The notes under the pieces: generated by a model
What the model was told of the DNA's origin: nothing
Databases searched by the model: none
What the model saw: the letters and a program-made list of their open reading frames with translations, nothing else
Made by a program: the position numbers and the translations under genes
Assembly: GCA_023701135.1 (NCBI GenBank)
Contig: JAMPXP010000006.1
Location: forward strand, 62,001 to 126,000
DNA length: 64,000 nucleotides
Reading direction: 5' to 3'
Origin: Desulfobacula sp.
GTDB taxonomy: Bacteria; Desulfobacterota; Desulfobacteria; Desulfobacterales; Desulfobacteraceae
Part shown: piece by piece, positions 1 to 64,000 of the stretch
Position numbering within the stretch: the stretch's first letter is position 1
Layout: every line of letters begins with the position of its first letter

Positions 1-125
1 GTTGCGACTCTATCTCGTGGAAGAGTCATATCAATATTTCAGGTGGACAGGGCAGGCCCGATATTATAGGGTATGAATTTTATGAATCCCCTGAACCATA
101 AAACAGGGCAAAGAAAGGAGACCAT

Positions 126-617
126 ATGACACAGACCATTCAATCCGGCGATACCATATCCGTTGATTATACAGGCAAATTTCAGAATGGGAAAATATTT
201 GACACCTCTGAGGGCCAGGCGCCTCTGACATTCACAGTGGGATCAGGCATGCTGATCCGGGGTTTTGACCAGGCCGTGATCGGGATGAAACAAGGGGAGA
301 CCAAGACTGTCGTCATCGAACCCGAAGACGGTTATGGCATCCGGGATGAAGAGCTGTATGTGGATGTCCCGAAAATGCATTTTCCCGAAGACATCCCCCT
401 GGTGGAGGGGTTGCAGCTTGAACTCCGGGACCCGGAGGGGCGGCCGGTTCCGGCAAGCGTTGCTGAAATCCGGGAAGACGTCGTCCGCATGGATATCAAC
501 CATTTCCTGGCCGGGAAAACCCTTGAATTTGATATCACAATTGTAGAAACCGGCCTTGCACCCGATTCCCATGAGTGCGGATCCGGCTGCGATTGCGATT
601 CGGGGTGCTGCCATTAA
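126..617 (+). CDS. slyD: SlyD-type FKBP peptidyl-prolyl cis-trans isomerase
   Basis: A 163-residue protein that should catalyse cis-trans isomerisation of X-Pro bonds and act as a cytoplasmic folding helper. The first 70 residues carry the FKBP core (VDYTG, GMLIRGFDQA, GMKQGE), followed by the insert-in-flap region and the return strand (GKTLEFDITI). The tail is rich in Cys and His (HECGSGCDCDSGCCH), as in SlyD proteins that bind nickel or zinc. A strong AAGGAG site precedes the ATG. The Lon-like protease gene begins 10 bases after the stop, so co-transcription is likely. The family is clear; metal binding is inferred from the tail. Confidence 0.95.
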   Translation: MTQTIQSGDTISVDYTGKFQNGKIFDTSEGQAPLTFTVGSGMLIRGFDQAVIGMKQGETKTVVIEPEDGYGIRDEELYVDVPKMHFPEDIPLVEGLQLELRDPEGRPVPASVAEIREDVVRMDINHFLAGKTLEFDITIVETGLAPDSHECGSGCDCDSGCCH

Positions 618-627
618 GGAGAAAAAA

Positions 628-3018
628 ATGGAGGGCAAATACAGGATTCCGCTGGAAGATATTTGTAAGCAATATCCCTTTGATCTGTTCGATTTTAAAG
701 ATACATCCGGACTTGAACCCCTGACCGGCGTCATCGCCCAGAAACGGGCCATTGAAGCCATTGATTTCGGACTCAACATGAAGGGGCCGGGGTATCATAT
801 CTTTGTGACCGGTGTGGGCGGAACCGGGAAATCTTCCATTGTCCGGGAGCTTCTGGACGGGCATGCCGCCGGCGATGAAACATCCCAGGATCTTTGCCTG
901 GTCAATAATTTTGAGAATGAATACTGCCCCGTGGCCATTGAAATGCCTGCCGGTTCCGCCGTGTATTTCAGTGAGAGTATGGCCCGGTTTGTGGAGGTGA
1001 TCAAAACCCGGATACCGGAGCTGTTTGAAACCGCTCCTTTTCAGGAAGACCAGAAAAAGATATACAAAGACTATGCAAACCGCCAGAAATTGCTCCTGGA
1101 CGGAGTGGACCAGCTCGCTTTGCAGGAGGGCTTGACCATTCTCAAGGCTGAGGCGGATTACCAGGTGGTTCCCCTCAGCCAGGGAGAGCCCATGTCTGAG
1201 GAGGCCTATGGGAGTCTTGATGAGGCCGCCAGCCGGGAAATCGAAGAAAAGGCGGCCCTGATCCAGGAAAAACTGGAGGAGGCCCTTTTGGACATCAACC
1301 GGCTGAACGAGGAAATGAAAACCCTTCTAAAGGATCAGGCCGCAGATATGACGGGCCGGATGATTTCAGAGCAGATTGATCCGGTCAGATATTATTTTAA
1401 AGACTGCGAGGGTATCCAGACCTATCTGAAGAAAGTCAAGGAAGATATCATCCATAATATCGCCCTGTTTTTAGGGGTCAGGGGACCGGCGGAGGTCGAA
1501 GGCCAAAAATTGTCGGACATGACCGGGGCCATTGTCAAAAAATACCAGGTCAATGTACTGGTGGACCGGAGACGGGAAAAAGGGGCCCCCGTTGTGTTTG
1601 AACCGAATCCAAGTTTTCAGAACCTCTTCGGAAAGATCGAAAAAAAACCGGTGGCCGGGTCCTTTGAGACGGATTTTACCATGGTCCAGGCCGGGTCCCT
1701 GTTAAAAGCCAATAAAGGGTATCTGATCCTGAACATTGAACCCCTTTTGATGAACCTGCCGGTATGGGAATGCTTAAAACGAACCCTCCAGGATTCCCTG
1801 CTCCAGATTGAAGACATGCCGGACCAGGCCGATTACGGCATGCCTTCCTTAAAACCGGCCCCCATTCCCTTGAATGTAAAGGTGGTGCTGGTGGGCGGGT
1901 ATGAACCCTTCCGGGTGTTGCAGAGTGCCGACTCCCAGTTCAATAAAATTTTTAAGGTCAGGGCGGATTTTGATTATGAAACCCCCTTCACCCCTGAGAA
2001 TGCCCTCAATTACGCCCGGTTTATCGCCAGGGTATGCAAAACCGAAAACCTTCTGGATTTTTCTCCGGACGGGGTATGGGCCGTCATCGAATACGGCTCA
2101 AGGCTTGCCGAAGATCAGCGCAAACTCTCGCTCCGGTTCGGCCATATCCACGGACTGTTAAAGGAGGCGGAGTATTGGGCCAAAAAAGACAAGGCCCGCC
2201 TGGTTTCAAAGGACTATGTGATCAAGGCCGTCAGCCGGCACCGGTTCCGCCATAACCTCTATGAAGAAAAGGTCATGGAAGAATTTGAGGACCAGTCCGT
2301 TCTCATGGATGTAAAGGGCGAGGTCGTGGGCCAGGTCAATGCCCTGGCCGTCTATGATATGGGCGATATCGCCTTTGGCAGACCCACCCGGATCACCGCA
2401 GAATCCTATATGGGAGAACCCGGCATCGTCAATGTGGAACATGAGTCGGATCTTTCCGGTGAGACCCATGACAAGGGGGTCATGATCGTTTCAGGTTACC
2501 TGGGACGGATGTTTGCCCGGAATTATCCCTTGTCCGTGAGCATCAGCATTACCTTTGAGCAGAGCTATGAGGGCATTGACGGGGACAGCGCCTCTTCCAC
2601 GGAACTCTATGCCGTTCTGTCAAGCCTTTCAGACATTCCCATCCGCCAGGAAATCGCCGCCACCGGGTCCGTGAACCAGAAAGGGGAAATCCAGGCCATC
2701 GGCGGGGTAAACGAGAAAATTGAAGGGTTCTTTGATATTTGTTCAAGAAAAGGCCTGACCGGGAATCAGGGGGTCATGATCCCCGGGGCCAATGTTAAAA
2801 ACCTGGTCCTGAGGCCGGATGTGGTGGAGGCCATTTCCAAAAATCAGTTTCACCTTTACAGGGTCAACCACATTGAAGAAGGGATAGAAGTCCTGACGGG
2901 TGTTTCCGCAGGAAAACCCGATAAAGCCTTCCGCTATCCCAGGGATACGGTTTTTGGTAAGGTCCGGGAAAAGCTGAAAAAATATCACGAACTCTCCCTG
3001 CGATTTGGGAAATATTAA
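628..3018 (+). CDS. Lon-family ATP-dependent protease (AAA_32/LonB-like type)
   Basis: A 796-residue cytoplasmic protease with fused AAA+ and S16 Lon peptidase parts. The Walker A motif GVGGTGKSS lies at about residues 62-70, a long helical insert spans roughly 120-260, and the peptidase part is in the last 200 residues. The catalytic pair looks like Ser654 (GDSAS) and Lys697 (NEKIEG). It lacks the N-terminal substrate domain of classical LonA and matches the YcbZ/LonB-like group. The ATG at 628 is preferred because AAGGAG sits just before it; the frame is open further upstream inside slyD. The pairing with slyD suggests protein quality control. Confidence 0.93.
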   Translation: MEGKYRIPLEDICKQYPFDLFDFKDTSGLEPLTGVIAQKRAIEAIDFGLNMKGPGYHIFVTGVGGTGKSSIVRELLDGHAAGDETSQDLCLVNNFENEYCPVAIEMPAGSAVYFSESMARFVEVIKTRIPELFETAPFQEDQKKIYKDYANRQKLLLDGVDQLALQEGLTILKAEADYQVVPLSQGEPMSEEAYGSLDEAASREIEEKAALIQEKLEEALLDINRLNEEMKTLLKDQAADMTGRMISEQIDPVRYYFKDCEGIQTYLKKVKEDIIHNIALFLGVRGPAEVEGQKLSDMTGAIVKKYQVNVLVDRRREKGAPVVFEPNPSFQNLFGKIEKKPVAGSFETDFTMVQAGSLLKANKGYLILNIEPLLMNLPVWECLKRTLQDSLLQIEDMPDQADYGMPSLKPAPIPLNVKVVLVGGYEPFRVLQSADSQFNKIFKVRADFDYETPFTPENALNYARFIARVCKTENLLDFSPDGVWAVIEYGSRLAEDQRKLSLRFGHIHGLLKEAEYWAKKDKARLVSKDYVIKAVSRHRFRHNLYEEKVMEEFEDQSVLMDVKGEVVGQVNALAVYDMGDIAFGRPTRITAESYMGEPGIVNVEHESDLSGETHDKGVMIVSGYLGRMFARNYPLSVSISITFEQSYEGIDGDSASSTELYAVLSSLSDIPIRQEIAATGSVNQKGEIQAIGGVNEKIEGFFDICSRKGLTGNQGVMIPGANVKNLVLRPDVVEAISKNQFHLYRVNHIEEGIEVLTGVSAGKPDKAFRYPRDTVFGKVREKLKKYHELSLRFGKY

Positions 3019-3129
3019 ATCGGAATTCGGTTTCGAAAAACCGGAATAAGCCTTTGATCGCTTTTTGATTGCTTCTTTTTTCCGGGTTTGTTAAGAAAAA
3101 CCAAATTTTAACGAAATTACGATTCTTCG

Positions 3130-6100
3130 ATGAAAAAGCTGATATCTGCATTTATTTTTTTCTGTCTTTTATCCTCCTTTGCCGGAGCCGATGATGATGT
3201 ATTGCGGTTTCAGCACCCCATCCATACAAACGCCTATAACAACAGCCTGATTCAGGACCGGGACGGTTTTTTGTGGATCGGATGCGGAAACGGTATTCTC
3301 CGGTATGACGGCTATGAACTGGTATCTTATAAGGCCGGGGAGGGTTCTTTATCCTCCAATTATACCCCCGGACTTTTTGAGGATGATGAGGGGTTGCTCT
3401 GGATCGGGTCCATGGGCGGGGGCCTGAATGTATTTGATAAAAAAACCGATTCCTTTACCTATTATAAACACGACCCCGGCATTGCTTCCAGCCTTGCCGG
3501 AGACCAGTTTAACTGGGCGCCTAAAACCATTGCCCAGGACCGGGACAAAGCCCTCTGGATCGGTACCGCCACGGGCCTCAGCCGGTATGATAAGCGAACA
3601 GGAATATTTGAAAATTTTCGGCATGACCCCGATGATCCCGGCAGCCTGGGCCATAATTCCATATGGACGGTGATTGCCGGCCCCGACGGCGTCATCTGGA
3701 TCGGAACCGAAACGGGCCTGGATGCCTATGACGGGCGGACAAACAAATTCATCCATTTCCGGCATGATCCAGACGATGATGACAGTATTGGGGAGGGCCG
3801 GGTCTATGCTGTTGAACCGGGTGATGAGGGGATTCTCTGGATTGGAACCAGCCTTGGGGGGCTGAACCGGTTTGACCGGGCCACCCAAACATTCAAACGG
3901 TATATGAACGACCCTAGGAATACGAAAACCATCGCCCACAACGAAGTCTATTCCATTACAAAGGCCGGGAACGGTGATTTATGGCTTGGCCGGTCCTATG
4001 CCCATGCCGTCGGGCTGGAACGGTTCAATCCGGAAAAAGAAATTTTTACCCTTTTTAAGAATGATCCCATGGACCCGGATTCCATCCGGGGGAATATCGT
4101 CATGAGCTGTTTTGAAGACCGGGCCGGGATCTTATGGATTGTTGAAAATACGGGGTTCATCGACAAATATGACCGGAACATGAAGGCTTTCAGTCTCTTC
4201 CAGCACCGGAAAAATGATGAGACCTCCCTGAGTTCAAATGTGGTCCCCACCATCCTGGAAGACAGCAAGGGCCGTATCTGGCTGGGAACTCAACTGGGGG
4301 GCCTGAACCGCTATGACAGGGAAAAAAAGGAATTCAGGCACTATGTGGCGGATGCGAAGAATCCGGAAGGAATCACCAATAATTATATATTCTCCATCCT
4401 GGAAGACAAGGATCAGAACCTCTGGGTAGCCATGAATGACGGGGTCCACGGGATATTTAACCCGGATACGGGGAAATTTTTGAATAAATATAAAAATCCC
4501 CATGCAAAAGCCGTGGCCCGGGGGATGATCCAGGACCGGCTCAATGACAATATCTTCTGGTTTGGAACCGAAACCGACGGATTCTTCAGGTTTGAAAAAG
4601 ACACGGGCCGGTTCAGGCAATTCATCAACCATCCCGATGATGCCCAAAGCCTGAGCGTCAACAATGTCATCAGCCTTTTCCAGGATGGGGACGGGGATCT
4701 CTGGGTGCCCACCCAGGGGGGAGGCCTGGATCTTTTTGACCGGGAAAAGGAAAAATTCCTGCATTTCAGGACAGACCCCGGCGATCCCTCCACCATCAAC
4801 GGAAATACCGTCCGGGCCTGCTTGATCGACACCCTTGGCAATTTCTGGGTATCCACCGATGACGGCGGCCTGAACCGGTTTGATAAGAAAACGGGTGAAT
4901 TCAAAAGGTACGGCAAGGCCCACGGCTTTACCACCAGATCCGTCAAGGCCATACTGGAGGATGACCACCGGAATCTATGGCTCAGTTCGGATGCGGGTCT
5001 TATCAAATTTGATATCAAAAATGAAGCCGTCGTAAAAATATATACCCAGGCCGACGGGCTTCAGGGGGATAATTTCAGTGTTTACCCCACCAGTGCCTTA
5101 AAAACCCGTGACGGCCAGATGTGGTTTTCAGGATTGAACGGGGTAAATGCCTTTTATCCGGAAAACATTCAGGACAATTCCCATATCCCTCCCGTGGCCC
5201 TGATATCCATCCGTCAGGGAGATAAAAACCTTTCAGAGGGCAGCGTCCCCAATACCTTGACGGAATTAAACCTGGACTGGCAAGATAATTTTTTTGAATT
5301 TGAATTTGTGGCTTTGAATTATTCACAACCGGAAAAAAATCAGTATGCCTATATTCTGGAAGGATTTGAAAAAGAATGGAACCATACCGCCGGCAGGCGG
5401 TACGGCAAATATACCAATATCCCCGGCGGCCGTTATGTGCTGCGCCTTTTCGGGTCCAACAATGACGGTGTGTGGAATGAAACAGGGGCTGCCATCTCCA
5501 TAACCGTTGCCACCCATCCTTTGAAAACCTGGTGGATGATCCTGGTCTATCTGGTATCCGGGATCGGGATTCTGGGTCTTGCGGTCAGGCTAAGGACCGA
5601 AAATTATGAAAAAAAACTGGCCCGGGAAAGGAAGATCTCGGAACAGCTCCGGTTCATTGACAGGATGCGGTCTGAAGTGCTGGAGCAGCAGAAGATCGTT
5701 GAAAAAAATTTGATCCGGGCCCGGGATGACCTTGAGGCCATGGTCATGGAAAGAACCTGTGAACTCACTGCGGCAAAAGAGGCTGCCGAAACGGCCAACA
5801 AAGCCAAAACCCAGTTTCTGGCCAATATGAGCCATGAAATCAGGACCCCGTTAAACCTCATCCTCGGGTTTTCCAAGGCCCTTGAAAAAGAAATCCGGGA
5901 CCAGACTCAGCAGGAGTATATCTCAGCCATCCGTTCCAGCGGCAAGACCCTTTTGGCGCTTTTAAACGATATTCTGGATCTTTCAAAAATCGAGTCGGAC
6001 AAATTTACCATTCATTACAAGGCATTCAATATCCGCCAGTTGTTTCTGGAGATCAACCAGATGTTTGTAAAGATCGCCGAGCAGAAAGGCTTGATATTTA

Positions 6101-7254
6101 ACCTGGATATTTCACCCCAGGTTCCGGACACGCTTATCCTGGATGAGAACCGGCTCCGGCAGATTGTCGTGAATCTGGCCGGAAATGCCGTGAAATTTAC
6201 CGATAAAGGCTGGGTTCACCTCAGTGTGGACTATGGGGCCGATGCTGTGAAAAAAGGGTATGGAGATCTCCTGATCCAGGTCCAGGATACGGGCATGGGG
6301 GTCTGTGAGGAAGAAAAAGAGGCCATCTTCGATATTTTTTCCCAGCAGGAACACCAGGATGCCAATAAATATGGGGGGACGGGCCTGGGGCTCACCATTG
6401 CAAACCGTCTGGCAAAAATTATGAACGGCGCCATTACGGTGGAATCCGTTCCGAACCAGGGCAGCCGGTTCCTCATCCATCTCAGAAAGGTTGAGCAGGC
6501 CTGCCTGACCGGTCCGGGTCCGGAAGGGGTCAAGGCCATGGATATCTATTTTGGCAAGGCCTGCATCGTGCTGGTGGATGCGGTGGAAGCCAACCGCTGC
6601 CTGATGTCTGATTTCCTGGAAAACTATGATGTTGAGGTCACCCTTGCCGATCATATTTCAAAACTGCCTGACATCCTGAAATCCGGAAGGATCGATCTGA
6701 TCATATGGAATATTTCCGAAGGGAATTCTTTTTCAGGGCCGCTATCGGCCTTTAGAACAGGCCCGGCCGGAGAAACCGTCCCCTTGATGGCCATTGGGAA
6801 TGTCTCCCCGGCGGACAGAGACTCCTGTGATCTTGTTCTTGAAAAACCCGTGTCAAAGGAAACCCTTTTTAATTCTCTGAAGCGTTTCCTCAAGCATGTT
6901 GACCTTAAACCCGACGAGATTATGGAGCAGGCATTGGGAAAGGGCGCCGGCCATTTCCCGCCCGAAGCCATGGATCGTTTGCAGCAATTAAATGAAGAGC
7001 TTGAAATCATTGAAAAAACCATGTGGAGCGACCTGAAACAGGCCATGGTGATAGATGCAATTCTGATTTTTGCAGATGCTTTAAAGACCCTGGCAGAGAA
7101 ATTTGAATATCCCTATCTTCACCGGTATGCCGATCGCCTGGCCCGGCAGGCCGGAAAATTTGATATGGCAAAACTGCCTGTCAGTCTGGACCATTACCCT
7201 ATAATAGTGCGGCAGGTGAGGCAGATCATAAATGATTCAACCGCTCGATCATAA
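3130..7254 (+). CDS. Propeller-type sensor histidine kinase with degenerate receiver domain
   Basis: A 1374-residue membrane sensor. A signal peptide (about residues 1-20) leads into roughly a dozen two-component-regulator propeller repeats (LWIGT, GLNRFD, DPDDPGSL patterns) up to about residue 690, then a Y_Y_Y domain, one membrane helix near 801-820, a coiled coil, and a HisKA domain with His902 (MSHEIRTPLN). The HATPase domain follows (NLAGNAVKFT, GTGLGL). From about 1137 there is a receiver-like domain in which the usual phosphorylated Asp is Asn1194 (LIIWNIS), so it probably cannot accept phosphate. The next gene, a response regulator, overlaps or abuts it and is the likely partner. The ligand is unknown. 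Confidence 0.92.
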   Translation: MKKLISAFIFFCLLSSFAGADDDVLRFQHPIHTNAYNNSLIQDRDGFLWIGCGNGILRYDGYELVSYKAGEGSLSSNYTPGLFEDDEGLLWIGSMGGGLNVFDKKTDSFTYYKHDPGIASSLAGDQFNWAPKTIAQDRDKALWIGTATGLSRYDKRTGIFENFRHDPDDPGSLGHNSIWTVIAGPDGVIWIGTETGLDAYDGRTNKFIHFRHDPDDDDSIGEGRVYAVEPGDEGILWIGTSLGGLNRFDRATQTFKRYMNDPRNTKTIAHNEVYSITKAGNGDLWLGRSYAHAVGLERFNPEKEIFTLFKNDPMDPDSIRGNIVMSCFEDRAGILWIVENTGFIDKYDRNMKAFSLFQHRKNDETSLSSNVVPTILEDSKGRIWLGTQLGGLNRYDREKKEFRHYVADAKNPEGITNNYIFSILEDKDQNLWVAMNDGVHGIFNPDTGKFLNKYKNPHAKAVARGMIQDRLNDNIFWFGTETDGFFRFEKDTGRFRQFINHPDDAQSLSVNNVISLFQDGDGDLWVPTQGGGLDLFDREKEKFLHFRTDPGDPSTINGNTVRACLIDTLGNFWVSTDDGGLNRFDKKTGEFKRYGKAHGFTTRSVKAILEDDHRNLWLSSDAGLIKFDIKNEAVVKIYTQADGLQGDNFSVYPTSALKTRDGQMWFSGLNGVNAFYPENIQDNSHIPPVALISIRQGDKNLSEGSVPNTLTELNLDWQDNFFEFEFVALNYSQPEKNQYAYILEGFEKEWNHTAGRRYGKYTNIPGGRYVLRLFGSNNDGVWNETGAAISITVATHPLKTWWMILVYLVSGIGILGLAVRLRTENYEKKLARERKISEQLRFIDRMRSEVLEQQKIVEKNLIRARDDLEAMVMERTCELTAAKEAAETANKAKTQFLANMSHEIRTPLNLILGFSKALEKEIRDQTQQEYISAIRSSGKTLLALLNDILDLSKIESDKFTIHYKAFNIRQLFLEINQMFVKIAEQKGLIFNLDISPQVPDTLILDENRLRQIVVNLAGNAVKFTDKGWVHLSVDYGADAVKKGYGDLLIQVQDTGMGVCEEEKEAIFDIFSQQEHQDANKYGGTGLGLTIANRLAKIMNGAITVESVPNQGSRFLIHLRKVEQACLTGPGPEGVKAMDIYFGKACIVLVDAVEANRCLMSDFLENYDVEVTLADHISKLPDILKSGRIDLIIWNISEGNSFSGPLSAFRTGPAGETVPLMAIGNVSPADRDSCDLVLEKPVSKETLFNSLKRFLKHVDLKPDEIMEQALGKGAGHFPPEAMDRLQQLNEELEIIEKTMWSDLKQAMVIDAILIFADALKTLAEKFEYPYLHRYADRLARQAGKFDMAKLPVSLDHYPIIVRQVRQIINDSTARS

Positions 7255-7270
7255 GTCTGGAGTTGATGCG

Positions 7271-7831
<561 letters not shown>

Positions 7832-7909
7832 ATCCGGCCATTCATTGCTTTTTAAATAGATGGCGTTATGTTACAAGCATGATATTTAATAATAAAATGT
7901 GGAGCTGAT

Positions 7910-8671
7910 ATGAGCAAAATTATAGCCTTGGCCGGAAAGGGCGGAGTCGGTAAAACAACGGTTTCGGCCCTGATTACCCGATATTTTACAAAACATCACA
8001 AAGAACCGCTGCTGGCCATCGACGCAGACCCCAACAGCAATCTCGGGGAAACCCTGGGATTGAAAATTGAAAAAACCGTTGGCGATATCCGTGAGGATTT
8101 TATGAAAGATCCCCAGGGCGTGCCTTCGGGCATGGATAAAATCGTATACCTTGAAATGCTCATGAACCAGGTTCTGGTGGAGCACCAGGCCTTTGACCTC
8201 CTGGTCATGGGCCGCCAGGAAGGGCAGGGATGCTATTGTATGGTCAATAATATCCTGAACCGGTTTGCCGATGAACTGGAGAAAAATTATACCTATCTGC
8301 TGGTGGACAATGAAGCCGGGATGGAGCATTTGAGCAGGAGAACCAGCGGCCGGGTGGATATGCTCCTGCTGGTCACCGACTATGCCCTGAGGGGGCTCAG
8401 GGCCGTGGGAAGGATCAATGACATGCTGGGGGATCTCAAATTGTCTGTGGGGCACAAAGGCCTCATTGTCAACCGGGCGCCGGAAACCCTGAGTCCTGCC
8501 TTTCTCGAAGAGGCGGAACGGATCGGGGTTCCCATATTCTGCACCATTCCCGATGATCAGAACCTGCTGGATTTTGATATGGAAAGACGGTCTCTCCTGG
8601 ATCTGCCCGATGATTCTCCGGCTGTACTCGCCATCCAAGGGCTGATGGAAAAGGTGAAAAAAAATATTTAG
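7910..8671 (+). CDS. cooC: CooC-like MinD/ParA-family ATPase (nickel-insertion accessory type)
   Basis: A 253-residue cytoplasmic ATPase. The N-terminus carries the deviant Walker A motif GKGGVGKTT (residues 9-17), followed by DADPNSNLGETLG and LLVDNEAGMEHLSR, all typical of CooC proteins that help load nickel into carbon monoxide dehydrogenase or related metalloenzymes. No CO dehydrogenase gene is present in the window, so the client enzyme is unknown. It starts a tight plus-strand operon; the methyltransferase follows after 6 bases. The family call is good. The CooC role is an inference by similarity. Confidence 0.85.
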   Translation: MSKIIALAGKGGVGKTTVSALITRYFTKHHKEPLLAIDADPNSNLGETLGLKIEKTVGDIREDFMKDPQGVPSGMDKIVYLEMLMNQVLVEHQAFDLLVMGRQEGQGCYCMVNNILNRFADELEKNYTYLLVDNEAGMEHLSRRTSGRVDMLLLVTDYALRGLRAVGRINDMLGDLKLSVGHKGLIVNRAPETLSPAFLEEAERIGVPIFCTIPDDQNLLDFDMERRSLLDLPDDSPAVLAIQGLMEKVKKNI

Positions 8672-8677
8672 GAGACC

Positions 8678-9445
8678 ATGGGCTATAGTTTTGATTCTAA
8701 GGATGCAGAATCCTATGACGCCTGGTTTTCCCAGGCCGGAAACCGGTATTGCCTTAACCTTGAAATCAATTTATTGATGAGCCTTCTGGCGCCTGAAAAG
8801 GGCCAGAGGATCCTGGATATCGGCTGCGGAACCGGGATCAGCCTTGAACCGCTTCTGGATAAAGGGCTGAATCTGACCGGGATCGATCCTTCCGTCCATA
8901 TGCTGGATCTGGCCGCCCAAAAATTCACAACCCGGGTGGATCTTCACAAAGGCTTGGGTGAGGATCTGCCCTTTGACGACAATTCCTTTGACGCCGCCTT
9001 TTTTTTTACCAGTCTTGAATTCATGGACAGGCCGGCCAAAGCCATTGAGGAAGCCTGCCGGGTTGCAAAGGACAGGGTGGTGATCTGCGCTCTCAACCGG
9101 TATGCACCCCTGAATATGGCCAGGCGGGTCAAGGGTTTTTTTGTGCCCGGCGTCTATGCCCATGCCGCTTTTTTCAGCATCTGGGAATTGAAACGGCTTT
9201 TGTACGGGATGCTGGGCAATGTCCCGGTCCAATGGAAAACCACTTTGCAGTTCCCCTTTGCCGGCAGCCGGACGGCCGCCTGGATTGAACGCAATAAAAT
9301 TGTTCAGAAATCCATCTTCGGAACAATGATCGGTATGAAGATCAAGCCTGTTCCGAAATTCAGGACAAAGGCCCTGACCCTCAAGGTCCGGGAGCGGAAC
9401 GCCTATAACCCTGCCACCGGTCTTGCCACCCGCATGAGGTCCTAG
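8678..9445 (+). CDS. Class I SAM-dependent methyltransferase
   Basis: A 255-residue protein with the SAM-binding motif ILDIGCGTG near residue 46, the acidic residue of motif II in LTGIDPS, and later strands (DLPFDDNSFDAAFFFTSLEFM), as in the UbiE/COQ5-like Methyltransf_11 group. The substrate cannot be read from the sequence. It lies between a CooC-like ATPase and an AmrS-type radical SAM gene, only 2 bases from the latter. A role in cofactor or quinone metabolism is possible but unproven. AGGAG precedes the ATG. Confidence 0.88.
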   Translation: MGYSFDSKDAESYDAWFSQAGNRYCLNLEINLLMSLLAPEKGQRILDIGCGTGISLEPLLDKGLNLTGIDPSVHMLDLAAQKFTTRVDLHKGLGEDLPFDDNSFDAAFFFTSLEFMDRPAKAIEEACRVAKDRVVICALNRYAPLNMARRVKGFFVPGVYAHAAFFSIWELKRLLYGMLGNVPVQWKTTLQFPFAGSRTAAWIERNKIVQKSIFGTMIGMKIKPVPKFRTKALTLKVRERNAYNPATGLATRMRS

Positions 9446-9447
9446 AA

Positions 9448-10464
9448 ATGGAAACGTTGATCTATGAAAAATTCAACGATAAATCCGTAAGATGCGGCAT
9501 CTGCCGGCATGCCTGTGTGATCCGCGAGGGGAAAAGAGGCATCTGCAATGTCCGTGAAAACCGGGACGGCAGGCTTTTATCCCTGGTCTATCCCCAACTC
9601 ATCGCCAAAAGCATAGACCCCATTGAAAAAAAACCCATCTTTCATTTAAAACCCGGGTCTTTTTCCTATTCCGTTGCCACGGTGGGATGCAATTTTAAAT
9701 GCGCCTTCTGCCAGAACTCGGATATTGCCCAGATGCCTTCCGATACCGGCGGCCTGATCCAGGGAAGGGAGACGGCTCCGGAAGAGATTGTGCAGGAAGC
9801 CCTCAGGACCGGATGCGAGAGTATCGCCTATACCTATACGGAACCCACGGTCTTTTTTGAACTGGCTTTTCATACGGCAAAGCTTGCAAAGGAAAACGGT
9901 CTTTACAATATTTTTGTCACCAACGGGTATATGAGTCAAAAGGCCCTGGAAATGATTTCACCCTATCTGGATGCGGCCAATGTGGATTTAAAGGCCTTTA
10001 CCGAAGGGTTTTATAAGACCTATTGCCGGGCAAGCCTTGCGCCGGTCAAGGAAAATATCCGGCACATGCTGGACCTGGGGATTCTTGTGGAGCTGACCAC
10101 CCTTTTGATTCCAGGGCTCAACGATGACCCGGAAGAGCTCGCCGCCATGGCCGGATACATTGCCCGGGATCTTGGCCCGGAAACCCCCTGGCATATTTCA
10201 CGGTTTCATCCCTGCTATCGCTTGACGGACAGACCGTCCACCCCGGTATCCAGTCTTATGACGGCCTTTGAAGCAGGCCAAAAGGCAGGCCTTTATTATG
10301 TTTATACGGGAAATGTGCCCGGCCTTTCGTCGGAAAACACCCTTTGCAGGTCCTGCAAAACCCTTCTGGTGAGACGCCATGGATATCGGATTGAAAATCG
10401 TCTGCTTCCCGGCGGGGTTTGCCCCAATTGCAAAACCATTGCCCATGGCATCTATTCATCCTGA
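9448..10464 (+). CDS. amrS: AmmeMemoRadiSam-system radical SAM enzyme (AmrS-like)
   Basis: A 338-residue radical SAM protein. The 4Fe-4S/SAM motif is CNFKCAFC (Cys81, Cys85, Cys88). It is preceded by an N-terminal cysteine set (CGICRHAC, GICNVRENRDG) and followed by a C-terminal CxxC pair set (CRSCKTLL, CPNCKTIAHG), the layout of the PflA-like AmrS family. The usual partners AmmA (AMMECR1) and MEMO are not in this window. Family members are of uncertain biochemical function. It sits in the cooC operon ahead of a UbiA-type prenyltransferase. Confidence 0.92.
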   Translation: METLIYEKFNDKSVRCGICRHACVIREGKRGICNVRENRDGRLLSLVYPQLIAKSIDPIEKKPIFHLKPGSFSYSVATVGCNFKCAFCQNSDIAQMPSDTGGLIQGRETAPEEIVQEALRTGCESIAYTYTEPTVFFELAFHTAKLAKENGLYNIFVTNGYMSQKALEMISPYLDAANVDLKAFTEGFYKTYCRASLAPVKENIRHMLDLGILVELTTLLIPGLNDDPEELAAMAGYIARDLGPETPWHISRFHPCYRLTDRPSTPVSSLMTAFEAGQKAGLYYVYTGNVPGLSSENTLCRSCKTLLVRRHGYRIENRLLPGGVCPNCKTIAHGIYSS

Positions 10465-10487
10465 AAAAGAGAGATTTAATAATTACG

Positions 10488-11357
10488 ATGATTGAAAATA
10501 TCAAAGAAAAAGTCCTGGTTTACGGCCGGATGATCAAGTTTTCCCACACCCTGTTTGCCCTTCCCTTTGCCTTATCGGCTGCGGTATTGGCCTTTGAGAC
10601 CCATCCGTTTTCCTTTTGGGCCCTGTTCTGGATTCTAGGGGCCATGGTGGGGGCAAGATCGGCGGCCATGGGATTTAACCGGATTGTGGATGCCGGGATA
10701 GATAAAAAAAACCAAAGAACCGCATCCAGGGAAATCCCCAGCAATGCCCTGTCCAAAAAAGAAGCCTATGGGTTTGTCCTGGCATCTTCCCTGCTATTTA
10801 TCCTGAGTGCCGCCATGCTGTCCCGGCTATGCTTTATCCTGTCTTTCCCGGTTTTGTTTTTTTTGTTCTTTTATTCCTATACCAAGCGGTTCACCCGGTA
10901 TTGCCATCTCTTTCTCGGGTTTGCCATATCCCTTGCCCCCATCGGCGCCTGGGTGGCCATTACCGGAACCCTGTCCGCCGGGGTTGTCTTTTTAAGTCTC
11001 GGCCTTTTGACCTATATTGCCGGGTTTGATATCCTTTATGCCTGCCAGGACATTGATTTTGATAAGAAGGAAGGGCTCTTTTCCCTGCCGTCCGTCATGG
11101 GCCCGGAAAAAGCCATGAAAATTTCCGCTGTGTTGCATGGGGTTTCTTTCCTCTTTTTGTCAGCCATGTATCCCGGATTTGGCATGCACCCGGTTTTCCT
11201 CATATTCCTGGCCGTGATCGGTGTTCTTCTGGTCATCGAACACTACCTGGTCCGGCCCGACGATCTGACCCATATCCATACGGCATTTTTCCACATCAAT
11301 TCCCTTATCTCGGTTCTTCTTTTGGCCGGTGTTCTGACCCAGGGCCTTTTGAAATAA
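10488..11357 (+). CDS. UbiA-family prenyltransferase (4-hydroxybenzoate polyprenyltransferase/MqnP-like)
   Basis: A 289-residue integral membrane enzyme with about eight or nine hydrophobic helices. Both Asp-rich prenyl-diphosphate/Mg2+ sites are visible: NRIVDAGID near residue 62 and YACQDIDFDKK near residue 185. It should attach a polyprenyl chain to an aromatic ring in quinone synthesis. MqnP of the futalosine menaquinone route is the likeliest identity for an anaerobe, but no mqn gene is in the window. ATG 10488 places the first helix correctly; the frame is open upstream into amrS. The CCA gene overlaps its stop by one base. Confidence 0.88.
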   Translation: MIENIKEKVLVYGRMIKFSHTLFALPFALSAAVLAFETHPFSFWALFWILGAMVGARSAAMGFNRIVDAGIDKKNQRTASREIPSNALSKKEAYGFVLASSLLFILSAAMLSRLCFILSFPVLFFLFFYSYTKRFTRYCHLFLGFAISLAPIGAWVAITGTLSAGVVFLSLGLLTYIAGFDILYACQDIDFDKKEGLFSLPSVMGPEKAMKISAVLHGVSFLFLSAMYPGFGMHPVFLIFLAVIGVLLVIEHYLVRPDDLTHIHTAFFHINSLISVLLLAGVLTQGLLK

Positions 11358-12655
11358 TGACGGAGAAAACGGATTTCATCGTCAAAAGGCTTCAGGATAA
11401 TGGCTTCCAAACCTATTGGGTCGGGGGCGCGGTCCGGGACATGCTTTTGCATAGACCATCCGGTGATATCGATATCCTGACCCGGGCATCCATTCCTGAC
11501 ATCCAGGCGGTTTTTTCAGATCAAAAGGTCAGGGTAGTGGGCAAATCCTTTCCCCTGTGCATCATCAACGGCATCGAGGTGTCCTCGGGCCGGGCCGGGG
11601 CTGATGCGGCCGGCTTTCCTGAGTCGGACCTGGCCCGGCGGGATTTTACCTTCAATGCCATGGCCCTTGACCCTGTTTCAAAGAAGATCATTGATCCCTT
11701 TAACGGGCAAAAAGATATCAGGGACCGGATCATCCGGTTCACCCAGGATCCTTTGAAAAGAATAGCGGAAGACCCGGTCAGGATGGTCAGGGCCTGCCGG
11801 TTCCTGGCCCTCATGGAAGGATCTTTTTCCCTTCCCACCCTGGAGGCCCTGCAGGTTTCCAAAGACCTGCTCCGGGGGACGGCAAAGGAGAGGATCGGCC
11901 GTGAAATCCTGAAGGCCATGGCCCTGGAAAAGCCGTCCCTGTTTTTCAGGTCACTTCAAACCACCGGGCTTTTGTCTTATATTTTTCCAAGCCTGGACCG
12001 CTGCCTTGACCTTGACGGCGGCCCCCATCACCGGGAGACGGTGTTTGACCACTGCCTGCTGGTGGGGGATGCCTTGCCGGCAAGATTTCCCGTTCTAAGA
12101 CTGGCCGGGTTTCTCCACGATGCCGGGAAATTCGATGCAGCCGTCCTTGAGGACGGGGCCCTCAGTTTTATCGGCCATGAAAACCACACACAAGCGGTGC
12201 TGAAAGATTTGATGGACCTGAGGTTTTCGGTGCAGGACAGGGAATATATCATGGCCCTGATCAAAACCCATATGCGGCCCCTGACCGATGCTACCACCCC
12301 TAAGGCTGTCCGTCGCCTCCTGGCCCTGCTGGATGGCCACGGCCTTTCCCACCGGGATTTTATGCGGATGCGGATAGCGGATAAAAAAGGGAACCTGGCC
12401 AAAAGACCCTATACCCTTTCCGAGATCCGGATACGGCTGAAACGGCTCCTCGCTGAGATGGATGGATCCAAGGCCTTAAACGTCAACAGCCTTGATATTT
12501 CCGGTCATGAAATCGCCGGTCTCTTGAATATCCCTCCCTCGCCCGAAATCGGAAGAATCAAAGCCCTGCTCCTGGAACGGGTCCTGGATGACCCCCGCCT
12601 GAACCGGAACGAAGAACTGAAAAAATTATGCCTCTCCTTTCAAATAAAAAAATAA
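11357..12655 (+). CDS. CCA tRNA nucleotidyltransferase / poly(A) polymerase family protein
   Basis: A 432-residue class II nucleotidyltransferase. The head domain shows GGAVRDMLL and GDIDILT, giving the two catalytic carboxylates, followed by RRDFTFNAMA and the RNA-binding lid (RIAEDPVRMVRACRF). An HD domain follows (RLAGFLHDAGK, then GHENH), as in CCA enzymes with phosphohydrolase activity. It should add or repair the 3' CCA of tRNA, although an A-adding or CC-adding split enzyme cannot be excluded from sequence. The start overlaps the prenyltransferase stop by one base (TAATG), and its end overlaps the MFS gene by 28 bases. Confidence 0.92.
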   Translation: MTEKTDFIVKRLQDNGFQTYWVGGAVRDMLLHRPSGDIDILTRASIPDIQAVFSDQKVRVVGKSFPLCIINGIEVSSGRAGADAAGFPESDLARRDFTFNAMALDPVSKKIIDPFNGQKDIRDRIIRFTQDPLKRIAEDPVRMVRACRFLALMEGSFSLPTLEALQVSKDLLRGTAKERIGREILKAMALEKPSLFFRSLQTTGLLSYIFPSLDRCLDLDGGPHHRETVFDHCLLVGDALPARFPVLRLAGFLHDAGKFDAAVLEDGALSFIGHENHTQAVLKDLMDLRFSVQDREYIMALIKTHMRPLTDATTPKAVRRLLALLDGHGLSHRDFMRMRIADKKGNLAKRPYTLSEIRIRLKRLLAEMDGSKALNVNSLDISGHEIAGLLNIPPSPEIGRIKALLLERVLDDPRLNRNEELKKLCLSFQIKK

Positions 12656-13818
12656 TCCTGTTTTTCGGCTGTTTGACCATTTTTTTCCCCGGCTCCTTTG
12701 TGTTTGGATTTCCCGGCGTCATGGCCTCACAATGGCAAACCCTCTTTCAGGTCAATAAAGCCGAGATCGGCCGGCTCATGTTTTTCATTCTGGCCGGAAC
12801 CGGGTTCTCCATGTATCTGGCCGGAAAGCTTCAGGAAAAAATCCCGGCCCGTTTCATGATTTTTACCGGCTGCCTTGCCTGTTCAGGCGCCATGGTCTTT
12901 GTGGGGCGGGCATCTTCCATCATTGACGTGTATATCTGGGCCTTTTGGGAAGGCTTTTTTACCGCCTTTGTCTATATCCCCTGCCTGACCCTGTATCAGA
13001 AAATGTTCCCGGAAAACAAGGGGCTGGTCACCGGGATTCTGAACCTGACCTTTGGCGGTTCGGCCGCCGTCATGTCTCCTGTTTTCACATATTTTCTGGT
13101 TTCAAAAGGCTATGCCTTTACCTCTTATTTTTCAGCCCTCGTTTCTGTTTTGCTGGGGGCTTCGGTGGCTCTTCTGATCAAGCTTCCCGGAACAGGAGAC
13201 GCGCAAAACGGCCCGCCGGTTTCCACCCTGTCCCTGGTCCGGACCATCAGCCTTTCCCCTTTCCGGTTTTTATGGTGTACCTGGGCCCTGGCCGGGGCGG
13301 CCGGGGTTTCCCTGATTGTGCTGTCTTCTTCCTTTGGCGGGCAGTTGGGATATGACGTCACCCAATATGTCTATATATTGACGGCATTTAATATTTTGAA
13401 CGGGCTGGGCCGTCTGGTCTGCGGCAGGCTGGCGGACCGGTATCCCAAACAGAAGATCCTCATGACGGTCTACCTCATGGCGGCCGGGGCCTATTTTCTG
13501 ATGCCCCATTTCCAAAATCTTTATGCCATAAGCTTTTTTGCCTGTTTCATCGGTCTTGCCTTTGGCGCTATGTTTACGGTGTCGGCGCCCCTTGTGACGG
13601 AAGTCTTCGGGCTTGAAAATTTCGGAAAGGTTTTCGGTCTTGTGTTTACCGCCTATGGGTTTTGTGCGGGATTCCTGGGCCCCTGGGTCTCGGGGCTCAT
13701 CCTTGATGGGACCGGGTCTGATTTCAGGGTTGTCTTTACCCTGTTCGCCTGTTTTTATCTTGTTTCAGCCCTCTTGATTCTGCAGGTGAAAAAGCAGGAA
13801 AACGGCGATGTTCTATAA
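12628..13818 (+). CDS. MFS transporter (OFA/monocarboxylate-like)
   Basis: A 396-residue inner-membrane protein with about 12 hydrophobic helices and the loop motif GRLADRYPKQ between helices 8 and 9. The N-terminal segment with FPGVMASQW and the overall pattern resemble the oxalate-formate antiporter/monocarboxylate group of the major facilitator superfamily. The substrate cannot be predicted. It begins inside the end of the CCA-type gene and closes the plus-strand operon that began with cooC. It converges on the sensor-kinase gene, with 15 bases between the stops. Confidence 0.88.
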   Translation: MPLLSNKKIILFFGCLTIFFPGSFVFGFPGVMASQWQTLFQVNKAEIGRLMFFILAGTGFSMYLAGKLQEKIPARFMIFTGCLACSGAMVFVGRASSIIDVYIWAFWEGFFTAFVYIPCLTLYQKMFPENKGLVTGILNLTFGGSAAVMSPVFTYFLVSKGYAFTSYFSALVSVLLGASVALLIKLPGTGDAQNGPPVSTLSLVRTISLSPFRFLWCTWALAGAAGVSLIVLSSSFGGQLGYDVTQYVYILTAFNILNGLGRLVCGRLADRYPKQKILMTVYLMAAGAYFLMPHFQNLYAISFFACFIGLAFGAMFTVSAPLVTEVFGLENFGKVFGLVFTAYGFCAGFLGPWVSGLILDGTGSDFRVVFTLFACFYLVSALLILQVKKQENGDVL

Positions 13819-13833
13819 TCCCCGGCCGCCGGT

Positions 13834-16290
13834 TCAGGCGGGTTCGACGGGGATGCGGATGATAAAGGCAGCTCCCTTGCCCGGCTCCGATTCGACTTCA
13901 AGGCTGCCTTTATGATGGTTGGTAATGATGAAATAGGACACGGACAGGCCCAGGCCCGTTCCCACACCGATTTCCTTGGTTGTAAAAAAAGGCTCAAATA
14001 TCCGTTTCCGGATACCATCGGGAATGCCGGGGCCGGTGTCCTCTATGCGGATGACGGCCTGGGCGCCGACCCGGCTGAGGTTTACGGTAAATTCAGGGGG
14101 CCGGTCCGTTTCACTCATGGCCTGGGCCCCATTGGACAGAATATTTAAAAAGACCTGTTGAAGCTTACTGCCGTCGCACAGGACAGGGGGCATGTCCTTC
14201 TCATAAACCCGGGTGATTTTGATGGTCTTGAAATTGATTTTATTTTTAGGATCATGGCCGGCGGAGGCGAGGTCAATGGTCTTGTCCAGGAGTTCGGCAA
14301 GGTCGGCCCAGGAAAAAGCAGAAGAGCTCATTCTTGAAAAGGACAGCATATCGCTGACGATGCCGGCGGCCCTGCCGGCGGCCTGACGGATATTGTCAAG
14401 GATCAGGGGAAGGTCTCTTCTTGCGGCATAGGCCTTGATATCTGAAAACCGGATGCCGGTATCTGTGGCAGCGGTTTCATTGGCCGGAAGGTTGGTTAAG
14501 AGCCTGTTTTTCAGGACATCGGTATTCCCGATAATGCCGGACAGGGGATTGTTGATTTCATGGGCCATGCCTGCGGCCAGCCCTCCAACCGACATCATTT
14601 TTTCCGACTGGATGATCATTTCCTCGATCCTGATTTTTTCCGTGGTATCATCAATCCGGATGACGGCACCCTTGGCAGTATGGGTGACCAGGGGGTATAC
14701 CGTTATATCTTCATATCGCTTTTCCTTTTCAGGGGTTTCCATGACCCTTGTCTGGGTATAGGGAATGCTGTCCCTGAAGGTCTTTTCGATCATTTCGGTT
14801 TCTTCGGAGGTAAAAGGCAGCAGATCCGTCAGCAGTCGTCCTTCGGCGGCCCTGGCCGAAATCCCGGTGGTTTTTTCTATTTTTTTATTCCATTGGAGGA
14901 TTTTCATGTCCTGATCAATGGCGATGAGGGCCGAAGGCATGGAATCGGTGATGTTTTTCAACATGTTCTGGACGGTCACGGTTTCCTGCATGGCCTTTTT
15001 CAGCTTTTCTTCCTTTACCATCCGGTCTTCCACCATCTGGTTGGCAAGCTTTCCCAAGAGTTTGAACTCATTAAATATCAAAAGGCTCTCATTGATCTTG
15101 ATATCTGATACGGCGGCTTTCCGGAAAAAATCCGTAAACAGATTCATTCCCTGGTAGAGCCGGTTGGTGATGAAAAAGCCAAAGATGAGCGAAAGGATGG
15201 CCAAAAGGAAGGAAAACCAGAGGATGATCAGGATATTGCGTTTCAATTCGGCATTAAAGGCTGATTTTTCCATTTCAATGATTTTTTCAATATCATCCAG
15301 ATATACCCCTGTTCCCATGATCCATTCAAAATCCTTGAGAAAGACGGCATAGGTTAATTTGGTGGCGATCACACCGGTGGACGGTTTTTCAACAGGGTAT
15401 TCAACATAGGCCATGCCGTTTTTCACCCCGATATCAATTAATTCCCGATAGACCGCCCCGATCTCCGGAGTCGTTTCCCGGATTACATTTTTCCGGTGAA
15501 ACCGGTCCAGGGGGTGGCTCAGGCAAAACCCGTCCTTTTCAAGAATAAAGGTGTACCGGTCCTTATCGGCCGAGGGTTGTGATATCCGGTCAAGGATCTC
15601 ACCCTTGATGGTTTCTTCCATGTCTTCCACATAAAAACCGGCGCAGATGGCCCAGTCAAAGGGTTCGAAATTTTTCACACAAATGATTTTCAGGTGGTCG
15701 ATGCCCAAGGCGCCGGGTTTGCTCCACCGGTACGGGTAAAATCCCAGATCCTGTTTCCGGGCAAGGGCCAGGATATCCCGGACCACAAAATTCCCCTCCA
15801 TATCTTTCATGTCCAGCATATCATGGCCTTCCATTTCCGGGATATCGGCGTTTAAAACAGTGGCCCCCTTATGGTCGAAGATAAAAAAATAGCCTTTGCC
15901 GTTGTCCCATTTCATGGTTCTCAGGGTTTCGATGATTCTGGATTTGAGGACGTCTTCCGGCACGGTATTCTTATCCGTGCCGTAGATATGGGAGGCAAGG
16001 GCGTAGGCATCCTGGATCTTTTCCCGGACAAGGGCTTTCACCCTTTCTTCCGTGCTTGATTTTTTGTACTCGATAAAACTGATGGTATTGTTGATGTCAT
16101 CCTGCAACCTGGTTTTATAGAGGGCCGTATGCTGCTCCCGGATTTTGACAAGTTCGTCCTTTTGTTTATGATATTCTGAAAAGATCCAGAAAGAGCCGAT
16201 GGTGGGGGCAATAATCAGGATGGTGACCAACACGCTCAAAAATCCGGTGCCTGACAGGGAACGGGGATCTATGATATTTCTGAAATTCAT
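13834..16290 (-). CDS. Cache-PAS sensor histidine kinase
   Basis: An 818-residue membrane kinase. Helix 1 lies at about residues 14-36. A periplasmic tandem Cache region follows (repeated FDHKG/EKDG and [13 protein letters not shown]-like stretches). Helix 2 is near 350-373, then a linker, a PAS domain (about 445-555), and a HisKA domain with His577 ([10 protein letters not shown]). The HATPase domain ends the protein ([27 protein letters not shown]). The small-molecule ligand bound by Cache is unknown. No response regulator is adjacent, so its partner is elsewhere. It is divergent from the DUF89 gene. Confidence 0.93.
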
Positions 16291-16411
16291 TGCAATGAGG
16301 GCATCAGATATTTAATATGGCCTATTTGGCCTGACCGATTTAAAAACATAGAGCAAGATATATGTGTAAAATTTTTAATTGTCAATAAATCAAAAGGGTA
16401 TAAACATATTC

Positions 16412-17272
16412 ATGAAAATGCAGAACGACTGCCTGCCCTGTATTGCCAGGGGCAGCCTGGATGCGGCAAGGCTGGCCACAGATGACGAAGCGCTTCAGCG
16501 CGAGGTGGTGAAGGCAGTGCTCAAAGAACTCATCTCCTGTGATATGAACTATCCGCCGCCGCTCATGGCCTTGTATATCGGCCGGACCGTCAGGGAAATC
16601 ACCGGTGTAGCCGACCCCTATGCCCGGCTCAAGAAAAAATACAATGATTTTGCCTTGTCTCTTTTTCCGGCTCTTGAGAAAAAAGCCATGGCTTCGTCCT
16701 TTGATACGGCTCTTCGGTTTTGTATTGCAGGCAATATCATTGATTTCGGAACCCATGCCCGGGTGGGCCGGCAAAAGGTCCTGGATACCATTGACCAGGC
16801 CCTGGCCATGGACATCAACGGAGACGGAATTGCCTTTGAAAAAGCCTGTAAAAAAGCGGACAAGATTTTGTGGATAGCCGATAATGCCGGCGAAATCGTG
16901 TTTGACAGGCTCCTGCTGCAGAAGCTGGATTGCCGGAAAATCATTTATGCGGTCCGGGGAGGCCCTGCCCAGAATGACGCCACCCTGGAGGATGCGGAAT
17001 ACGCCGGTCTGACCGGCATGGTGGAGGTGACGGATACCGGGGCCGCCATTCCGGGTGTGATCCTTGACCATTGTTCGGAGGATTTTAAAGGGATCTACAC
17101 AGGGGCGGACCTGATCATTTCCAAGGGCCAGGGCAATTTTGAAACCCTGGATCTGTCTGACAGCCGGATCTTCTTTCTGTTCAAGGCCAAATGCCGGGTC
17201 GTGGCAGACCATGCCGGGTGCAGCCTGGATGATATGGTCATTAAAAATTTTAACAAAAGCCCTGTCGGATAA
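16412..17272 (+). CDS. DUF89/ARMT1-like protein (metal-dependent phosphatase family)
   Basis: A 286-residue cytoplasmic protein. It begins with the CLPC motif of bacterial DUF89 proteins, and has DNAGE (the family's metal-site motif) near residue 160, RGGPAQNDAT, and ISKGQGNFE near residue 245. Family members act as metal-dependent damage-control phosphatases on sugar or cofactor phosphates; the substrate here is unknown. ATG 16412 is preferred over an in-frame TTG at 16379 because the latter lies beyond any clear ribosome site. The gene stands alone between a divergent kinase and the serB promoter. Confidence 0.85.
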   Translation: MKMQNDCLPCIARGSLDAARLATDDEALQREVVKAVLKELISCDMNYPPPLMALYIGRTVREITGVADPYARLKKKYNDFALSLFPALEKKAMASSFDTALRFCIAGNIIDFGTHARVGRQKVLDTIDQALAMDINGDGIAFEKACKKADKILWIADNAGEIVFDRLLLQKLDCRKIIYAVRGGPAQNDATLEDAEYAGLTGMVEVTDTGAAIPGVILDHCSEDFKGIYTGADLIISKGQGNFETLDLSDSRIFFLFKAKCRVVADHAGCSLDDMVIKNFNKSPVG

Positions 17273-17298
17273 AAATTTTAAAAATGCGCTTAAATGAC

Positions 17299-17327
17299 TT
17301 GCAACCCGGGTCAAGCAAAGATATAAG
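17299..17327 (+). promoter_or_regulatory. Predicted sigma-70 promoter of serB
   Basis: TTGCAA at 17299-17304 and TATAAG at 17322-17327 are separated by exactly 17 bases. Transcription would begin near 17334, leaving a leader of about 125 bases before the serB ATG. The leader carries the hairpin annotated at 17345-17409. Position and spacing are read from the sequence; activity is inferred. Confidence 0.5.
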
Positions 17328-17344
17328 TACCTAAAATATAAGGG

Positions 17345-17409
17345 TAAAGGCAGAATTACAGCGGAGATGAAACTGCTCAAGAGTTCGGAAAACCGCTATT
17401 CTGCCTTTA
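17345..17409 (+). promoter_or_regulatory. Long hairpin in the serB leader
   Basis: A perfect 12-base inverted repeat (TAAAGGCAGAAT at 17345-17356, ATTCTGCCTTTA at 17398-17409) encloses a second 5-base pairing (AGCGG 17360-17364 with CCGCT 17393-17397). The result is a long structured element between promoter and serB. No T-run follows, so it is not an ordinary terminator. It matches no riboswitch class I recognise. A 26-codon reading frame starts inside it. Confidence 0.45.
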
Positions 17410-17447
17410 AGATTTTAATAAGAAATGAATTTAAGGGTGGAAATTAA
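17367..17447 (+). CDS. Possible 26-residue leader peptide upstream of serB
   Basis: The ATG at 17367 opens a 26-codon frame that begins inside the leader hairpin and stops at 17447, where the AAAGG ribosome site of serB begins. The peptide has a Ser-Ser pair at residues 6-7 and a third Ser at residue 12. It would suit a translational attenuation leader, but its own ribosome site (GCGGAG) directly abuts the ATG, which is too close to be efficient. It may be chance. Confidence 0.2.
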   Translation: MKLLKSSENRYSAFKILIRNEFKGGN

Positions 17448-17459
17448 AGGGTATCGGCA

Positions 17460-18707
17460 ATGAGTGAGGTTGTACTGATCAATATTACAGGCAGGGACAG
17501 GAAAGGGCTGGATGCAAAATTTACAGGGATATTGGCGGAATACGGGGTCACCATCCTGGATATCGGCCAGGCCGTCATCCATGAACATATTTCCTTCGGG
17601 ATATTGGCGGAAATTCCGGATCCCCTGGATTATTCCGCCATTTTCAAGGACATGCTGTTTGAAGGCCACAATATGGGGCTCCACATCGATATCACCCCCA
17701 TTGACAGCCAGGACTATGAAAAATGGGTCCACGACCACGGCAAGGAGAGGCGGGTGATCACCCTTCTGGGCAGAACCATCTCGGCCCGCCAGATCTCGGC
17801 CGTGGCCGCCATCATTGCCGAGAATCAACTGAATATCGACAGCATCAACCGGCTCACAGGCCGGATTTCCCTGAAACAGCCCCAGACCAATCCCAGGGCT
17901 TGCGTGGAAATGTCCGTCAGCGGAAAACCCCTGGACATCATCGGGATGCGGAAAAAATTCATGGAGATTTCACAGGAAACCGGGATAGACATCTCTTTTC
18001 ATGTGGATAATATTTACCGGAAAAACCGGAAGCTGGTGGTCTTTGACATGGACTCCACCCTGATCCAGGCCGAGGTCATTGTGGAACTGGCAAAACTTGT
18101 GGGGGCCGGTCAAGAGGTGGACAGGATCACCGAAGCGGCCATGCGGGGGGAAATGGATTTCAAGCAGAGCTTCAGAAAACGCGTGGCCCTGCTGAAAGGG
18201 ATCCGCCAGGAACAGCTCGCCAGAGTGTCAGAGGACCTGCCCCTCACCGACGGGGCCGATTTGGTTACCAAAACCCTCAAAGGCCTGGGGTATAAACTCG
18301 GTATCCTGTCCGGCGGTTTCACCTTTGTGGGGGAATACCTTAAAGAAAAGCTGGGCTTTGATTATATGTTTGCCAATGAGCTGGATATCAGGGACGGGGT
18401 GGTGACGGGCGAGGTCGTGGGGGAAATTGTGGACGGCCAGAAGAAGGCTGCCCTGCTGAGGCAACTGGCCCAGAGGGAGAATATAACCCTGGAACAGACC
18501 ATTGCCGTAGGGGACGGGGCCAACGACCTCCCCATGATCAGCATCGCAGGATTGGGGGTCGCCTTTAACGCCAAACCCCTGGTCCGTCAGAAAGCTTCCA
18601 ATGCTATCTCAAGCGTTGGTCTGGACGGCCTTCTTTATCTTTTGGGCCTCCATGAGCGGCAAATCAAAGACGAGGTCCGGCAGTCGGCGGAATATTCCTT
18701 TGGATAA
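17460..18707 (+). CDS. serB: Phosphoserine phosphatase with N-terminal ACT domains
   Basis: A 415-residue enzyme that should hydrolyse phosphoserine to serine, the last step of serine synthesis. Two ACT-like regulatory segments occupy about residues 1-85 and 95-175. The HAD phosphatase follows, with the nucleophile motif FDMDSTL near residue 195, LSGGF, and GDGANDLPM near 347. Double-ACT SerB proteins are common and can respond to amino acids. The AAAGG site precedes the ATG. The GlcF-like gene starts one base after the stop. Confidence 0.95.
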   Translation: MSEVVLINITGRDRKGLDAKFTGILAEYGVTILDIGQAVIHEHISFGILAEIPDPLDYSAIFKDMLFEGHNMGLHIDITPIDSQDYEKWVHDHGKERRVITLLGRTISARQISAVAAIIAENQLNIDSINRLTGRISLKQPQTNPRACVEMSVSGKPLDIIGMRKKFMEISQETGIDISFHVDNIYRKNRKLVVFDMDSTLIQAEVIVELAKLVGAGQEVDRITEAAMRGEMDFKQSFRKRVALLKGIRQEQLARVSEDLPLTDGADLVTKTLKGLGYKLGILSGGFTFVGEYLKEKLGFDYMFANELDIRDGVVTGEVVGEIVDGQKKAALLRQLAQRENITLEQTIAVGDGANDLPMISIAGLGVAFNAKPLVRQKASNAISSVGLDGLLYLLGLHERQIKDEVRQSAEYSFG

Positions 18708-18708
18708 G

Positions 18709-20001
18709 ATGCAAAAGCTGGCCCGGGATGTGAAACGCCTGGAAAAAGAAGTGGCCGCCTGCACCCGCTGCGGCATGTGCCAGGCCCATTGCCCCTTGTT
18801 TGAAAGGACAAGGAAGGAAGCCGATGTGTCCAGGGGAAAGCTGGTCCTGATTAACGGCTTGATTGACGGCCTGTTCAAGGACGCTCAAGGGGTCAGCGAG
18901 CGTCTGCAGCGGTGCCTTTTGTGCGGGTCCTGCGCCCACGGCTGCCCCAGCGGGGTGGATACGGTGGGCATTTTCATCCGGGCCCGGGCCATCATTGCCC
19001 AATACCTGGGGCTTCCCTTTACAAAAAAACTGCTGTTTCAAAAAATTTTATCCAGTCCTGAACGGTTCAACGGGTTCATGAACCTGGCCGCTGGTTTCCA
19101 GAAGATCTTTTTCCGGGAGGAGAACAATGCCCAGGGCACTTCTTGCGCCAGGATCGCCTCCCCTCTGCTGCGGCACCGCCACCTGGTTCCCTTGACGGAA
19201 ACCGCCTTTAACCGGAGCCTTCACCACCAGGATGTCCGGAAGGAAGGAAAGGGGGTAAAGGTGGCCTTTTTTGTGGGGTGCCTCATTGACAAGGCCTTTC
19301 CCGGTATCGGCCACAGCGTGGTGGATGTCCTGGACCATTTCCGGGCCGGGATTTTTATCCCTGCAGACCAGGGCTGCTGCGGGATACCGGCCCTGGCCGC
19401 AGGGGACCTCAAGACCTTTGAGACCCTTGTCCGCCACCATGTGGATCTTTTTTCCGCAGAAAAATGTGACTACCTGGTAACGGCCTGCGCCACCTGTTCT
19501 TCCACCATCATCAAATTATGGCCCGCCCTGATGAAGGACAAGGACAGGGAATTGTTCAAAAAGATCCAGGCCCTGGCCGAGAAAACCGTGGACATCAGTT
19601 GGCTCATGGACAAACGCTTTGACCTGTCCGCGGCGGTTCCCGATTCCGGAAAAAAGCATGAGGTCATCACCTATCATGATCCCTGCCATCTTAAAAAATC
19701 CCTGGGTGTTTTTGAAGAACCCCGCCGGGTCATCCTGGCCTCGGGCAATGACCTCCGGGAAATGAAAAACAGTGATGCCTGCTGCGGCATGGGGGGGAGT
19801 TTCAATCTCATGCACTATGATCTCTCAACGGGGATCGGTCAAATCAAAGCAGAGAACATTATCGCCACCGGGTGCACCATCGTGGCCACCTCCTGCCCGG
19901 CCTGCATGATGCAGATCTCGGACATGCTGGCCAAAACAGGACAGCCCGTCCGGGTGAAGCATCCGGTGGAAATCTATGCCGAGGCGCTGCCCAGGGAATA
20001 A
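18709..20001 (+). CDS. GlcF/LutA-like Fe-S oxidoreductase subunit with two CCG domains
   Basis: A 430-residue cytoplasmic protein. Two 4Fe-4S motifs lie near the N-terminus ([12 protein letters not shown] and [12 protein letters not shown]). Two cysteine-rich CCG domains follow ([12 protein letters not shown] and DPCHLKK with [10 protein letters not shown]), the layout of the glycolate/lactate oxidase iron-sulfur subunit. A flavoprotein partner (GlcD-like) would be expected but is not adjacent. The frame is open upstream to 18601 inside serB; ATG 18709, one base after the serB stop, gives the normal family N-terminus, though its ribosome site is weak. The end overlaps convergent queC by 28 bases. 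Confidence 0.88.
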
Positions 20002-20684
20002 TAGGAGGTCGGGTCCGCCACCCCGGCCTCGGCAAATCCTTTTTTCCGGTGAAGGCAGGAATCGCAGAAACCGCAGGACCGGCCCTTTTCATCGGGATCA
20101 TAACAGGAAAGAGTCAGGCTGTAGTCCACTCCCAGCCCCAGTCCAATCTTGATGATCTCGGCCTTGGACAGATGGATCAGGGGGGTTTCGATCTTCAGGA
20201 GGGTTTCCTTGGTGACCCCTGTTTTGGTGGCCAGGTTGGCCATTTTCTCAAAGGCCGAGATAAATTCGGGCCGGCAGTCGGGGTAGCCGGAATAGTCCAC
20301 GGCAGTGACCCCGATATAAATGGCGGACGCCTTTAAAACTTCGGCCCAGGCCATGGCATAGGAAAGAAAGATCGTATTCCGGGCCGGGACATAGGTGACG
20401 GGGATCTCGTCCTGTTTCAGGTCTTTGACAAGGCCGTGTTTGGGCACCTGTATCTCATCGGTCAGGGCTGAACCGCCAAACTGCCTTAAATCAATATCAA
20501 TGATTTTATGGACCCTGGCGCCCAGGGCCTTGGCGATTTTTACGGCAGCCTCCAGCTCAACGGAGTGTCGCTGCCCGTATCTGAAGCTCAAACTGTAGAT
20601 GTCCCTGCCTTTTGATCTGGCAATGGCCATGGCCGTGGTGGAATCGATGCCCCCGCTGGAAAGAACAATGGCTTTATCCGGCAT
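19974..20684 (-). CDS. queC: 7-cyano-7-deazaguanine synthase
   Basis: A 236-residue ATP-dependent enzyme that converts 7-carboxy-7-deazaguanine to preQ0 in queuosine synthesis. The PP-loop motif [10 protein letters not shown] is at residues 8-17. The C-terminal zinc site has four cysteines ([17 protein letters not shown]). GAGGAG precedes the ATG. It is third in the queD-queE-queC operon, 5 bases after queE. The 3' end overlaps the convergent GlcF-like gene. Confidence 0.97.
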
Positions 20685-20689
20685 GGGTG

Positions 20690-21334
20690 TTATACTCCTC
20701 TCTGGTCCGGGGTCCAGATGATTTTATGCTGCTGCAGGGACAGCCTTGCATGAAGATTGTCCTCAATGATCCGCCGGGCCAGGGCCTCGGGTGCGATAAG
20801 CCCCAAAACCGGGGACAGATGGATTTTTTTCTGGGGCATCCCGCTTAATTTCTGTTCAATCATGGCCTTGGCAAATTCATAATCTTCCACGGAGCCGATG
20901 ACGAATTTGATTTCATCCTCTTTGCCGAGATAATTCAGATTTTCCGGTAAGAAGGTATGGGATTCTTTGCTGGATGGGCATTTGACATCCACGATCTTGA
21001 TGCAGGCTTCCGGAACGTGCTGGATGCTGAGGCTGCCGTTGGTTTCCAGAAGCACCTGGTAGTGTTTTTCCAGGAGCAGGGCGATGAGGGCCGGGGTCGC
21101 CTCCTGAAGCAAGGGTTCCCCGCCCGTGATTTCAACCAGGTTGCAGTTATAGGCCCCGACCTTGTCCTGGATCTGTTCCAGGGTCATGGAATGGCATTCT
21201 TCTTCGGCATACCGGGTGTCGCACCAGGAACAATTGAGGTTGCAGCCCGAGAGCCGGACAAAGATACAGGGCAGGCCGGAAAAAGTGGATTCCCCCTGGA
21301 GGCTGTAAAAAATTTCACAGACATTCAGCCGCAT
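20690..21334 (-). CDS. queE: 7-carboxy-7-deazaguanine synthase (radical SAM)
   Basis: A 214-residue radical SAM enzyme that contracts 6-carboxytetrahydropterin to 7-carboxy-7-deazaguanine. Its cluster motif is CNLNCSWC (Cys31, Cys35, Cys38), with the substrate-loop motif FSLQGES-like YSLQGEST near residue 11 and the SAM-binding TGGEPLL. GGAGG lies ahead of the ATG, and the start abuts the queD stop with no gap, implying coupled translation. It lies between queD and queC. Confidence 0.96.
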
Positions 21335-21715
21335 TTATTCCTCCCAATAGGCAGACCCGCATCCGGGGCTTTCAAATACCATGATCTTTTTAACCTTGGT
21401 CGATTCGGTGTTCAAGCGCAGCGAGAGTTCAATGAATAAGAATTTGGAAAGGTTTTCCGATGTCGGGTTGATGGCCCCGAATTCGGCGATATCGTTGAGA
21501 TTGGTGTGGTCCAGCTTGCTTAAGACATCCTTTAAAACCCCTTTCACATCCCGGAAATCAATGCCGATGCCGAGCTTGTTCAGTTTTCTGCACTGAATAT
21601 AGGCCTCGATGATCCAGTTGTGGCCGTGCAGGTTGGAACAATTCCCATCATAGCCCTTCAGCGCATGGGCTGCTGCAAAATGATCCTTTACATAAATTTC
21701 ATACACACCCGGCAT
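21335..21715 (-). CDS. queD: 6-carboxy-5,6,7,8-tetrahydropterin synthase
   Basis: A 126-residue enzyme of the PTPS family that forms 6-carboxytetrahydropterin, the first committed step toward queuosine. The zinc-binding His residues are in HFAAAHAL and LHGHNW, and the catalytic Cys is in GNCSNLHG. AAGGAGG precedes the ATG. It heads the queD-queE-queC operon. The last pathway step, queF, lies far away at 57.3 kb. No preQ1 riboswitch was recognised upstream. Confidence 0.96.
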   Translation of the reverse strand: MPGVYEIYVKDHFAAAHALKGYDGNCSNLHGHNWIIEAYIQCRKLNKLGIGIDFRDVKGVLKDVLSKLDHTNLNDIAEFGAINPTSENLSKFLFIELSLRLNTESTKVKKIMVFESPGCGSAYWEE

Positions 21716-22035
21716 AGGGCCTCCTTATCCCATCATTGATCCGAAAATATCACCCATAAACTTTGTTCTAAACCGGAATTGTCAAGGGGGGATAAAAAAA
21801 GCCCTTTTGGGTGTTGAATATTCCTTACCCTTTTTGGACCAGGCCGGCTAAAAATCCGGAAAACGGTTCTATATTCTTTCTTAAGCTTGCTTCTTCCAGG
21901 GCGGTCATATAATGATTCCGGGTGTCAAGTGGAATGACCGTCCATTAAAATTGAATATTTTTAGGTTTTTGTGTCCAGCGGTCTTTAGGTTATCCGGTTG
22001 TGTCGTTTTTAGGTTTTTGTGTTGCAGGAATGTTA
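21716..22035. other. 320-bp gene-free stretch between queD and the KAP gene
   Basis: No convincing gene. The half nearest queD presumably holds its promoter, but no clean -35/-10 pair stands out. The half nearest the KAP gene holds the insertion-sequence-like repeats annotated at 21930-22023. This marks one edge of the AT-richer KAP segment. Confidence 0.6.
21930..22023. repeat. Three 24-bp-spaced direct repeats; possible solo IS21-type end
   Basis: TTTAGG recurs at 21960, 21984 and 22008, exactly 24 bases apart. The first and third copies share the 17-base block TTTTTAGGTTTTTGTGT (21958-21974 and 22006-22022); the middle copy is degenerate (TTTAGGTTATCCGGTTGTGT). Just before them is TGTCAAGTGGAATGACCG (from 21930). 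IS21-family elements begin with TG and carry several imperfect internal repeats at each end where the transposase binds, so this looks like a lone end. No istA or istB gene is nearby. The family assignment is tentative. Confidence 0.4.
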
Positions 22036-23925
22036 TTAGCCGCCAACTTGTGGTGCTTCGAGTTTCGTCACGGCTTTTTTCAAATGCTCATCGATAACCA
22101 AGCCGATTGTGTGCTCACTCATCTTACCACTATGCTGTGTCTTTGCTTTTTCTAAGAGCAAAAGGATCTCTTTCAAAAAACCAACCTCACTGGTAAGTTT
22201 CCCGTTGAATCCATGGAATTTGTATCTTTCATCAAAAACATACGCAACAGTTCTTCTCTGATCCGGGGTTAGCTCAAGGAAAGCAGTTACGAAGTCAGAG
22301 GGAAGGATATAGGCAAGTATTGGGACCTCAGAAAATTTGTTATCCTCGTGGTTGCATAGAATCAAAGACCTACAGAATTTGTTCGTGTCTTCCTTCATTA
22401 GTTGGAGAAGATCTTTGGCCTCGGATGTGTAGCTTTCAAGGACGGCTTCCTCCTCTTTGTCCGAAATGTACTTGATAAGCCCTTTAAACATGTCATCATC
22501 CTTGGAATGAAAGCCAAGGCCACCCCATGATTCAGTATCTAATGCAAACAATCGTCTGGTATTTTGCTGCAATAGATGTCCATGTTGCTTAAGCTGATCT
22601 ACGTACTGCTTGGAAAACGCAAAAATTTCACCTTTAGATTCACGGTACAGGCCAATATCTGAAAGCCAAAGGAGTAAACCAGCCACATGTTTGACCACAC
22701 CTATTTCAGTGTATGTCTTGGCCCGCCATTCAGAGTCCACCTTTTCCAAGACATTCTCAAAATCGGAGTCGGGCAAGTCCCTTCCATGCCATAGTCTCAC
22801 CCAATTGGGCTGGTTTTCAGATTGAAAATATTTGCTGTTTCTGATAGCCGCTTCGATCTCCGCAGATGCAATGAATCCTTCATCAAACCAGGACTGCCAA
22901 AGGGATTCTTGAAATATAGTGTCGTACAAATCGACACCGGTATATTTTGTCCTGACATCCAGGTATTTTTGATATGGATTGGGCTCTTTTTTCCTCACCC
23001 CTATAGAAAAGTATAGACTGCTCCTGAATTTTGAGATTTCATTGGAGCAGATTGTGCCGCTCATGATCTCAAAAGAATAGACGAGAAACAAGGTCAAGAA
23101 ATGAGAGACAAACGCTTTATTGTTTGTAATGTCGTCGGGAAGTTTTACAAAAAGACGGTCGAAATCCCATAGTGCGTGCTTCAGGATTCTGAGATTTCTG
23201 TAGCTTGAGCTGTGATAAAGCAGAATTACAAGTGATTTGTTCTCATCAATCGCCTTTTTTGCTTTCTCACATTGAAGCTGAACGACAAAATGGCTGAGAG
23301 CTGGTGCTATTTCTGGCTTTATTTCAAAAGTCTTCCCAATAAGCTTTTCTTTAACTCGTCGGTACGCACTGAACTTTGATTCGTCTATCTTTTCTCTTTC
23401 CACAATCTCGTTTTCATTAGCGACGAGAATTACCTTGAATTCACCATGTTCGACAAATTTGTTAATGTATCCGAGGAGGTGACAGATTGGGATTGCACAT
23501 CGTTCAACGTCATCGAACACCAGCACTTTCCCTTCAGCGGATTTCAGTGAATCAAGGAATTTTTCGTTCGGAACGCCAACTGTAAGGGTTCCATCTGATT
23601 GACCATCGCTGTCAATGTCCACTTTTACCGTTGCCTTAAGTAAACCCTTAGTCAGCATTCCTAACAGTTTTACGCTCTTAGAAGCTAGCCACGGGTGCAA
23701 CTGCCTGAAGAATTCGCTTTCGATGTCCTCAACTGATGTGACTCCGTAGAGACTGACATAGAGATGCCCCTGGCCTTTATTCTGCAGTTCATTCAGACAT
23801 TCCTGAATGAACCATGATTTACCCGTACCCCATAATCCCTTGATGAGAACTGCATACTCGGGCGAACTGTTGAGGAGGCAATAGTAGGTGAGGAAATCAC
23901 GAATATGCTGATTATCAGATGCCAT
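22036..23925 (-). CDS. KAP-family P-loop NTPase
   Basis: A 629-residue protein with Walker A GLWGTGKS at residues 30-37, Walker B VLVFDDVER at about 135-142, and a following VILVANENE strand, the pattern of KAP P-loop NTPases. Beyond about residue 300 no domain is recognised. No clear membrane helix is visible, unlike many KAP proteins. Many KAP-type NTPases occur in variable or anti-phage loci, so a defence role is possible but not shown. Base composition is clearly richer in A+T than its neighbours. AAGGAGGG precedes the ATG. The gene stands alone, with repeat debris 13 bases past its stop, suggesting horizontal transfer. Confidence 0.82.
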   Translation of the reverse strand: MASDNQHIRDFLTYYCLLNSSPEYAVLIKGLWGTGKSWFIQECLNELQNKGQGHLYVSLYGVTSVEDIESEFFRQLHPWLASKSVKLLGMLTKGLLKATVKVDIDSDGQSDGTLTVGVPNEKFLDSLKSAEGKVLVFDDVERCAIPICHLLGYINKFVEHGEFKVILVANENEIVEREKIDESKFSAYRRVKEKLIGKTFEIKPEIAPALSHFVVQLQCEKAKKAIDENKSLVILLYHSSSYRNLRILKHALWDFDRLFVKLPDDITNNKAFVSHFLTLFLVYSFEIMSGTICSNEISKFRSSLYFSIGVRKKEPNPYQKYLDVRTKYTGVDLYDTIFQESLWQSWFDEGFIASAEIEAAIRNSKYFQSENQPNWVRLWHGRDLPDSDFENVLEKVDSEWRAKTYTEIGVVKHVAGLLLWLSDIGLYRESKGEIFAFSKQYVDQLKQHGHLLQQNTRRLFALDTESWGGLGFHSKDDDMFKGLIKYISDKEEEAVLESYTSEAKDLLQLMKEDTNKFCRSLILCNHEDNKFSEVPILAYILPSDFVTAFLELTPDQRRTVAYVFDERYKFHGFNGKLTSEVGFLKEILLLLEKAKTQHSGKMSEHTIGLVIDEHLKKAVTKLEAPQVGG

Positions 23926-24232
23926 AGCTAAGCTACCCTCCTTGTTGGCTAATCGGCCGCCGGATCACCTGTTGACCGAGGCCAAATTTATTTGGCTGAA
24001 CAAATAATTATACAGACCTGTATCTCCCAGGATTTCGAATGATATCCGGCCAATCAATTGAACAGTGGATCGATAAATTCCATATCACTGATTTCTTCGA
24101 CCTGCAAATTTTAAAAGCATCTTTATACATCCCAAATTGGGCCGATAAAAGCCCATCAAATGTAAGGGTCTGCGCCAAAGCCCGGAGATTGATGCTGACT
24201 GTTAAACGGCCCCCAGTATCCGGAAGACAGGC
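23926..24232. other. 307-bp gene-free stretch upstream of the KAP gene
   Basis: Holds the presumed promoter of the KAP gene and the downstream side of the flavin-reductase gene. A 69-codon frame at 24039-24248 has no ribosome site or family resemblance and is not called. No terminal inverted repeat matching the other flank at 21.9-22.0 kb was seen. Confidence 0.6.
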
Positions 24233-24736
24233 CTATTCCGTCTTGTAACAGGCGGTGATTTCACCAAAATACAGGGTATGATAGTCCTTGTCCGAATAGA
24301 GGCTGCCGTCATAGGCTGCATCCAGAAATTTTGGGTCCATGGCGGTTTTGTAGACGATTCTGCATTCAAAATGATAGCCCGGAATATCAATGACCGGGGA
24401 GGCCACGGTTTTTCCGGGGACGGTTTTCAGGTTGCATTCCTTGAATTTGTCAAAGTCCTTGCCGGATTTGGTTCCGCAGAACAGGACCTCTTTTTTATAA
24501 TCCGAGGTGGGAACACTCACCGTGAAATGATCTGTTTTTTCGATAACGCCAAAGGTGTGGCGGGATTTGCGGACCGCCACCATGAGCACGTCTTTTCTCC
24601 AGATATGGCCCATGGTGGCCCATCCGATGGTCATGGTGTTCACGGCGTCGCCTGCTTTTACCGTGAGAAAAGCGCCTTTTTTGATGATTTCCATTGCCTC
24701 TTTGGCAATGTCCATTGGTGATGTTATTTCCGTCAT
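24233..24736 (-). CDS. Flavin reductase family protein
   Basis: A 167-residue FMN-binding split-barrel protein of the flavin reductase-like family. Visible marks are the N-terminal FLTVKAGDAVNTMTIGW, the flavin-contact segment VAVRKSRHT, FTVSVP, and FCGTKSGKD. Such small cytoplasmic proteins bind FMN and are often NAD(P)H-dependent reductases of unknown partner in anaerobes. AAGGA precedes the ATG. It is followed upstream by the MBL-fold gene on the same strand, 34 bases away, so the two may be co-transcribed. Confidence 0.87.
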   Translation of the reverse strand: MTEITSPMDIAKEAMEIIKKGAFLTVKAGDAVNTMTIGWATMGHIWRKDVLMVAVRKSRHTFGVIEKTDHFTVSVPTSDYKKEVLFCGTKSGKDFDKFKECNLKTVPGKTVASPVIDIPGYHFECRIVYKTAMDPKFLDAAYDGSLYSDKDYHTLYFGEITACYKTE

Positions 24737-24770
24737 GGGATGTCCTTTATGTATGGGTTACAAATGGTCT

Positions 24771-25424
24771 TCAGGGCCGGTTCCGGCCCTTGTGGTCTTC
24801 AATATAGCTTCTGACCCGGCTGGCCGGCTGAAAAATGCCGTAATGGCCTTCGCACAGGATATCGGCCTGTAAATTCAGCAGTTTTTGCATGGACCGCTGA
24901 TAAGCCTCCAGGTCGGATAAAAAATGCGGATCAAAGGGGCCGTGGAGGTCCTGGCCGAACAAAACCTTTTTGCCCTCCGATTCAACCAGGACCGATATTG
25001 ATCCGGGTGTATGGCCCGGCGTGTGGATGCAGTGGAAATCGTATGCGCCTATCCTGAGAACCGTGTCTGATTGGAATCGTTGGTACAGCTTGACGGGCTC
25101 ATAGGTCAGGCCGTACCAGGAGGCGGCGGTCCGCCCGTCACGGCCGGGTTCTTCAATGGGAACGGCGTCGGATTCATGGGCATAGAACCGGAGGTCCGGC
25201 AATTCCCGGCTTAATGCGGCGCAGATAGCGGTATGGTCGATATGGCAATGGGTCAGGATGCAGTGCCGGATATCCTCGAACCGAAGCCCGTGGTCGTTAA
25301 TCCTTAGGATCATGTCAAGGTCCATGCCTGCATCAATGAGAACCAGCCCCTGGCCGCTGTCCACCAGATAAACCGAGCACTCGTTGTCGCCCACATGGTA
25401 GATGTTTTTAAGAATCTGCTCCAT
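24771..25424 (-). CDS. MBL-fold metallo-hydrolase
   Basis: A 217-residue metallo-beta-lactamase-fold hydrolase. The metal motif HCHIDH sits near residue 60, with further ligands in HTPGHTPGS near 145 and the final GHYG near 195. It resembles glyoxalase II-type hydrolases, but the substrate is not identifiable. ATG 25424 is used because it begins at the domain start (MEQILKNIYHVG); upstream codons to 25481 lie in a terminator-like region. The flavin-reductase gene lies downstream on the same strand. Confidence 0.88.
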   Translation of the reverse strand: MEQILKNIYHVGDNECSVYLVDSGQGLVLIDAGMDLDMILRINDHGLRFEDIRHCILTHCHIDHTAICAALSRELPDLRFYAHESDAVPIEEPGRDGRTAASWYGLTYEPVKLYQRFQSDTVLRIGAYDFHCIHTPGHTPGSISVLVESEGKKVLFGQDLHGPFDPHFLSDLEAYQRSMQKLLNLQADILCEGHYGIFQPASRVRSYIEDHKGRNRP

Positions 25425-25483
25425 GGATAAGCGAATAATCGATTTTTGACCTGCCGTCAAGCCGGAAACACGGCATCCCAAAC

Positions 25484-25523
25484 AAAAAAGCCGGTCACCA
25501 TGGGATCACCATGAGTACCGGCC
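25484..25523 (-). terminator. Rho-independent terminator after tRNA-Met
   Basis: On the minus strand, GCCGGT pairs with ACCGGC, with an inner CATGG/CCATG pairing, and is followed directly by six T residues. It lies just past the tRNA 3' end and ahead of the MBL-fold gene, so it should stop transcription of the tRNA. Confidence 0.75.
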
Positions 25524-25535
25524 CTTGTATAAGCT

Positions 25536-25612
25536 TGGTAGCGACGCAGGGAATTGAACCCCGGACCCTGCGGATATGAGCCGCATGCTCTGACCATCTG
25601 AGCTACGTCGCC
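25536..25612 (-). tRNA. tRNA-Met (anticodon CAU)
   Basis: A 77-base cloverleaf including an encoded CCA end. The acceptor arms are GGCGACG and CGTCGCT, the D-arm is GCTCAGATGGTCAGAGC, and the anticodon stem TGCGG/CCGCA encloses loop CTCATAT with anticodon CAT (25576-25578). The T-arm holds GGTTCAATTCC. The sequence resembles elongator tRNA-Met; a tRNA-Ile with modified CAU cannot be fully excluded. A terminator follows. Confidence 0.95.
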
Positions 25613-25670
25613 ATGAACCAAAAACCCGGCAAAATTACCACAGGAAAACGTTTATTGTCAATATGTATTT

Positions 25671-27122
25671 TTAGTTCCCTGTCGCTTTCTCAAATCCCAC
25701 CACCTTGACATTGAAATTCTGAAGTTTTTCAGGGAGGTCTGAAAAGACGATCATAAAGGGAACCCCGGCCCCGGGTTTGATATTCATATTGGAATTATGG
25801 GCTCCTTCCTTGACTTCCAGAAGCTTCATGATTTCGGCAAGCTTTCCGGATTTCAGCATTTCCTCCGTGATGATGTTCCCACAGAAGGCCTTTTGGATTT
25901 TAGCCGCCGGGATTTCCTTGGTGGATAAGGTTCCCTGAACTTCAATATGGTTGAAGACAAGGCCGGAAGGATTGTCCACCCGACCTGTAATCACAAACAG
26001 GGTGCCGGAGGCGGTATTGGAAACAAATCTGCCGTTCACGCTGCTTTCATTGGGGACCGGTTTTGCGTCCTTGGCGGCTGAATCCGCATGGCCCAGGTAT
26101 TTTTCAAGGAAAGGAACCTTGAAACCAGACAGATGGGGAATTTTGTATCCGGTCATGATGCTGGCCACATAGGCCCCGGCCGTCAAAAAGAAGATCAGCA
26201 CCAGCAGTAGAACAGGCAGGCTGAGAACGGATTTTTTCTTCCGTCTGGATCTTCTTTCAGGCAGGTCCATCAAGGGAGCGGATTTTTCCAGGAGGGATTT
26301 TTCTTTTACCGGGTCTTTTTGATCCGGTTCTTCTTCGACGGATTCTTCTCCGATAAGGTCTTCCTCATCCGGCGTCTCATCCGGTTCAGTGTCCTGTTCC
26401 AGGACGGCGTCGTATTCTGAAAAATCATCTTCCGGGGAGAGCTCATCCAAATTTTTTTCAGAATCCGTTTGCTCAAGGGTGAGGGTCTCTCCTTCCTCAA
26501 GGATGTCCAGGCCGGGTTCGTCCGGGGCAATGGAAAGGCCGTCATCCTCTTCCATATCAAATTCCAGTTCGAATTCATCATCTTCTTTTTTGGTCACGTC
26601 TTCTTCTGCCGGGGGACCTTCCGCTTCCCCGGACGGGCCGGGGTCATCAAAATCCATTTCCAGGAAATCGGTATCCTCTTCGATTTTGAGGTCGGGTTCG
26701 ATTTCATCCATGTCGAGGGTGAGGTCTTCCGGCTCATCTTTCAGGGATTCAAATTCAATTCCGTCAAAGTCGGTGTCCTGATGTTCATCCGCCTCAATGG
26801 TAATATCTTCTGAAATGTCATCGGCTTCAAATTCAAATTGGTCCTGATCCGGTTCGTTTTCACCGTCTCCGCCATTCAGATCAAATTCATTCTCGTCAAA
26901 GGAAAATTCCTGGTCTTCCATTTCAAAATCAGGGATGTCGGCCAGGGCCGGGGCGGAATCAAAATCCGCCACAGGGGCAGCGGGCTGTTCCGGTTCCCGG
27001 GGCAGGGGATAGGCTGTGAAAATATCTTTGCAGACAGAACAACGCACCTTTGAACCGTTTTCTGCGACAAGAGAATCATCAAGGGTGAAACGGGTTGAGC
27101 ATTTATTACAGGTAATAATCAT
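25671..27122 (-). CDS. Zinc-ribbon, acidic, single-pass membrane protein with DUF3426 domain
   Basis: A 483-residue protein. The N-terminus is an MJ0042-type zinc ribbon (CNKC near residue 5, CSVCKDIF near 28). Residues from about 60 to 285 are extremely acidic and low in complexity. A basic segment (RRSRRKKKS) precedes one membrane helix near residue 300-322. The C-terminal 150 residues resemble DUF3426 (FVITGRVDNPSG, AYCGN-like AFCGN). The function of the family is unknown. The topology suggests a cytoplasmic zinc ribbon and an outside DUF3426 domain. AGGGGAG precedes the ATG. Confidence 0.85.
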   Translation of the reverse strand: MIITCNKCSTRFTLDDSLVAENGSKVRCSVCKDIFTAYPLPREPEQPAAPVADFDSAPALADIPDFEMEDQEFSFDENEFDLNGGDGENEPDQDQFEFEADDISEDITIEADEHQDTDFDGIEFESLKDEPEDLTLDMDEIEPDLKIEEDTDFLEMDFDDPGPSGEAEGPPAEEDVTKKEDDEFELEFDMEEDDGLSIAPDEPGLDILEEGETLTLEQTDSEKNLDELSPEDDFSEYDAVLEQDTEPDETPDEEDLIGEESVEEEPDQKDPVKEKSLLEKSAPLMDLPERRSRRKKKSVLSLPVLLLVLIFFLTAGAYVASIMTGYKIPHLSGFKVPFLEKYLGHADSAAKDAKPVPNESSVNGRFVSNTASGTLFVITGRVDNPSGLVFNHIEVQGTLSTKEIPAAKIQKAFCGNIITEEMLKSGKLAEIMKLLEVKEGAHNSNMNIKPGAGVPFMIVFSDLPEKLQNFNVKVVGFEKATGN

Positions 27123-27148
27123 TGGGCTCCCCTTATTCTAAAGTTTTT

Positions 27149-27664
27149 CTAAAGCTTCAGGTCATAGATGGCAGGAAGGTTTCTATATTTTTCATTATAG
27201 TCCAGTCCATACCCGACAATAAACCCTTTTTCAAGGGAAAAACATGAATAATCCACATCAATTTTTACATTACGCCGCTCATGTTTGTCAATCAGGGTGC
27301 AGATTTTAATGGAGCGGGGGTTTAAGGATGCCATGGACTCAATGATTTTGATAAGGGTCTGGCCGGTGTCGACGATATCTTCCACAAGAAGGACGTCCCG
27401 GTTTTCCAGGTTCAGGTCCGGTTTTTTGGTAAACACCAGGTTGCCGGTGGAGGACGTCCCCTGGTAGGAAGAGGCGCCGATGAGATCGATTTCGTGGTCA
27501 ATGGTGATTTTCCGGGAGAGGTCTGCAAGGAAAATAAAGGACCCCTTCAGTATCCCGACCAGCACCAGATCTTTTGCTTGATAGTCAAGGGAAATCCGTT
27601 GACCTGTTTTTTGAATCTGATCCTGGATGTCCTGTTCAGATATCAGGGGAATGAATTCAGGCAT
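27149..27664 (-). CDS. hpt: Hypoxanthine phosphoribosyltransferase
   Basis: A 171-residue purine-salvage enzyme that joins hypoxanthine (or guanine) to PRPP. It shows VGILKGSFIF near residue 37, the PRPP-binding loop LLVEDIVDTGQTL near residue 95, and the C-terminal YGLDYNEKYRNLP. The ATG at 27664 gives the standard length; the frame is open into the dnaJ-like gene upstream, which ends 8 bases before it. It probably shares that transcript. Confidence 0.95.
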   Translation of the reverse strand: MPEFIPLISEQDIQDQIQKTGQRISLDYQAKDLVLVGILKGSFIFLADLSRKITIDHEIDLIGASSYQGTSSTGNLVFTKKPDLNLENRDVLLVEDIVDTGQTLIKIIESMASLNPRSIKICTLIDKHERRNVKIDVDYSCFSLEKGFIVGYGLDYNEKYRNLPAIYDLKL

Positions 27665-27672
27665 ATTATGGG

Positions 27673-28614
27673 TTATAATCCTGTTTTTTGAAGTTGTCGG
27701 ATAATCTCTTGCTGCTTGGCCGTCAATTCCTTGGGCATGGTGATATTGACCACCACAAAGAGATCGCCGCAACCATCTCCTTTCATCTGGGGAATCCCCC
27801 GGCCGGGGATACGCATTTTGGCTTTATGGTTGGTGCCGGCCGGGACCTTCAGGCTGAGGGTCGTTCCGCCGGGAGCCGTCACTTCCAGCGTGTCCCCCAG
27901 CAGGGCGCCGGTGAGGGGCACCTGTTTTGAAACCAGCACATCATTGCCTTCAACCGTAATGCCGTCTGAAGGGATAAGCCTGGCCCGGATATAGAGGTTG
28001 CCTGCCGGGCCGTTGTTGGGGCTCATCTCTCCCTTTCCGGCCAGCCGGATTTTTTTGCCTTCGGTCAGGCCCTTGGGGATATTTACCTCAATGGCCTTGG
28101 TGCTGCCGTCCTGGCTGATGGTGATGGTCTTTTTGGTGCCGTTCATGATTTCCTGGAGGGTCAGGGGGATCTCGTATTCAATGTCCTTCCCCTTGGCCGG
28201 GGGTCTTTGCCTCTGGCTGAAACCGGCCTGGCCGCCACCCTGGAAAAACGGGTTGCCGCCCATGCCGGAGAAACCGCCTTGCCGTCCGCCCCTTCCAAAG
28301 GAGGCCCCTCCCATGGATCCGCCGAAGCCGAATTCCTTTAAAATATCACCCAGGTCAAAATTCCGGAAAATGTCTTCCTGGGAAAACCGCTGCTGGAAAC
28401 CGGCCGACCCGTAAGTGTCATACTGGCTTTTTTTCTCGGGGTCGCTCAGGACGGCATAGGCTTCACTGATTTTTTTAAATTTTTCTTCCAGCGATTTGTC
28501 CCCCTTTGTTTTGTCGGGGTGATATTTCATGGCAAGCTTTCGATAGGCTTTTTTAATTTCCGCTGCATCGGCATTTTTTTCAATGCCTAAAATTTTGTAA
28601 TAATCATCGGCCAT
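27673..28614 (-). CDS. DnaJ-class co-chaperone (CbpA-like)
   Basis: A 313-residue co-chaperone of Hsp70. The J domain spans residues 1-70 with HPD in MKYHPDKTKG. A long Gly/Phe/Gln-rich linker (about 100-145) follows, then two C-terminal substrate-binding beta domains. The four-repeat zinc finger of true DnaJ is absent, so this is a class B protein of the CbpA type. It lies upstream of hpt on the same strand and downstream of mnmG. Confidence 0.93.
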   Translation of the reverse strand: MADDYYKILGIEKNADAAEIKKAYRKLAMKYHPDKTKGDKSLEEKFKKISEAYAVLSDPEKKSQYDTYGSAGFQQRFSQEDIFRNFDLGDILKEFGFGGSMGGASFGRGGRQGGFSGMGGNPFFQGGGQAGFSQRQRPPAKGKDIEYEIPLTLQEIMNGTKKTITISQDGSTKAIEVNIPKGLTEGKKIRLAGKGEMSPNNGPAGNLYIRARLIPSDGITVEGNDVLVSKQVPLTGALLGDTLEVTAPGGTTLSLKVPAGTNHKAKMRIPGRGIPQMKGDGCGDLFVVVNITMPKELTAKQQEIIRQLQKTGL

Positions 28615-28688
28615 AGCTGATTTCCTTTACCCATATAAATCCAATTCATTTATTTTTGTTTATTATAGTAAGTTTGAATCCTTTCAAG

Positions 28689-30572
28689 TCAAGTTTTTGA
28701 TCTGTTTTGAAAGGCTGAAATGGCCACCATGAGAACCGAAATGGCGGCCGGGGTCATCCCGTCGATCCTGGAGGCCTGCCCCAGGGATGCAGGCAGGATC
28801 TGCCGCAGTTTTTCCTTTAATTCATTGGAAAGGCCGGGGGCCGCGGTATAATCAAAATGTTCCGGTATCCGGATTCTTTCAAGATCCTTGTATTTTTTGA
28901 TTTCATTCTGCTGGCGCTGGATATAGCCCTCGTAAGTGATTTCGATTTCAGCCTGTTCCTCGGCCCTTGGCGGCACCGGGTCCGGCGGCGGGAACAGGGC
29001 CTTGAGGGAGGCATAATCCAGTTCGGCCCGTTTCAGCAGTTGTTCCAGCTTGACCCCGTTGGTGATGGGGGTTGTGCCCCGTTCCAGAAGAAATGCATTG
29101 ACGGCTTCCGTGGGTTTGACCACGAGGGTTTTGATGCGATGGATTTCTCTTTGGGTCTGCTTCTGTATATCCTCACAGAATTTCAAGGCCTCGTCATCCA
29201 CAAGGCCCAGCCCGTTTCCGATGCGGGAGAGTCTTAAATCGGCATTGTCCTCCCGGAGCAGGAGCCGGTATTCGGCCCTGGAGGTAAACATCCGGTAGGG
29301 CTCGTTGGTGCCCCGGGTTACCAGGTCGTCCACCATCACCCCCATAAAGGCTTCGGAACGGTCCAGGACAAAGGGAGGTCGTTTCTGAACCGAGCAGGCG
29401 GCGTTAATCCCGGCCCAGAGACCTTGGGCACCGGCTTCTTCATAACCGGAGGTGCCGTTGATCTGCCCGGCAAAAAACAGGCCCTTGATTTTTTTGGTTT
29501 CAAGGGTGGGGAAGAGTTCCAGGGGATTGATATAATCATATTCAATGGCATAGGCCGGCCTCATGATCTTTGCCGCCTCAAGGCCCTTGACGGACCGGAC
29601 CACCTGGTACTGGATCTCCAGGGGCAGGCTGTTGCCAAGGCCCGAGGCATAGATTTCCTTGGTGTGAAGACCCTCGTATTCCAGGATGACATGGTGGCTT
29701 TCCCGTTCCGGGAATTTGACGATTTTGTCCTCAAAGGAAGGGCAGTAGCGGGCGGACCGGCCCTTGATATGCCCCCCATAGAGGGCCGAATGCTGAAGGT
29801 TCTGCCGGATAATTTCATGGGTTTTGCTGTTGGTCCGGCCCATATAGCTGGGCACCATGGGGTTGGTGACGGCTTTTGTGGAAAAGGAAAAAGGCTTCAA
29901 GGCCTCGTCCGAAGGATGGACCGCAAATTGTGAAAAATCAATGGTATCGGCATGGAGCCGCGGCGGGGTCCCGGTTTTCATCCTGCCGACGCTGAAGCCC
30001 AGATCGGCAAGATTCCGGGCAAGGCCGATGGATGAAAATTCTCCGGCCCTTCCGGCCTGGATTTTGGTGGCCCCGATATGAACCGTCCCCTGCAGAAAGG
30101 TTCCCGTGGCAATGACAACGGCTTTGGCCGAATATTCAAACCCGGTCTGATCCAGGATTCCGGTGACGGTCTGCGCTTCGATCCTGAGTTCATGGGCCAT
30201 GGCCTGTTTTAAATCCAGGTGTCGGGTCTGCTCGATGACGGCTTTCATATTCCTGGAATACAGGCCCTTGTCGTTCTGGGTCCGGGTGGAATGAACCGCC
30301 GGGCCCTTGCTGGTATTCAGGGTCTTGTACTGGATGGCGGAAGAATCGGTGATCTTGGCCATCTGGCCGCCCAGGGCGTCAATTTCCTTGACCAACTGCC
30401 CCTTGGCCATGCCGCCGATGGACGGGCTGCAGGGCATGGAGGCAATCTTATCCATATCAATGGTCAAAAGAAGGGTGGCGCATCCCATGCGGGCCGAGGC
30501 CAGGGCGGCCTCGCATCCGGCATGACCGGCGCCGATGACAATGACATCATATGCTTGGGTATCTGAATTCAT
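28689..30572 (-). CDS. mnmG: tRNA uridine-34 5-carboxymethylaminomethyl modification enzyme MnmG
   Basis: A 627-residue FAD enzyme that, with MnmE, places the carboxymethylaminomethyl group on the wobble uridine of some tRNAs. The FAD-binding motif VIGAGHAGCEAA lies at residues 12-23. Family signatures include PSIGGMAKGQLVKEIDALGG, the Cys-containing ARYCPSFEDKI, and INGTSGYEEA with QGLWAGINA. MnmE is not in the window. It diverges from the TIGR01212-type radical SAM gene. Confidence 0.97.
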   Translation of the reverse strand: MNSDTQAYDVIVIGAGHAGCEAALASARMGCATLLLTIDMDKIASMPCSPSIGGMAKGQLVKEIDALGGQMAKITDSSAIQYKTLNTSKGPAVHSTRTQNDKGLYSRNMKAVIEQTRHLDLKQAMAHELRIEAQTVTGILDQTGFEYSAKAVVIATGTFLQGTVHIGATKIQAGRAGEFSSIGLARNLADLGFSVGRMKTGTPPRLHADTIDFSQFAVHPSDEALKPFSFSTKAVTNPMVPSYMGRTNSKTHEIIRQNLQHSALYGGHIKGRSARYCPSFEDKIVKFPERESHHVILEYEGLHTKEIYASGLGNSLPLEIQYQVVRSVKGLEAAKIMRPAYAIEYDYINPLELFPTLETKKIKGLFFAGQINGTSGYEEAGAQGLWAGINAACSVQKRPPFVLDRSEAFMGVMVDDLVTRGTNEPYRMFTSRAEYRLLLREDNADLRLSRIGNGLGLVDDEALKFCEDIQKQTQREIHRIKTLVVKPTEAVNAFLLERGTTPITNGVKLEQLLKRAELDYASLKALFPPPDPVPPRAEEQAEIEITYEGYIQRQQNEIKKYKDLERIRIPEHFDYTAAPGLSNELKEKLRQILPASLGQASRIDGMTPAAISVLMVAISAFQNRSKT

Positions 30573-30706
30573 GGCGGCAAAGTATATCCTTGCCCGGGGA
30601 TTTGGTCAACCTCGGGGGTGAAAAAGGGCTTTATAAGGACAGGATTAAATGATAGGTTCAGGGAAAGCGGGCCTGAAAAGGCCATTCATTTTTACGGGAC
30701 AGGACC

Positions 30707-31633
30707 ATGGACAAAAAAAAGCGGTATTCGGATTACAACGCCTATCTAAGGGACTTATTCGGTGAGCGGGTGCAGAAAATTTCCATTGACGCCGGGCTGT
30801 CCTGTCCCAACCGGGACGGGCGGCTTTCCCGGCTGGGCTGTATCTACTGCAATGAAAAGGGCTCGGGGTCCGGCTTATCGGAAAAAGGCCTGTCCATCCG
30901 GGAGCAGATCGAGGCCGGGAAAATCGGGAGCATGAAAAAATATAAGGCCAAAAAATTCCTGGCCTATTTCCAGTCCTATTCCAATACCTATACCACGGTG
31001 GACCATATGAAGGCCCTCTATGACGAGGCTCTTTCCTGCGAGGGCATGGTGGGCATGGCCATCGGCACCCGGCCCGATTGCATAGACCCGGAAAAGCTGG
31101 ACCTGATCCAAACCTATACCAAAGACCATCTGGTCTGGATCGAATACGGGCTCCAGTCGGTTCACGACGAGACATTAACGCGCATCAACCGGGGCCATAC
31201 CTTCCGGGATTTTGCCCGGGCCGTGGATCTCACCCGGAACCGGGGCATTCAGATCTGCACCCATGTGATCCTGGGGCTTCCCGGGGAAAACCGGGAAATG
31301 ATGCTGGAGACGGCCCGGACCCTGGCCGACGGCGGCATCAACGGGATCAAGATCCACCTCTTGTACGTCATCCGGGGAACCCCCCTTGAAAAGCTCTGGC
31401 AGCGAGGGGAGTATAGGCCCATGGAACAGGCGGAATATGTGGAGATGGTCTGTGATTTTCTGGAATTGCTGCCGGAGCCCATCATTATCCAGCGGATCAC
31501 GGGAGATCCCCACCCGGACGAGCTGAGGGCGCCCCTGTGGGCGGCCCGGTACCGGGAAACCTTTAATCTGATCCAGGACCTGCTTGAAGCAAGAGATACC
31601 TTCCAGGGCAGGCGCTATATTCCGGGGCGGTAA
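30707..31633 (+). CDS. TIGR01212-family (YhcC-like) radical SAM protein
   Basis: A 308-residue radical SAM protein. The cluster cysteines are Cys33, Cys45 and Cys48 (CPNRDG ... GCIYCNE), with the spacing of the YhcC/TIGR01212 group rather than the usual CX3CX2C. GTRPDCI, EYGLQS and HVILGLPGE are further family marks. The biochemical role is not established. AGGA precedes the ATG. It converges on apbE with a gap of only 4 bases. Confidence 0.93.
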   Translation: MDKKKRYSDYNAYLRDLFGERVQKISIDAGLSCPNRDGRLSRLGCIYCNEKGSGSGLSEKGLSIREQIEAGKIGSMKKYKAKKFLAYFQSYSNTYTTVDHMKALYDEALSCEGMVGMAIGTRPDCIDPEKLDLIQTYTKDHLVWIEYGLQSVHDETLTRINRGHTFRDFARAVDLTRNRGIQICTHVILGLPGENREMMLETARTLADGGINGIKIHLLYVIRGTPLEKLWQRGEYRPMEQAEYVEMVCDFLELLPEPIIIQRITGDPHPDELRAPLWAARYRETFNLIQDLLEARDTFQGRRYIPGR

Positions 31634-31637
31634 GGCG

Positions 31638-32669
31638 TTACTGGGCCAGGAAGCGGTGAAAATGTTCAGACATATGGCTTTCCAGGACCCCTTCTTTTTT
31701 TTCCACAATCAGGCATTCGGTGTCTTCAAGGCCGTTGACCAGGTTCAGGCCCTCTTCCGCCGGCATGACCATGAGGGCCGTGGCCAGCCCGTCGGCAAAG
31801 GTGCAGTCCTTTGCGATGACCGATGCGCTCACAATATGATGGTCCACCGGAAAACCGGTTTTCGGGTTGATGATATGGGAATAGGTTTTCCCGTTCATTT
31901 CGAAGAAATTCCGGTAATTGCCGCTGGTGGCAATGGCCTGGTTGCTGAGCCGGACGATTTGATACAGGTCCTGTTTGGAATTGTCCTTATCGGGTCTGCT
32001 GATGCCCACGGACCAGGGCTCTCCTTTCTTGTTTGTCCCTGCTGCATAAAGTTCTCCGCCGATTTCGACCAGGACATCCCCGATGCCCGAGGCCCGGAAA
32101 AGAGAGGCAAGGGCGTCCACACCGTATCCCTTTGCAATGGAGCTTAAATCCAGGGTAAGGTCGGCATCCTTGGCCAGGGTATGGTTTTCCAGGAACCTTA
32201 TATGGTGGAACCCGGTTCTGGACAGGGCCAGACGGATTTCTTCGGGCCCTGGAATTCTGTTTTCGGTTTTTTTGGTGCCGAATCCCCAGAGGTCCACAAG
32301 GGGTTTCACTGTTCCGTCCCAGGCCCCGTGGGTGATTTGATACAGCCTTTGTCCCGTTGAAAGCACGGCATAGAAATCCGAAGGAACCTTCATCTCCGCG
32401 CCCATCTCCTGCCGGTTAAACAGGGAGAGCCGGCTTTCAGGATCAAACATGGAAAAGGTTTTGTTGATGTCACGGAGGCACATATCCACCCGGGTCTGCA
32501 GGGAACCCAGGTCCTCGTTTTTACCGGCCAGGAATTTGATGGTGTAAAAGGTGCCCATGGTCTGGCCGGACAGGGTATATTCGGTCTTGGACTGGAAAGC
32601 GAATCCCCGGGGCGGAAGAACCAGGAAAAGAAAAATTCCGTAAACAAGAATCGATTTCATAAATTTCAT
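31638..32669 (-). CDS. apbE: FAD:protein FMN transferase
   Basis: A 343-residue exported enzyme that attaches FMN covalently to Thr or Ser of partner proteins such as Rnf and Nqr subunits. A signal peptide covers about residues 1-24. Family motifs are GTFYTI near residue 40, the LDLSSIAKGYGVD segment near 155, and the metal-binding HIINPKTGFPV near 265. ATG 32669 is chosen because GGGGG lies just upstream; three residues later there is a second possible ATG. No partner flavoprotein is adjacent. Confidence 0.94.
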   Translation of the reverse strand: MKFMKSILVYGIFLFLVLPPRGFAFQSKTEYTLSGQTMGTFYTIKFLAGKNEDLGSLQTRVDMCLRDINKTFSMFDPESRLSLFNRQEMGAEMKVPSDFYAVLSTGQRLYQITHGAWDGTVKPLVDLWGFGTKKTENRIPGPEEIRLALSRTGFHHIRFLENHTLAKDADLTLDLSSIAKGYGVDALASLFRASGIGDVLVEIGGELYAAGTNKKGEPWSVGISRPDKDNSKQDLYQIVRLSNQAIATSGNYRNFFEMNGKTYSHIINPKTGFPVDHHIVSASVIAKDCTFADGLATALMVMPAEEGLNLVNGLEDTECLIVEKKEGVLESHMSEHFHRFLAQ

Positions 32670-32801
32670 AGGAAGCCCCCTTGATGATATCTTTTTGAAC
32701 TTAATATAGGTATCCTTAGGGGATTGCAAGGCCTTTTACCTTTGGCCGGAATGCCTCCGGGGCATGAGGGTAAGGGCCGGACCCTTTGAAAACAGGAGAC
32801 C

Positions 32802-33029
32802 ATGGAAACCAGAATCGTCAAATTGACCCGGATACCGGTTGAACTGCATAAAATTTTAAAATTTGAAAATCTTGCGGCCAGCGGCGGGGAAGCCAAGCAT
32901 ATGATTGCCGAGGGACGTGTAAGGGTGAACGGCCAAATTGAAACCCGAAAGCAGAAGAAGATCTATCCCGGGGATGTCATTGAAGTCGAAGGCTGCCGGC
33001 TTGAGATGGAAACAGCGGCCGCCACCTGA
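32802..33029 (+). CDS. Small S4-domain RNA-binding protein
   Basis: A 75-residue protein that is essentially one S4 RNA-binding domain (LHKILKFENLAASGGEAK, then GRVRVNGQIETRK and YPGDVIEV), like YbcJ/YaaA-type proteins. It probably binds structured RNA; the target is unknown. AGGAG precedes the ATG. Its last 67 bases overlap the end of the convergent TrmH-family gene, an unusually long overlap for two conserved genes. Confidence 0.9.
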   Translation: METRIVKLTRIPVELHKILKFENLAASGGEAKHMIAEGRVRVNGQIETRKQKKIYPGDVIEVEGCRLEMETAAAT

Positions 33030-33802
33030 AAGCAGATGACGGCGGCGGCGGCCGCAATATTGATGGAATTTTTTTTCCCGGACATGGGGATATGCACAAA
33101 ATCGTCGCAGGTTTCCCGGACATGGGATGAGATCCCGTACTCCTCATTGCCGAAGACAAGGATGGTGTTGTCCTGCCAGGGAAACTCGTGAAAGGCCCGG
33201 GCCTTCTCCATGGTTTCAATGCCGATGATCCTGAACCCGGCCTTTTTTTTTATCAGCAGGCATCCGGCCAGGTCGACCGTCATTTCCTGGTCCACCCATT
33301 TCTCCGCCCCCATGGCGGTTTTCCGGACTCCGGGATGGTCCTTTCCCAGGGTATGGCCCAGGATGAGGGAGGAAAATCCGGCAGCCTCGCATATCCTGAA
33401 AATGGAGCCCACATTATAAAGGCTCCGGATTCCGTCCAGGGCCATATGGCAGTTGATCTTCCCGGGAACAGGGGACCGGCCGGCATCCCCAATCCGCACC
33501 GGCTCAAGCAGGTCATGATCCCGGAGGACCCGGCCCGGGGCCGACCGGTGAAGGTGAATCCGGTCGGAAATGCATTCCATCCACGCCCGCATGTCGCCGG
33601 TGGTGGGCGTAATAAAAGCCTCCATCCCGGTCCAGGCCAGGATGTCATTGTATTGCCGGGCAAAAAGCGCCAAGGACGCCGAATCCATGCGGTTGGTGGT
33701 CAGTTTCTGATAGAATCCGGCCAGCCATTGGACCAGCCGCCTGTTCTGATTTTCAAGGGAAAGGGATAAAAATTTTTTTTGGGTAAAGGGAAAACCATCC
33801 AT
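32963..33802 (-). CDS. TrmH/SpoU-family RNA 2'-O-methyltransferase
   Basis: A 279-residue protein whose C-terminal half is a SPOUT knot domain: NVGSIFRICEAAGFSS, LVFGNEEYGIS, and MSGKKNSINIAAAAAV carry the three SpoU motifs. The N-terminal 110 residues match nothing recognisable. It should methylate a ribose in tRNA or rRNA. ATG 33802 is used since GGAGA lies 6 bases upstream; another ATG at 33823 lacks a site. The last 20 or so residues extend past the family domain and overlap the S4 gene. Confidence 0.9.
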   Translation of the reverse strand: MDGFPFTQKKFLSLSLENQNRRLVQWLAGFYQKLTTNRMDSASLALFARQYNDILAWTGMEAFITPTTGDMRAWMECISDRIHLHRSAPGRVLRDHDLLEPVRIGDAGRSPVPGKINCHMALDGIRSLYNVGSIFRICEAAGFSSLILGHTLGKDHPGVRKTAMGAEKWVDQEMTVDLAGCLLIKKKAGFRIIGIETMEKARAFHEFPWQDNTILVFGNEEYGISSHVRETCDDFVHIPMSGKKNSINIAAAAAVICFQVAAAVSISSRQPSTSMTSPG

Positions 33803-33872
33803 TTTGCATCTCCGGAGATTCATATAGCCGGAATTTTATATCAATAAATAGGACGTCAATAAATAAATTCTT

Positions 33873-33899
33873 TTAATATATTTTTGTGACTGCCGATAA
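33873..33899 (+). promoter_or_regulatory. Possible sigma-28 (FliA) promoter
   Basis: The exact FliA -10 octamer GCCGATAA occurs at 33892-33899, with TTAA (3 of 4 to TAAA) 15 bases upstream at 33873-33876. Transcription would start near 33906, about 46 bases ahead of the gene at 33952. The -10 match is perfect; the -35 is weak. Confidence 0.45.
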
Positions 33900-33951
33900 A
33901 CATATTATGCGGAATCCAACTCGATTCCCGATTTTATGAAGGAGAATCACC

Positions 33952-34743
33952 ATGAGCAGCATTCAGAGCGGGTCCTTAACGGCAGGCCCATCACTAAGGC
34001 AGAGCGCCTTGTCTGACTCCCAGTTTTCAAGCTATGTGAAAAAGCAGTCCTACAGCGCCTATGAACGGCTTGATGCCGGATTGACCATCAAAACCAGGGA
34101 GGGGGATCTGGTGACGCTGTCATCCAATACCTATTCAAAGCTGGACGCCTATATGTACGACAGCCGGGGAGTGCTGCAAACCGATGCCGGAACGGTTTCC
34201 ACGGCCCTGAATCAACGGGAAATCACCCTGGAATCCGGGGAGAGTTTCACCTTTTCCGTTTCAGGACATTTAAGCGAGGAAGAACTCCTGGATATTGAGG
34301 CCGTTGTCAAAGGAATTGACGGGGTCATTGCCGAGATGAAGGCGGGGGAGATGGATGATGCCCTTACCGCCGCTCTTTCCATGGGGGGGTATGATACGAT
34401 TGAGGCCTATTCTGCGGACATCACCCATACCAGGTCCTATGCCGTGACAACGGAAATTGAGGCAGCGACCTCGGATATGGAGGCCGACACCACAGGCAGT
34501 ATGGAAAATTTCTTTGACAGGATGGCTGAAAAGATTGAGCAACTGGATGAAAAATTGGTGGACAAGGCCCGGGACCCCATTGGGGATCTTTTCAAACACC
34601 ATCTGGGGAAAATGAAGGAAAACCGCGGCCGGGACACATCACTCTACAGCGCCCTTGAAAAGGCAGGGCGGATGATCGATGACCTCATGGGTGCCATAAC
34701 GGAAAATCTGTTTAAAGATCAATTGTCGGCATCCCTCGGATAA
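33952..34743 (+). CDS. Conserved-looking protein of unknown function (possible flagellar regulon)
   Basis: A 263-residue acidic, mostly helical protein without signal peptide or membrane helix. No domain is recognised. The N-terminal 40 residues are rich in Ser and Gln. The middle contains SGHLSEEELLDIEAVVKG and later AMGGYDT-like SMGGYDTIEAY. The C-terminal third has a coiled stretch (RMAEKIEQLDEKLVDKA). A good GGAG ribosome site precedes the ATG, a FliA-like promoter lies upstream, and a strong terminator follows, so it is a single-gene transcript. Function should not be guessed beyond a possible motility link. Confidence 0.8.
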   Translation: MSSIQSGSLTAGPSLRQSALSDSQFSSYVKKQSYSAYERLDAGLTIKTREGDLVTLSSNTYSKLDAYMYDSRGVLQTDAGTVSTALNQREITLESGESFTFSVSGHLSEEELLDIEAVVKGIDGVIAEMKAGEMDDALTAALSMGGYDTIEAYSADITHTRSYAVTTEIEAATSDMEADTTGSMENFFDRMAEKIEQLDEKLVDKARDPIGDLFKHHLGKMKENRGRDTSLYSALEKAGRMIDDLMGAITENLFKDQLSASLG

Positions 34744-34760
34744 ATTTGAGACACCTTTTC

Positions 34761-34804
34761 AGCGGCCGATATCCTTTACCGCAGGATATCGGCCGCTTTG
34801 TTTA
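34761..34804. terminator. Strong bidirectional terminator hairpin
   Basis: A perfect 15-base stem (AGCGGCCGATATCCT at 34761-34775 with its complement at 34783-34797) and a 7-base loop, followed by TTGTTT. It lies between the convergent ends of the unknown gene at 33952 and the ferritin gene and can serve both. Confidence 0.85.
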
Positions 34805-34816
34805 TGGACCAAATTC

Positions 34817-35326
34817 CTATTTTGCCGGCGGAGGGGTGAACACCCGCTGGGCCAGTTCATTGTCCAGCATAAGAAGGCCGTGGCCTTCACCGTTGATGAG
34901 TTTTAATTTATTCACAATGGTTTCCATGGAGGATTCTTCTTCCACCTGTTCTTCAACAAACCAGTTGAGATGGATCCGGGCGGCATGATCGTTTTCCTTG
35001 ATGGCAAGGTCCATAAGAGCGTTGATCAGGCTTGTCACCAGCTTTTCATGGTCATGGGCCATCTCAAATACGTCCAGAGCGGATTTGAAATCGGTCTTCG
35101 GAGCTTCAATGGCCTTTAGATATACCCGTCCTCCCCTCTCATTGACAAATTCATACATTTTCATGGCATGGGCTCTTTCTTCCTGGACCTGGACCAGGAA
35201 GAAATTTTCAAACCCTTTTAACCCGGCGGAATTAAAATAGGCCGCCATGGAAAGGTAAAGATATTCGGAAAACAATTCCCGGTTGATCTGCTGATTGTAC
35301 GCGTCCTGCAGTTTCTGTGAAATCAT
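34817..35326 (-). CDS. Ferritin
   Basis: A 169-residue four-helix bundle iron-storage protein without heme-binding features. Ferroxidase-site residues are visible in INRELFSEYLYLSMAAYF, VQEERAHAMKMYEF and EFVNERGG, with the C-terminal helix holding FVEEQVEEE. It should oxidise and store iron in the cytoplasm and protect an anaerobe from iron-driven oxidative damage. AGGAGG precedes the ATG. It converges with the gene at 33952 across a strong terminator. Confidence 0.95.
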   Translation of the reverse strand: MISQKLQDAYNQQINRELFSEYLYLSMAAYFNSAGLKGFENFFLVQVQEERAHAMKMYEFVNERGGRVYLKAIEAPKTDFKSALDVFEMAHDHEKLVTSLINALMDLAIKENDHAARIHLNWFVEEQVEEESSMETIVNKLKLINGEGHGLLMLDNELAQRVFTPPPAK

Positions 35327-35350
35327 GGGACCTCCTTGTGGGTAATGGTT

Positions 35351-35761
35351 TTAATCATCATGGGGTTTTTTATTTTTTTTGTGTTTGCTTTTGTCTTTGT
35401 GTTTTTTCAGCTTGTAGGGGATCTCGTCTTCGGATGCCGGTCGCCAGCCGCGGTCAAGGCTTGCAGACACAAACCATCGGCCGTCGGAATACATCCGGAT
35501 ATACAGATTGTTATCGAAATAGGTATCCGGATTCCTGACCACAATATAAACCCCCAGCCCTGAATCATATTCGAGTTCATGTCCGTCCGGGTGCTTGTGC
35601 CGATATCCATGGGCCGGGGCATGGGGCGGGGGGCCTGGTTTGTGATAGTTTTTTCCCGGCCGCGGTTCCTCACGGCCGCGATCCCCCGGATACATCATCA
35701 TACAGCCGGAAAGAAAAAAAAATCCTGTTAAGAGTATGACGGCGATACCTGAAAATTTCAT
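35351..35761 (-). CDS. Small His-rich lipoprotein of unknown function
   Basis: A 136-residue protein with a type II signal peptide ending in the lipobox LSGC (Cys about residue 20). The mature part has a Pro/His-rich segment (PGPPPHAPAHGYRHKHPDGH), a short conserved core (YDSGLGVYIVV, DGRWFVS) and a very basic Lys/His tail. It should be membrane-anchored in the envelope. The histidine clusters could bind metal, but this is a guess. GGGGGG precedes the ATG. It lies just upstream of the ferritin gene on the same strand. Confidence 0.78.
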   Translation of the reverse strand: MKFSGIAVILLTGFFFLSGCMMMYPGDRGREEPRPGKNYHKPGPPPHAPAHGYRHKHPDGHELEYDSGLGVYIVVRNPDTYFDNNLYIRMYSDGRWFVSASLDRGWRPASEDEIPYKLKKHKDKSKHKKNKKPHDD

Positions 35762-35952
35762 TTTCCCCCCCTTATTCAAAGTTTATTATCCAAGATACTA
35801 ATCATCCTTTCCCTGTTTGAAAAGAGATGGTGCCGGGAAAGGACTTTATTTTAGCTCCCTGCACCCGGCTTCTGATCTTGTATTCGTCCTGAGAGTGCAC
35901 ATCATTATGGGCTATGGGGTGGTCTGAAGAATATTTAACAGGAGAGGTGAAC

Positions 35953-37053
35953 ATGAAGGTAAAAAATTTGTTTGAACCGGTTTTAATGGGAGATCTGGAA
36001 CTGAAAAACAGGATCGTCATGGCGCCCATGACCCGGGGCCGGGCCGGGGAGAAAAGAATCCCCAACGAATTGATGGCGGAATATTATTTTCAGAGGGCCT
36101 CTGCCGGCCTCCTGATTACCGAGGCCACCGTGGTTTCGGAACAGGGAATCGGCTGGATGGGGTCCCCCGGAATTTATACGGACGAGATGGCGGATGGCTG
36201 GAAAAAAGTGACCCAAAGGGTGGGCCCGACAGGGTCATTCCTGTTTCTTCAGCTCTGGCACTGCGGCCGGGCATCCCACAGTGATTTCCATGGGGGTGAA
36301 TTGCCGGTTTCCGCATCGGCCGTAAAACTTAATGGCGACGGGATTCACACCCCCAAGGGGAAAAAAGAATATGAAATTCCCCGGGCTATGGCAACGGATG
36401 AAATCAAGACCATTGTCAAAGATTACCAAAGGGCGGCTGAAAATGCAAAAGCGGCCGGGTTTTCAGGTGTGGAGATTCATGGGGCCAACGGCTATCTCAT
36501 CAATCAGTTTCTGGATTCAAAAACCAATCTCCGGACAGATGCCTACGGCGGCAGCCTTGAGAACCGGTTCAGGCTTTTAAGGGAGGTGCTGGAAGCGGTG
36601 TTAATGGTTTTCCCGGCCCACCGGGTGGGGGTCCGCCTTTCCCCCAACGGGGTGTTCAATGATATGGGAAGCCCTGATTTCAGGGAAATCTACCTTTATG
36701 CGGCCAAAGAATTGAACCGGATGAACCTGGCGTATCTGCACATCATGGACGGCCTGGCCTTCGGTTTCCACGGGAAAGGGGAACCCATGACCCTGGCCGA
36801 GTTCAAATCCGTTTACAAGGGCCTGATCATGGGCAATTGCGGGTATACCAAGGAATCTGCCGAGGAGCGGATTTCAAAACAGGAGGCAGACCTGGCCGCC
36901 TTCGGCCGTCCCTTTATTACCAATCCGGACCTGCCCCTGCGCCTGAAAAACAACTGGCCCTTGGCCCCGTTTGACGATATGTCCCTCTGGTATACGCCCG
37001 GAAAAAAAGGGTATACGGATTATCCGCCCTTTGATCCGGCTGCGTCTAAATAG
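35953..37053 (+). CDS. Old Yellow Enzyme-family NADH:flavin oxidoreductase
   Basis: A 366-residue FMN-dependent TIM-barrel reductase. It shows the N-terminal NRIVMAPMTRGRA, LQLWHCGRASH, the His-Asn pair in GVEIHGANGYLINQF, the FMN-binding RFRLLREV, and GNCGYTKESA. These place it with alkene (NEM/OPR-type) reductases, which reduce activated double bonds. It has no C-terminal Fe-S domain as found in 2,4-dienoyl-CoA reductases. ATG 35953 is chosen for its GGAGAGG site. It converges on the enoyl-CoA hydratase gene. Confidence 0.93.
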   Translation: MKVKNLFEPVLMGDLELKNRIVMAPMTRGRAGEKRIPNELMAEYYFQRASAGLLITEATVVSEQGIGWMGSPGIYTDEMADGWKKVTQRVGPTGSFLFLQLWHCGRASHSDFHGGELPVSASAVKLNGDGIHTPKGKKEYEIPRAMATDEIKTIVKDYQRAAENAKAAGFSGVEIHGANGYLINQFLDSKTNLRTDAYGGSLENRFRLLREVLEAVLMVFPAHRVGVRLSPNGVFNDMGSPDFREIYLYAAKELNRMNLAYLHIMDGLAFGFHGKGEPMTLAEFKSVYKGLIMGNCGYTKESAEERISKQEADLAAFGRPFITNPDLPLRLKNNWPLAPFDDMSLWYTPGKKGYTDYPPFDPAASK

Positions 37054-37067
37054 GGCTTGGCCGGGCT

Positions 37068-37847
37068 TTATTTTTCCTGCCAGACCGGGACGCGTTTTTC
37101 AAAAAAGGCCCTGACCCCTTCCTTGGCGTCATGGGTCGTGCAAAGGCGGGCAAAAGCCTCGTTCATGAACGCAAACTGATCCCCATAACTCATGTCTTCG
37201 GACTGGTAGAAGGCGGATTTGGCGATCTGAACGGCAATGGGGCTTTTCTGGGCCAGTTCTTCAGCCCATTGAAGGGCCTGGGATTCCAGTTCGTCCTTTG
37301 GGACAATCCGGTTGACCAGCCCAAGGGCCAGGGCTTCTTCCGCCTTGAGGAGCTTGCCGTAAAGCAGGAGTTCCAGGGCTTTTTTCCGGCCCACGCACCT
37401 GGCCACGGGGAGGACGGGTCCGACACAGTTGAGGCCCACGTTGATGGCGGTGAGGCCCATGCGGGCGTTGTCTGCGGCAATGACCAGATCGGCGGCGGCA
37501 ATGAGGCCCATGCCGTTGGCCGCCGCCACCCCGTGAAGCTGGGCAATGACCGGGGTTTTGATTTTGGAAATCGTGACCAGCGGGGCTTCCATGTGCTCGA
37601 TCCATTTCTGGTATTCCACGCCGGATTTGCCTTCCAGCTCATTGACATCAATCCCGGCGCAAAAGGCTTTGCCTGATCCTTTTAAAAGGATGACCCGGAC
37701 GGAGGGATCGGCATCCAGTTCGCATAGGGCCTCTTTGAGTTCCGACGCCATTTGGCTGCTGAAGGTGTTCATGCTGTCCGGGCGGTTCAGGGTCAGGACG
37801 GCGACATGATTTTCTTTTTTTTCAACGATCACCTGTTCAAATTTCAT
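37068..37847 (-). CDS. Enoyl-CoA hydratase/isomerase family protein
   Basis: A 259-residue crotonase-fold enzyme acting on acyl-CoA thioesters. The oxyanion-hole segments are AFCAGIDVNEL near residue 60 and HGVAAANGMGL near residue 107. The usual catalytic Glu positions near residues 110-140 are not both obvious, so hydratase versus isomerase or another reaction cannot be decided. AAGGAG precedes the ATG. It converges on the Old Yellow Enzyme gene and lies downstream of the ORP-like cluster, separated by about 120 bases. Confidence 0.9.
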   Translation of the reverse strand: MKFEQVIVEKKENHVAVLTLNRPDSMNTFSSQMASELKEALCELDADPSVRVILLKGSGKAFCAGIDVNELEGKSGVEYQKWIEHMEAPLVTISKIKTPVIAQLHGVAAANGMGLIAAADLVIAADNARMGLTAINVGLNCVGPVLPVARCVGRKKALELLLYGKLLKAEEALALGLVNRIVPKDELESQALQWAEELAQKSPIAVQIAKSAFYQSEDMSYGDQFAFMNEAFARLCTTHDAKEGVRAFFEKRVPVWQEK

Positions 37848-37965
37848 GATAAGCGCTCCTTTGAAAGTTTGGCCGCAACGAAATTCGACCTTTGATTCAA
37901 AATCAAAACAGGATGATTATTTCAGATAATGAAGGGAAAGAAAATAGGTTTTTGGTTCTATGGTT

Positions 37966-38343
37966 CTATGGTTTTTTCCAGGCCGGGTGTACGATATCCT
38001 GATTCAGGCGGATATGCATGTCCTTTAGGCTCCGGGGGATAACAAGGATAGATGCAATTTCGGAATGCCCCATGGCATGATATTGGTTTCTGAGGTTGGG
38101 AAAATCAGCATGTTTAAGCAGATAGGCCAGGGCATCTATCCTTTGTTCCAGGATGCTTTTTTCTTTTCCAGAGGAACAGAATTTAAAATACTGTTGGATC
38201 AGTCGTTCATACTCTTTTTTGGAAGCGGTTTCAATGCAGTGCCGGCTTGTGTCCAGAATCATTTCCATGGATGGTTTTTCGATTTTCGGGAGTCTTTCCC
38301 CATAACGGTATATGGCCTGGCTGTCCTTTGCTGAATCTCTCAA
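37966..38343 (-). CDS. Small unknown protein at the end of the ORP-like cluster
   Basis: A 125-residue soluble, basic, helix-rich protein with no family I recognise. Its likely start is a TTG at 38343 overlapping the stop of the PocR-domain gene (ATTGA), which suggests translational coupling; no in-frame ATG occurs until about residue 26. Residues around 35-55 hold CIETASKKEYERLIQQYF. Being last in the operon, it may be an output or regulatory partner of the PocR protein. Confidence 0.6.
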   Translation of the reverse strand: MRDSAKDSQAIYRYGERLPKIEKPSMEMILDTSRHCIETASKKEYERLIQQYFKFCSSGKEKSILEQRIDALAYLLKHADFPNLRNQYHAMGHSEIASILVIPRSLKDMHIRLNQDIVHPAWKKP

Positions 38344-38867
38344 TTGGCAAGGTTGGCATAGGTCTGAACAATGGTTTCCAATCGGCTTTCAATATAGTCG
38401 CAGGCAGATTTGGCCCTATCAAGACTCATGGTCGGGATGTCAACGGCAAGGCCTTTGATTTTGTCTTCCGGTATGTCGGTTATTTTGTTGATGCTGAAGG
38501 CATCCACTTCGCCTTCATGGGGCAGAAGGCCGCATCCGCCGACAACACCCAGAAATTCATCATCGTAAAAAACCGGCACAACCAGCTTGAGCAGTCCGGC
38601 ATCACATTCTTCAATAACCGGTTTTTTGCTCTGCCGGGCCTGGTTTGACAGATTCATATGGGCCACGGCGCAGATGTAACTCTGGCCCTTATCAAGGGAT
38701 TTGATCACCGGGCAGAGTGAATTGGACCAGTGCTTGTTGCTGGTGATCCGGATGCCGCCTGCATTAAATACGGAGCTTTGAAGGTGATAGAGGGTGACCA
38801 GGTCTGATTCAAGGTCGCTCCATTTTTCAATGGGTAAAATATCGGTTAATTGCATTTTTGAGCTCAT
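38340..38867 (-). CDS. PocR ligand-binding domain protein (sensor)
   Basis: A 175-residue protein that is almost entirely a PocR ligand-binding domain, a PAS-like fold found in regulators. Typical segments are SSVFNAGGIRITSNKHWSN-like, CPVIKS, CDAGLLKLVVPVF and LGVVGGCGLLP, with cysteines (CPV, CAVAH, ECDAG, GGCG) that in relatives may hold a metal or cluster. No DNA-binding or kinase domain is attached, so it must act through a partner. The start could be 38867 or 38855. It lies in the ORP-like operon and overlaps the following unknown gene. Confidence 0.8.
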   Translation of the reverse strand: MSSKMQLTDILPIEKWSDLESDLVTLYHLQSSVFNAGGIRITSNKHWSNSLCPVIKSLDKGQSYICAVAHMNLSNQARQSKKPVIEECDAGLLKLVVPVFYDDEFLGVVGGCGLLPHEGEVDAFSINKITDIPEDKIKGLAVDIPTMSLDRAKSACDYIESRLETIVQTYANLAN

Positions 38868-38976
38868 TCCTTTGCCTTTGCTACAAGGCCTGACATATAA
38901 TGTGTCAAGGCCTCCTGAACCGTCCGCGCCGCAAGGCTTGTACAATGAAGGTCTTCTTCGGGCAGCCGGTCCATGG

Positions 38977-39231
38977 TTAAAACTGCTTCCCGCAGCAAGA
39001 TCCCGGGCCTGCGCAGCCTTGGGCCTTGCCCGGCGCAGACCCGCAACAGGCCGTATCCTTGAACCCGGGCACGGTATTTTTGACCGGCCCCGACATGGAG
39101 GAGGGGGCCGACATCTGTTTGGTCATGTTTGAACTGCCGCAGGATCGGCAGCAGGGCTGGTCCCCGGTTCCAAAGACCAGGAGTTCCGTCAGGCTGCCGC
39201 AGTCCGCGCATTTGAATTCATACAGGGGCAT
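38977..39231 (-). CDS. FmdB-type zinc-ribbon protein
   Basis: An 84-residue protein starting MPLYEFKCADCG, with a second CRSCG, the two CxxC pairs of the FmdB regulatory zinc ribbon. The C-terminal third is rich in cysteine and glycine (CCGSAPGKAQGC, CCGKQF), as in several anaerobe versions. The function is unclear; FmdB-like proteins often sit near oxidoreductase genes. AAGGAAGG precedes the ATG. It follows the ORP/NifX-like gene by 18 bases in the same operon. Confidence 0.87.
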   Translation of the reverse strand: MPLYEFKCADCGSLTELLVFGTGDQPCCRSCGSSNMTKQMSAPSSMSGPVKNTVPGFKDTACCGSAPGKAQGCAGPGSCCGKQF

Positions 39232-39249
39232 GTATTCCTTCCTTTGCCG

Positions 39250-39609
39250 TTACCAGTGGCCGTCTTTGTTGGCGCTCTGGGCGTAAACGGCCCCGCCCTG
39301 TTTGAATCGCTGAATCACGTCAATGACCCGGCCGCTCTGGTCGCTCACCACTTTTACCCCGGCGGCGTTCAGGGTCTCGAAGGCATTGGGGCCGCAGAAG
39401 CCGGTCAAAAGGACTTCGGCATCCTTGTCGCTGATCATGGCCGCAGCCTGGATCCCGGCCCCCTTAAAGGCATTCTTATTGGTGTCATTGTCAAAGGCCT
39501 CAAATTCAAGGGTTTCCGTATCCACCACAAGGATGTACGCTGCCCTGCCGAACCTGGGGTCAAGCTGGGAATCCAGGGATTTTCCCTGGGAGGTCACTGC
39601 TATTTTCAT
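39250..39609 (-). CDS. ORP-like NifX/NifB-family (dinitrogenase FeMo-cofactor-type) protein
   Basis: A 119-residue protein of the Nitro_FeMo-Co fold: MKIAVTSQG start, DPRFGRAAY, and LLTGFCGPNAFETL. Size and domain match the orange protein of Desulfovibrio, which binds a mixed molybdenum-copper-sulfide cluster; whether this one does cannot be read from sequence. It lies beside two MinD-type ATPases, as ORP genes do in D. vulgaris. AAGGAGGG precedes the ATG. Confidence 0.88.
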   Translation of the reverse strand: MKIAVTSQGKSLDSQLDPRFGRAAYILVVDTETLEFEAFDNDTNKNAFKGAGIQAAAMISDKDAEVLLTGFCGPNAFETLNAAGVKVVSDQSGRVIDVIQRFKQGGAVYAQSANKDGHW

Positions 39610-39633
39610 TTTATGGCCCTCCTTATGGCCGGA

Positions 39634-40017
39634 TTAATGTCCGCCGCCACCGCCGCAGACCTGGTCATTCTTGATTTCAGACAGTCTGCCGGCAATGAGA
39701 TCCTTTACCACGGGTTCGATCTCAACGCGCTGATCATCGTGGTATACATTGATCCCGACCTGCCGGAATCCCATGAGGGGCCGCATGCCGATGCCGCCGA
39801 CCACCAGGGCGCTGACCCTGTTTTCGGAAAGCAGGTTGACCGGGACCATGCAGCCGCCCTGGACGTGTTCCTGGTTCTGAAGGATGGATACTTCTTTGAT
39901 CTCGCCGTTTTCCACGTCAACCAGGGTGAACACGTCGCAATGGCCGAAATGTCCTGCTCTTGTTCCGTTTAGTCCGCCCTGGCCGTTTGAAGGAATTGCA
40001 ATTCTACCGTTTTTCAT
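39634..40017 (-). CDS. Second NifX/ORP-like protein with glycine-rich C-terminus
   Basis: A 127-residue Nitro_FeMo-Co-fold protein (RIAIPSNGQGG, ARAGHFGHCDVF-like GHFGHCDVFTLVD, VGGIGMRPLMGF). The extreme C-terminus is VCGGGGGH, a Cys-Gly5-His ending that could be a metal ligand. Start 40017 is set by GGAG 10 bases upstream and by the fold's first strand; the open frame further upstream falls inside the ATPase gene. It lies between the ATPases and the first-named ORP-like gene. Confidence 0.87.
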   Translation of the reverse strand: MKNGRIAIPSNGQGGLNGTRAGHFGHCDVFTLVDVENGEIKEVSILQNQEHVQGGCMVPVNLLSENRVSALVVGGIGMRPLMGFRQVGINVYHDDQRVEIEPVVKDLIAGRLSEIKNDQVCGGGGGH

Positions 40018-40030
40018 AATTTGATGACTC

Positions 40031-40930
40031 CTATAAATGATTGAGGATTGGGGTTGCAGGGGTATTGAAAACCGGCAGGGACAGGACTCTGTCCCAGATC
40101 TGCCGGACTTCTTTAGCGGCCTGTGAACCGGGGTTGTATTCAAAAATGGTTTTTGTCTGGATCATGGCCTCGGTAAAGGCCGGATCAAAATTTATCCTGC
40201 CCGTCACCGCGATATCGGCCTTTTGGGCCAGGTCTTCTATTTTTTGCGCCTGGTCCGGATTCAGGTCATATTTGTTGATGCAGACCATAGCCGGGATATT
40301 AAAATGTTTTGAGAGCCGGCCCACCCTTTCCATATCATGGAGGCCTGAAACCGTGGGCTCTGCAACGATAAGGATGGCTGTGGCCTGGCCCATGGAGGCA
40401 ATGACCGGGCATCCGATGCCCGGAGGGCCGTCGGTCAGGATGAGGTCCAGATTGTTTTTTGCGGCCAGTTTTTTGGCTTCCGTCCGGATGAGGGACACCA
40501 GTTTGCCGGAATTTTCCTGGGCAATGCCGAGACGGGCATGGACCATGGGACCGAACCGGGTGTCGGAAATATACCATTGGCCGGATACGGTTTGCGGAAA
40601 ATCAATGGCATGTTCAGGGCAGAGATCCACGCAGACCCCGCAGCCTTCACAGTCGATGGGGTCGATTTCAAAGGAATCTCTCACGGCCCCAAACCGGCAG
40701 ACCTCCATGCACCGGCCGCATTGGGTGCAGAGATCCGGGTTGATGACGGCTTCATGACCGCCTTTGAATTCCATGGTCTCTTTAAAATCAGGGTTCAGGA
40801 TCAGGTGAAGGTCCGCTGCATCCACATCGGCGTCACACAGGACCATATTTTTGGCCAGGGAGGCAAAGGCTGCGGTAATACTTGTTTTGCCGGTCCCGCC
40901 TTTTCCGCTTAAAATCACCAGTTCTCTCAT
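40031..40930 (-). CDS. MinD/Mrp-like ATPase with inserted 2x4Fe-4S ferredoxin domain (first)
   Basis: A 299-residue ATPase with the deviant Walker A motif GKGGTGKTS at residues 9-17. Two ferredoxin motifs are inserted at about residues 68-110 (CTQCGRCMEVC and CEGCGVCVDLC), and LILTDGPPGIGCPV lies near 165. In D. vulgaris such paired ATPases belong to the ORP complex. The ATG overlaps the stop of the second ATPase gene by 4 bases, so the two are probably made in equal amounts. It may move clusters or couple ATP hydrolysis to metallocluster insertion (inference). Confidence 0.93.
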   Translation of the reverse strand: MRELVILSGKGGTGKTSITAAFASLAKNMVLCDADVDAADLHLILNPDFKETMEFKGGHEAVINPDLCTQCGRCMEVCRFGAVRDSFEIDPIDCEGCGVCVDLCPEHAIDFPQTVSGQWYISDTRFGPMVHARLGIAQENSGKLVSLIRTEAKKLAAKNNLDLILTDGPPGIGCPVIASMGQATAILIVAEPTVSGLHDMERVGRLSKHFNIPAMVCINKYDLNPDQAQKIEDLAQKADIAVTGRINFDPAFTEAMIQTKTIFEYNPGSQAAKEVRQIWDRVLSLPVFNTPATPILNHL

Positions 40931-41781
40931 TTGCTGCCTTCCTTTTTTTCAACGAGGGCCACGATCTTTTTAAACAGGTCCAGGAATTTGTCCTTGTATT
41001 CAGGAATTTTATCTACGATCATCTCTCCTCTGGAATAAATTTGGGCAATCTTTTTATCAAAGGGAATCTCCATGAGGACAGGGATATTTTCCTTTTTTGC
41101 ATATTGGTTCACGGCGTCATTGCCGATGCCCACTCGATTGATGACGAGCCCGCAGGGAATGCCCAGGATTTTTACGGTTTCAACGGCCAGTTTCAGGTCA
41201 TGGAGGCCAAAGGGCGTGGGTTCCGTCACCAGGAGGATGAAGTCCGCCTTGTTCATGGCGGCGATGACCGGGCACGAGGTTCCGGGCGGCGCATCAATGA
41301 GGGTGATCATGTTCGGGTCCGTATAGGACCGGATCTTTTTGATGATGGGGGGAACCATGACCTGGCCGATGGCGAGCCGGCCGTCGATAAAAGAAATGCC
41401 GTTAACGGTCCCGTGCTCGATGTCCCCCAGGGATCTTTCCTTTTCCAGGACGGCGTGTTCAGGGCAGATTTCAAAGCAGCCGCCGCAGGAATGGCAGAGG
41501 TTTTCAAAGACCAGGACGTTTTTTTTGAGGACGGCCAGGGCCCCGAACCGGCAGATGTCCATGCATTTTTTGCAGAAGCTGCATTTTTCAAGGTCGATTT
41601 TCGGCACCGGGGCAATGACCGGTTCTATTTTATGGATGGACGGATGAAGGAAAAGATGGGCATTGGGCTCTTCCACGTCACAGTCAAAAAGCTGGACTCC
41701 CTGGCCGATGGATAGGGCAAGGTTGGTGGATACCGTGGTCTTTCCGGTTCCGCCCTTGCCGCTGGCAACGCTGATAATCAT
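40927..41781 (-). CDS. MinD/Mrp-like ATPase with inserted 2x4Fe-4S ferredoxin domain (second)
   Basis: A 284-residue paralogue of the neighbouring ATPase. Walker A is GKGGTGKTT at residues 8-16; the ferredoxin motifs are CSFCKKCMDIC and CHSCGGCFEIC at about residues 69-108; DAPPGTSCPV follows near 165. Its start overlaps the pseudo-receiver gene by 4 bases and its end overlaps the first ATPase by 4 bases. The two ATPases are close in layout but only moderately alike, consistent with a heterodimer. Confidence 0.93.
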   Translation of the reverse strand: MIISVASGKGGTGKTTVSTNLALSIGQGVQLFDCDVEEPNAHLFLHPSIHKIEPVIAPVPKIDLEKCSFCKKCMDICRFGALAVLKKNVLVFENLCHSCGGCFEICPEHAVLEKERSLGDIEHGTVNGISFIDGRLAIGQVMVPPIIKKIRSYTDPNMITLIDAPPGTSCPVIAAMNKADFILLVTEPTPFGLHDLKLAVETVKILGIPCGLVINRVGIGNDAVNQYAKKENIPVLMEIPFDKKIAQIYSRGEMIVDKIPEYKDKFLDLFKKIVALVEKKEGSK

Positions 41782-42185
41782 TTGTTCCCGGCTCCTTTTA
41801 CGGATTTTACCTGATCCGAGATCCGGCTGATCCGGGCCAGGTGATCCTGAAGTTTTTTGGCTTCCGCTTTGCCCGGTATCAGGGGAAACCGCATCAGAAC
41901 ACCCAACCCTTCATAGGCTTCATGAAAATCCTCATCGGACATGGCGCTGAGGACCACACAATTCATCATGGCATTGAGGGTGATGAGGTTCTCCACCAGT
42001 TTCTTGGCCGTCATGTCCGGCACCTGTTCGTGAATGATCACAAGATCAATTTTTTTTCCGGCAACCAGGGCAAGGGCTTTTCCAGCCGTATCAGTCCATA
42101 GGGTGGTGATTTGATTTTCTGAAAATGAAGCGGTAAGGTCTTTAAACCTATTTTTTTCAGGGCCCACGAGAAGTATCTGGTTCAT
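41778..42185 (-). CDS. Pseudo-receiver domain protein in the ORP-like cluster
   Basis: A 135-residue receiver-fold protein. The third strand reads DLVIIHEQVPDM, placing His52 where the phosphorylated Asp should be, and the N-terminal acidic pair is absent (LLVGPEKN). It should not be phosphorylated in the usual way and may act as a binding adaptor. The lysine of strand 5 is also not obvious. Its coupling by 4-base overlap to the MinD-type ATPase gene points to that ATPase as partner. AGGAGG precedes the ATG. Confidence 0.75.
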   Translation of the reverse strand: MNQILLVGPEKNRFKDLTASFSENQITTLWTDTAGKALALVAGKKIDLVIIHEQVPDMTAKKLVENLITLNAMMNCVVLSAMSDEDFHEAYEGLGVLMRFPLIPGKAEAKKLQDHLARISRISDQVKSVKGAGNK

Positions 42186-42201
42186 ATAAAGAGGACCTCC
42201 T

Positions 42202-42612
42202 TTAATCCTTTGGTGTTTCCGGCTTATTCCGGTTGATATCCGTCAAGGCGAGATAAAAGGCGCCAACGGCAAGTTCGGCGCAGTGGAAATGGTCTTCAGG
42301 AAGGGTTTCCAGAAAACGGATCACTTCTTCGGGGCTGATTTCCCATGCCCTTTCAACGGTTTTTCCCATGGACAGCTTGGCAACCGTATTGCAGCAAGCA
42401 GTGGTGTTCATACAGCCGTCCACATAAAAGGAGACCGATTCAATGATATTGTCCTTGCAGATCAGAAAAAATTCAGCCGTATCTCCGCATTCGCCCGTTC
42501 TTTTTCCGTATCCGTCCGGCCGTGTAATTCTTTCAATTCTGTCAGTGCTCAAGGCCATTTCAATATATTGCAATGAATGGGAGCTTAAAAAATCACGATG
42601 ATCCGGTTGCAT
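42202..42612 (-). CDS. NifU/IscU-like iron-sulfur scaffold protein
   Basis: A 136-residue protein resembling the IscU/NifU N-terminal scaffold. Cysteines lie in RTGECGDT, DGCMNTTACCNTV and HFHCAELA, giving the three cluster-binding cysteines plus extras. It should assemble and hand on Fe-S clusters. ATG 42612 is selected because AAAGGA sits 6 bases upstream; ATGs at 42618, 42627 and 42648 are also in frame. It heads the nine-gene ORP-like operon, just after a sigma-54 promoter. Confidence 0.85.
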   Translation of the reverse strand: MQPDHRDFLSSHSLQYIEMALSTDRIERITRPDGYGKRTGECGDTAEFFLICKDNIIESVSFYVDGCMNTTACCNTVAKLSMGKTVERAWEISPEEVIRFLETLPEDHFHCAELAVGAFYLALTDINRNKPETPKD

Positions 42613-42650
42613 TCTCATTCCTTTCATAAACATGGACACCGTGGACATAA

Positions 42651-42666
42651 AGCAAAGGCCATGCCA
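42651..42666 (-). promoter_or_regulatory. Sigma-54 promoter of the ORP-like operon
   Basis: Read on the minus strand, TGGCATG-GCCT-TTGCT matches the -24/-12 consensus TGGCACG-N4-TTGCW at all but one defined base, with the invariant GG and GC 10 bases apart. Transcription should start near 42640, some 28 bases ahead of the NifU-type gene. Activation would need an enhancer-binding protein, and none is encoded in this window. ORP operons in Desulfovibrio are sigma-54 dependent, which supports the call. Confidence 0.75.
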
Positions 42667-42854
42667 TGGAGGCGGGTTCTATCAATGATTGGAAATTAAT
42701 AAATGATTTAAAATAGTTATGATAATCCCAGGAGACGGGATAAGGTTGGGAACAGGAGAGAGATTGCAAAAATGCGACTATCATGAAGACGGATCGCTCT
42801 GTTTCTTTTTCCCGGATTCTTGACTTGACGGCCAGGTTCCAATAAAGAGAAGGC

Positions 42855-44570
42855 ATGACTGTTTTTTATAAGGATTTTGAGCCTGAGGACCTGCCGGTTC
42901 CCGGCAAACAGGTCATGCACCTGATTCAATATGTCCTGCGTGAGGACGTCTCCATGGAGACGCTCAGCCGTCTCATATCCGTAAACCCGGCATTGACGGC
43001 CCAGCTTCTGCGTCTTGTCAATTCCGCTTTTTTCGGATTCCGCCACCGGATCAAGACCATTTCCGAAGCGGTGGTGGCCCTGGGTCTGGACCGCCTGAAA
43101 AATCTTGTCCTGTGTTTTGCCGTAAAAGAAGCGCTTTCTAAAAAAGAGATTCCCGGGTTTGATGGCGACAGCTTTTGGGAAGACTCGATTCGGAGGGGTG
43201 TGGCTGCCCGCCAGATTGGAATCCTCGTAAAGGGGTCTGTTGAAGAGGCTTTTACCGCAGGCGTGCTCCAGGATATCGGATTGCTGGTTCTTTTTTTTAT
43301 GGAGCCGGAAAAAGCCGACCGGTGGCCTTTGCTGCGGGCTCTTCTGCCCGAAGACCGCCATAAAATGGAAGCGGAACTCTTCCATGCCGGCCATGACAGT
43401 GTGGGAGCCCTCCTGGCCCATCAGTGGAATCTGCCGAAATCCTATGTGCTTGCCATGGATCATCATCATCGCCTGTTTTCTGAAACCAGGATAAAAGTGC
43501 CGATTCCGCTGCAAGGAACAGATGTTCTCAGCGGTATGCTGCATCTGTCGGATTTATGCAATGCCTTTTATACCTGCCATGATAAATCCGGAGCCCTGAT
43601 GGGTTTGAAAAAAAAAGCCGGGCTGATGTTCGGCTTAACCGGGGATGAGGTGGCGTCCCTATTGTCAAGTCTGCCGGACCTGGTAATGGACATTTCCAAT
43701 GTATTGAGCCTGACCCTTGGAAATCAACCCGGGTTTGACAGGATCATGGAACAGGCAGGCCAAAAACTGGTCGAGGACAATATCAGCTACCAGGAACTGA
43801 CCTGGCGGCTCCAGCGGTCTTTAAAGGAGCGGGATGGATATGCCTCAGGACTCAAAAAAGAACTGGACGCAGCCCGGGAAATTCAGAAGCGCCTTCAGCC
43901 TGAGGGCAACCTCTTTAGCGGTATCAGGGCCTTTAATATACCGGCCTCTTATCTGTCCGGTGATTTTTTTGATTATTTTCAAAAAGAAGACGGCAGAATT
44001 TATTTCTGCCTTGGCGATGTGTCCGGCAAAGGAACGGGAGCTGCCTTGCTCATGGCAAAAGCCGTATCCATGTTTCGCTGTTTGTGCAGGGTTGTAACGG
44101 ATATCAGCACGGTTGTAGAGATAATGAACAATGAACTGTGTGAAACAGCCGTCAGGGGAATGTTTGTGACCTTTGTGGGGGGGTGGTTCGATCCCGGGTC
44201 CAAAGACCTTATGATGCTGAACGTGGGCCATCCGCCCCCCTTCCTTGTGGATGAGAAGGGGATCATCCGGGTTGAAGCTACTGATCCTCCCCTGGGGGTA
44301 TTGCCGGGCATCCTCCATCCTGCTAAGCGGTTTTCCCTGAAAAACAGGAGGCTTTATCTTTATACCGATGGGTTTACGGAAGGCCGCCTGAGAAAAGCCG
44401 GGTCAAAAATTCTTGAAGGGCAATTGGGGATAAAGGGATTTTTACGCTGGCTGGTTCAGTCCCGGAACCTGTCCCTTGACGAGCAGACGGCGTTTATCCG
44501 TGAACAGTGCAGAATCCAACTGGAACCCCGGTCCGATGATCTGACCCTGATGATCCTGTCGGGAGAATAA
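42855..44570 (+). CDS. HDOD domain fused to SpoIIE-type PP2C phosphatase
   Basis: A 571-residue signalling protein. The N-terminal HDOD domain (about residues 12-215) shows SVNPALTAQLLRLVNSAFFG and AFTAGVLQDIGLLV. A coiled linker follows (near 300-345). The C-terminal PP2C/RsbU-type phosphatase (about 350-570) has the metal-binding SGDFFDYF and GDVSGKGTGAALLM, then LYTDGFTEG and DDLTLM. It should dephosphorylate a STAS protein. GAGAAGG precedes the ATG. The RsbW-like gene converges with it, 5 bases away. Confidence 0.93.
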   Translation: MTVFYKDFEPEDLPVPGKQVMHLIQYVLREDVSMETLSRLISVNPALTAQLLRLVNSAFFGFRHRIKTISEAVVALGLDRLKNLVLCFAVKEALSKKEIPGFDGDSFWEDSIRRGVAARQIGILVKGSVEEAFTAGVLQDIGLLVLFFMEPEKADRWPLLRALLPEDRHKMEAELFHAGHDSVGALLAHQWNLPKSYVLAMDHHHRLFSETRIKVPIPLQGTDVLSGMLHLSDLCNAFYTCHDKSGALMGLKKKAGLMFGLTGDEVASLLSSLPDLVMDISNVLSLTLGNQPGFDRIMEQAGQKLVEDNISYQELTWRLQRSLKERDGYASGLKKELDAAREIQKRLQPEGNLFSGIRAFNIPASYLSGDFFDYFQKEDGRIYFCLGDVSGKGTGAALLMAKAVSMFRCLCRVVTDISTVVEIMNNELCETAVRGMFVTFVGGWFDPGSKDLMMLNVGHPPPFLVDEKGIIRVEATDPPLGVLPGILHPAKRFSLKNRRLYLYTDGFTEGRLRKAGSKILEGQLGIKGFLRWLVQSRNLSLDEQTAFIREQCRIQLEPRSDDLTLMILSGE

Positions 44571-44575
44571 TTTTT

Positions 44576-44998
44576 TTAAAAATTCCAAGGTGTTAGCTTT
44601 TTTATGAGTTTGACCTGATTCAGCCCTTCAGGGGTATGGCTGTATTCCACCACGTCCATGACCTGCCGGATGATATGAACGCCCAGCCCCCCTGGTTTTA
44701 TCTCCCGGATGTCCCTGGGTTTGATCGAATCGATATCAAAGGGCTTTCCATTATCAACAAGGACAAGGCAAATAGAATCCCTGTCAAGAGTGGCGGTGAC
44801 GTCAATGCTTCGGGTCGGATCATTTTTACAGCAGTGTTTGATAATATTGGAACAGGCTTCATCAACCGCAAGAATGACGGAGCCGGCCTCTTTTTCAGCG
44901 AGTCCGGCGGCGGCAGCGACCTTGGCGGTCATGGCCCGGATCTGTTTCAGATTAGCCGGGTGAGCCGTAATGCGGATGTGAATGTGATCAGATGCCAT
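44576..44998 (-). CDS. RsbW-like anti-sigma/serine kinase (HATPase_c_2)
   Basis: A 140-residue GHKL ATPase-kinase. The N-box is VDEACSNIIKH near residue 47, and the G-boxes are VDNGKPFD near 88 and GGLGVHIIRQVMD near 105. Such proteins phosphorylate STAS antagonists and bind sigma factors or other targets. Flanked by two SpoIIE-type phosphatase genes, it is probably the kinase half of a partner switch. The nearest STAS gene is at 48493. It shares strand with the GAF-SpoIIE gene and lies 24 bases downstream of it. Confidence 0.9.
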   Translation of the reverse strand: MASDHIHIRITAHPANLKQIRAMTAKVAAAAGLAEKEAGSVILAVDEACSNIIKHCCKNDPTRSIDVTATLDRDSICLVLVDNGKPFDIDSIKPRDIREIKPGGLGVHIIRQVMDVVEYSHTPEGLNQVKLIKKLTPWNF

Positions 44999-45022
44999 AA
45001 ATCACGAACCCCCTAAAAAGGG

Positions 45023-46339
45023 TTAATGTATTGAAAATGTCAAAAGGGTTAAATCATCACTCCTGCCTTCGGTGTCGGCAAACCGGTCCACTGCGTTTGT
45101 AATGCCCAGGCAGATGGACTCCGGATCATTGGGTCCGGACTTGATGACCTTTAAAACCCGGTTTAATCCGAACAGCTCTGACAAGGTGTTTTTTGCTTCA
45201 ATCACGCCGTCCGTAAAAAGGGTGACACTGGCGTTTCCCTCAAGATCAAACGTTTCCTCATGGTATTCGGCGTCCGGAAGGATGCCCAGGGGCGGGCCTT
45301 TTTTCCCTTCGTCCCCCAGGAGCCTGGGACCGTTTTGATCACAATAGACAGGCGGCAGATGGCCTGCATTGGCCATTTGAAGACGATTCTTTTGCGGGTC
45401 CAGCAAAAGATAAATCAGGGTTACAAACATGCCCCTTTTGGCCCGGCCGCATAAGACTTGGTTTATCCTTGTCAGAAGGTCTCTGGGTTCCGGATACACA
45501 AGGGTATAATACTGGAGATCGCTGGTCAGCCGGGCCATGCCCAAAGAGGCGGAAATCCCTTTCCCGGACACATCCCCGAGAACAATGCCGAGTTTGCCTG
45601 ACGGCAGGTTGAAAAAATTGTAAAAATCCCCTCCGATTTCAAGGGCCGGCTGATTCACCGCAGCAAATCTGCAATTTTTAATAACAGGCAGATCCTTTGG
45701 CAGAAAGCTTTCCTGGACTTCCCTGGCCAGCTTCAAATCCCGCTCCAGGGTTTTTCTCTGAAGGATGATCCGGTGCAACCGGGCCGTGTCAATGGCAACG
45801 GCGGCGCTGCTGCCGATGGTCATCAGCATTTCAAGTTCTTCACTGGTAAAGGCAAAGGGAGGTGTCTGTTTGTTGATCACCTGGATCACCCCAATGATCT
45901 CCCCCTTGATTTTCAGGGGAACACAGAGCATGGCGCGGGTCCGGTAACCTGTTTTCCGGTCTGCCTCACAAGAAAAATTCGGATGTTCATAGGCATCTTC
46001 AAGGTTGAGAGGTATCCCGGTTTCGGCCACCAGACCGGCGATACCCTTTCCTTTTTTCAGGCGGTATAATTCTTTGATATCGTCTCCGACCTCGCCAAGG
46101 GCTATCTGGAAGGTTAGATCCCCTGTTTTTTCATCGACCAGGAGCAGGCTGGCCGATTCCGCAAGAAAAACCTTTTGCGTGGCCGTCATGACATTGGAAA
46201 GCAGTTTTCCGATGGACAGTTCGGAATTGATCAGATTGGCGATTTCAATGCAGTTGGACAGGCGCTCGACTTTGTTGATGCAGGACTTAAGGTCTGTTGA
46301 GTGATCGGTGGGCACGAATTCCGGAATATTTTTTTTCAT
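45023..46339 (-). CDS. GAF domain fused to SpoIIE-type PP2C phosphatase
   Basis: A 438-residue protein. A GAF domain lies at about residues 40-190 (ESASLLLVDEKTG, MLCVPLKIKGEIIGVIQVINK), then a coiled linker (LERDLKLAREVQESFLP), then the RsbU/SpoIIE phosphatase from about 215 with GGDFYNFF, GDVSGKGI, LFTDGVIEA and SDDLTLL. It likely dephosphorylates a STAS protein in response to a GAF-bound signal. ATG 46339 is chosen; the frame is open to a TTG at 46384. It is divergent from mlaF. Confidence 0.93.
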   Translation of the reverse strand: MKKNIPEFVPTDHSTDLKSCINKVERLSNCIEIANLINSELSIGKLLSNVMTATQKVFLAESASLLLVDEKTGDLTFQIALGEVGDDIKELYRLKKGKGIAGLVAETGIPLNLEDAYEHPNFSCEADRKTGYRTRAMLCVPLKIKGEIIGVIQVINKQTPPFAFTSEELEMLMTIGSSAAVAIDTARLHRIILQRKTLERDLKLAREVQESFLPKDLPVIKNCRFAAVNQPALEIGGDFYNFFNLPSGKLGIVLGDVSGKGISASLGMARLTSDLQYYTLVYPEPRDLLTRINQVLCGRAKRGMFVTLIYLLLDPQKNRLQMANAGHLPPVYCDQNGPRLLGDEGKKGPPLGILPDAEYHEETFDLEGNASVTLFTDGVIEAKNTLSELFGLNRVLKVIKSGPNDPESICLGITNAVDRFADTEGRSDDLTLLTFSIH

Positions 46340-46390
46340 ACCGGATTTTATATAAAGCCTTTTAAGGTTTGTCAATCCTTGCAATTCCCG

Positions 46391-46419
46391 TTGACACCAT
46401 AAGTTTGGTACGTTATGGT
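46391..46419 (+). promoter_or_regulatory. Promoter of the mla operon with overlapping palindrome
   Basis: TTGACA at 46391-46396 and TATGGT at 46414-46419 are separated by 17 bases. The inverted repeat ACCATAA (46396-46402) / TTATGGT (46413-46419) fills the spacer and covers the -10, a good position for a repressor operator. The mlaF start is about 35 bases downstream of the predicted start site. Confidence 0.5.
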
Positions 46420-46461
46420 GGGCAAAAAACGCATAACTGCAAAAGCGACGGATTCCATCTT

Positions 46462-47247
46462 ATGATCCGAGTTGAAAATCTTGTTAAACGGTATGACGGC
46501 ATTACAGCGTCCAATCATCTCAATTGTCGTTTTGAAAGAGGCAAGGTTACGGTCATCTTAGGCGGCAGCGGCTCCGGGAAAAGCACCCTTCTAAGGCAGT
46601 TGACGGGCCTTGAAAAACCGGATGAGGGAGCCGTATATATTGATGGAAAAGATCTGACCACCCTCAGCCGGAAAGAATTATTTGAAATTCGGAAAAAAAT
46701 GGGTATGCTGTTCCAGGGATCTGCCCTGTTCAATTATATGACTATTTTTGAGAATATCGCCTTTCCCCTGCGGGAGCACACGAAAATTGCGGATAATATC
46801 ATTAAAACCATTGTGACCATGAAGCTTGAAATGGTCGGGCTGAGAGGAACCGAGCATCTGATGCCGTCCCAGCTTTCCGGCGGGATGATGAAACGGGTCG
46901 GCCTTGCCAGGGCAGTGGTCATGGACCCCACCGTTATTTTTTATGATGAGCCCACATCAGGCCTGGACCCCATTTCCACCGGGGTCATCGGAAAGCTCAT
47001 CCAGGATCTCAACAAAGCCTTGAATATCACATCCATTGTGGTGTCCCATGATATTGACTCCTGTTTTAAGATAGCCGACAATATCATTCTCTTGTATTAC
47101 GGGGAAATCATAGCCAATGGAACAGTGGATGAGATTCGAAACAGCACCGATGAACGGGTGAAACAGTTTATCCAGGGGGCGCCGGAGGGACCTATCCCCT
47201 TTGCCCGGACAGCAAAAAACTACCTGGATGAAATCTTGTATGATTAA
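46462..47247 (+). CDS. mlaF: Mla-type lipid transport ABC ATP-binding protein
   Basis: A 261-residue ABC ATPase of the phospholipid-transport type. It has Walker A GGSGSGKST near residue 37, Q-loop LFQGSALF, signature LSGGMMKR near 136, Walker B VIFYDEPTSG, and the H-loop VSHD. It should power retrograde or anterograde phospholipid movement between the inner and outer membranes with MlaE and MlaD. ATG 46462 is used; an open frame continues upstream over the promoter. mlaE follows after 16 bases. Confidence 0.95.
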   Translation: MIRVENLVKRYDGITASNHLNCRFERGKVTVILGGSGSGKSTLLRQLTGLEKPDEGAVYIDGKDLTTLSRKELFEIRKKMGMLFQGSALFNYMTIFENIAFPLREHTKIADNIIKTIVTMKLEMVGLRGTEHLMPSQLSGGMMKRVGLARAVVMDPTVIFYDEPTSGLDPISTGVIGKLIQDLNKALNITSIVVSHDIDSCFKIADNIILLYYGEIIANGTVDEIRNSTDERVKQFIQGAPEGPIPFARTAKNYLDEILYD

Positions 47248-47263
47248 AGGAGGGGTTTAGAAT

Positions 47264-48031
47264 TTGGAAATCGCAGCATCCCTTGGCCGTTTCACTTTAT
47301 ATCGCATCCAGGTATTGGGCAGAAGCGGGATATTCATTTTTACAGCCATTCTTCAGGCTTTTCTGCCGCCTTTCAGGATATCCCGCCTCATCAAGGAGAT
47401 TGAGTTTATCGGGTCCAAATCATTCTTGATTGTTTTTGTGACGGCGCTTTTTACCGGCATGGTTCTGGGCCTCCAGGGTTATTATTCCCTGAGCCAGTTT
47501 GGCGCAGAAGCAGCCCTTGGCGTTATGGTGGCCCTTTCCATCATCCGGGAACTGGGACCGGTCCTCTGTGCCCTCATGGTATCCGGCCGGGCCGGGTCTG
47601 CCATTACGGCCGAGATCGGGATTATGAAAATCACGGACCAGTTTCCCGCCCTTGAGATGATGGCGGTTGATCCCTTGAAATATGTGGTCAGCCCCAAGGT
47701 GGTGGCCGGGATTATTTCCCTGCCGCTGCTGACCGCATTTTTTGATCTCATCGGCATTGCCGGCGGTTATCTGGTCGGTGTAAAGCTTTTGGGGGTAAGC
47801 GAAGGCGCTTATATCGGCAAGCTCGCAGCCGCGGTCACCTTCAGGGATATTTACGGCGGTATCATCAAATCCCTTTGTTTCGGACTTCTCATCACCTGGA
47901 TCGCCACCTTCATGGGCTACACGGCAGATGCCACAACCGAAGGCGTCAGCCGGGCCACGACCAATACAGTGGTCCTGACCTCGCTTTCCATCCTGATTGT
48001 GGATTATATCTTGACATCTTTATTGCTATAG
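47264..48031 (+). CDS. mlaE: Mla-type ABC lipid transporter permease
   Basis: A 255-residue inner-membrane permease with about five helices and the MlaE signature (TGMVLGLQGYYSL, IIRELGPVLCALMVSGRAGSAI, EIGIMKITDQ). It pairs with MlaF. The start is a TTG at 47264 after a strong AAAGGAGG; the nearest in-frame ATG is inside the conserved domain, so the TTG is convincing. mlaD follows after about 17 bases. Confidence 0.94.
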   Translation: MEIAASLGRFTLYRIQVLGRSGIFIFTAILQAFLPPFRISRLIKEIEFIGSKSFLIVFVTALFTGMVLGLQGYYSLSQFGAEAALGVMVALSIIRELGPVLCALMVSGRAGSAITAEIGIMKITDQFPALEMMAVDPLKYVVSPKVVAGIISLPLLTAFFDLIGIAGGYLVGVKLLGVSEGAYIGKLAAAVTFRDIYGGIIKSLCFGLLITWIATFMGYTADATTEGVSRATTNTVVLTSLSILIVDYILTSLLL

Positions 48032-48048
48032 GATTTAAACTATTGACC

Positions 48049-48486
48049 ATGTACGGTAAAAAAACAGAGATTTCAGTGGGGATTTTCATGGTGGCAGGCA
48101 TTGCCTGCCTGGTTTATCTGTCCGTCCGGCTGGGCAGTGTGGATCTTTTCGGTTCCGATACCTATGTGGTCAGCGCAAAATTCGGATCCATCGAAGGCCT
48201 TGAGGTGGCGGCCTCGGTCGAGATCGCCGGTGTGCCTGTGGGAAAGGTTAAAAAAATTACCCTTGAGGAAAATGAAGCCCTGGTGGAAATGGAAATCAAA
48301 AAAGGAACCCGGATTTCCGATGATACCATTGCATCCATCCGTACAAAAGGGATCATTGGCGACAAATTTATTAAATTATCTCCCGGCGGATCAGAAGATT
48401 TGGTGGGCGATAAAGGCGCGTTGATGGATACCGAATCAGCCATCAGCCTGGAAGAACTGGTCAGTAAATATATTTTTAAAAAATAG
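48049..48486 (+). CDS. mlaD: Mla-type MCE-domain lipid-binding protein
   Basis: A 145-residue protein: a single N-terminal membrane helix (about residues 8-28) followed by one MCE domain (AKFGSIEGLEVAASVEIAGV, PVGKVKKI, IRTKGIIGDKFIKL). Hexamers of such proteins form the lipid channel of the Mla system. The start may be ATG 48049 or a TTG two codons upstream at 48043, which has the better ribosome-site spacing. It lies between mlaE and the STAS gene. Confidence 0.93.
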   Translation: MYGKKTEISVGIFMVAGIACLVYLSVRLGSVDLFGSDTYVVSAKFGSIEGLEVAASVEIAGVPVGKVKKITLEENEALVEMEIKKGTRISDDTIASIRTKGIIGDKFIKLSPGGSEDLVGDKGALMDTESAISLEELVSKYIFKK

Positions 48487-48492
48487 CCGATT

Positions 48493-48840
48493 ATGACATT
48501 TAAAATCAAAAGCAGGATCAACGACAATATCGGGATGGTCATGGTTGAAGGCGAGGTGGATATGTTCACATCCCCGGACCTGAGGGATAAACTCCTGCCT
48601 TTTTTTAAAAAAAAGGTCAAGGGAATTATTGTGGATCTTACAGGCGTGTCTTTCATGGACAGTTCCGGGATTGCAACCCTTGTGGAAGGGCTTCAATGGA
48701 GTAAAAAGGAAAAAAGGGAATTTATCCTGACAGGACTCGGCGCCAATGTCCTCAATGCCCTTACCCTGACCAAACTCAACACCGTATTCAGCATAAAAGC
48801 CGATACAGCAGGCGCTTACCAGGAATTGCGCGGAAATTAA
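48493..48840 (+). CDS. STAS-domain protein (MlaB-position, RsbV-like motif)
   Basis: A 115-residue single STAS domain. Its phosphorylation loop reads SFMDSSGIATL with Ser57-Ser58, the form seen in SpoIIAA/RsbV anti-anti-sigma factors. By position between mlaD and mlaC it is MlaB, which binds MlaF. By motif it could also be the substrate of the adjacent RsbW-like kinase and the two SpoIIE phosphatases. Both roles are compatible. It follows mlaD by 6 bases. Confidence 0.9.
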   Translation: MTFKIKSRINDNIGMVMVEGEVDMFTSPDLRDKLLPFFKKKVKGIIVDLTGVSFMDSSGIATLVEGLQWSKKEKREFILTGLGANVLNALTLTKLNTVFSIKADTAGAYQELRGN

Positions 48841-48872
48841 CCCCAATATATCTATCATGTCCGGAGGAATCG

Positions 48873-49472
48873 ATGAAACAAATTAAAACGGCAGCGCTTA
48901 TTTTTTGTGCAATATGTATTTTTTTTCCTGTGAACCCCTGCTTTGCTTCATCTGTACAGGATCAGTTGCAGGTGACCATTGGTAAAATTATTGAAATTTT
49001 AAAAGACCCTTCTTTAAAGGGAGAAGCAGCCACCCAGCAAAGAAGAGAAACACTTCGCAAAGTGATTTTTGAACAATTCGGTTTTGAAAAAATGTCCCAG
49101 TTGTGTCTCGGCAAGCACTGGAGGGAGCGGAGCGATGACGAAAAAAAAGAATTTATTGAATTGTTTGGGAAACTTCTTGAAGACACCTATATCTCTAAGA
49201 TTGAGGGATATACCAATGAAAAGGTTGAATATTTGAAAGAGGTGATCACCGATAAAAGAGCCCAGGTCAATACCAAAATCGTCACCGAAAAAATCGAAAT
49301 CCCCATTGATTACCGTTTGTACCAGGAAAAAGACGGGTCATGGAAGGTCTATGACCTTGTCATCGAAGGCGTCAGCCTGGTGGGGAATTACCGGTCCCAG
49401 TTTGATGAAATCCTTCAGAGAGACAATTACGAAAAGCTTATAGAAGAATTGAAAAAGAAAATCCAAGGATGA
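48873..49472 (+). CDS. mlaC: Mla-type periplasmic phospholipid-binding protein
   Basis: A 199-residue exported protein with a signal peptide ending about CFASS (residue 26). The mature part is the MlaC/Ttg2D fold (FGFEKMSQLCLGKHWRERSDDEKKEFIELF, VYDLVIEGVSLVGNYRSQF). It should shuttle phospholipid across the periplasm between MlaD and an outer-membrane partner (MlaA is not in this window). It closes the mla operon and converges on the PBP1A gene, 13 bases apart. Confidence 0.94.
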   Translation: MKQIKTAALIFCAICIFFPVNPCFASSVQDQLQVTIGKIIEILKDPSLKGEAATQQRRETLRKVIFEQFGFEKMSQLCLGKHWRERSDDEKKEFIELFGKLLEDTYISKIEGYTNEKVEYLKEVITDKRAQVNTKIVTEKIEIPIDYRLYQEKDGSWKVYDLVIEGVSLVGNYRSQFDEILQRDNYEKLIEELKKKIQG

Positions 49473-49485
49473 TTCATTACTTTTT

Positions 49486-51891
49486 TCAGATGCCTTCCTT
49501 ATAAAGCTCGTCAGGATCAATTGCCGTATCCGCTTCAGGAGATGAGGCTGTCGGAACAGTGCCTTCTTTAAAACATTCGAAAATGGTTTCCTGGGAATTT
49601 TTATTGGGCAGAAGCCCGGTTTTGGCATCAATTTTTGCGAAGACAATCCCTTCCGGTACGGTGAAAGATCGAACCGGTTTTCCTTCCAGGGCCTTTTGCA
49701 TGTATTCGAGCCAGATGGGGGCAGCGGCCTTTGCGCCGGTCTCATCTTTGCCGAGGGGGGCTTCCTGGTCAAGTCCGACCCAGACACCGGTGGTGTATCT
49801 GGGCGTATACCCGACAAACCATGCATCATGGAGGTTGTTGGTGGTTCCGGTTTTCCCTGCGGCGGGCCGGTTAAGGGCCTGAACCCGTTTTCCCGTTCCT
49901 GTTTTAATGACGCTTTCCAGGAGACTGGTCATGATATAGGCCGTTCCCATGTCAATGACTTTCTTCCGGACGAGTTGAGAGCTTTCCAGCAATTTCCCGC
50001 CTCTGTCCTCGATTTTCGTTATAAAGACAGGCTCAATAAAATATCCCAGGTTGGAAAATACGGAATAGGCATTGACAAGTTCAAGCAGGGAAACGCCGGA
50101 TGAACCCAGGGCGATGGATAGATTCCGGCCGATTTCCGAAGTGATTCCCAGTCGTTTTGCATAATCGATCACATAATCGATTCCGATATCCTGGAGGATC
50201 TTGATGGTGATGATATTCCTGGATTTTGCCAGTGCTTCGCGAAAAAGGGTGGGACCGTAAAATTTTTCCCCGTAATTTCTGGGCTTCCAGATATTATCGC
50301 TGTAAGGATCTTCAAAGGCAATGGGGGAATCAATGATGACGGTGGCGGCCGTATATCCCTTATCAAGGGCTGCGGCATAGACAATGGGTTTGAAGGCGCT
50401 CCCCGGCTGGCGCCTGGACTGGTAGGCCCTGTTGAATTGACTGGTTTTGTAATCCCTGCCGCCGATCATGGCTTTGACATGGCCGGTCTCAGCTTCAATG
50501 CTCAACAAGGCAGATTCCGCAATAGGTTCCTGGTCCAGCGTGAATTCAAGGGCATCGTTTTTTGCAGAATCATTGAGCAGTTTTACCTGAATGACGTCTC
50601 CGGGTCTGAAAACCTGGGAGGGTTTTTTAATTTTGGCTTCATAATCGGCACGTTCCGGATCAGGTTTTCTTGCCCAGGTCATGGTTTCCAGTTTGATGAT
50701 GCCCTGAAGATCCCCGACCCTGACCCGGGTGACGGCATGGTCATCGTCAACGCTGAGAACAACTCCCTGGTAGGGAATTCCGTTTTCCAGGATTGAATTG
50801 CCGATATTTTCCGACACTTCCCGGCAAAAGCTTTCGATCTGAAGCCCGGGAATGCTTTTCAGGGGGCCCCGGTATCCCATGCGCCGGTCCAGTTCCGTTA
50901 AACCCTGGGTTACGGCATGGGTTCCGAATTTCTGGAGTTCAATATTGACGGCGGTATGGATTTGAAGCCCTTGTTGATAGAGGGCCTCCTTACCATAGTT
51001 TTTTTCAACATACCGCCGGACATGTTCCGTATAGCAGGGTACACTCTCAATAAACCAGTTTTTCCGCGGTTTGATATCCAGTTTCAGGTTAATGGCCTCC
51101 GTGGCCTCAAGATTGGTGATAAGGCCGTCTTCCTTCATGCGGTTTAACACATAAATCTGCCGCTGCTTGGCCTTGTCCGGAAAACTGAAGGGAGAGTATT
51201 TGCTCGGCGCCTGGGGAAGGCCCGCCAGCATGGAGCACTCTGCCAGGTTAAGGTCCTTTGCATGTTTTCCGAAATAATTTTCCGATGCCGATTCCACGCC
51301 ATAGGCGCCGTGGCCCAGGTAGATCTGGTTCAGATAAAGAAAAAGAATCTCATCCTTGGAAAAATTTTTTTCGATCCTGTAGGCCAGAATGGCTTCTTTG
51401 AGTTTTCTCTTATAGGTTCTTTCCGGGGTCAGGAGAAAGGATTTGGTCACCTGCTGGGTAATGGTGGACCCTCCCTGGACAATACCGCCGGCCTGGACGT
51501 TTTTCAGGGATGCCCGGAGGATGGAGACGATATCGATACCGGGGTGTTCCCGGAATCTGGAGTCTTCTGCGGCAACAAAGGCATTGATGAGGTTTTTCGG
51601 CATTTCAGACAGGGGGATGACGATTCTTCGCTCCTCGAAAAATTCACCGATCTTCCTGCCGTCATCTGAAAACACATTGGTTACCACGGCCGGCCTGTAA
51701 TCATTGAGCGTGTTGATCTTGGGCAGGTCCTGATTCAGATACGAATAAAGGCCGGCAAGACCGGCGGCCCCCAGCAGACCTGAGAGAATGAAAAAAACAA
51801 ACAGCCATTTCAGAAAGGAAAGCAGGAGGTGGGTTTCTTTTTTCTTGCCCCTCTGTTTGATTACCTCGGATTTGCTTTTAATTTTAGCCAT
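49486..51891 (-). CDS. Bifunctional penicillin-binding protein 1A
   Basis: An 801-residue class A PBP that polymerises and cross-links peptidoglycan. A membrane helix at about residues 25-50 follows a basic tail. The GT51 glycosyltransferase has EDSRFREHPGID and QGGSTITQQ (about 110-155). An OB-like insert follows. The transpeptidase has Ser498 (GSAFKP), the SRN motif, and KTGTTNN near 680. It faces the periplasm. The gene diverges from hisI, with 155 bases between the starts. Confidence 0.96.
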   Translation of the reverse strand: MAKIKSKSEVIKQRGKKKETHLLLSFLKWLFVFFILSGLLGAAGLAGLYSYLNQDLPKINTLNDYRPAVVTNVFSDDGRKIGEFFEERRIVIPLSEMPKNLINAFVAAEDSRFREHPGIDIVSILRASLKNVQAGGIVQGGSTITQQVTKSFLLTPERTYKRKLKEAILAYRIEKNFSKDEILFLYLNQIYLGHGAYGVESASENYFGKHAKDLNLAECSMLAGLPQAPSKYSPFSFPDKAKQRQIYVLNRMKEDGLITNLEATEAINLKLDIKPRKNWFIESVPCYTEHVRRYVEKNYGKEALYQQGLQIHTAVNIELQKFGTHAVTQGLTELDRRMGYRGPLKSIPGLQIESFCREVSENIGNSILENGIPYQGVVLSVDDDHAVTRVRVGDLQGIIKLETMTWARKPDPERADYEAKIKKPSQVFRPGDVIQVKLLNDSAKNDALEFTLDQEPIAESALLSIEAETGHVKAMIGGRDYKTSQFNRAYQSRRQPGSAFKPIVYAAALDKGYTAATVIIDSPIAFEDPYSDNIWKPRNYGEKFYGPTLFREALAKSRNIITIKILQDIGIDYVIDYAKRLGITSEIGRNLSIALGSSGVSLLELVNAYSVFSNLGYFIEPVFITKIEDRGGKLLESSQLVRKKVIDMGTAYIMTSLLESVIKTGTGKRVQALNRPAAGKTGTTNNLHDAWFVGYTPRYTTGVWVGLDQEAPLGKDETGAKAAAPIWLEYMQKALEGKPVRSFTVPEGIVFAKIDAKTGLLPNKNSQETIFECFKEGTVPTASSPEADTAIDPDELYKEGI

Positions 51892-51981
51892 AATGCCCAG
51901 TTAAATATTATATTTTTTTGGTTATTACCAGATTGCCGGTTATAAGGCAACCCCTATGAAACCGAGCCTGTTTTTTAAAAA

Positions 51982-52010
51982 TTGACTTTTTGAACAATAT
52001 CGGTTATTTA
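51982..52010 (+). promoter_or_regulatory. Predicted sigma-70 promoter of the hisI operon
   Basis: TTGACT at 51982-51987 and TATTTA at 52005-52010 are separated by 17 bases. Transcription would start near 52017, about 30 bases before hisI, and could carry hisG, the aminotransferase, engB and era, which follow with overlaps. Confidence 0.5.
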
Positions 52011-52046
52011 ATTCAGTTTTAAATATCAAAATGCAGGGGGAGTTAT

Positions 52047-52430
52047 TTGGATGTCATGATAAAACTTGATTTTAAAAAAAAACATGGACTGGTTCCCGCC
52101 ATTGCCCAGGATTACAGGACCGGAGAAGTCCTGATGCTGGCCTATATGAATGAAGAGGCGTTTATGGAAACCCTGAAAACCGGAAAGGCCACCTATTACA
52201 GCAGGTCAAGAAAAGCTTTATGGATAAAAGGGGAAACATCCGGCCATCTTCAGCTTGTTAAGGAAGTCAGAGTGGATTGTGATCTGGATACTGTTCTCTT
52301 AAAGGTGGAGCAGATCGGTGGCGCAGCTTGCCATAAAGGGTATAAGAGCTGTTTTTTTTCAAAGGTGGAAGAAAATGATCTAAAGATAACGGAGTCAATC
52401 GTGTTTGACCCGGATGAGGTATACAAATAA
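52047..52430 (+). CDS. hisI: Phosphoribosyl-AMP cyclohydrolase
   Basis: A 127-residue histidine-pathway enzyme that opens the ring of phosphoribosyl-AMP. Metal and catalytic motifs are [33 protein letters not shown] and [12 protein letters not shown]. HisE is not fused. The start is TTG 52047 (GGGGGAG 4 bases upstream) or the in-frame ATG at 52056 with longer spacing. hisG starts on its stop codon (TAATG). Confidence 0.95.
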
Positions 52431-53305
52431 TGGAAAAAATACTTAAATTGGGAATTCCCAAGGGGAGTCTTCAGGACGCAACCATCAATCTTTTTAAGCG
52501 CTCCGGATGGAAAATCAGTGTGGAGGGCAGAAGCTATTTCCCGGATATCAACGATGATTCCATTGAATGCGCCCTGTGCCGGGCCCAGGAAATGTCCATC
52601 AATGTGGAAAGCGGGGTCATTGATGCCGGGTTGACTGGTCTTGACTGGATAGCCGAGCATGAATCCGATGTCCATGTGGTGACGGATCTGGTATATTCAA
52701 AGGTCAGCAACCGGCCGGCCCGGTGGGTGATCGCCGTTGCCAATGACTCCTCCATCAAAACCCTTGAGGATCTGGCCGGGAAAACCATTTCAACGGAACT
52801 GGTCAAATTCACCACCCGGTTTTTCAAGGAAAGGAATATTGAGGTCAATGTGAAATTTTCCTGGGGCGCCACCGAGGCAAAGATTGTTTCAGGGCTGGCC
52901 GATGCCATTGTGGAAATCACGGAAACCGAAAGCACCATCAAGGCCCATAATTTAAGGGTGATCCATGAGATGATGCAGACCAATACCCAGTTGATCGCCA
53001 ATAAAAAAGCCTGGGAAAACACCCTGAAAAGGGAAAAGATAGAACAGATCGCCATGCTGCTCCAGGGAGCCCTCCTGGCTGAAAAGCTGGTGGGTATCAA
53101 AATGAATGTGCCGGAAAATAAAATCGCCAAGGTGGTTTCTCTTTTGCCGAGCCTGAATGCCCCCACCATCGCTTCCCTGTATAATTCAGACTGGTATTCC
53201 GTTGAAAGCATTGTGGATACGGGGCTGGTTCGGGATCTTGTCCCAAAGCTCCTGAAGGCCGGTGCCGAAGGCATCATTGAATATCCGTTGAATAAGGTGC
53301 TCTAA
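52430..53305 (+). CDS. hisG: ATP phosphoribosyltransferase (long form)
   Basis: A 291-residue enzyme for the first step of histidine synthesis, joining ATP and PRPP. It has the N-terminal KLGIPKGSL, the VIDAGLTGLDWI segment, and the PRPP loop GATEAKIVSGLADAIVEITETES. The extra C-terminal ~75-residue HisG_C domain marks the long, histidine-feedback-inhibited form that needs no HisZ. It overlaps hisI and the aminotransferase gene by one base each. Confidence 0.96.
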   Translation: MEKILKLGIPKGSLQDATINLFKRSGWKISVEGRSYFPDINDDSIECALCRAQEMSINVESGVIDAGLTGLDWIAEHESDVHVVTDLVYSKVSNRPARWVIAVANDSSIKTLEDLAGKTISTELVKFTTRFFKERNIEVNVKFSWGATEAKIVSGLADAIVEITETESTIKAHNLRVIHEMMQTNTQLIANKKAWENTLKREKIEQIAMLLQGALLAEKLVGIKMNVPENKIAKVVSLLPSLNAPTIASLYNSDWYSVESIVDTGLVRDLVPKLLKAGAEGIIEYPLNKVL

Positions 53306-54459
53306 TGGAACCGGCAAAGCGATGCAATCATATCACCCCCTTTATTGTCATGGAGATCCTGGAAAAAATCCATAAAATGGAGGCAACGGGAATTGATGTG
53401 GTTCACATGGAAATCGGAGAGCCGGATTTCAATGTGCCGGAATGTGTCAACAACGCCGGTATAGAGGCGCTCTTAAGCAATCAGACCCATTATACCCACA
53501 GTCTCGGCGATATCCGCCTGAGAGAAGCCATCAGCGGCTATCATCAAAAAACCTACGGCACGGTTATTGACCCGGGTCGGATTCTAGTGACTTCGGGAAC
53601 TTCCCCGGCCATGCTGCTTTTGTTTTCGGCCCTTGTGAATCCGGGGGATGAAATCATCATTTCCGACCCCCATTATGCCTGTTATGCCAATTTTATCACC
53701 TATGTCCAGGGGGTTCCGGTGACGGTTCCGGTTTATGAAGACGAGGGTTTCATATTTACACCCGATGCCGTTCAAAAAAGGATTACCCCAAAAACCAAGG
53801 CGATTTTTATCAATTCCCCGGCCAACCCTACCGGAATCGTCATTCCCCGGGACAGGATGAAAGAGATCGCAGAGGTGGCCCGGGCCAATCATCTCTATAT
53901 GATTTCCGATGAGATCTATCATGGCCTGGTCTATGAAGGAAAAGAACATTCCATCCTGGAGTTTACCAATGAAGCCTTTGTGTTGAACGGGTTTTCAAAG
54001 CTGTTTGCCATGACGGGCCTGCGTCTGGGATATCTCATTTCACCCCCGGAATTTGTCCGGGCCCTGCAGGTCCTGCAGCAGAATTTTTTCATTTGCGCCA
54101 ATTCCGTTGTTCAGCTCGCAGGGGCCGCTGCCCTGGCCCATTCGGATAAAGAAACCCAAATCATGCGGGAGACCTATAACCGTCGCCGTGTTTACATGAT
54201 TGAGCGCTTGCGGCAGATGGGGTTTGGCCTGGTGACGGAACCCACGGGCGCCTTTTATGTCTTTGTCAATGCCAAACATATTTCAACGGACTCCTATGCC
54301 CTTGCCCTTGATATCCTGGAAAAAGCCCATGTCGGGGTGACGCCGGGAATTGATTTCGGTGCAAACGGAGAAGGCTATCTGAGATTTTCCTATGCCAATT
54401 CCATGGAAAATTTGAAAACCGGTCTGGACCGTGTGGAAGGCTATTTAAAAAAACAATGA
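53305..54459 (+). CDS. Class I/II PLP-dependent aminotransferase
   Basis: A 384-residue fold-type I aminotransferase. It shows GEPDFNVPE, INSPANPTG, MISDEIYHGLVYEG and the PLP lysine in GFSKLFAMTGLRLGY. It resembles the aspartate/aromatic aminotransferase group; its exact amino acid is not clear. Its place after hisG does not make it HisC, since its motifs fit the general AspC-like group better. Its start overlaps the hisG stop by one base and its end overlaps engB by 4. Confidence 0.92.
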   Translation: MEPAKRCNHITPFIVMEILEKIHKMEATGIDVVHMEIGEPDFNVPECVNNAGIEALLSNQTHYTHSLGDIRLREAISGYHQKTYGTVIDPGRILVTSGTSPAMLLLFSALVNPGDEIIISDPHYACYANFITYVQGVPVTVPVYEDEGFIFTPDAVQKRITPKTKAIFINSPANPTGIVIPRDRMKEIAEVARANHLYMISDEIYHGLVYEGKEHSILEFTNEAFVLNGFSKLFAMTGLRLGYLISPPEFVRALQVLQQNFFICANSVVQLAGAAALAHSDKETQIMRETYNRRRVYMIERLRQMGFGLVTEPTGAFYVFVNAKHISTDSYALALDILEKAHVGVTPGIDFGANGEGYLRFSYANSMENLKTGLDRVEGYLKKQ

Positions 54460-55049
54460 TCATTAAAACCGTCGAATTTGTTAAAAGCGCGGTCAAACCG
54501 TCCCAGTACCCGGAATATGATTTTCCTGAAATCGCCTTTGCAGGACGATCCAATGTGGGGAAATCCTCTTTGATCAATGCCCTGATGAACCGGAAAGATA
54601 TGGTGAAAACCAGTGCAAAGCCGGGGTGCACCCAGCTTATCAATTTTTTTCTGATCAATGGGGACCTCTCCTTTGTGGATCTTCCAGGGTATGGATATGC
54701 AAAAGTGTCCAGAGAAATCCGATCTCAATGGCAGCCCATGATCAATCTTTATCTTTCCGAGCGGCAGAATCTTCTGGGATTGATCCTGTTGATCGATATC
54801 CGCAGGGACCCTGAAAAAGAAGAATTCGATATGGTCAAATGGCTGGAAGGCCATGAACTGCCCTATCTGTTGATATTGACCAAATCTGACAAGCTGTCAA
54901 AAACACAGCAACAGAAAAGGCTTACCGCCATTTGTGCCCTGATGAACAGGGAAAACAGCAGCGCCATCCTCTTTTCATCAAAGACAAAACTGGGAAGGGA
55001 TCGGGTGCTGCAGGAAATCATGAATTTATTGGATTGGAATAATGAATAA
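54456..55049 (+). CDS. engB: Ribosome-biogenesis GTP-binding protein EngB (YihA/YsxC)
   Basis: A 197-residue GTPase required for large-subunit assembly. Motifs: G1 GRSNVGKSSL near residue 30, G2 KPGCTQLINFF, G3 DLPGYGYAKV, G4 LTKSDKL, and G5 FSSKTKLG. The ATG overlaps the aminotransferase stop by 4 bases. era begins 8 bases before its end. Confidence 0.96.
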   Translation: MIIKTVEFVKSAVKPSQYPEYDFPEIAFAGRSNVGKSSLINALMNRKDMVKTSAKPGCTQLINFFLINGDLSFVDLPGYGYAKVSREIRSQWQPMINLYLSERQNLLGLILLIDIRRDPEKEEFDMVKWLEGHELPYLLILTKSDKLSKTQQQKRLTAICALMNRENSSAILFSSKTKLGRDRVLQEIMNLLDWNNE

Positions 55050-55938
55050 TACAGACGAAAAGAATATCCGATCCGGATTTGTCGGCATCATCGGTGCTCC
55101 CAATGCCGGAAAATCAACCCTCCTCAATCAGGTTCTGGGGCAGAAAATTTCCATCACCTCCAAAAAACCCCAGACCACCCGGGACAGGATTCTGGGGATT
55201 GTCAACCGGCCCTTATCCCAGATTATTTTTATGGATACCCCGGGAATACACCGGAGCAAAAGCCTTTTTAACCGGAGAATCGTTGACCAGGCCATCCTGG
55301 CCATGGAAGATGCGGATATGATCCTGTTCATGATCGATGCGGCTTCAAGGAATTATACGGCGGAAAAACTGATTCTGGCCCAACTGAAAACCATCGAAAA
55401 AACAGTGATTCTGGCATTGAATAAAATCGACCTGGTGAAAAAAGATCAGGTCTATACCCTGGTTGAGGAATTTCAAAAACTGCATGAATTCAAGGCCATC
55501 GTTCCTGTTTCGGCTGAAAAAGGGGTCCAGGTGGAAGATCTTTTAAAGGAAATAGAGAGTTCATTGCCGGAAAGCCCTAGGCTGTATCCTGAAGAAACCT
55601 TGACCGATGTATCAGAGCGGTTTTTGGTAAAGGAGATGATCCGGGAAAAGGTATTCCGGTTGACCGGGATGGAAATTCCCTATTCCAGCGCTGTTACGGT
55701 GGATGCCTTTACCGTTGAAAAAAGACTCATCCTGATTCATGCCAGCATCCATGTGATCAAGGATTCCCAGAAGGGCATCATTATCGGAAAAAAAGGCGCC
55801 ATGCTGGCAAAAATCGGGGAAAAAGCACGAAAAGACATTGAAGAAATGCTTGGGAAAAAAGTGCTTTTGAAACTGTTTGTCAAAGTAACCCGGAACTGGG
55901 TTGATAACGAGAGGATCCTCTCCGAATTCGGTTATTAG
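55042..55938 (+). CDS. era: GTPase Era
   Basis: A 298-residue GTPase that binds 16S rRNA during small-subunit maturation. The G motifs are GAPNAGKST (G1), KPQTTRD (G2), DTPGIH (G3) and NKIDLV (G4). The C-terminal KH domain has VIKDSQKGIIIGKKGAML. It overlaps engB by 8 bases, giving a ribosome-biogenesis pair. A small HNH gene begins 4 bases after its stop. Confidence 0.97.
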   Translation: MNNTDEKNIRSGFVGIIGAPNAGKSTLLNQVLGQKISITSKKPQTTRDRILGIVNRPLSQIIFMDTPGIHRSKSLFNRRIVDQAILAMEDADMILFMIDAASRNYTAEKLILAQLKTIEKTVILALNKIDLVKKDQVYTLVEEFQKLHEFKAIVPVSAEKGVQVEDLLKEIESSLPESPRLYPEETLTDVSERFLVKEMIREKVFRLTGMEIPYSSAVTVDAFTVEKRLILIHASIHVIKDSQKGIIIGKKGAMLAKIGEKARKDIEEMLGKKVLLKLFVKVTRNWVDNERILSEFGY

Positions 55939-55942
55939 CACC

Positions 55943-56236
55943 ATGGATCAGCCTTTTGGGTTCGCAGATGACATTTTTCTGAAAAAGGAGCGGGAGAAGG
56001 CCAGAAAGCTTAGATCAAGCCAGTGGTGGAAACGGAAACGCTCCTCAGGGATCTGTCATTATTGCAAACAAAGCTTTCCTCCCGGGGAACTGACCATGGA
56101 TCATATCATACCCCTTTCAAGGGGCGGCCGGACGGAAAAATTTAATGTGGTTGCCTGCTGCAAAGCCTGCAATACGAAAAAAAAGAGACTTCTCCCCTCA
56201 GAGTGGGACGAATATATGCAGTCCTTAGAAAAATAA
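55943..56236 (+). CDS. HNH endonuclease
   Basis: A 97-residue protein with a full HNH/zinc motif: CHYCKQSFPPGELTMDHIIPLSRGG, then NVVACCKACNTKKK. Two CxxC pairs should bind zinc, and DH plus the Asn-His region form the nuclease site. The N-terminal 40 residues are basic. Such stand-alone HNH proteins are widespread, and their cellular role is uncertain. It lies 4 bases after era and ahead of a terminator, so it ends the his-era transcript. Confidence 0.88.
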   Translation: MDQPFGFADDIFLKKEREKARKLRSSQWWKRKRSSGICHYCKQSFPPGELTMDHIIPLSRGGRTEKFNVVACCKACNTKKKRLLPSEWDEYMQSLEK

Positions 56237-56270
56237 GAGCCCGGAAAAAATGGTTTCCCCGGGCTCTTAT
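56233..56270. terminator. Bidirectional terminator hairpin
   Basis: A perfect 12-base stem (ATAAGAGCCCGG at 56233-56244, complement at 56259-56270) with a 14-base loop, lying between the convergent ends of the HNH gene and the gene at 56292. Both sides are A/T rich, so it can work in both directions. Confidence 0.75.
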
Positions 56271-56291
56271 TCGTTATGATCTCGGATATGC

Positions 56292-57047
56292 TTATTTTTT
56301 GTTGCAAAGCCTGTGAATGGTCTGTGCATGCCATTCGCCGCGGCCTGAGAAGGTGGGCTGGCCGAGTTCGATGAGGCGGGCGGCAACCTGATCAAAGGTG
56401 GCACCTTGGCTGCGCATGGTGTGAATAATATCCATGACGGCATCCCTGCCGAGAAGCCTGCTGTCTGCTGAGACGGTCTCTTCTGCTTTTTGAGGGATCA
56501 GTTTTTTTCTTTTGCGAATAACGGGTTTTTCAAGCTCGGCAGGGGCGGCCGGTGCTGGCGCAGTCTCGATTGGATCAGGCTCCTGCAGAGTGACATAATG
56601 ATGCTCGAAAGCGCCGGCGGGTTCATTTTCTTCCATGGGTTCTTCAGCATCCGGTCCGGGAGCAATGTTCAGATGATCGACAATCCTTTCGATGGCAATG
56701 GCCTGGCGTTCCATCATATCGGCCATTCTTTCCTGGATATTGATCAAATAATCCTGATTCTTTGCCAGGGTTTCAATGTGGTTGCTGAGATTTTCAACAG
56801 CGTCCGCCAGCATGGCAGTGACGGATGCTTCATCCACGGGCAGGCCGTTTCCACCCTGAAGGGCAGGGATAGGGGGTCTTTTCACATTCTGGTTTCGGGT
56901 GTTCTGGTATCCTCCTCCGCCATAGGAATTAAATCTTTGGGTGGTATAATGATAGGAATTATCATAGTTTTTTCGTGTTTTGGGAGTACGCGGTTTTTCA
57001 GCCTGGCCATTTCTTAGGCTTTGTAAGAAGTCGTTCATTTGGTTCAT
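56292..57047 (-). CDS. Coiled-coil protein with serine-recombinase-like C-terminal segment, function unknown
   Basis: A 251-residue protein. Residues 1-70 are low in complexity and rich in Asn, Tyr, Gly and Arg. About 75-130 is helical with repeated Met and Gln (coiled coil). About 135-190 is acidic and Pro/Ala rich. The last 50 residues (GATFDQVAARLIELG, then GEWHAQTIHRLCN) look like the helix-turn-helix end of the Recombinase domain of large serine recombinases. No catalytic domain is present. It may bind DNA, but this is inferred. A strong AAGGAGG precedes the ATG, and a terminator follows. Confidence 0.7.
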   Translation of the reverse strand: MNQMNDFLQSLRNGQAEKPRTPKTRKNYDNSYHYTTQRFNSYGGGGYQNTRNQNVKRPPIPALQGGNGLPVDEASVTAMLADAVENLSNHIETLAKNQDYLINIQERMADMMERQAIAIERIVDHLNIAPGPDAEEPMEENEPAGAFEHHYVTLQEPDPIETAPAPAAPAELEKPVIRKRKKLIPQKAEETVSADSRLLGRDAVMDIIHTMRSQGATFDQVAARLIELGQPTFSGRGEWHAQTIHRLCNKK

Positions 57048-57182
57048 ATCCTCCTTGGGGTATTAAAATGCCAAAACTGGTGATGCCAAGCTTGACAAAA
57101 GATAACTTTGGATTTTGCAACTTATCGAATTTACTAAAAGTTACAGGGCTTTTCAGATTAACGCCAACGGAAAAGCTGCGTA

Positions 57183-57211
57183 TTTATCCTTTTTTTAAAG
57201 ATTTTTGTCAA
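57183..57211 (-). promoter_or_regulatory. Promoter for the gene at 56292-57047
   Basis: On the minus strand a perfect TTGACA (57211-57206) is followed after 17 bases by GATAAA (57188-57183). Transcription would start near 57176, leaving a leader of about 130 bases. The -35 lies in one arm of a 13-base inverted repeat whose other arm is at 57088-57100. Confidence 0.5.
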
Positions 57212-57337
57212 GCTTTTTTTACGAATTCCAAATGACGACAAACAAGCGCCTTTTCGCTGTTTTATTCATTTGAAACACAGATTTTTTTATGATAAAAGAA
57301 ATTTTTCCGTTAATCCTAAAAAGAGGACAGCATAAAG

Positions 57338-57757
57338 ATGGTTGAAAATAAAACCTATAAAACCAGTTACCGGATTGAAGACCCCGGTATTGTCAAAGCA
57401 GACATCCTTGAACCCATTCCCTATGCCTATAAATCCAAGAGAAGCATTGACATCACCATCAAACAGCCCGAATATACCTCTGTCTGTCCCATGACGGGCC
57501 TGCCGGACAACGGCTGTATCACCATACGATACCGGCCCGACCAAACCATTGTGGAACTTAAATCCCTGAAATATTACCTCCTCCAGTACCGGAATGTCGG
57601 GATGTTTTATGAGCATGTGGTCAATAAGATTCTGGATGACCTGGTCCAGGTATTAAGCCCTTTGCGCATGGAGGTCACCGGTGAATTCACGCCAAGAGGC
57701 GGGATCAGCTCCCTTGCCACGGCCGTGTATGAAAAGGGGCAAAGGGCTAACCTGTAA
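57338..57757 (+). CDS. queF: NADPH-dependent 7-cyano-7-deazaguanine reductase (short type)
   Basis: A 139-residue enzyme that reduces preQ0 to preQ1. The catalytic Cys is in SVCPMTGLPDNG near residue 50, and the QueF motif ELKSLKYYLLQYRN follows near 85. It completes the preQ1 route begun by queD, queE and queC at 20-21.7 kb, but in a separate transcript. Its start shows GAGG 9 bases upstream. It converges with dus and overlaps it by 11 bases. Confidence 0.96.
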   Translation: MVENKTYKTSYRIEDPGIVKADILEPIPYAYKSKRSIDITIKQPEYTSVCPMTGLPDNGCITIRYRPDQTIVELKSLKYYLLQYRNVGMFYEHVVNKILDDLVQVLSPLRMEVTGEFTPRGGISSLATAVYEKGQRANL

Positions 57758-58712
57758 GTGTCTCAAACTCTCTGATAAGGGACAGGGCGTGATCGCCGGA
57801 TTCAATGGCGGAAAGCCTTTTTCTGAAGGAAGAACACCCGGGGATACCTTTGACAAACCATGACAACCGGCCCCGAAGCATCCTGCAGGCCGGTTCTTCA
57901 CCAAAAAAATCAATATAGCTCCGGGTCAACTGCGCCATGGCGCCGAATATCTGCCGGCGGGACGGAACCGGATAGCTTCCGGTTTCAAGGAAGGCATCAA
58001 TCTGGGAAAAAATAAAGGGATTGCTTAAGGCCGCTCTTCCCACCATCACCGCATCACAGCCGGTGACCGATAGCATTTTATGGGCGTCTTCAACACAGGT
58101 AATGTCCCCGTTGCCGATTACCGGAATGGAAAGCCTTTGTTTCATCTCTGTAATGAGATTCCAGTCGGCCTTGCCTTTGAATCCCTGGCCGGCTGTCCTG
58201 GGGTGGAGAATCACGGCATCGACCCCGGCATCCTGGGCAATCTGTGCGATCCTGAACGCATCCTGTCCGGATGCATCCCATCCGGAACGGATCTTGATGG
58301 TCAGGGGCAGGTCGATGGCCTTCCGGATGGAAGACAATAGGGCCCCGGCAAGTTCGGGTTGCTTCATCAAGGCGACCCCGGCCCCTTGTTTTACCACTTT
58401 TTTCACACTGCATCCGAAATTGATATCAATGATGTGGGCCGCTTTCATCTCCTGGATCGCTCTTGCAAAGTCTGCCATCAGTTCCGGGTCAGCCCCGAAA
58501 ATCTGTATGGATAAGGGCTGCTCTTCCTCTTTTGAAGATATTAACCGCATGGTTTTTTCCGAATTATAAAAAAATCCCTTGGCGCTGACCATTTCCGAAG
58601 AGACCACGGCGCAGCCGCATTCTTTTACAAGAAGGCGGAAGGGCAGGTTGGTAATCCCGGCAAGGGGGGCGAGAAATGTTTTTCCGTGAATTTGAATATT
58701 TTTTATTTTCAA
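57747..58712 (-). CDS. tRNA-dihydrouridine synthase (DusB-like)
   Basis: A 321-residue FMN enzyme that reduces uridine in tRNA. It has the N-terminal LAPLAGITNLPFR, catalytic Cys in INFGCSVKKVVKQGAG near residue 99, IKIRSGW, the His in VILHPRTAGQGF, and VIGNGDIT. The start is a TTG at 58712 overlapping the DUF1848 stop (TTGA); the next Met is inside the FMN domain, so the TTG is needed. The 3' end overlaps queF. Confidence 0.94.
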   Translation of the reverse strand: MKIKNIQIHGKTFLAPLAGITNLPFRLLVKECGCAVVSSEMVSAKGFFYNSEKTMRLISSKEEEQPLSIQIFGADPELMADFARAIQEMKAAHIIDINFGCSVKKVVKQGAGVALMKQPELAGALLSSIRKAIDLPLTIKIRSGWDASGQDAFRIAQIAQDAGVDAVILHPRTAGQGFKGKADWNLITEMKQRLSIPVIGNGDITCVEDAHKMLSVTGCDAVMVGRAALSNPFIFSQIDAFLETGSYPVPSRRQIFGAMAQLTRSYIDFFGEEPACRMLRGRLSWFVKGIPGCSSFRKRLSAIESGDHALSLIREFETLTG

Positions 58713-59629
58713 GATATTTTATCTTTTTTGAGTTTGTTATCCATATCCGGGGCTGCATAACAGAAAAGGCAGTTATGGAAGCAGGGATGTTGGTCATAGG
58801 ACCCGATATCGATGGACCGGGTGCATTTACACCCTTGTTTTGAACGCTGTCCATAATCTCTTCGGGTTTCAGGATCCCCTTTGAAATTCCTTTTTAAAAG
58901 GTTTCCATCCACACAGGCATTTTCAAGAATCATTGTGTCTGAACCCAGTCCGGAAACCAATTCCTTTTCACAGCAAAGCGACAAACGCATATTCAGTTTT
59001 GAAAGATGTTTTTCCATCCGCTGGATGACTTCTAATTTTTTTGCCGGGGACGGGGCTGTAAAAATAGGACCGGCCTCTTTTTTACGGGATAAGAATGCCA
59101 GCCGGTTATGGATTTTAGGATACATGTCCAGAAAACTGGTCACACATGTTTTGATGCCGAGGGCTGAGGCCTCACCGGCAATGACGGCGAAATCTGAAAG
59201 ATTATCCTTTTCGCATCCATCCGGTTCCATTTTGTAAAAACAGATGGGGTCAAAGCGCCAGGCAATATTCTCGGGCCCGAACAGGGAGGCAAGTGTTTTT
59301 AACTGGCCAAGCCTTTGGCACAAAGGCAAAATCCCCGGTTCCAGCAAAGGGGATTCGGAATTGATGGTGAAATTGAAATACAGGTTGAATCCAAGCCGAT
59401 TCAGCTTTTCACCAGCTTTCATACGAAGAAATGCATCATAGTTTTTTGACCAGAACACGATGGAATGAACGGATTCCTTTGACGCCTCAACCGTCTTAAC
59501 CACCCGGGTATAGGGATTTTTGACTTCAAAGCATCCGAGCCGGATGCGTTCCATAAACCAGTCCATATAAAAGCCGGGGATATCGGTTCTTCGTGAAGCA
59601 GATAGAATTTTAGCCGGGTTCGGGCTCAT
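58709..59629 (-). CDS. DUF1848 family protein (Cys motif near C-terminus)
   Basis: A 306-residue protein of the DUF1848 family: it begins ILSASRRTDIPGFY and has VFWSKNYDAFL and YLNFTI-like LYFNFTIN segments suggesting a TIM-barrel-like fold. The C-terminus holds GCKCTRSIDIGSYDQHPC then FHNCLFCYA, a CX3CX2C cluster-like motif of the radical SAM kind but at the wrong end of the protein. Its activity is unknown. The ATG is 59629. It overlaps dus by 4 bases and the small upstream gene by 20. Confidence 0.85.
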   Translation of the reverse strand: MSPNPAKILSASRRTDIPGFYMDWFMERIRLGCFEVKNPYTRVVKTVEASKESVHSIVFWSKNYDAFLRMKAGEKLNRLGFNLYFNFTINSESPLLEPGILPLCQRLGQLKTLASLFGPENIAWRFDPICFYKMEPDGCEKDNLSDFAVIAGEASALGIKTCVTSFLDMYPKIHNRLAFLSRKKEAGPIFTAPSPAKKLEVIQRMEKHLSKLNMRLSLCCEKELVSGLGSDTMILENACVDGNLLKRNFKGDPETRRDYGQRSKQGCKCTRSIDIGSYDQHPCFHNCLFCYAAPDMDNKLKKDKIS

Positions 59630-59981
59630 GATTTTTTTTAAAATCTGAAAAAGAGATGATCCGGCCCTGTTTTTTATCTTCCGGCCCGGATTTTTTCCCG
59701 GTCTTTGGATTGTTCCGGAAATCCGGAGAAGAAACCGGCAAATCTTCCACAGGGCTTTCAACTTTTTCCAGCCTCATTTTCTTGCCGTTCATAAAGAATT
59801 CATGACCGTTGATATAGTCATTTTTCAAAAGCCAGGACACCACCTGCAAAGGAATCTGGAGCATCAGGAGCCGGATATGGAACCAGTCTTTTTTAGCATC
59901 GGGCAGAATACTCTCAATTCTTGCAAAGGACACCGGGGTGTCTTCAAGGTATAAAAGAACAACATCATTGATATCAGCCAT
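59610..59981 (-). CDS. Small unknown protein upstream of the DUF1848 gene
   Basis: A 123-residue protein. Residues 1-65 look folded (VVLLYLEDTPVSFARIESI, WFHIRLLMLQIPLQVVSWLLKNDYI), with a possible RNA- or ligand-binding beta-helix pattern. The rest is Lys/Pro-rich and probably disordered, ending in FSDFKKNHEPEPG. No family is recognised. AGGG precedes the ATG. It overlaps the DUF1848 gene by 20 bases, so it likely forms an operon with that gene and dus. Confidence 0.7.
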   Translation of the reverse strand: MADINDVVLLYLEDTPVSFARIESILPDAKKDWFHIRLLMLQIPLQVVSWLLKNDYINGHEFFMNGKKMRLEKVESPVEDLPVSSPDFRNNPKTGKKSGPEDKKQGRIISFSDFKKNHEPEPG

Positions 59982-60066
59982 GTTTCCCTCGGTGCAGTTT
60001 GATTTTTCTTGTCAACCGGTATGATATAACATAATCTTTTCAGAACAGAAAGAAGGGAATGCAGAC

Positions 60067-61479
60067 ATGGTCTTTGTTCATCAAAAAAAATGGCAGATAT
60101 TTTTTCTTGTGGCGACATCCATTTTCATGTCAACCCTGGATTCCAGCATCGTCAATGTGGCGCTTCCTTTTATGATGAAGGATCTGCAGACCCAAATCCA
60201 GACCATCCAGTGGGTGGTTTTGATCTATCTTGTGACGGTTTCTGCCTTGCTTTTAACCTTTGGCCGGCTTTCCGACATCAAGGGCAGAAGACCTGTGTAT
60301 GTGACCGGGTTTAGTGTATTTGTAGCCGGCTCCCTGTTGTGCGGCCTGGTCGGGAGCGTTTTTTTGCTCATTATTTCGAGGTGTTTGCAAGGGGTTGGGG
60401 CCGCCATGCTGATGGCGTGTTCTCCCGCCCTTCTGGTGGATGCCTTTCCGGTCCGGGAACGGGGAAGGGCGCTGGGCATGATCGGTGCCGTGGTGGCGGC
60501 AGGGCTGACCATTGGACCCGTTGTCGGCGGCATCATCCTTGAATATTTTTCATGGCGGTATATTTTTTATATCAATATTCCCATCGGCATGGGGGCCACC
60601 CTTGGCGGTATGGTGATTTTAAAGGATATTCCGTCTGCCGCCGGCAGTGGCGAACCCATGGATATAAAAGGAAGTCTTCTTTTGATCCTTCTTTTATCCG
60701 GTCTTATCCTTTTCATGACCCAATTGTCCAAATGGGGGGTGCTTTCCCTTCCGGCCCTTTCATGCGCGGTGATATCCATTCTGGCCGGTATCGGGTTTGC
60801 AGTGAATGAATCCCGGACCCCATATCCCTTATTTGATATGGCGCTTTTGAAAATCAGGTTGTTTCTGTTTCCTGTGATCGGGGCCGCCCTTTTGTTTGCT
60901 GCCCTTTTTGTGATGGTCTTTCTGATGCCGTTTTATCTGACCTATCCATGCGGGTTTCCTGCTTCAAAAACAGGTTTCATCATGATTGTTCCGTTTTTGT
61001 TTCTGCTGGTCATCAGTCCTGTGTCCGGTTTTTTGTATGATAAATTCGGCTCCCGGCAGCTCTGTCTCATCGGCATGAGTGTATTGATGCTGTCTCTTGT
61101 TTCCCTGTTAACCGTCGAGCCGTCCATGGAGGTCCTGCCGCTTCTGTGGCGGCTTGGTCTTGCCGGCATCGGGACAGCCCTCTATGTGTCTCCCAACAAT
61201 ACCGTCATCATGAGTTCCATTCCGTCTTACCGGCGGGGCACCGCCTCGGGTGCCGTTGCAACGGCAAGAAATATCGGCATGGTCATGGGGGTGGCCCTGG
61301 CCGGGTTGATATTTTCAGCTTCCTTTTCCTCCCTGACCCATGGTGCAGACCTTGACAAATATACAACGGTATTGGAACCATTTTTTTTGCTCAGTTTTCA
61401 GCGGGCCATGATAACGGGTGTTGTTCTTTCAATGTTGGGAATAGGGGTGACCTTGGTCAGGGGCCCGGAATCAAAATAA
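60067..61479 (+). CDS. DHA2-family (EmrB/QacA) MFS drug-type exporter
   Basis: A 470-residue inner-membrane protein with about 14 helices. The helix 1 signature LDSSIVNVALPFM near residue 20, the loop motif GRLSDIKGRRPVY near 65, and helix 5 GAVVAAGLTIGPVVGGIIL near 145 mark the 14-helix proton-driven exporter family. The substrate is unknown. No membrane-fusion (EmrA) gene is adjacent. AGAAGGG precedes the ATG. An alpha/beta hydrolase gene follows after 25 bases and may be co-transcribed. Confidence 0.93.
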   Translation: MVFVHQKKWQIFFLVATSIFMSTLDSSIVNVALPFMMKDLQTQIQTIQWVVLIYLVTVSALLLTFGRLSDIKGRRPVYVTGFSVFVAGSLLCGLVGSVFLLIISRCLQGVGAAMLMACSPALLVDAFPVRERGRALGMIGAVVAAGLTIGPVVGGIILEYFSWRYIFYINIPIGMGATLGGMVILKDIPSAAGSGEPMDIKGSLLLILLLSGLILFMTQLSKWGVLSLPALSCAVISILAGIGFAVNESRTPYPLFDMALLKIRLFLFPVIGAALLFAALFVMVFLMPFYLTYPCGFPASKTGFIMIVPFLFLLVISPVSGFLYDKFGSRQLCLIGMSVLMLSLVSLLTVEPSMEVLPLLWRLGLAGIGTALYVSPNNTVIMSSIPSYRRGTASGAVATARNIGMVMGVALAGLIFSASFSSLTHGADLDKYTTVLEPFFLLSFQRAMITGVVLSMLGIGVTLVRGPESK

Positions 61480-61504
61480 TTACAAATCCTGAACAGGAGG
61501 ATCT

Positions 61505-62326
61505 ATGAATCCATGGAAAAATGAAGATTATTCAGTGCTGGATCAGCCCCGGGTATTAAGATATCTTTTTCATCCCCGGTCTGAAAATGGTTACAGACCG
61601 GGCAGGGCCAATCGGGAGGACATTCTTATCCGGGTGGATGAAGGAGTTGATCTGGGAGCTTCTTTTCATTTTGTTCATCAGGGTGGGCCTGTGCTTCTTT
61701 TTTTCCACGGCAATGGTGAAATCGTATCGGATTATGATGATTTCGGAAAGTATTACAATGATCTGGGCTTGAATTTTCTGGTGGTGGATTATAGGGGATA
61801 TGGGCGGTCTACAGGAACCCCTACGGTCGCATCCATGATAAAGGACTGTCACAGGATTATTGATTTTGTATCGGCCTATATGCAGAAAAATAAACTGACA
61901 GGCCCCCTGTGTGTCATGGGCAGGTCCCTTGGAAGTGCTTCCGCCGTTGAGTTGGGTGCCACAAGGGCGAATGAATTCGCCTGCCTGATCATTGAAAGCG
62001 GCTTTGCCCGGATTTCCCCCTTGCTTAAAACCCTGGGTGTTGACCCTGATCGTATTGGATTCAAGGAAGGGCAGGGGAATGAAAATATTGATAAAATAAA
62101 GACCGTTGCAAAGCCCTGTCTTGTAATCCATGCCGAGTTTGACCATATCATTCCGTTTTCAGAAGGCAAAGCCCTTTTTGAAGCCTGCGGTTCGAGCGAT
62201 AAAACGCTCCTGGAAATCAAAGGGGCAAACCATAATGATATTTTTTTCAAGGGGATGAACTCATACCTGGATCATATCCGAAAAATATGTCATCTCAGGG
62301 TTGATATGGAATCAGGATCTCTGTAA
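61505..62326 (+). CDS. Alpha/beta hydrolase
   Basis: A 273-residue serine hydrolase. The oxyanion-strand segment LLFFHGNGE, VVDYRGYGRSTG, the nucleophile elbow GRSLGSAS (Ser about residue 139), the acid in HAEFDHIIPF and the final His in GANHNDI give a complete triad. It resembles the BEM46/FrsA-like soluble esterase group without signal peptide. The substrate is unknown. AGGAGG precedes the ATG. It converges on the second dus gene with a 3-base gap. Confidence 0.92.
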   Translation: MNPWKNEDYSVLDQPRVLRYLFHPRSENGYRPGRANREDILIRVDEGVDLGASFHFVHQGGPVLLFFHGNGEIVSDYDDFGKYYNDLGLNFLVVDYRGYGRSTGTPTVASMIKDCHRIIDFVSAYMQKNKLTGPLCVMGRSLGSASAVELGATRANEFACLIIESGFARISPLLKTLGVDPDRIGFKEGQGNENIDKIKTVAKPCLVIHAEFDHIIPFSEGKALFEACGSSDKTLLEIKGANHNDIFFKGMNSYLDHIRKICHLRVDMESGSL

Positions 62327-62329
62327 AAT

Positions 62330-63289
62330 TCAATATAGAAATTCAGAACCTTCCGTGAAGAAATCGGCAGCCGATTCCTTATACCGGGTGATGGACTCCG
62401 ATTTCAGAATATGTTTCAGAGATTTGCCTTTCCCTCTGAAAGAGGGTCCAAGATGGCTCCAGAATCCTTTCATTCGCCCGAGCAGATGGGCCGGGCCTGA
62501 ATAAATTCTTTGATAGCCTAGAAAAAGATCCTCGTGGAAGGCTCTCAGCCGCTTGATCTTATTTTCATTTGATGGAAGTCCCCTTATGTCTTCCGCCAGA
62601 AACGGGTTTGCGAGAAGCCCCCGGCCGATCATGAAGGCCCGGATATCCGGGAATCTTTTCCAAAGGATTTGAAACGAGGTTAAATCCCTTATGTCTCCGT
62701 TGTAAACAAAGGGATGCCGGCTTAAAAGGCGGGCCTCAGCAAAGGCATCATGATCCGGATCCCCTTCATACATCTGTATACCGGTTCGAGGATGAAGAAT
62801 GATTTCATCCAGAGGATATTTGTCAAATACAGGCAAAAGAGAGTAAATTTCATTTTTTGATAGCCGGCCCAATCTTATTTTAACCGAAAGGCCGGTTAAG
62901 ATCCTGGGAAAAACATGATCCAGGAAGGCATCAATTTTTTCCGGATACATTAAAAGACCGGAGCCCCTGTTTTTATTGGCCACCTTGGCATGGGGGCAGC
63001 CTAGATTCCAATTGATTGTTTGGTTCCCCATGTCATGGAGATGGTGGGCAAGGAAAATAAAATCCTCGGCATTATTTCCTAGAATCTGGGGGATGGTGAA
63101 AATTTGGTTGTTTTCAGGGGATACATCTTTAAGCCTTGAGAGTTTCAGTTTCTTTTTGCCCATGGTGGGGATAAAAGGCGCCATGGCTTCATCCACTCCC
63201 CCAAAATGACGGGCAAAGGTATTGCGGAAGGTGATATCGGTAAAGCCCTGTAAAGGCGCAAGGATGATCTTTATGGGGGAGGTTTTCAT
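62330..63289 (-). CDS. Second tRNA-dihydrouridine synthase family protein
   Basis: A 319-residue FMN TIM-barrel protein of the Dus family. It has LAPLQGFTDITFRN, catalytic Cys in INWNLGCPHAKVANKNRGSG near residue 100, VKIRLGR, ILHPRTGIQMYEG and VYNGDI. It is less standard than the Dus at 57.7 kb (LQGFTD in place of the more common MAGVTD) and is closer in style to DusC-like or anaerobe-specific homologues. The target uridine is unknown. The ribosome site is weak. Confidence 0.9.
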   Translation of the reverse strand: MKTSPIKIILAPLQGFTDITFRNTFARHFGGVDEAMAPFIPTMGKKKLKLSRLKDVSPENNQIFTIPQILGNNAEDFIFLAHHLHDMGNQTINWNLGCPHAKVANKNRGSGLLMYPEKIDAFLDHVFPRILTGLSVKIRLGRLSKNEIYSLLPVFDKYPLDEIILHPRTGIQMYEGDPDHDAFAEARLLSRHPFVYNGDIRDLTSFQILWKRFPDIRAFMIGRGLLANPFLAEDIRGLPSNENKIKRLRAFHEDLFLGYQRIYSGPAHLLGRMKGFWSHLGPSFRGKGKSLKHILKSESITRYKESAADFFTEGSEFLY

Positions 63290-63436
63290 AAAATTTAATC
63301 CGGTTTGGTTTCTGTTATATTCTGTCCCGGTCTGAAAAAGACTTTGACAAACCTGACGGTGATAATCTATACACCAAGTATTTTAGCCTGTGTTATATAG
63401 AAGTTTAACTTAAGATTGCAAGGAGTGTTTTCGGGC

Positions 63437-64000
63437 ATGAAAGCGTTTTTTAAAGAAGTCATCCGGATCAATATGATGGAAAAAGCCCTTGAAAAGGAAA
63501 CCTCAGCCAAAGATCTTTTTGAACGGCTTAATTCAACCAAGACACCGGAATACTTCAACTGGGCCGATGAAATTTTTGAAGACCTTCATGTCCATACGAA
63601 TCCCGATAAAAAGGCCCTGATCTGGACGGACCTGGATACCCTCGAGGTCAAGACCTTTACCTATAAGGAAATGCTGCAAAAGGCCAACCAATTCATTAAT
63701 TTTCTATCGGTGTCAGGAGTAAAAAAAGGGGACAATCTCTATATGATGAGCCCTGTTCTGCCTGAAAACTGGTTTGCCTGCCTTGCCTGCATTAAGGCGG
63801 GCATCGTCATGGTGCCGACGGCCGTCACAATGACGCAAAGAGAGTTGGAATTCAGGTTTGAAACCTATCCGCCGGTGGCGATCCTGGCCGATGAGAAGGG
63901 CGCCTGCCTGATCGACAAGGCCCTTGAACAGACCGGCACCCCCCCCGGGGTCAAGCTGGTGCTGGGCCAAAAAGACGGGTGGATACCTTTTGAAGCAATC
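63437..64000 (+). CDS. AMP-binding acyl-CoA synthetase, 5' part only (cut by window end)
   Basis: The first 188 residues of an AMP-dependent synthetase/ligase. The frame runs open to the last base. It contains PDKKALIW, FTYKEMLQKANQFINFL, KGDNLYMMSPVLPENW and CIKAGIVMVPT, the usual N-terminal pattern of acetyl-, medium-chain- or benzoate-CoA ligases. The AMP-binding P-loop lies beyond the window, so the substrate cannot be assigned. AAGGAG lies 12 bases before ATG 63437, a rather long spacing. Confidence 0.88.
   Translation, partial: MKAFFKEVIRINMMEKALEKETSAKDLFERLNSTKTPEYFNWADEIFEDLHVHTNPDKKALIWTDLDTLEVKTFTYKEMLQKANQFINFLSVSGVKKGDNLYMMSPVLPENWFACLACIKAGIVMVPTAVTMTQRELEFRFETYPPVAILADEKGACLIDKALEQTGTPPGVKLVLGQKDGWIPFEAI

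Follow-up and report, generated by a model that had tools for sequence, protein, structure and literature searches.

What kind of system is encoded by the nine genes at positions 37966-42612 on the minus strand of the window, a 64,000-nt stretch of Desulfobacula sp. contig JAMPXP010000006.1 that was analysed as a whole? A preliminary description of this DNA proposed an ORP-like metallocluster operon, which stands and allows stronger wording: g6 encodes an ortholog of the orange protein (ORP), and the ATPase pair encoded by g3 and g4 fits the published description of Orp3/Orp4. A wholly new system was considered and rejected, since the core is the ORP system, here in the version of a sulfate-reducing bacterium. 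The nine genes, g1 to g9, are tightly packed behind a single sigma-54-type promoter motif; open reading frames and domain profiles agree with the strand, order and domains first assigned to them. Five junctions had been given as overlaps or gaps of less than 20 bases, and the sequence reads accordingly, with gaps of 16 (g1/g2), 13 (g4/g5), 24 (g5/g6) and 18 nt (g6/g7) and overlaps of 4 nt at g2/g3 and g3/g4. For g1, g5 and g9 the long starts were rejected; after correction the likely starts are 42612 (g1), 40017 (g5), 38855 or 38867 (g8) and 38268 (g9). The g1 start is placed at 42612 and not at 42648 because the promoter motif occupies 42651-42666. That of g9 is placed at 38268 and not at the TTG at 38343 because four aligned homologs begin there, at M26 of the long ORF, which leaves a gap of 71 bases between g8 and g9. 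One relative (L144) has all nine genes in the same order, with the frame of the first ATPase interrupted.

The promoter motif, TGGCATGGCCTTTGCT (42651..42666, minus strand), is the only place in the window that matches TGGCAYRNNNNTTGCW; 0.06 matches are expected in 64 kb, and the one observed lies at the operon. Of the 20 closest named relatives, 17 match a looser pattern in the 4.5 kb upstream of the first ATPase gene, on the operon strand. Beyond these the signal is slight: the other 149 loci give 19 operon-strand matches, and the opposite strand gives 12 over all 169. No sigma-54 activator motif of the GAFTGA type occurs in the 64-kb window. The orp operons of D. vulgaris require sigma-54, an activator and IHF, according to PMC3897727. 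Judging from the motif, expression of the Desulfobacula operon would be switched on by sigma-54.

The proteins of g3 (40927..41781, minus strand) and g4 (40031..40930, minus strand) are MinD-type ATPases of the Orp3/4-like kind with a 2x[4Fe-4S] insert, each matching CbiA/ParA and two Fer4 stretches in Pfam. Matches to g3 at E <= 1e-45 occur in 89 of 148 phylum genomes, as a single match in 88 of the 89, a threshold that misses some cases (L216 has such an ATPase in a genome listed without one). The phylum set used below consists of 89 loci from 88 genomes, leaving out the window's own locus; in the named survey 80 of 118 confirmed loci were kept. ORP-type ATPase pairs are found in loci of several bacterial and archaeal phyla, including loci labelled Methanosarcina, Thorarchaeota and Omnitrophota. 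Of 169 loci, 164 (g3) and 158 (g4) passed the length and score limits for alignment. Seven of the eight insert cysteines are present in every aligned sequence of both sets, and the remaining one in 163 of 164 (g3) and 157 of 158 (g4).

A further cysteine, seven residues past the Walker B Asp, is equally constant (Cys170 of g3, 164/164; Cys174 of g4, 158/158). A regular-expression count, in which further ORFs assigned to the models were included, found it in 159 (g3) and 141 (g4), with no motif in 16 and 41, respectively, and one Val. At the equivalent position 82 of 83 MrpORP-type proteins of the surveyed loci have Asp. NifH is likewise a P-loop ATPase with a Cys seven residues past the Walker B Asp; it differs in that g3 and g4 carry the ferredoxin insert and have no conserved Cys before Walker B outside of it. 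The likeness suggests that the invariant Cys of both ATPases sits where NifH holds its bridging cluster, on a weak alignment that offers one candidate invariant Cys as against two Cys per subunit in NifH. Local profile alignments (hhalign) of g3 and g4 to the genome's own NifH do not cover the cysteine, and a forced global alignment of the C-terminal half pairs g4 Cys174 with NifH Cys131 at only 2 % probability. By eye, and with weak profile similarity, His131 of g4 (kept in 152 of 158 aligned sequences) may fall near the position of NifH Cys97.

Both NifX-type genes match PF02579. The g6 protein (39250..39609, minus strand; 77.8 bits) has as its best solved match PDB 2wfb, an ORP (E 3e-25), and is by this similarity the ORP/Orp8 ortholog. 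The g5 protein (39634..40017, minus strand; 65.3 bits) is a NifX/Di-Nase protein nearest to the C-terminal domain of MrpORP (Orp9, NF041136), matching model positions 265-364 at 50.9 bits against a cut-off of 450; it resembles the Di-Nase half of MrpORP and differs in having no Mrp ATPase domain. MrpORP itself, the fusion of Mrp and Di-Nase, was not found among the five PF02579 matches of this 98.9 % complete genome, which are only g5, g6, a NifB-like protein and two other short proteins. A MrpORP-type gene is nearby in 51 of the 89 phylum loci and is thus not universal. NifU-N and MrpORP occur together in 32 of these loci, NifU-N alone in 10, MrpORP alone in 19 and neither in 28; strict replacement of MrpORP by NifU-N was rejected because both are present in the 32. 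According to PMC6345978, the apo Orp3-Orp4-Orp8 complex receives Fe-S from MrpORP in vitro, so that a supplier step is known, and Orp8 homologs hold a Mo-Cu sulfide cluster.

The first gene, g1 (42202..42612, ORF to 42648, minus strand), encodes a NifU-N-type Fe-S scaffold (PF01592, E 1e-12, 48.8 bits). Residues C43, D45, C68, H111 and C112, numbered on the aligned piece, are invariant in eight sequences and are presumably the cluster ligands of the NifU-N/IscU scaffold, whose set of three Cys, Asp and His is complete in g1. The g7 product (38977..39231, minus strand) is a Cys-rich FmdB-type zinc ribbon, over cut-off for both PF09723 (Zn_ribbon_8, 44.3 bits) and TIGR02605. On the operon strand and within 4.5 kb of the first ATPase, NifU-N is present in 42 and FmdB in 22 of the 89 phylum loci. 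The opposite strand gave none of either, and sequence farther out gave five and six on either strand, for 705.6 kb of inner and 507.8 kb of outer sequence. A looser model, at any strand and distance, gave 45 (g1), 17 (g2) and 32 (g7) of the 89 loci; the stricter counts are preferred. A second NifU gene has left a relic between g7 and g8 (38864..38975, minus strand), which amounts to about 36 C-terminal residues and resembles the end of NifU2, the gene that follows FmdB in relatives L128, L129, L132 and L136. The second NifU is intact in relatives (82 bits to NifU_N in L128), and L144 has a similar relic.

The g2 protein (41778..42185, minus strand) scores 23.8 bits for Response_reg, under the Pfam cut-off of 30.2. 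Its AlphaFold model (pLDDT 88.9) has a receiver fold, and its top PDB matches are receivers, including Spo0F and CheY-like ones. It had been described as a His-for-Asp pseudo-receiver; the change is real in g2, yet at this site the 24 aligned members have, by eye, D, H, E, S or A. A family defined by Asp-to-His was therefore rejected: relatives keep the Asp, and what members have in common is the missing acidic pair and active-site Lys, neither conserved by eye in the 24. Within this alignment the Asp-to-His change is only local. F87, H88, E92, G93, G95 and P104 are invariant in the 24, and the family has the motif FH[ED]xxEGxG. In 146 genomes of the order the family has 68 members, among listed matches that also include weak ones (<=50 bits) to ordinary receivers. 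Sixty-five of the 68 are beside ORP-type ATPase or NifX genes, 57 within 5 kb of g3 and a further eight on other contigs, next to ATPase or NifX-type genes; three are at contig ends with neighbours undecided. About half of the sampled order genomes with an ORP system have the pseudo-receiver (65/120), as do only 10 of the 89 phylum loci. Compared with receiver domains (PF00072), g2 has their fold, and its family differs in lacking the conserved acidic pair and Lys, in its motif and in being tied to ORP-type genes. By gene neighbourhood, the pseudo-receiver is the new part of the operon.

The last two genes are less constant. The g8 product (38340..38855, minus strand, start 38855 or 38867; PF10114, 59.5 bits) is a stand-alone PocR domain protein with no output domain. 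Its C52, C66, C88 and C112 are invariant in 14 ORP-linked copies, and its role as a sensor is a guess. A PocR gene lies within 8 kb of g3 in 6 of 105 matches, counting the window's copy, and in none of the 89 phylum loci; in one phylum genome (L228) it lies beside ORP-type genes on another contig. The g9 product (37966..38268, minus strand, with a homolog-based start) is a protein of about 100 aa of an unnamed family, with no match over cut-off in Pfam or NCBIfam, three homologs likewise having none in Pfam; its AlphaFold model has a pLDDT of 54.8. Of the 146 order genomes, 72 have a match to g9; about 9 of the 74 matches are near ORP genes. The expectation that the extra genes accompany the ATPase pair elsewhere is thus borne out for NifU-N, FmdB and the pseudo-receiver, but PocR and g9 are mostly encoded elsewhere.

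Taken as a whole, the best explanation is an ORP operon with ATP-driven delivery, a NifU supplier and a docking pseudo-receiver, which we put forward tentatively and at somewhat less than even likelihood. The g3 and g4 ATPases would form an asymmetric pair, their ferredoxin inserts taking up electrons and their invariant Cys past Walker B holding, as NifH does, a cluster between the two subunits. ATP hydrolysis would gate delivery of electrons or a cluster to a metal-sulfide cluster on g5/g6. NifU-N would be the supplier of Fe-S clusters, in the place that MrpORP has in Desulfovibrio. The pseudo-receiver may dock through its conserved alpha4-beta5 side and, having no usual phosphorylation site, act as a structural or allosteric subunit, and PocR, whose four cysteines are invariant, may signal a small molecule or the state of a cluster. 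The operon had also been read as a complete assembly line, which is an inference: the nine genes include no cysteine desulfurase, and the genome gave no MrpORP match. It is doubtful that both of two further points hold, namely that the ATPases form an asymmetric NifH-like heterodimer and that a receiver that has lost its phosphorylation site is its dedicated subunit in about half of the order's ORP genomes. On the NifH-like reading, ATP would drive low-potential electrons from the pair's own ferredoxins, through a Cys-bridged cluster, onto the orange protein's metal-sulfide cluster, and the ORP ATPase pair would be an unrecognised relative of the nitrogenase iron protein in action.

Other roles are conceivable for the same proteins. 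The complex could position or regulate cell division, with MinD-like ATPases at the pole or membrane and a regulatory part for the orange protein and the pseudo-receiver. Such a function is the published suggestion for D. vulgaris ORP, where MrpORP-GFP localizes to the pole and a C-terminal amphipathic helix is reported for Orp3/4 (PMC6345978 and PMC4672049). The MinD/ParA-like fold agrees with this, whereas the ferredoxin cysteines, the invariant extra Cys and the four metal- or cluster-type proteins (g1, g5, g6 and g7) point to cluster chemistry, and the presence of the pair in the Methanosarcina, Thorarchaeota and Omnitrophota loci also speaks against it; we regard it as distinctly improbable. 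Equally improbable is that the accessory genes are passengers sharing an operon in which only the two ATPases and two NifX proteins cooperate. The scarcity of PocR and g9 near ORP genes would be expected of passengers, as would the decay of a second NifU in a retained operon; the strand-specific NifU-N and FmdB counts and the pseudo-receiver's association with ORP-type genes would not.

A store for metal or sulfide-metal, or a part in metal homeostasis, induced by Fe shortage or Cu/Mo stress and with no maturation role, is rather unlikely. The Mo-Cu sulfide cluster of Orp8 homologs (PMC6345978) would suit a store, and Dde_3197-Dde_3199 of Oleidesulfovibrio alaskensis grown on copper surfaces are in the top-ten changed-gene tables, together with feoA and flavodoxin (PMC10533852). 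The copper experiment is, however, confounded with surface growth, and Dde_3198 is assigned to ORP from its annotation. Storage alone would not obviously need a ferredoxin-bearing ATPase pair or a NifU scaffold.

The functions proposed for ORP so far are cell division and Fe-S or Mo-Cu cluster chemistry. The invariant Cys, set against Asp in nearly all the MrpORP-type proteins compared, makes the idea of electron delivery testable with mutants. The pseudo-receiver, found nearly only beside ORP-type genes in the sampled order, should point to one of the complex's partners or regulators. Lineages differ in the likely Fe-S supplier next to the ORP complex.

Among the papers listed by searches of an open-access library for the gene set, its parts and PocR, the relevant ones were the ORP papers and PMC10533852. 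The closest known system is the D. vulgaris Hildenborough ORP complex of Orp3, Orp4, Orp5, Orp8 and Orp9 (DVU2103-2109). Common to both are two MinD-type ATPases, each with two 4Fe-4S motifs, an orange protein (single-domain Di-Nase) and a sigma-54-type promoter motif. The g7 protein, which is small and Cys-rich, is a candidate counterpart of Orp5, the small Cys-rich [2Fe-2S] protein of D. vulgaris. In D. vulgaris the genes form two divergent operons with the sigma-54 activator DVU2106 between them, whereas here there is one operon on one strand, no MrpORP found in the genome and no activator motif in the window. Beyond the D. vulgaris system, this operon has NifU-N, the pseudo-receiver, PocR and g9. 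The preliminary description knew of no system with exactly this content; that does not hold for the core, already described in Desulfovibrio, and the full combination of nine is a variant of the ORP operon in this lineage. By its gene content, the operon is the ORP operon of a Desulfobacula-like bacterium, in a form that has NifU-N and a pseudo-receiver and for which no MrpORP was found.

All nine genes of the proposed operon are present, on the minus strand from 42612 to 37966 and reading in one direction (g1–g9). Their order is NifU-N, a pseudo-receiver, a MinD-type ATPase with a ferredoxin insert, a second such ATPase, two NifX-type proteins (g5 and g6), an FmdB zinc ribbon, PocR and a small protein of an unnamed family. 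The tight packing claimed in the preliminary description is also borne out, with an overlap or a gap of fewer than 20 bases at five junctions.

Profiles built in this analysis were used to annotate 89 loci from 88 phylum genomes, together with 80 named loci. On the same strand and within 4.5 kb of the ATPase, the 89 phylum loci contain MrpORP-type genes in 51 cases, NifU-N in 42, FmdB in 22, the pseudo-receiver in 10, g9 in 3 and PocR in none; on the opposite strand within that distance, all six counts are zero. Beyond 4.5 kb, on either strand, the counts are 5 for NifU-N, 6 for FmdB, 4 for MrpORP-type genes and zero for the pseudo-receiver, g9 and PocR. The 20 closest named loci carry the pseudo-receiver in 19 cases, NifU-N in 9, PocR in 8, FmdB in 5 and g9 in 4. 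MrpORP is absent from the operon strand of these 20 loci; the opposite strand carries a single NifU-N and a single MrpORP. The preliminary description had joined the extra genes to the ATPase pair as one set. This stands for the pseudo-receiver, which is tightly linked where present, and for the frequent NifU-N and FmdB, but PocR and g9 co-occur only occasionally.

The pseudo-receiver is the specific finding to come from this operon. A profile built from 24 members draws a clear line between pseudo-receivers and ordinary receivers: the order sample has 68 matches at 77 bits or above, and the next stands at 50 bits. Fifty-seven of the 68 start within 5 kb of g3, where about 0.2 would be expected for 68 genes placed randomly (our own arithmetic, assuming 4 Mb genomes). 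The other 11 were fetched: eight adjoin NifX-type or ATPase genes of the ORP system on other contigs (L215–L221, L224), and the last three are at contig ends, L222 adjoining an FmdB-type gene only and L223 and L225 nothing decisive. Likewise, of the 15 phylum-sample matches that reach 57 bits, 12 have g3 no more than 5 kb away, two (L226, L228) adjoin ORP-type genes on a different contig, and one is a second copy adjoining a NifU gene (L227). Pseudo-receivers are present in 65 of the 120 order genomes having g3. Across the 24 aligned members F87, H88, E92, G93, G95 and P104 show no variation. Neither the acidic pair nor the Lys is conserved, and the residue at the phospho-site can be D, H, E, S or A. 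The model of g2 has a receiver fold (pLDDT 88.9), in which the conserved motif maps to alpha4 and the turn to beta5. The alpha4/beta5 side is the output side of receivers, and this placement suggests that the pseudo-receiver serves docking instead of phosphorylation.

PocR and g9 are more loosely tied to the operon. In the order sample 6 of 105 PocR matches, the window's own counted, lie within 8 kb of g3, against about 0.4 expected by chance (again our own arithmetic). Since three of these six loci (L229, L230, L231) place PocR immediately upstream of the first ATPase, unlike its position in the window, PocR seems to have joined ORP loci more than once. Four Cys are invariant across 14 ORP-linked PocR proteins, which would fit a metal or Fe-S ligand. 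The g9 family occurs in 72 of 146 order genomes, with about 9 of its 74 matches near ORP-type genes (window's counted, coordinates read by eye).

Between the FmdB and PocR genes lies a relic of a second NifU gene (38864–38975, minus strand), resembling the last ~36 residues of the intact gene. A full-length second NifU-N gene follows FmdB in L128, L129, L132 and L136, and a similar remnant is found in L144, a Desulfobacula MAG among the 20 closest named loci that has the window's nine genes in identical order. The first ATPase frame of L144 looks interrupted, through assembly error or real loss. The genome holding the window (4.8 Mb, 42 contigs, 98.87 % complete; window at G000:C11) has five PF02579 matches, among which MrpORP was sought and none found: they are g5, g6, a NifB-like protein (by Cys motif, by eye) and two short proteins. 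A further NifX-type protein of this genome (L004, on G000:C29) has a His-rich C-terminal end. NifU-N as a simple swap for MrpORP is ruled out, because 32 of the 89 phylum loci have both.

Upstream of g1 is a sigma-54-type motif, TGGCATGGCCTTTGCT, at 42651–42666. If this promoter is real, the NifU gene would start downstream of 42648, and a start at 42612 fits the ribosome-binding site and homologs. The pattern TGGCAYRNNNNTTGCW has a single match in the window, versus 0.06 expected from shuffles. When 169 loci were scanned with a slightly looser pattern, over the 4.5 kb that precede the first ATPase, 40 matches fell on the operon strand and 12 on the other. Seventeen of the 20 closest named relatives (L127–L146; none in L131, L145 or L146) account for 21 of the 40; the remaining 149 loci yield 19, so the signal is slight beyond close relatives. 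Sigma-54, the activator DVU2106 and IHF are described as required by D. vulgaris orp operons (PMC3897727; PMC4641369). As a raw count, ORFs with a GAFTGA-type sigma-54 activator motif occur within the fetched stretch in 39 of the 89 phylum loci, and in others.

Adjoining the operon (42855–46384) are genes for an HDOD-SpoIIE protein (plus strand), an RsbW-like HATPase and a GAF-SpoIIE protein (both minus strand), likely a partner-switching module. A ferritin gene (34817–35326, minus strand) lies 2.6 kb past the operon's end. A KAP-family P-loop NTPase is encoded at 22036–23925 (minus strand); this family is sometimes tied to phage defence.

Seven residues past the Walker B Asp, Cys is found in 164/164 aligned g3 and 158/158 aligned g4 sequences, in contrast to the MrpORP-type proteins at these loci, of which 82 of 83 have Asp. 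NifH of the same genome has Cys131 at equal spacing (by eye). A NifH-like bridging cluster on the ATPase Cys is offered as a hypothesis, because profile alignment of g3 and g4 to NifH is weak. In the proposed mechanism, NifU-N would load clusters, the ATPase pair would spend ATP in handing electrons or clusters to the metal-sulfide cluster that g6 and g5 carry, and a docked subunit would be the part played by the pseudo-receiver. We take Dde_3197–3199 of Oleidesulfovibrio alaskensis to be probable ORP operon genes, from the locus number of MrpORP and the subject of one earlier paper. That number is given as Dde_3202 (PMC6345978). In an experiment on copper surfaces, Dde_3197–3199 appear in the top-ten tables as falling and rising alongside feoA and flavodoxin, and the annotation of one of them is dinitrogenase cofactor (NifX-type) protein (PMC10533852); these data hint independently that the system has a metal role.

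With a limit of E ≤ 1e-45, matches to the g3 ATPase are present in 89 of the 148 phylum genomes and in 120 of the 146 order genomes, own genome counted. Its closest relative is in L127, a Desulfobacterales MAG (92 % identity across 277 residues); among relatives with a name, the labels are Desulfobacula, Desulfotignum and Desulfofustis and, more distantly, Methanosarcina, Methanolobus, Thorarchaeota and Omnitrophota. Methanococcoides (L158, L163, L174) encodes a protein of 642 residues with a match to the ferredoxin-MinD profile, perhaps a fusion, about 3.3 kb upstream of an ORP-type ATPase pair.

Among solved structures, the orange protein 2wfb matches g6 best (E 3e-25). The MinD-type g3 and g4, with two 4Fe-4S motifs, agree with Orp3 and Orp4 as described in D. 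vulgaris; those two are reported to co-purify with Orp8 (PMC6345978). Judged by these likenesses, the operon core is the ORP system. The preliminary description knew of no described system with exactly this gene content; the operon is a lineage variant of the known ORP system, and not a new kind.
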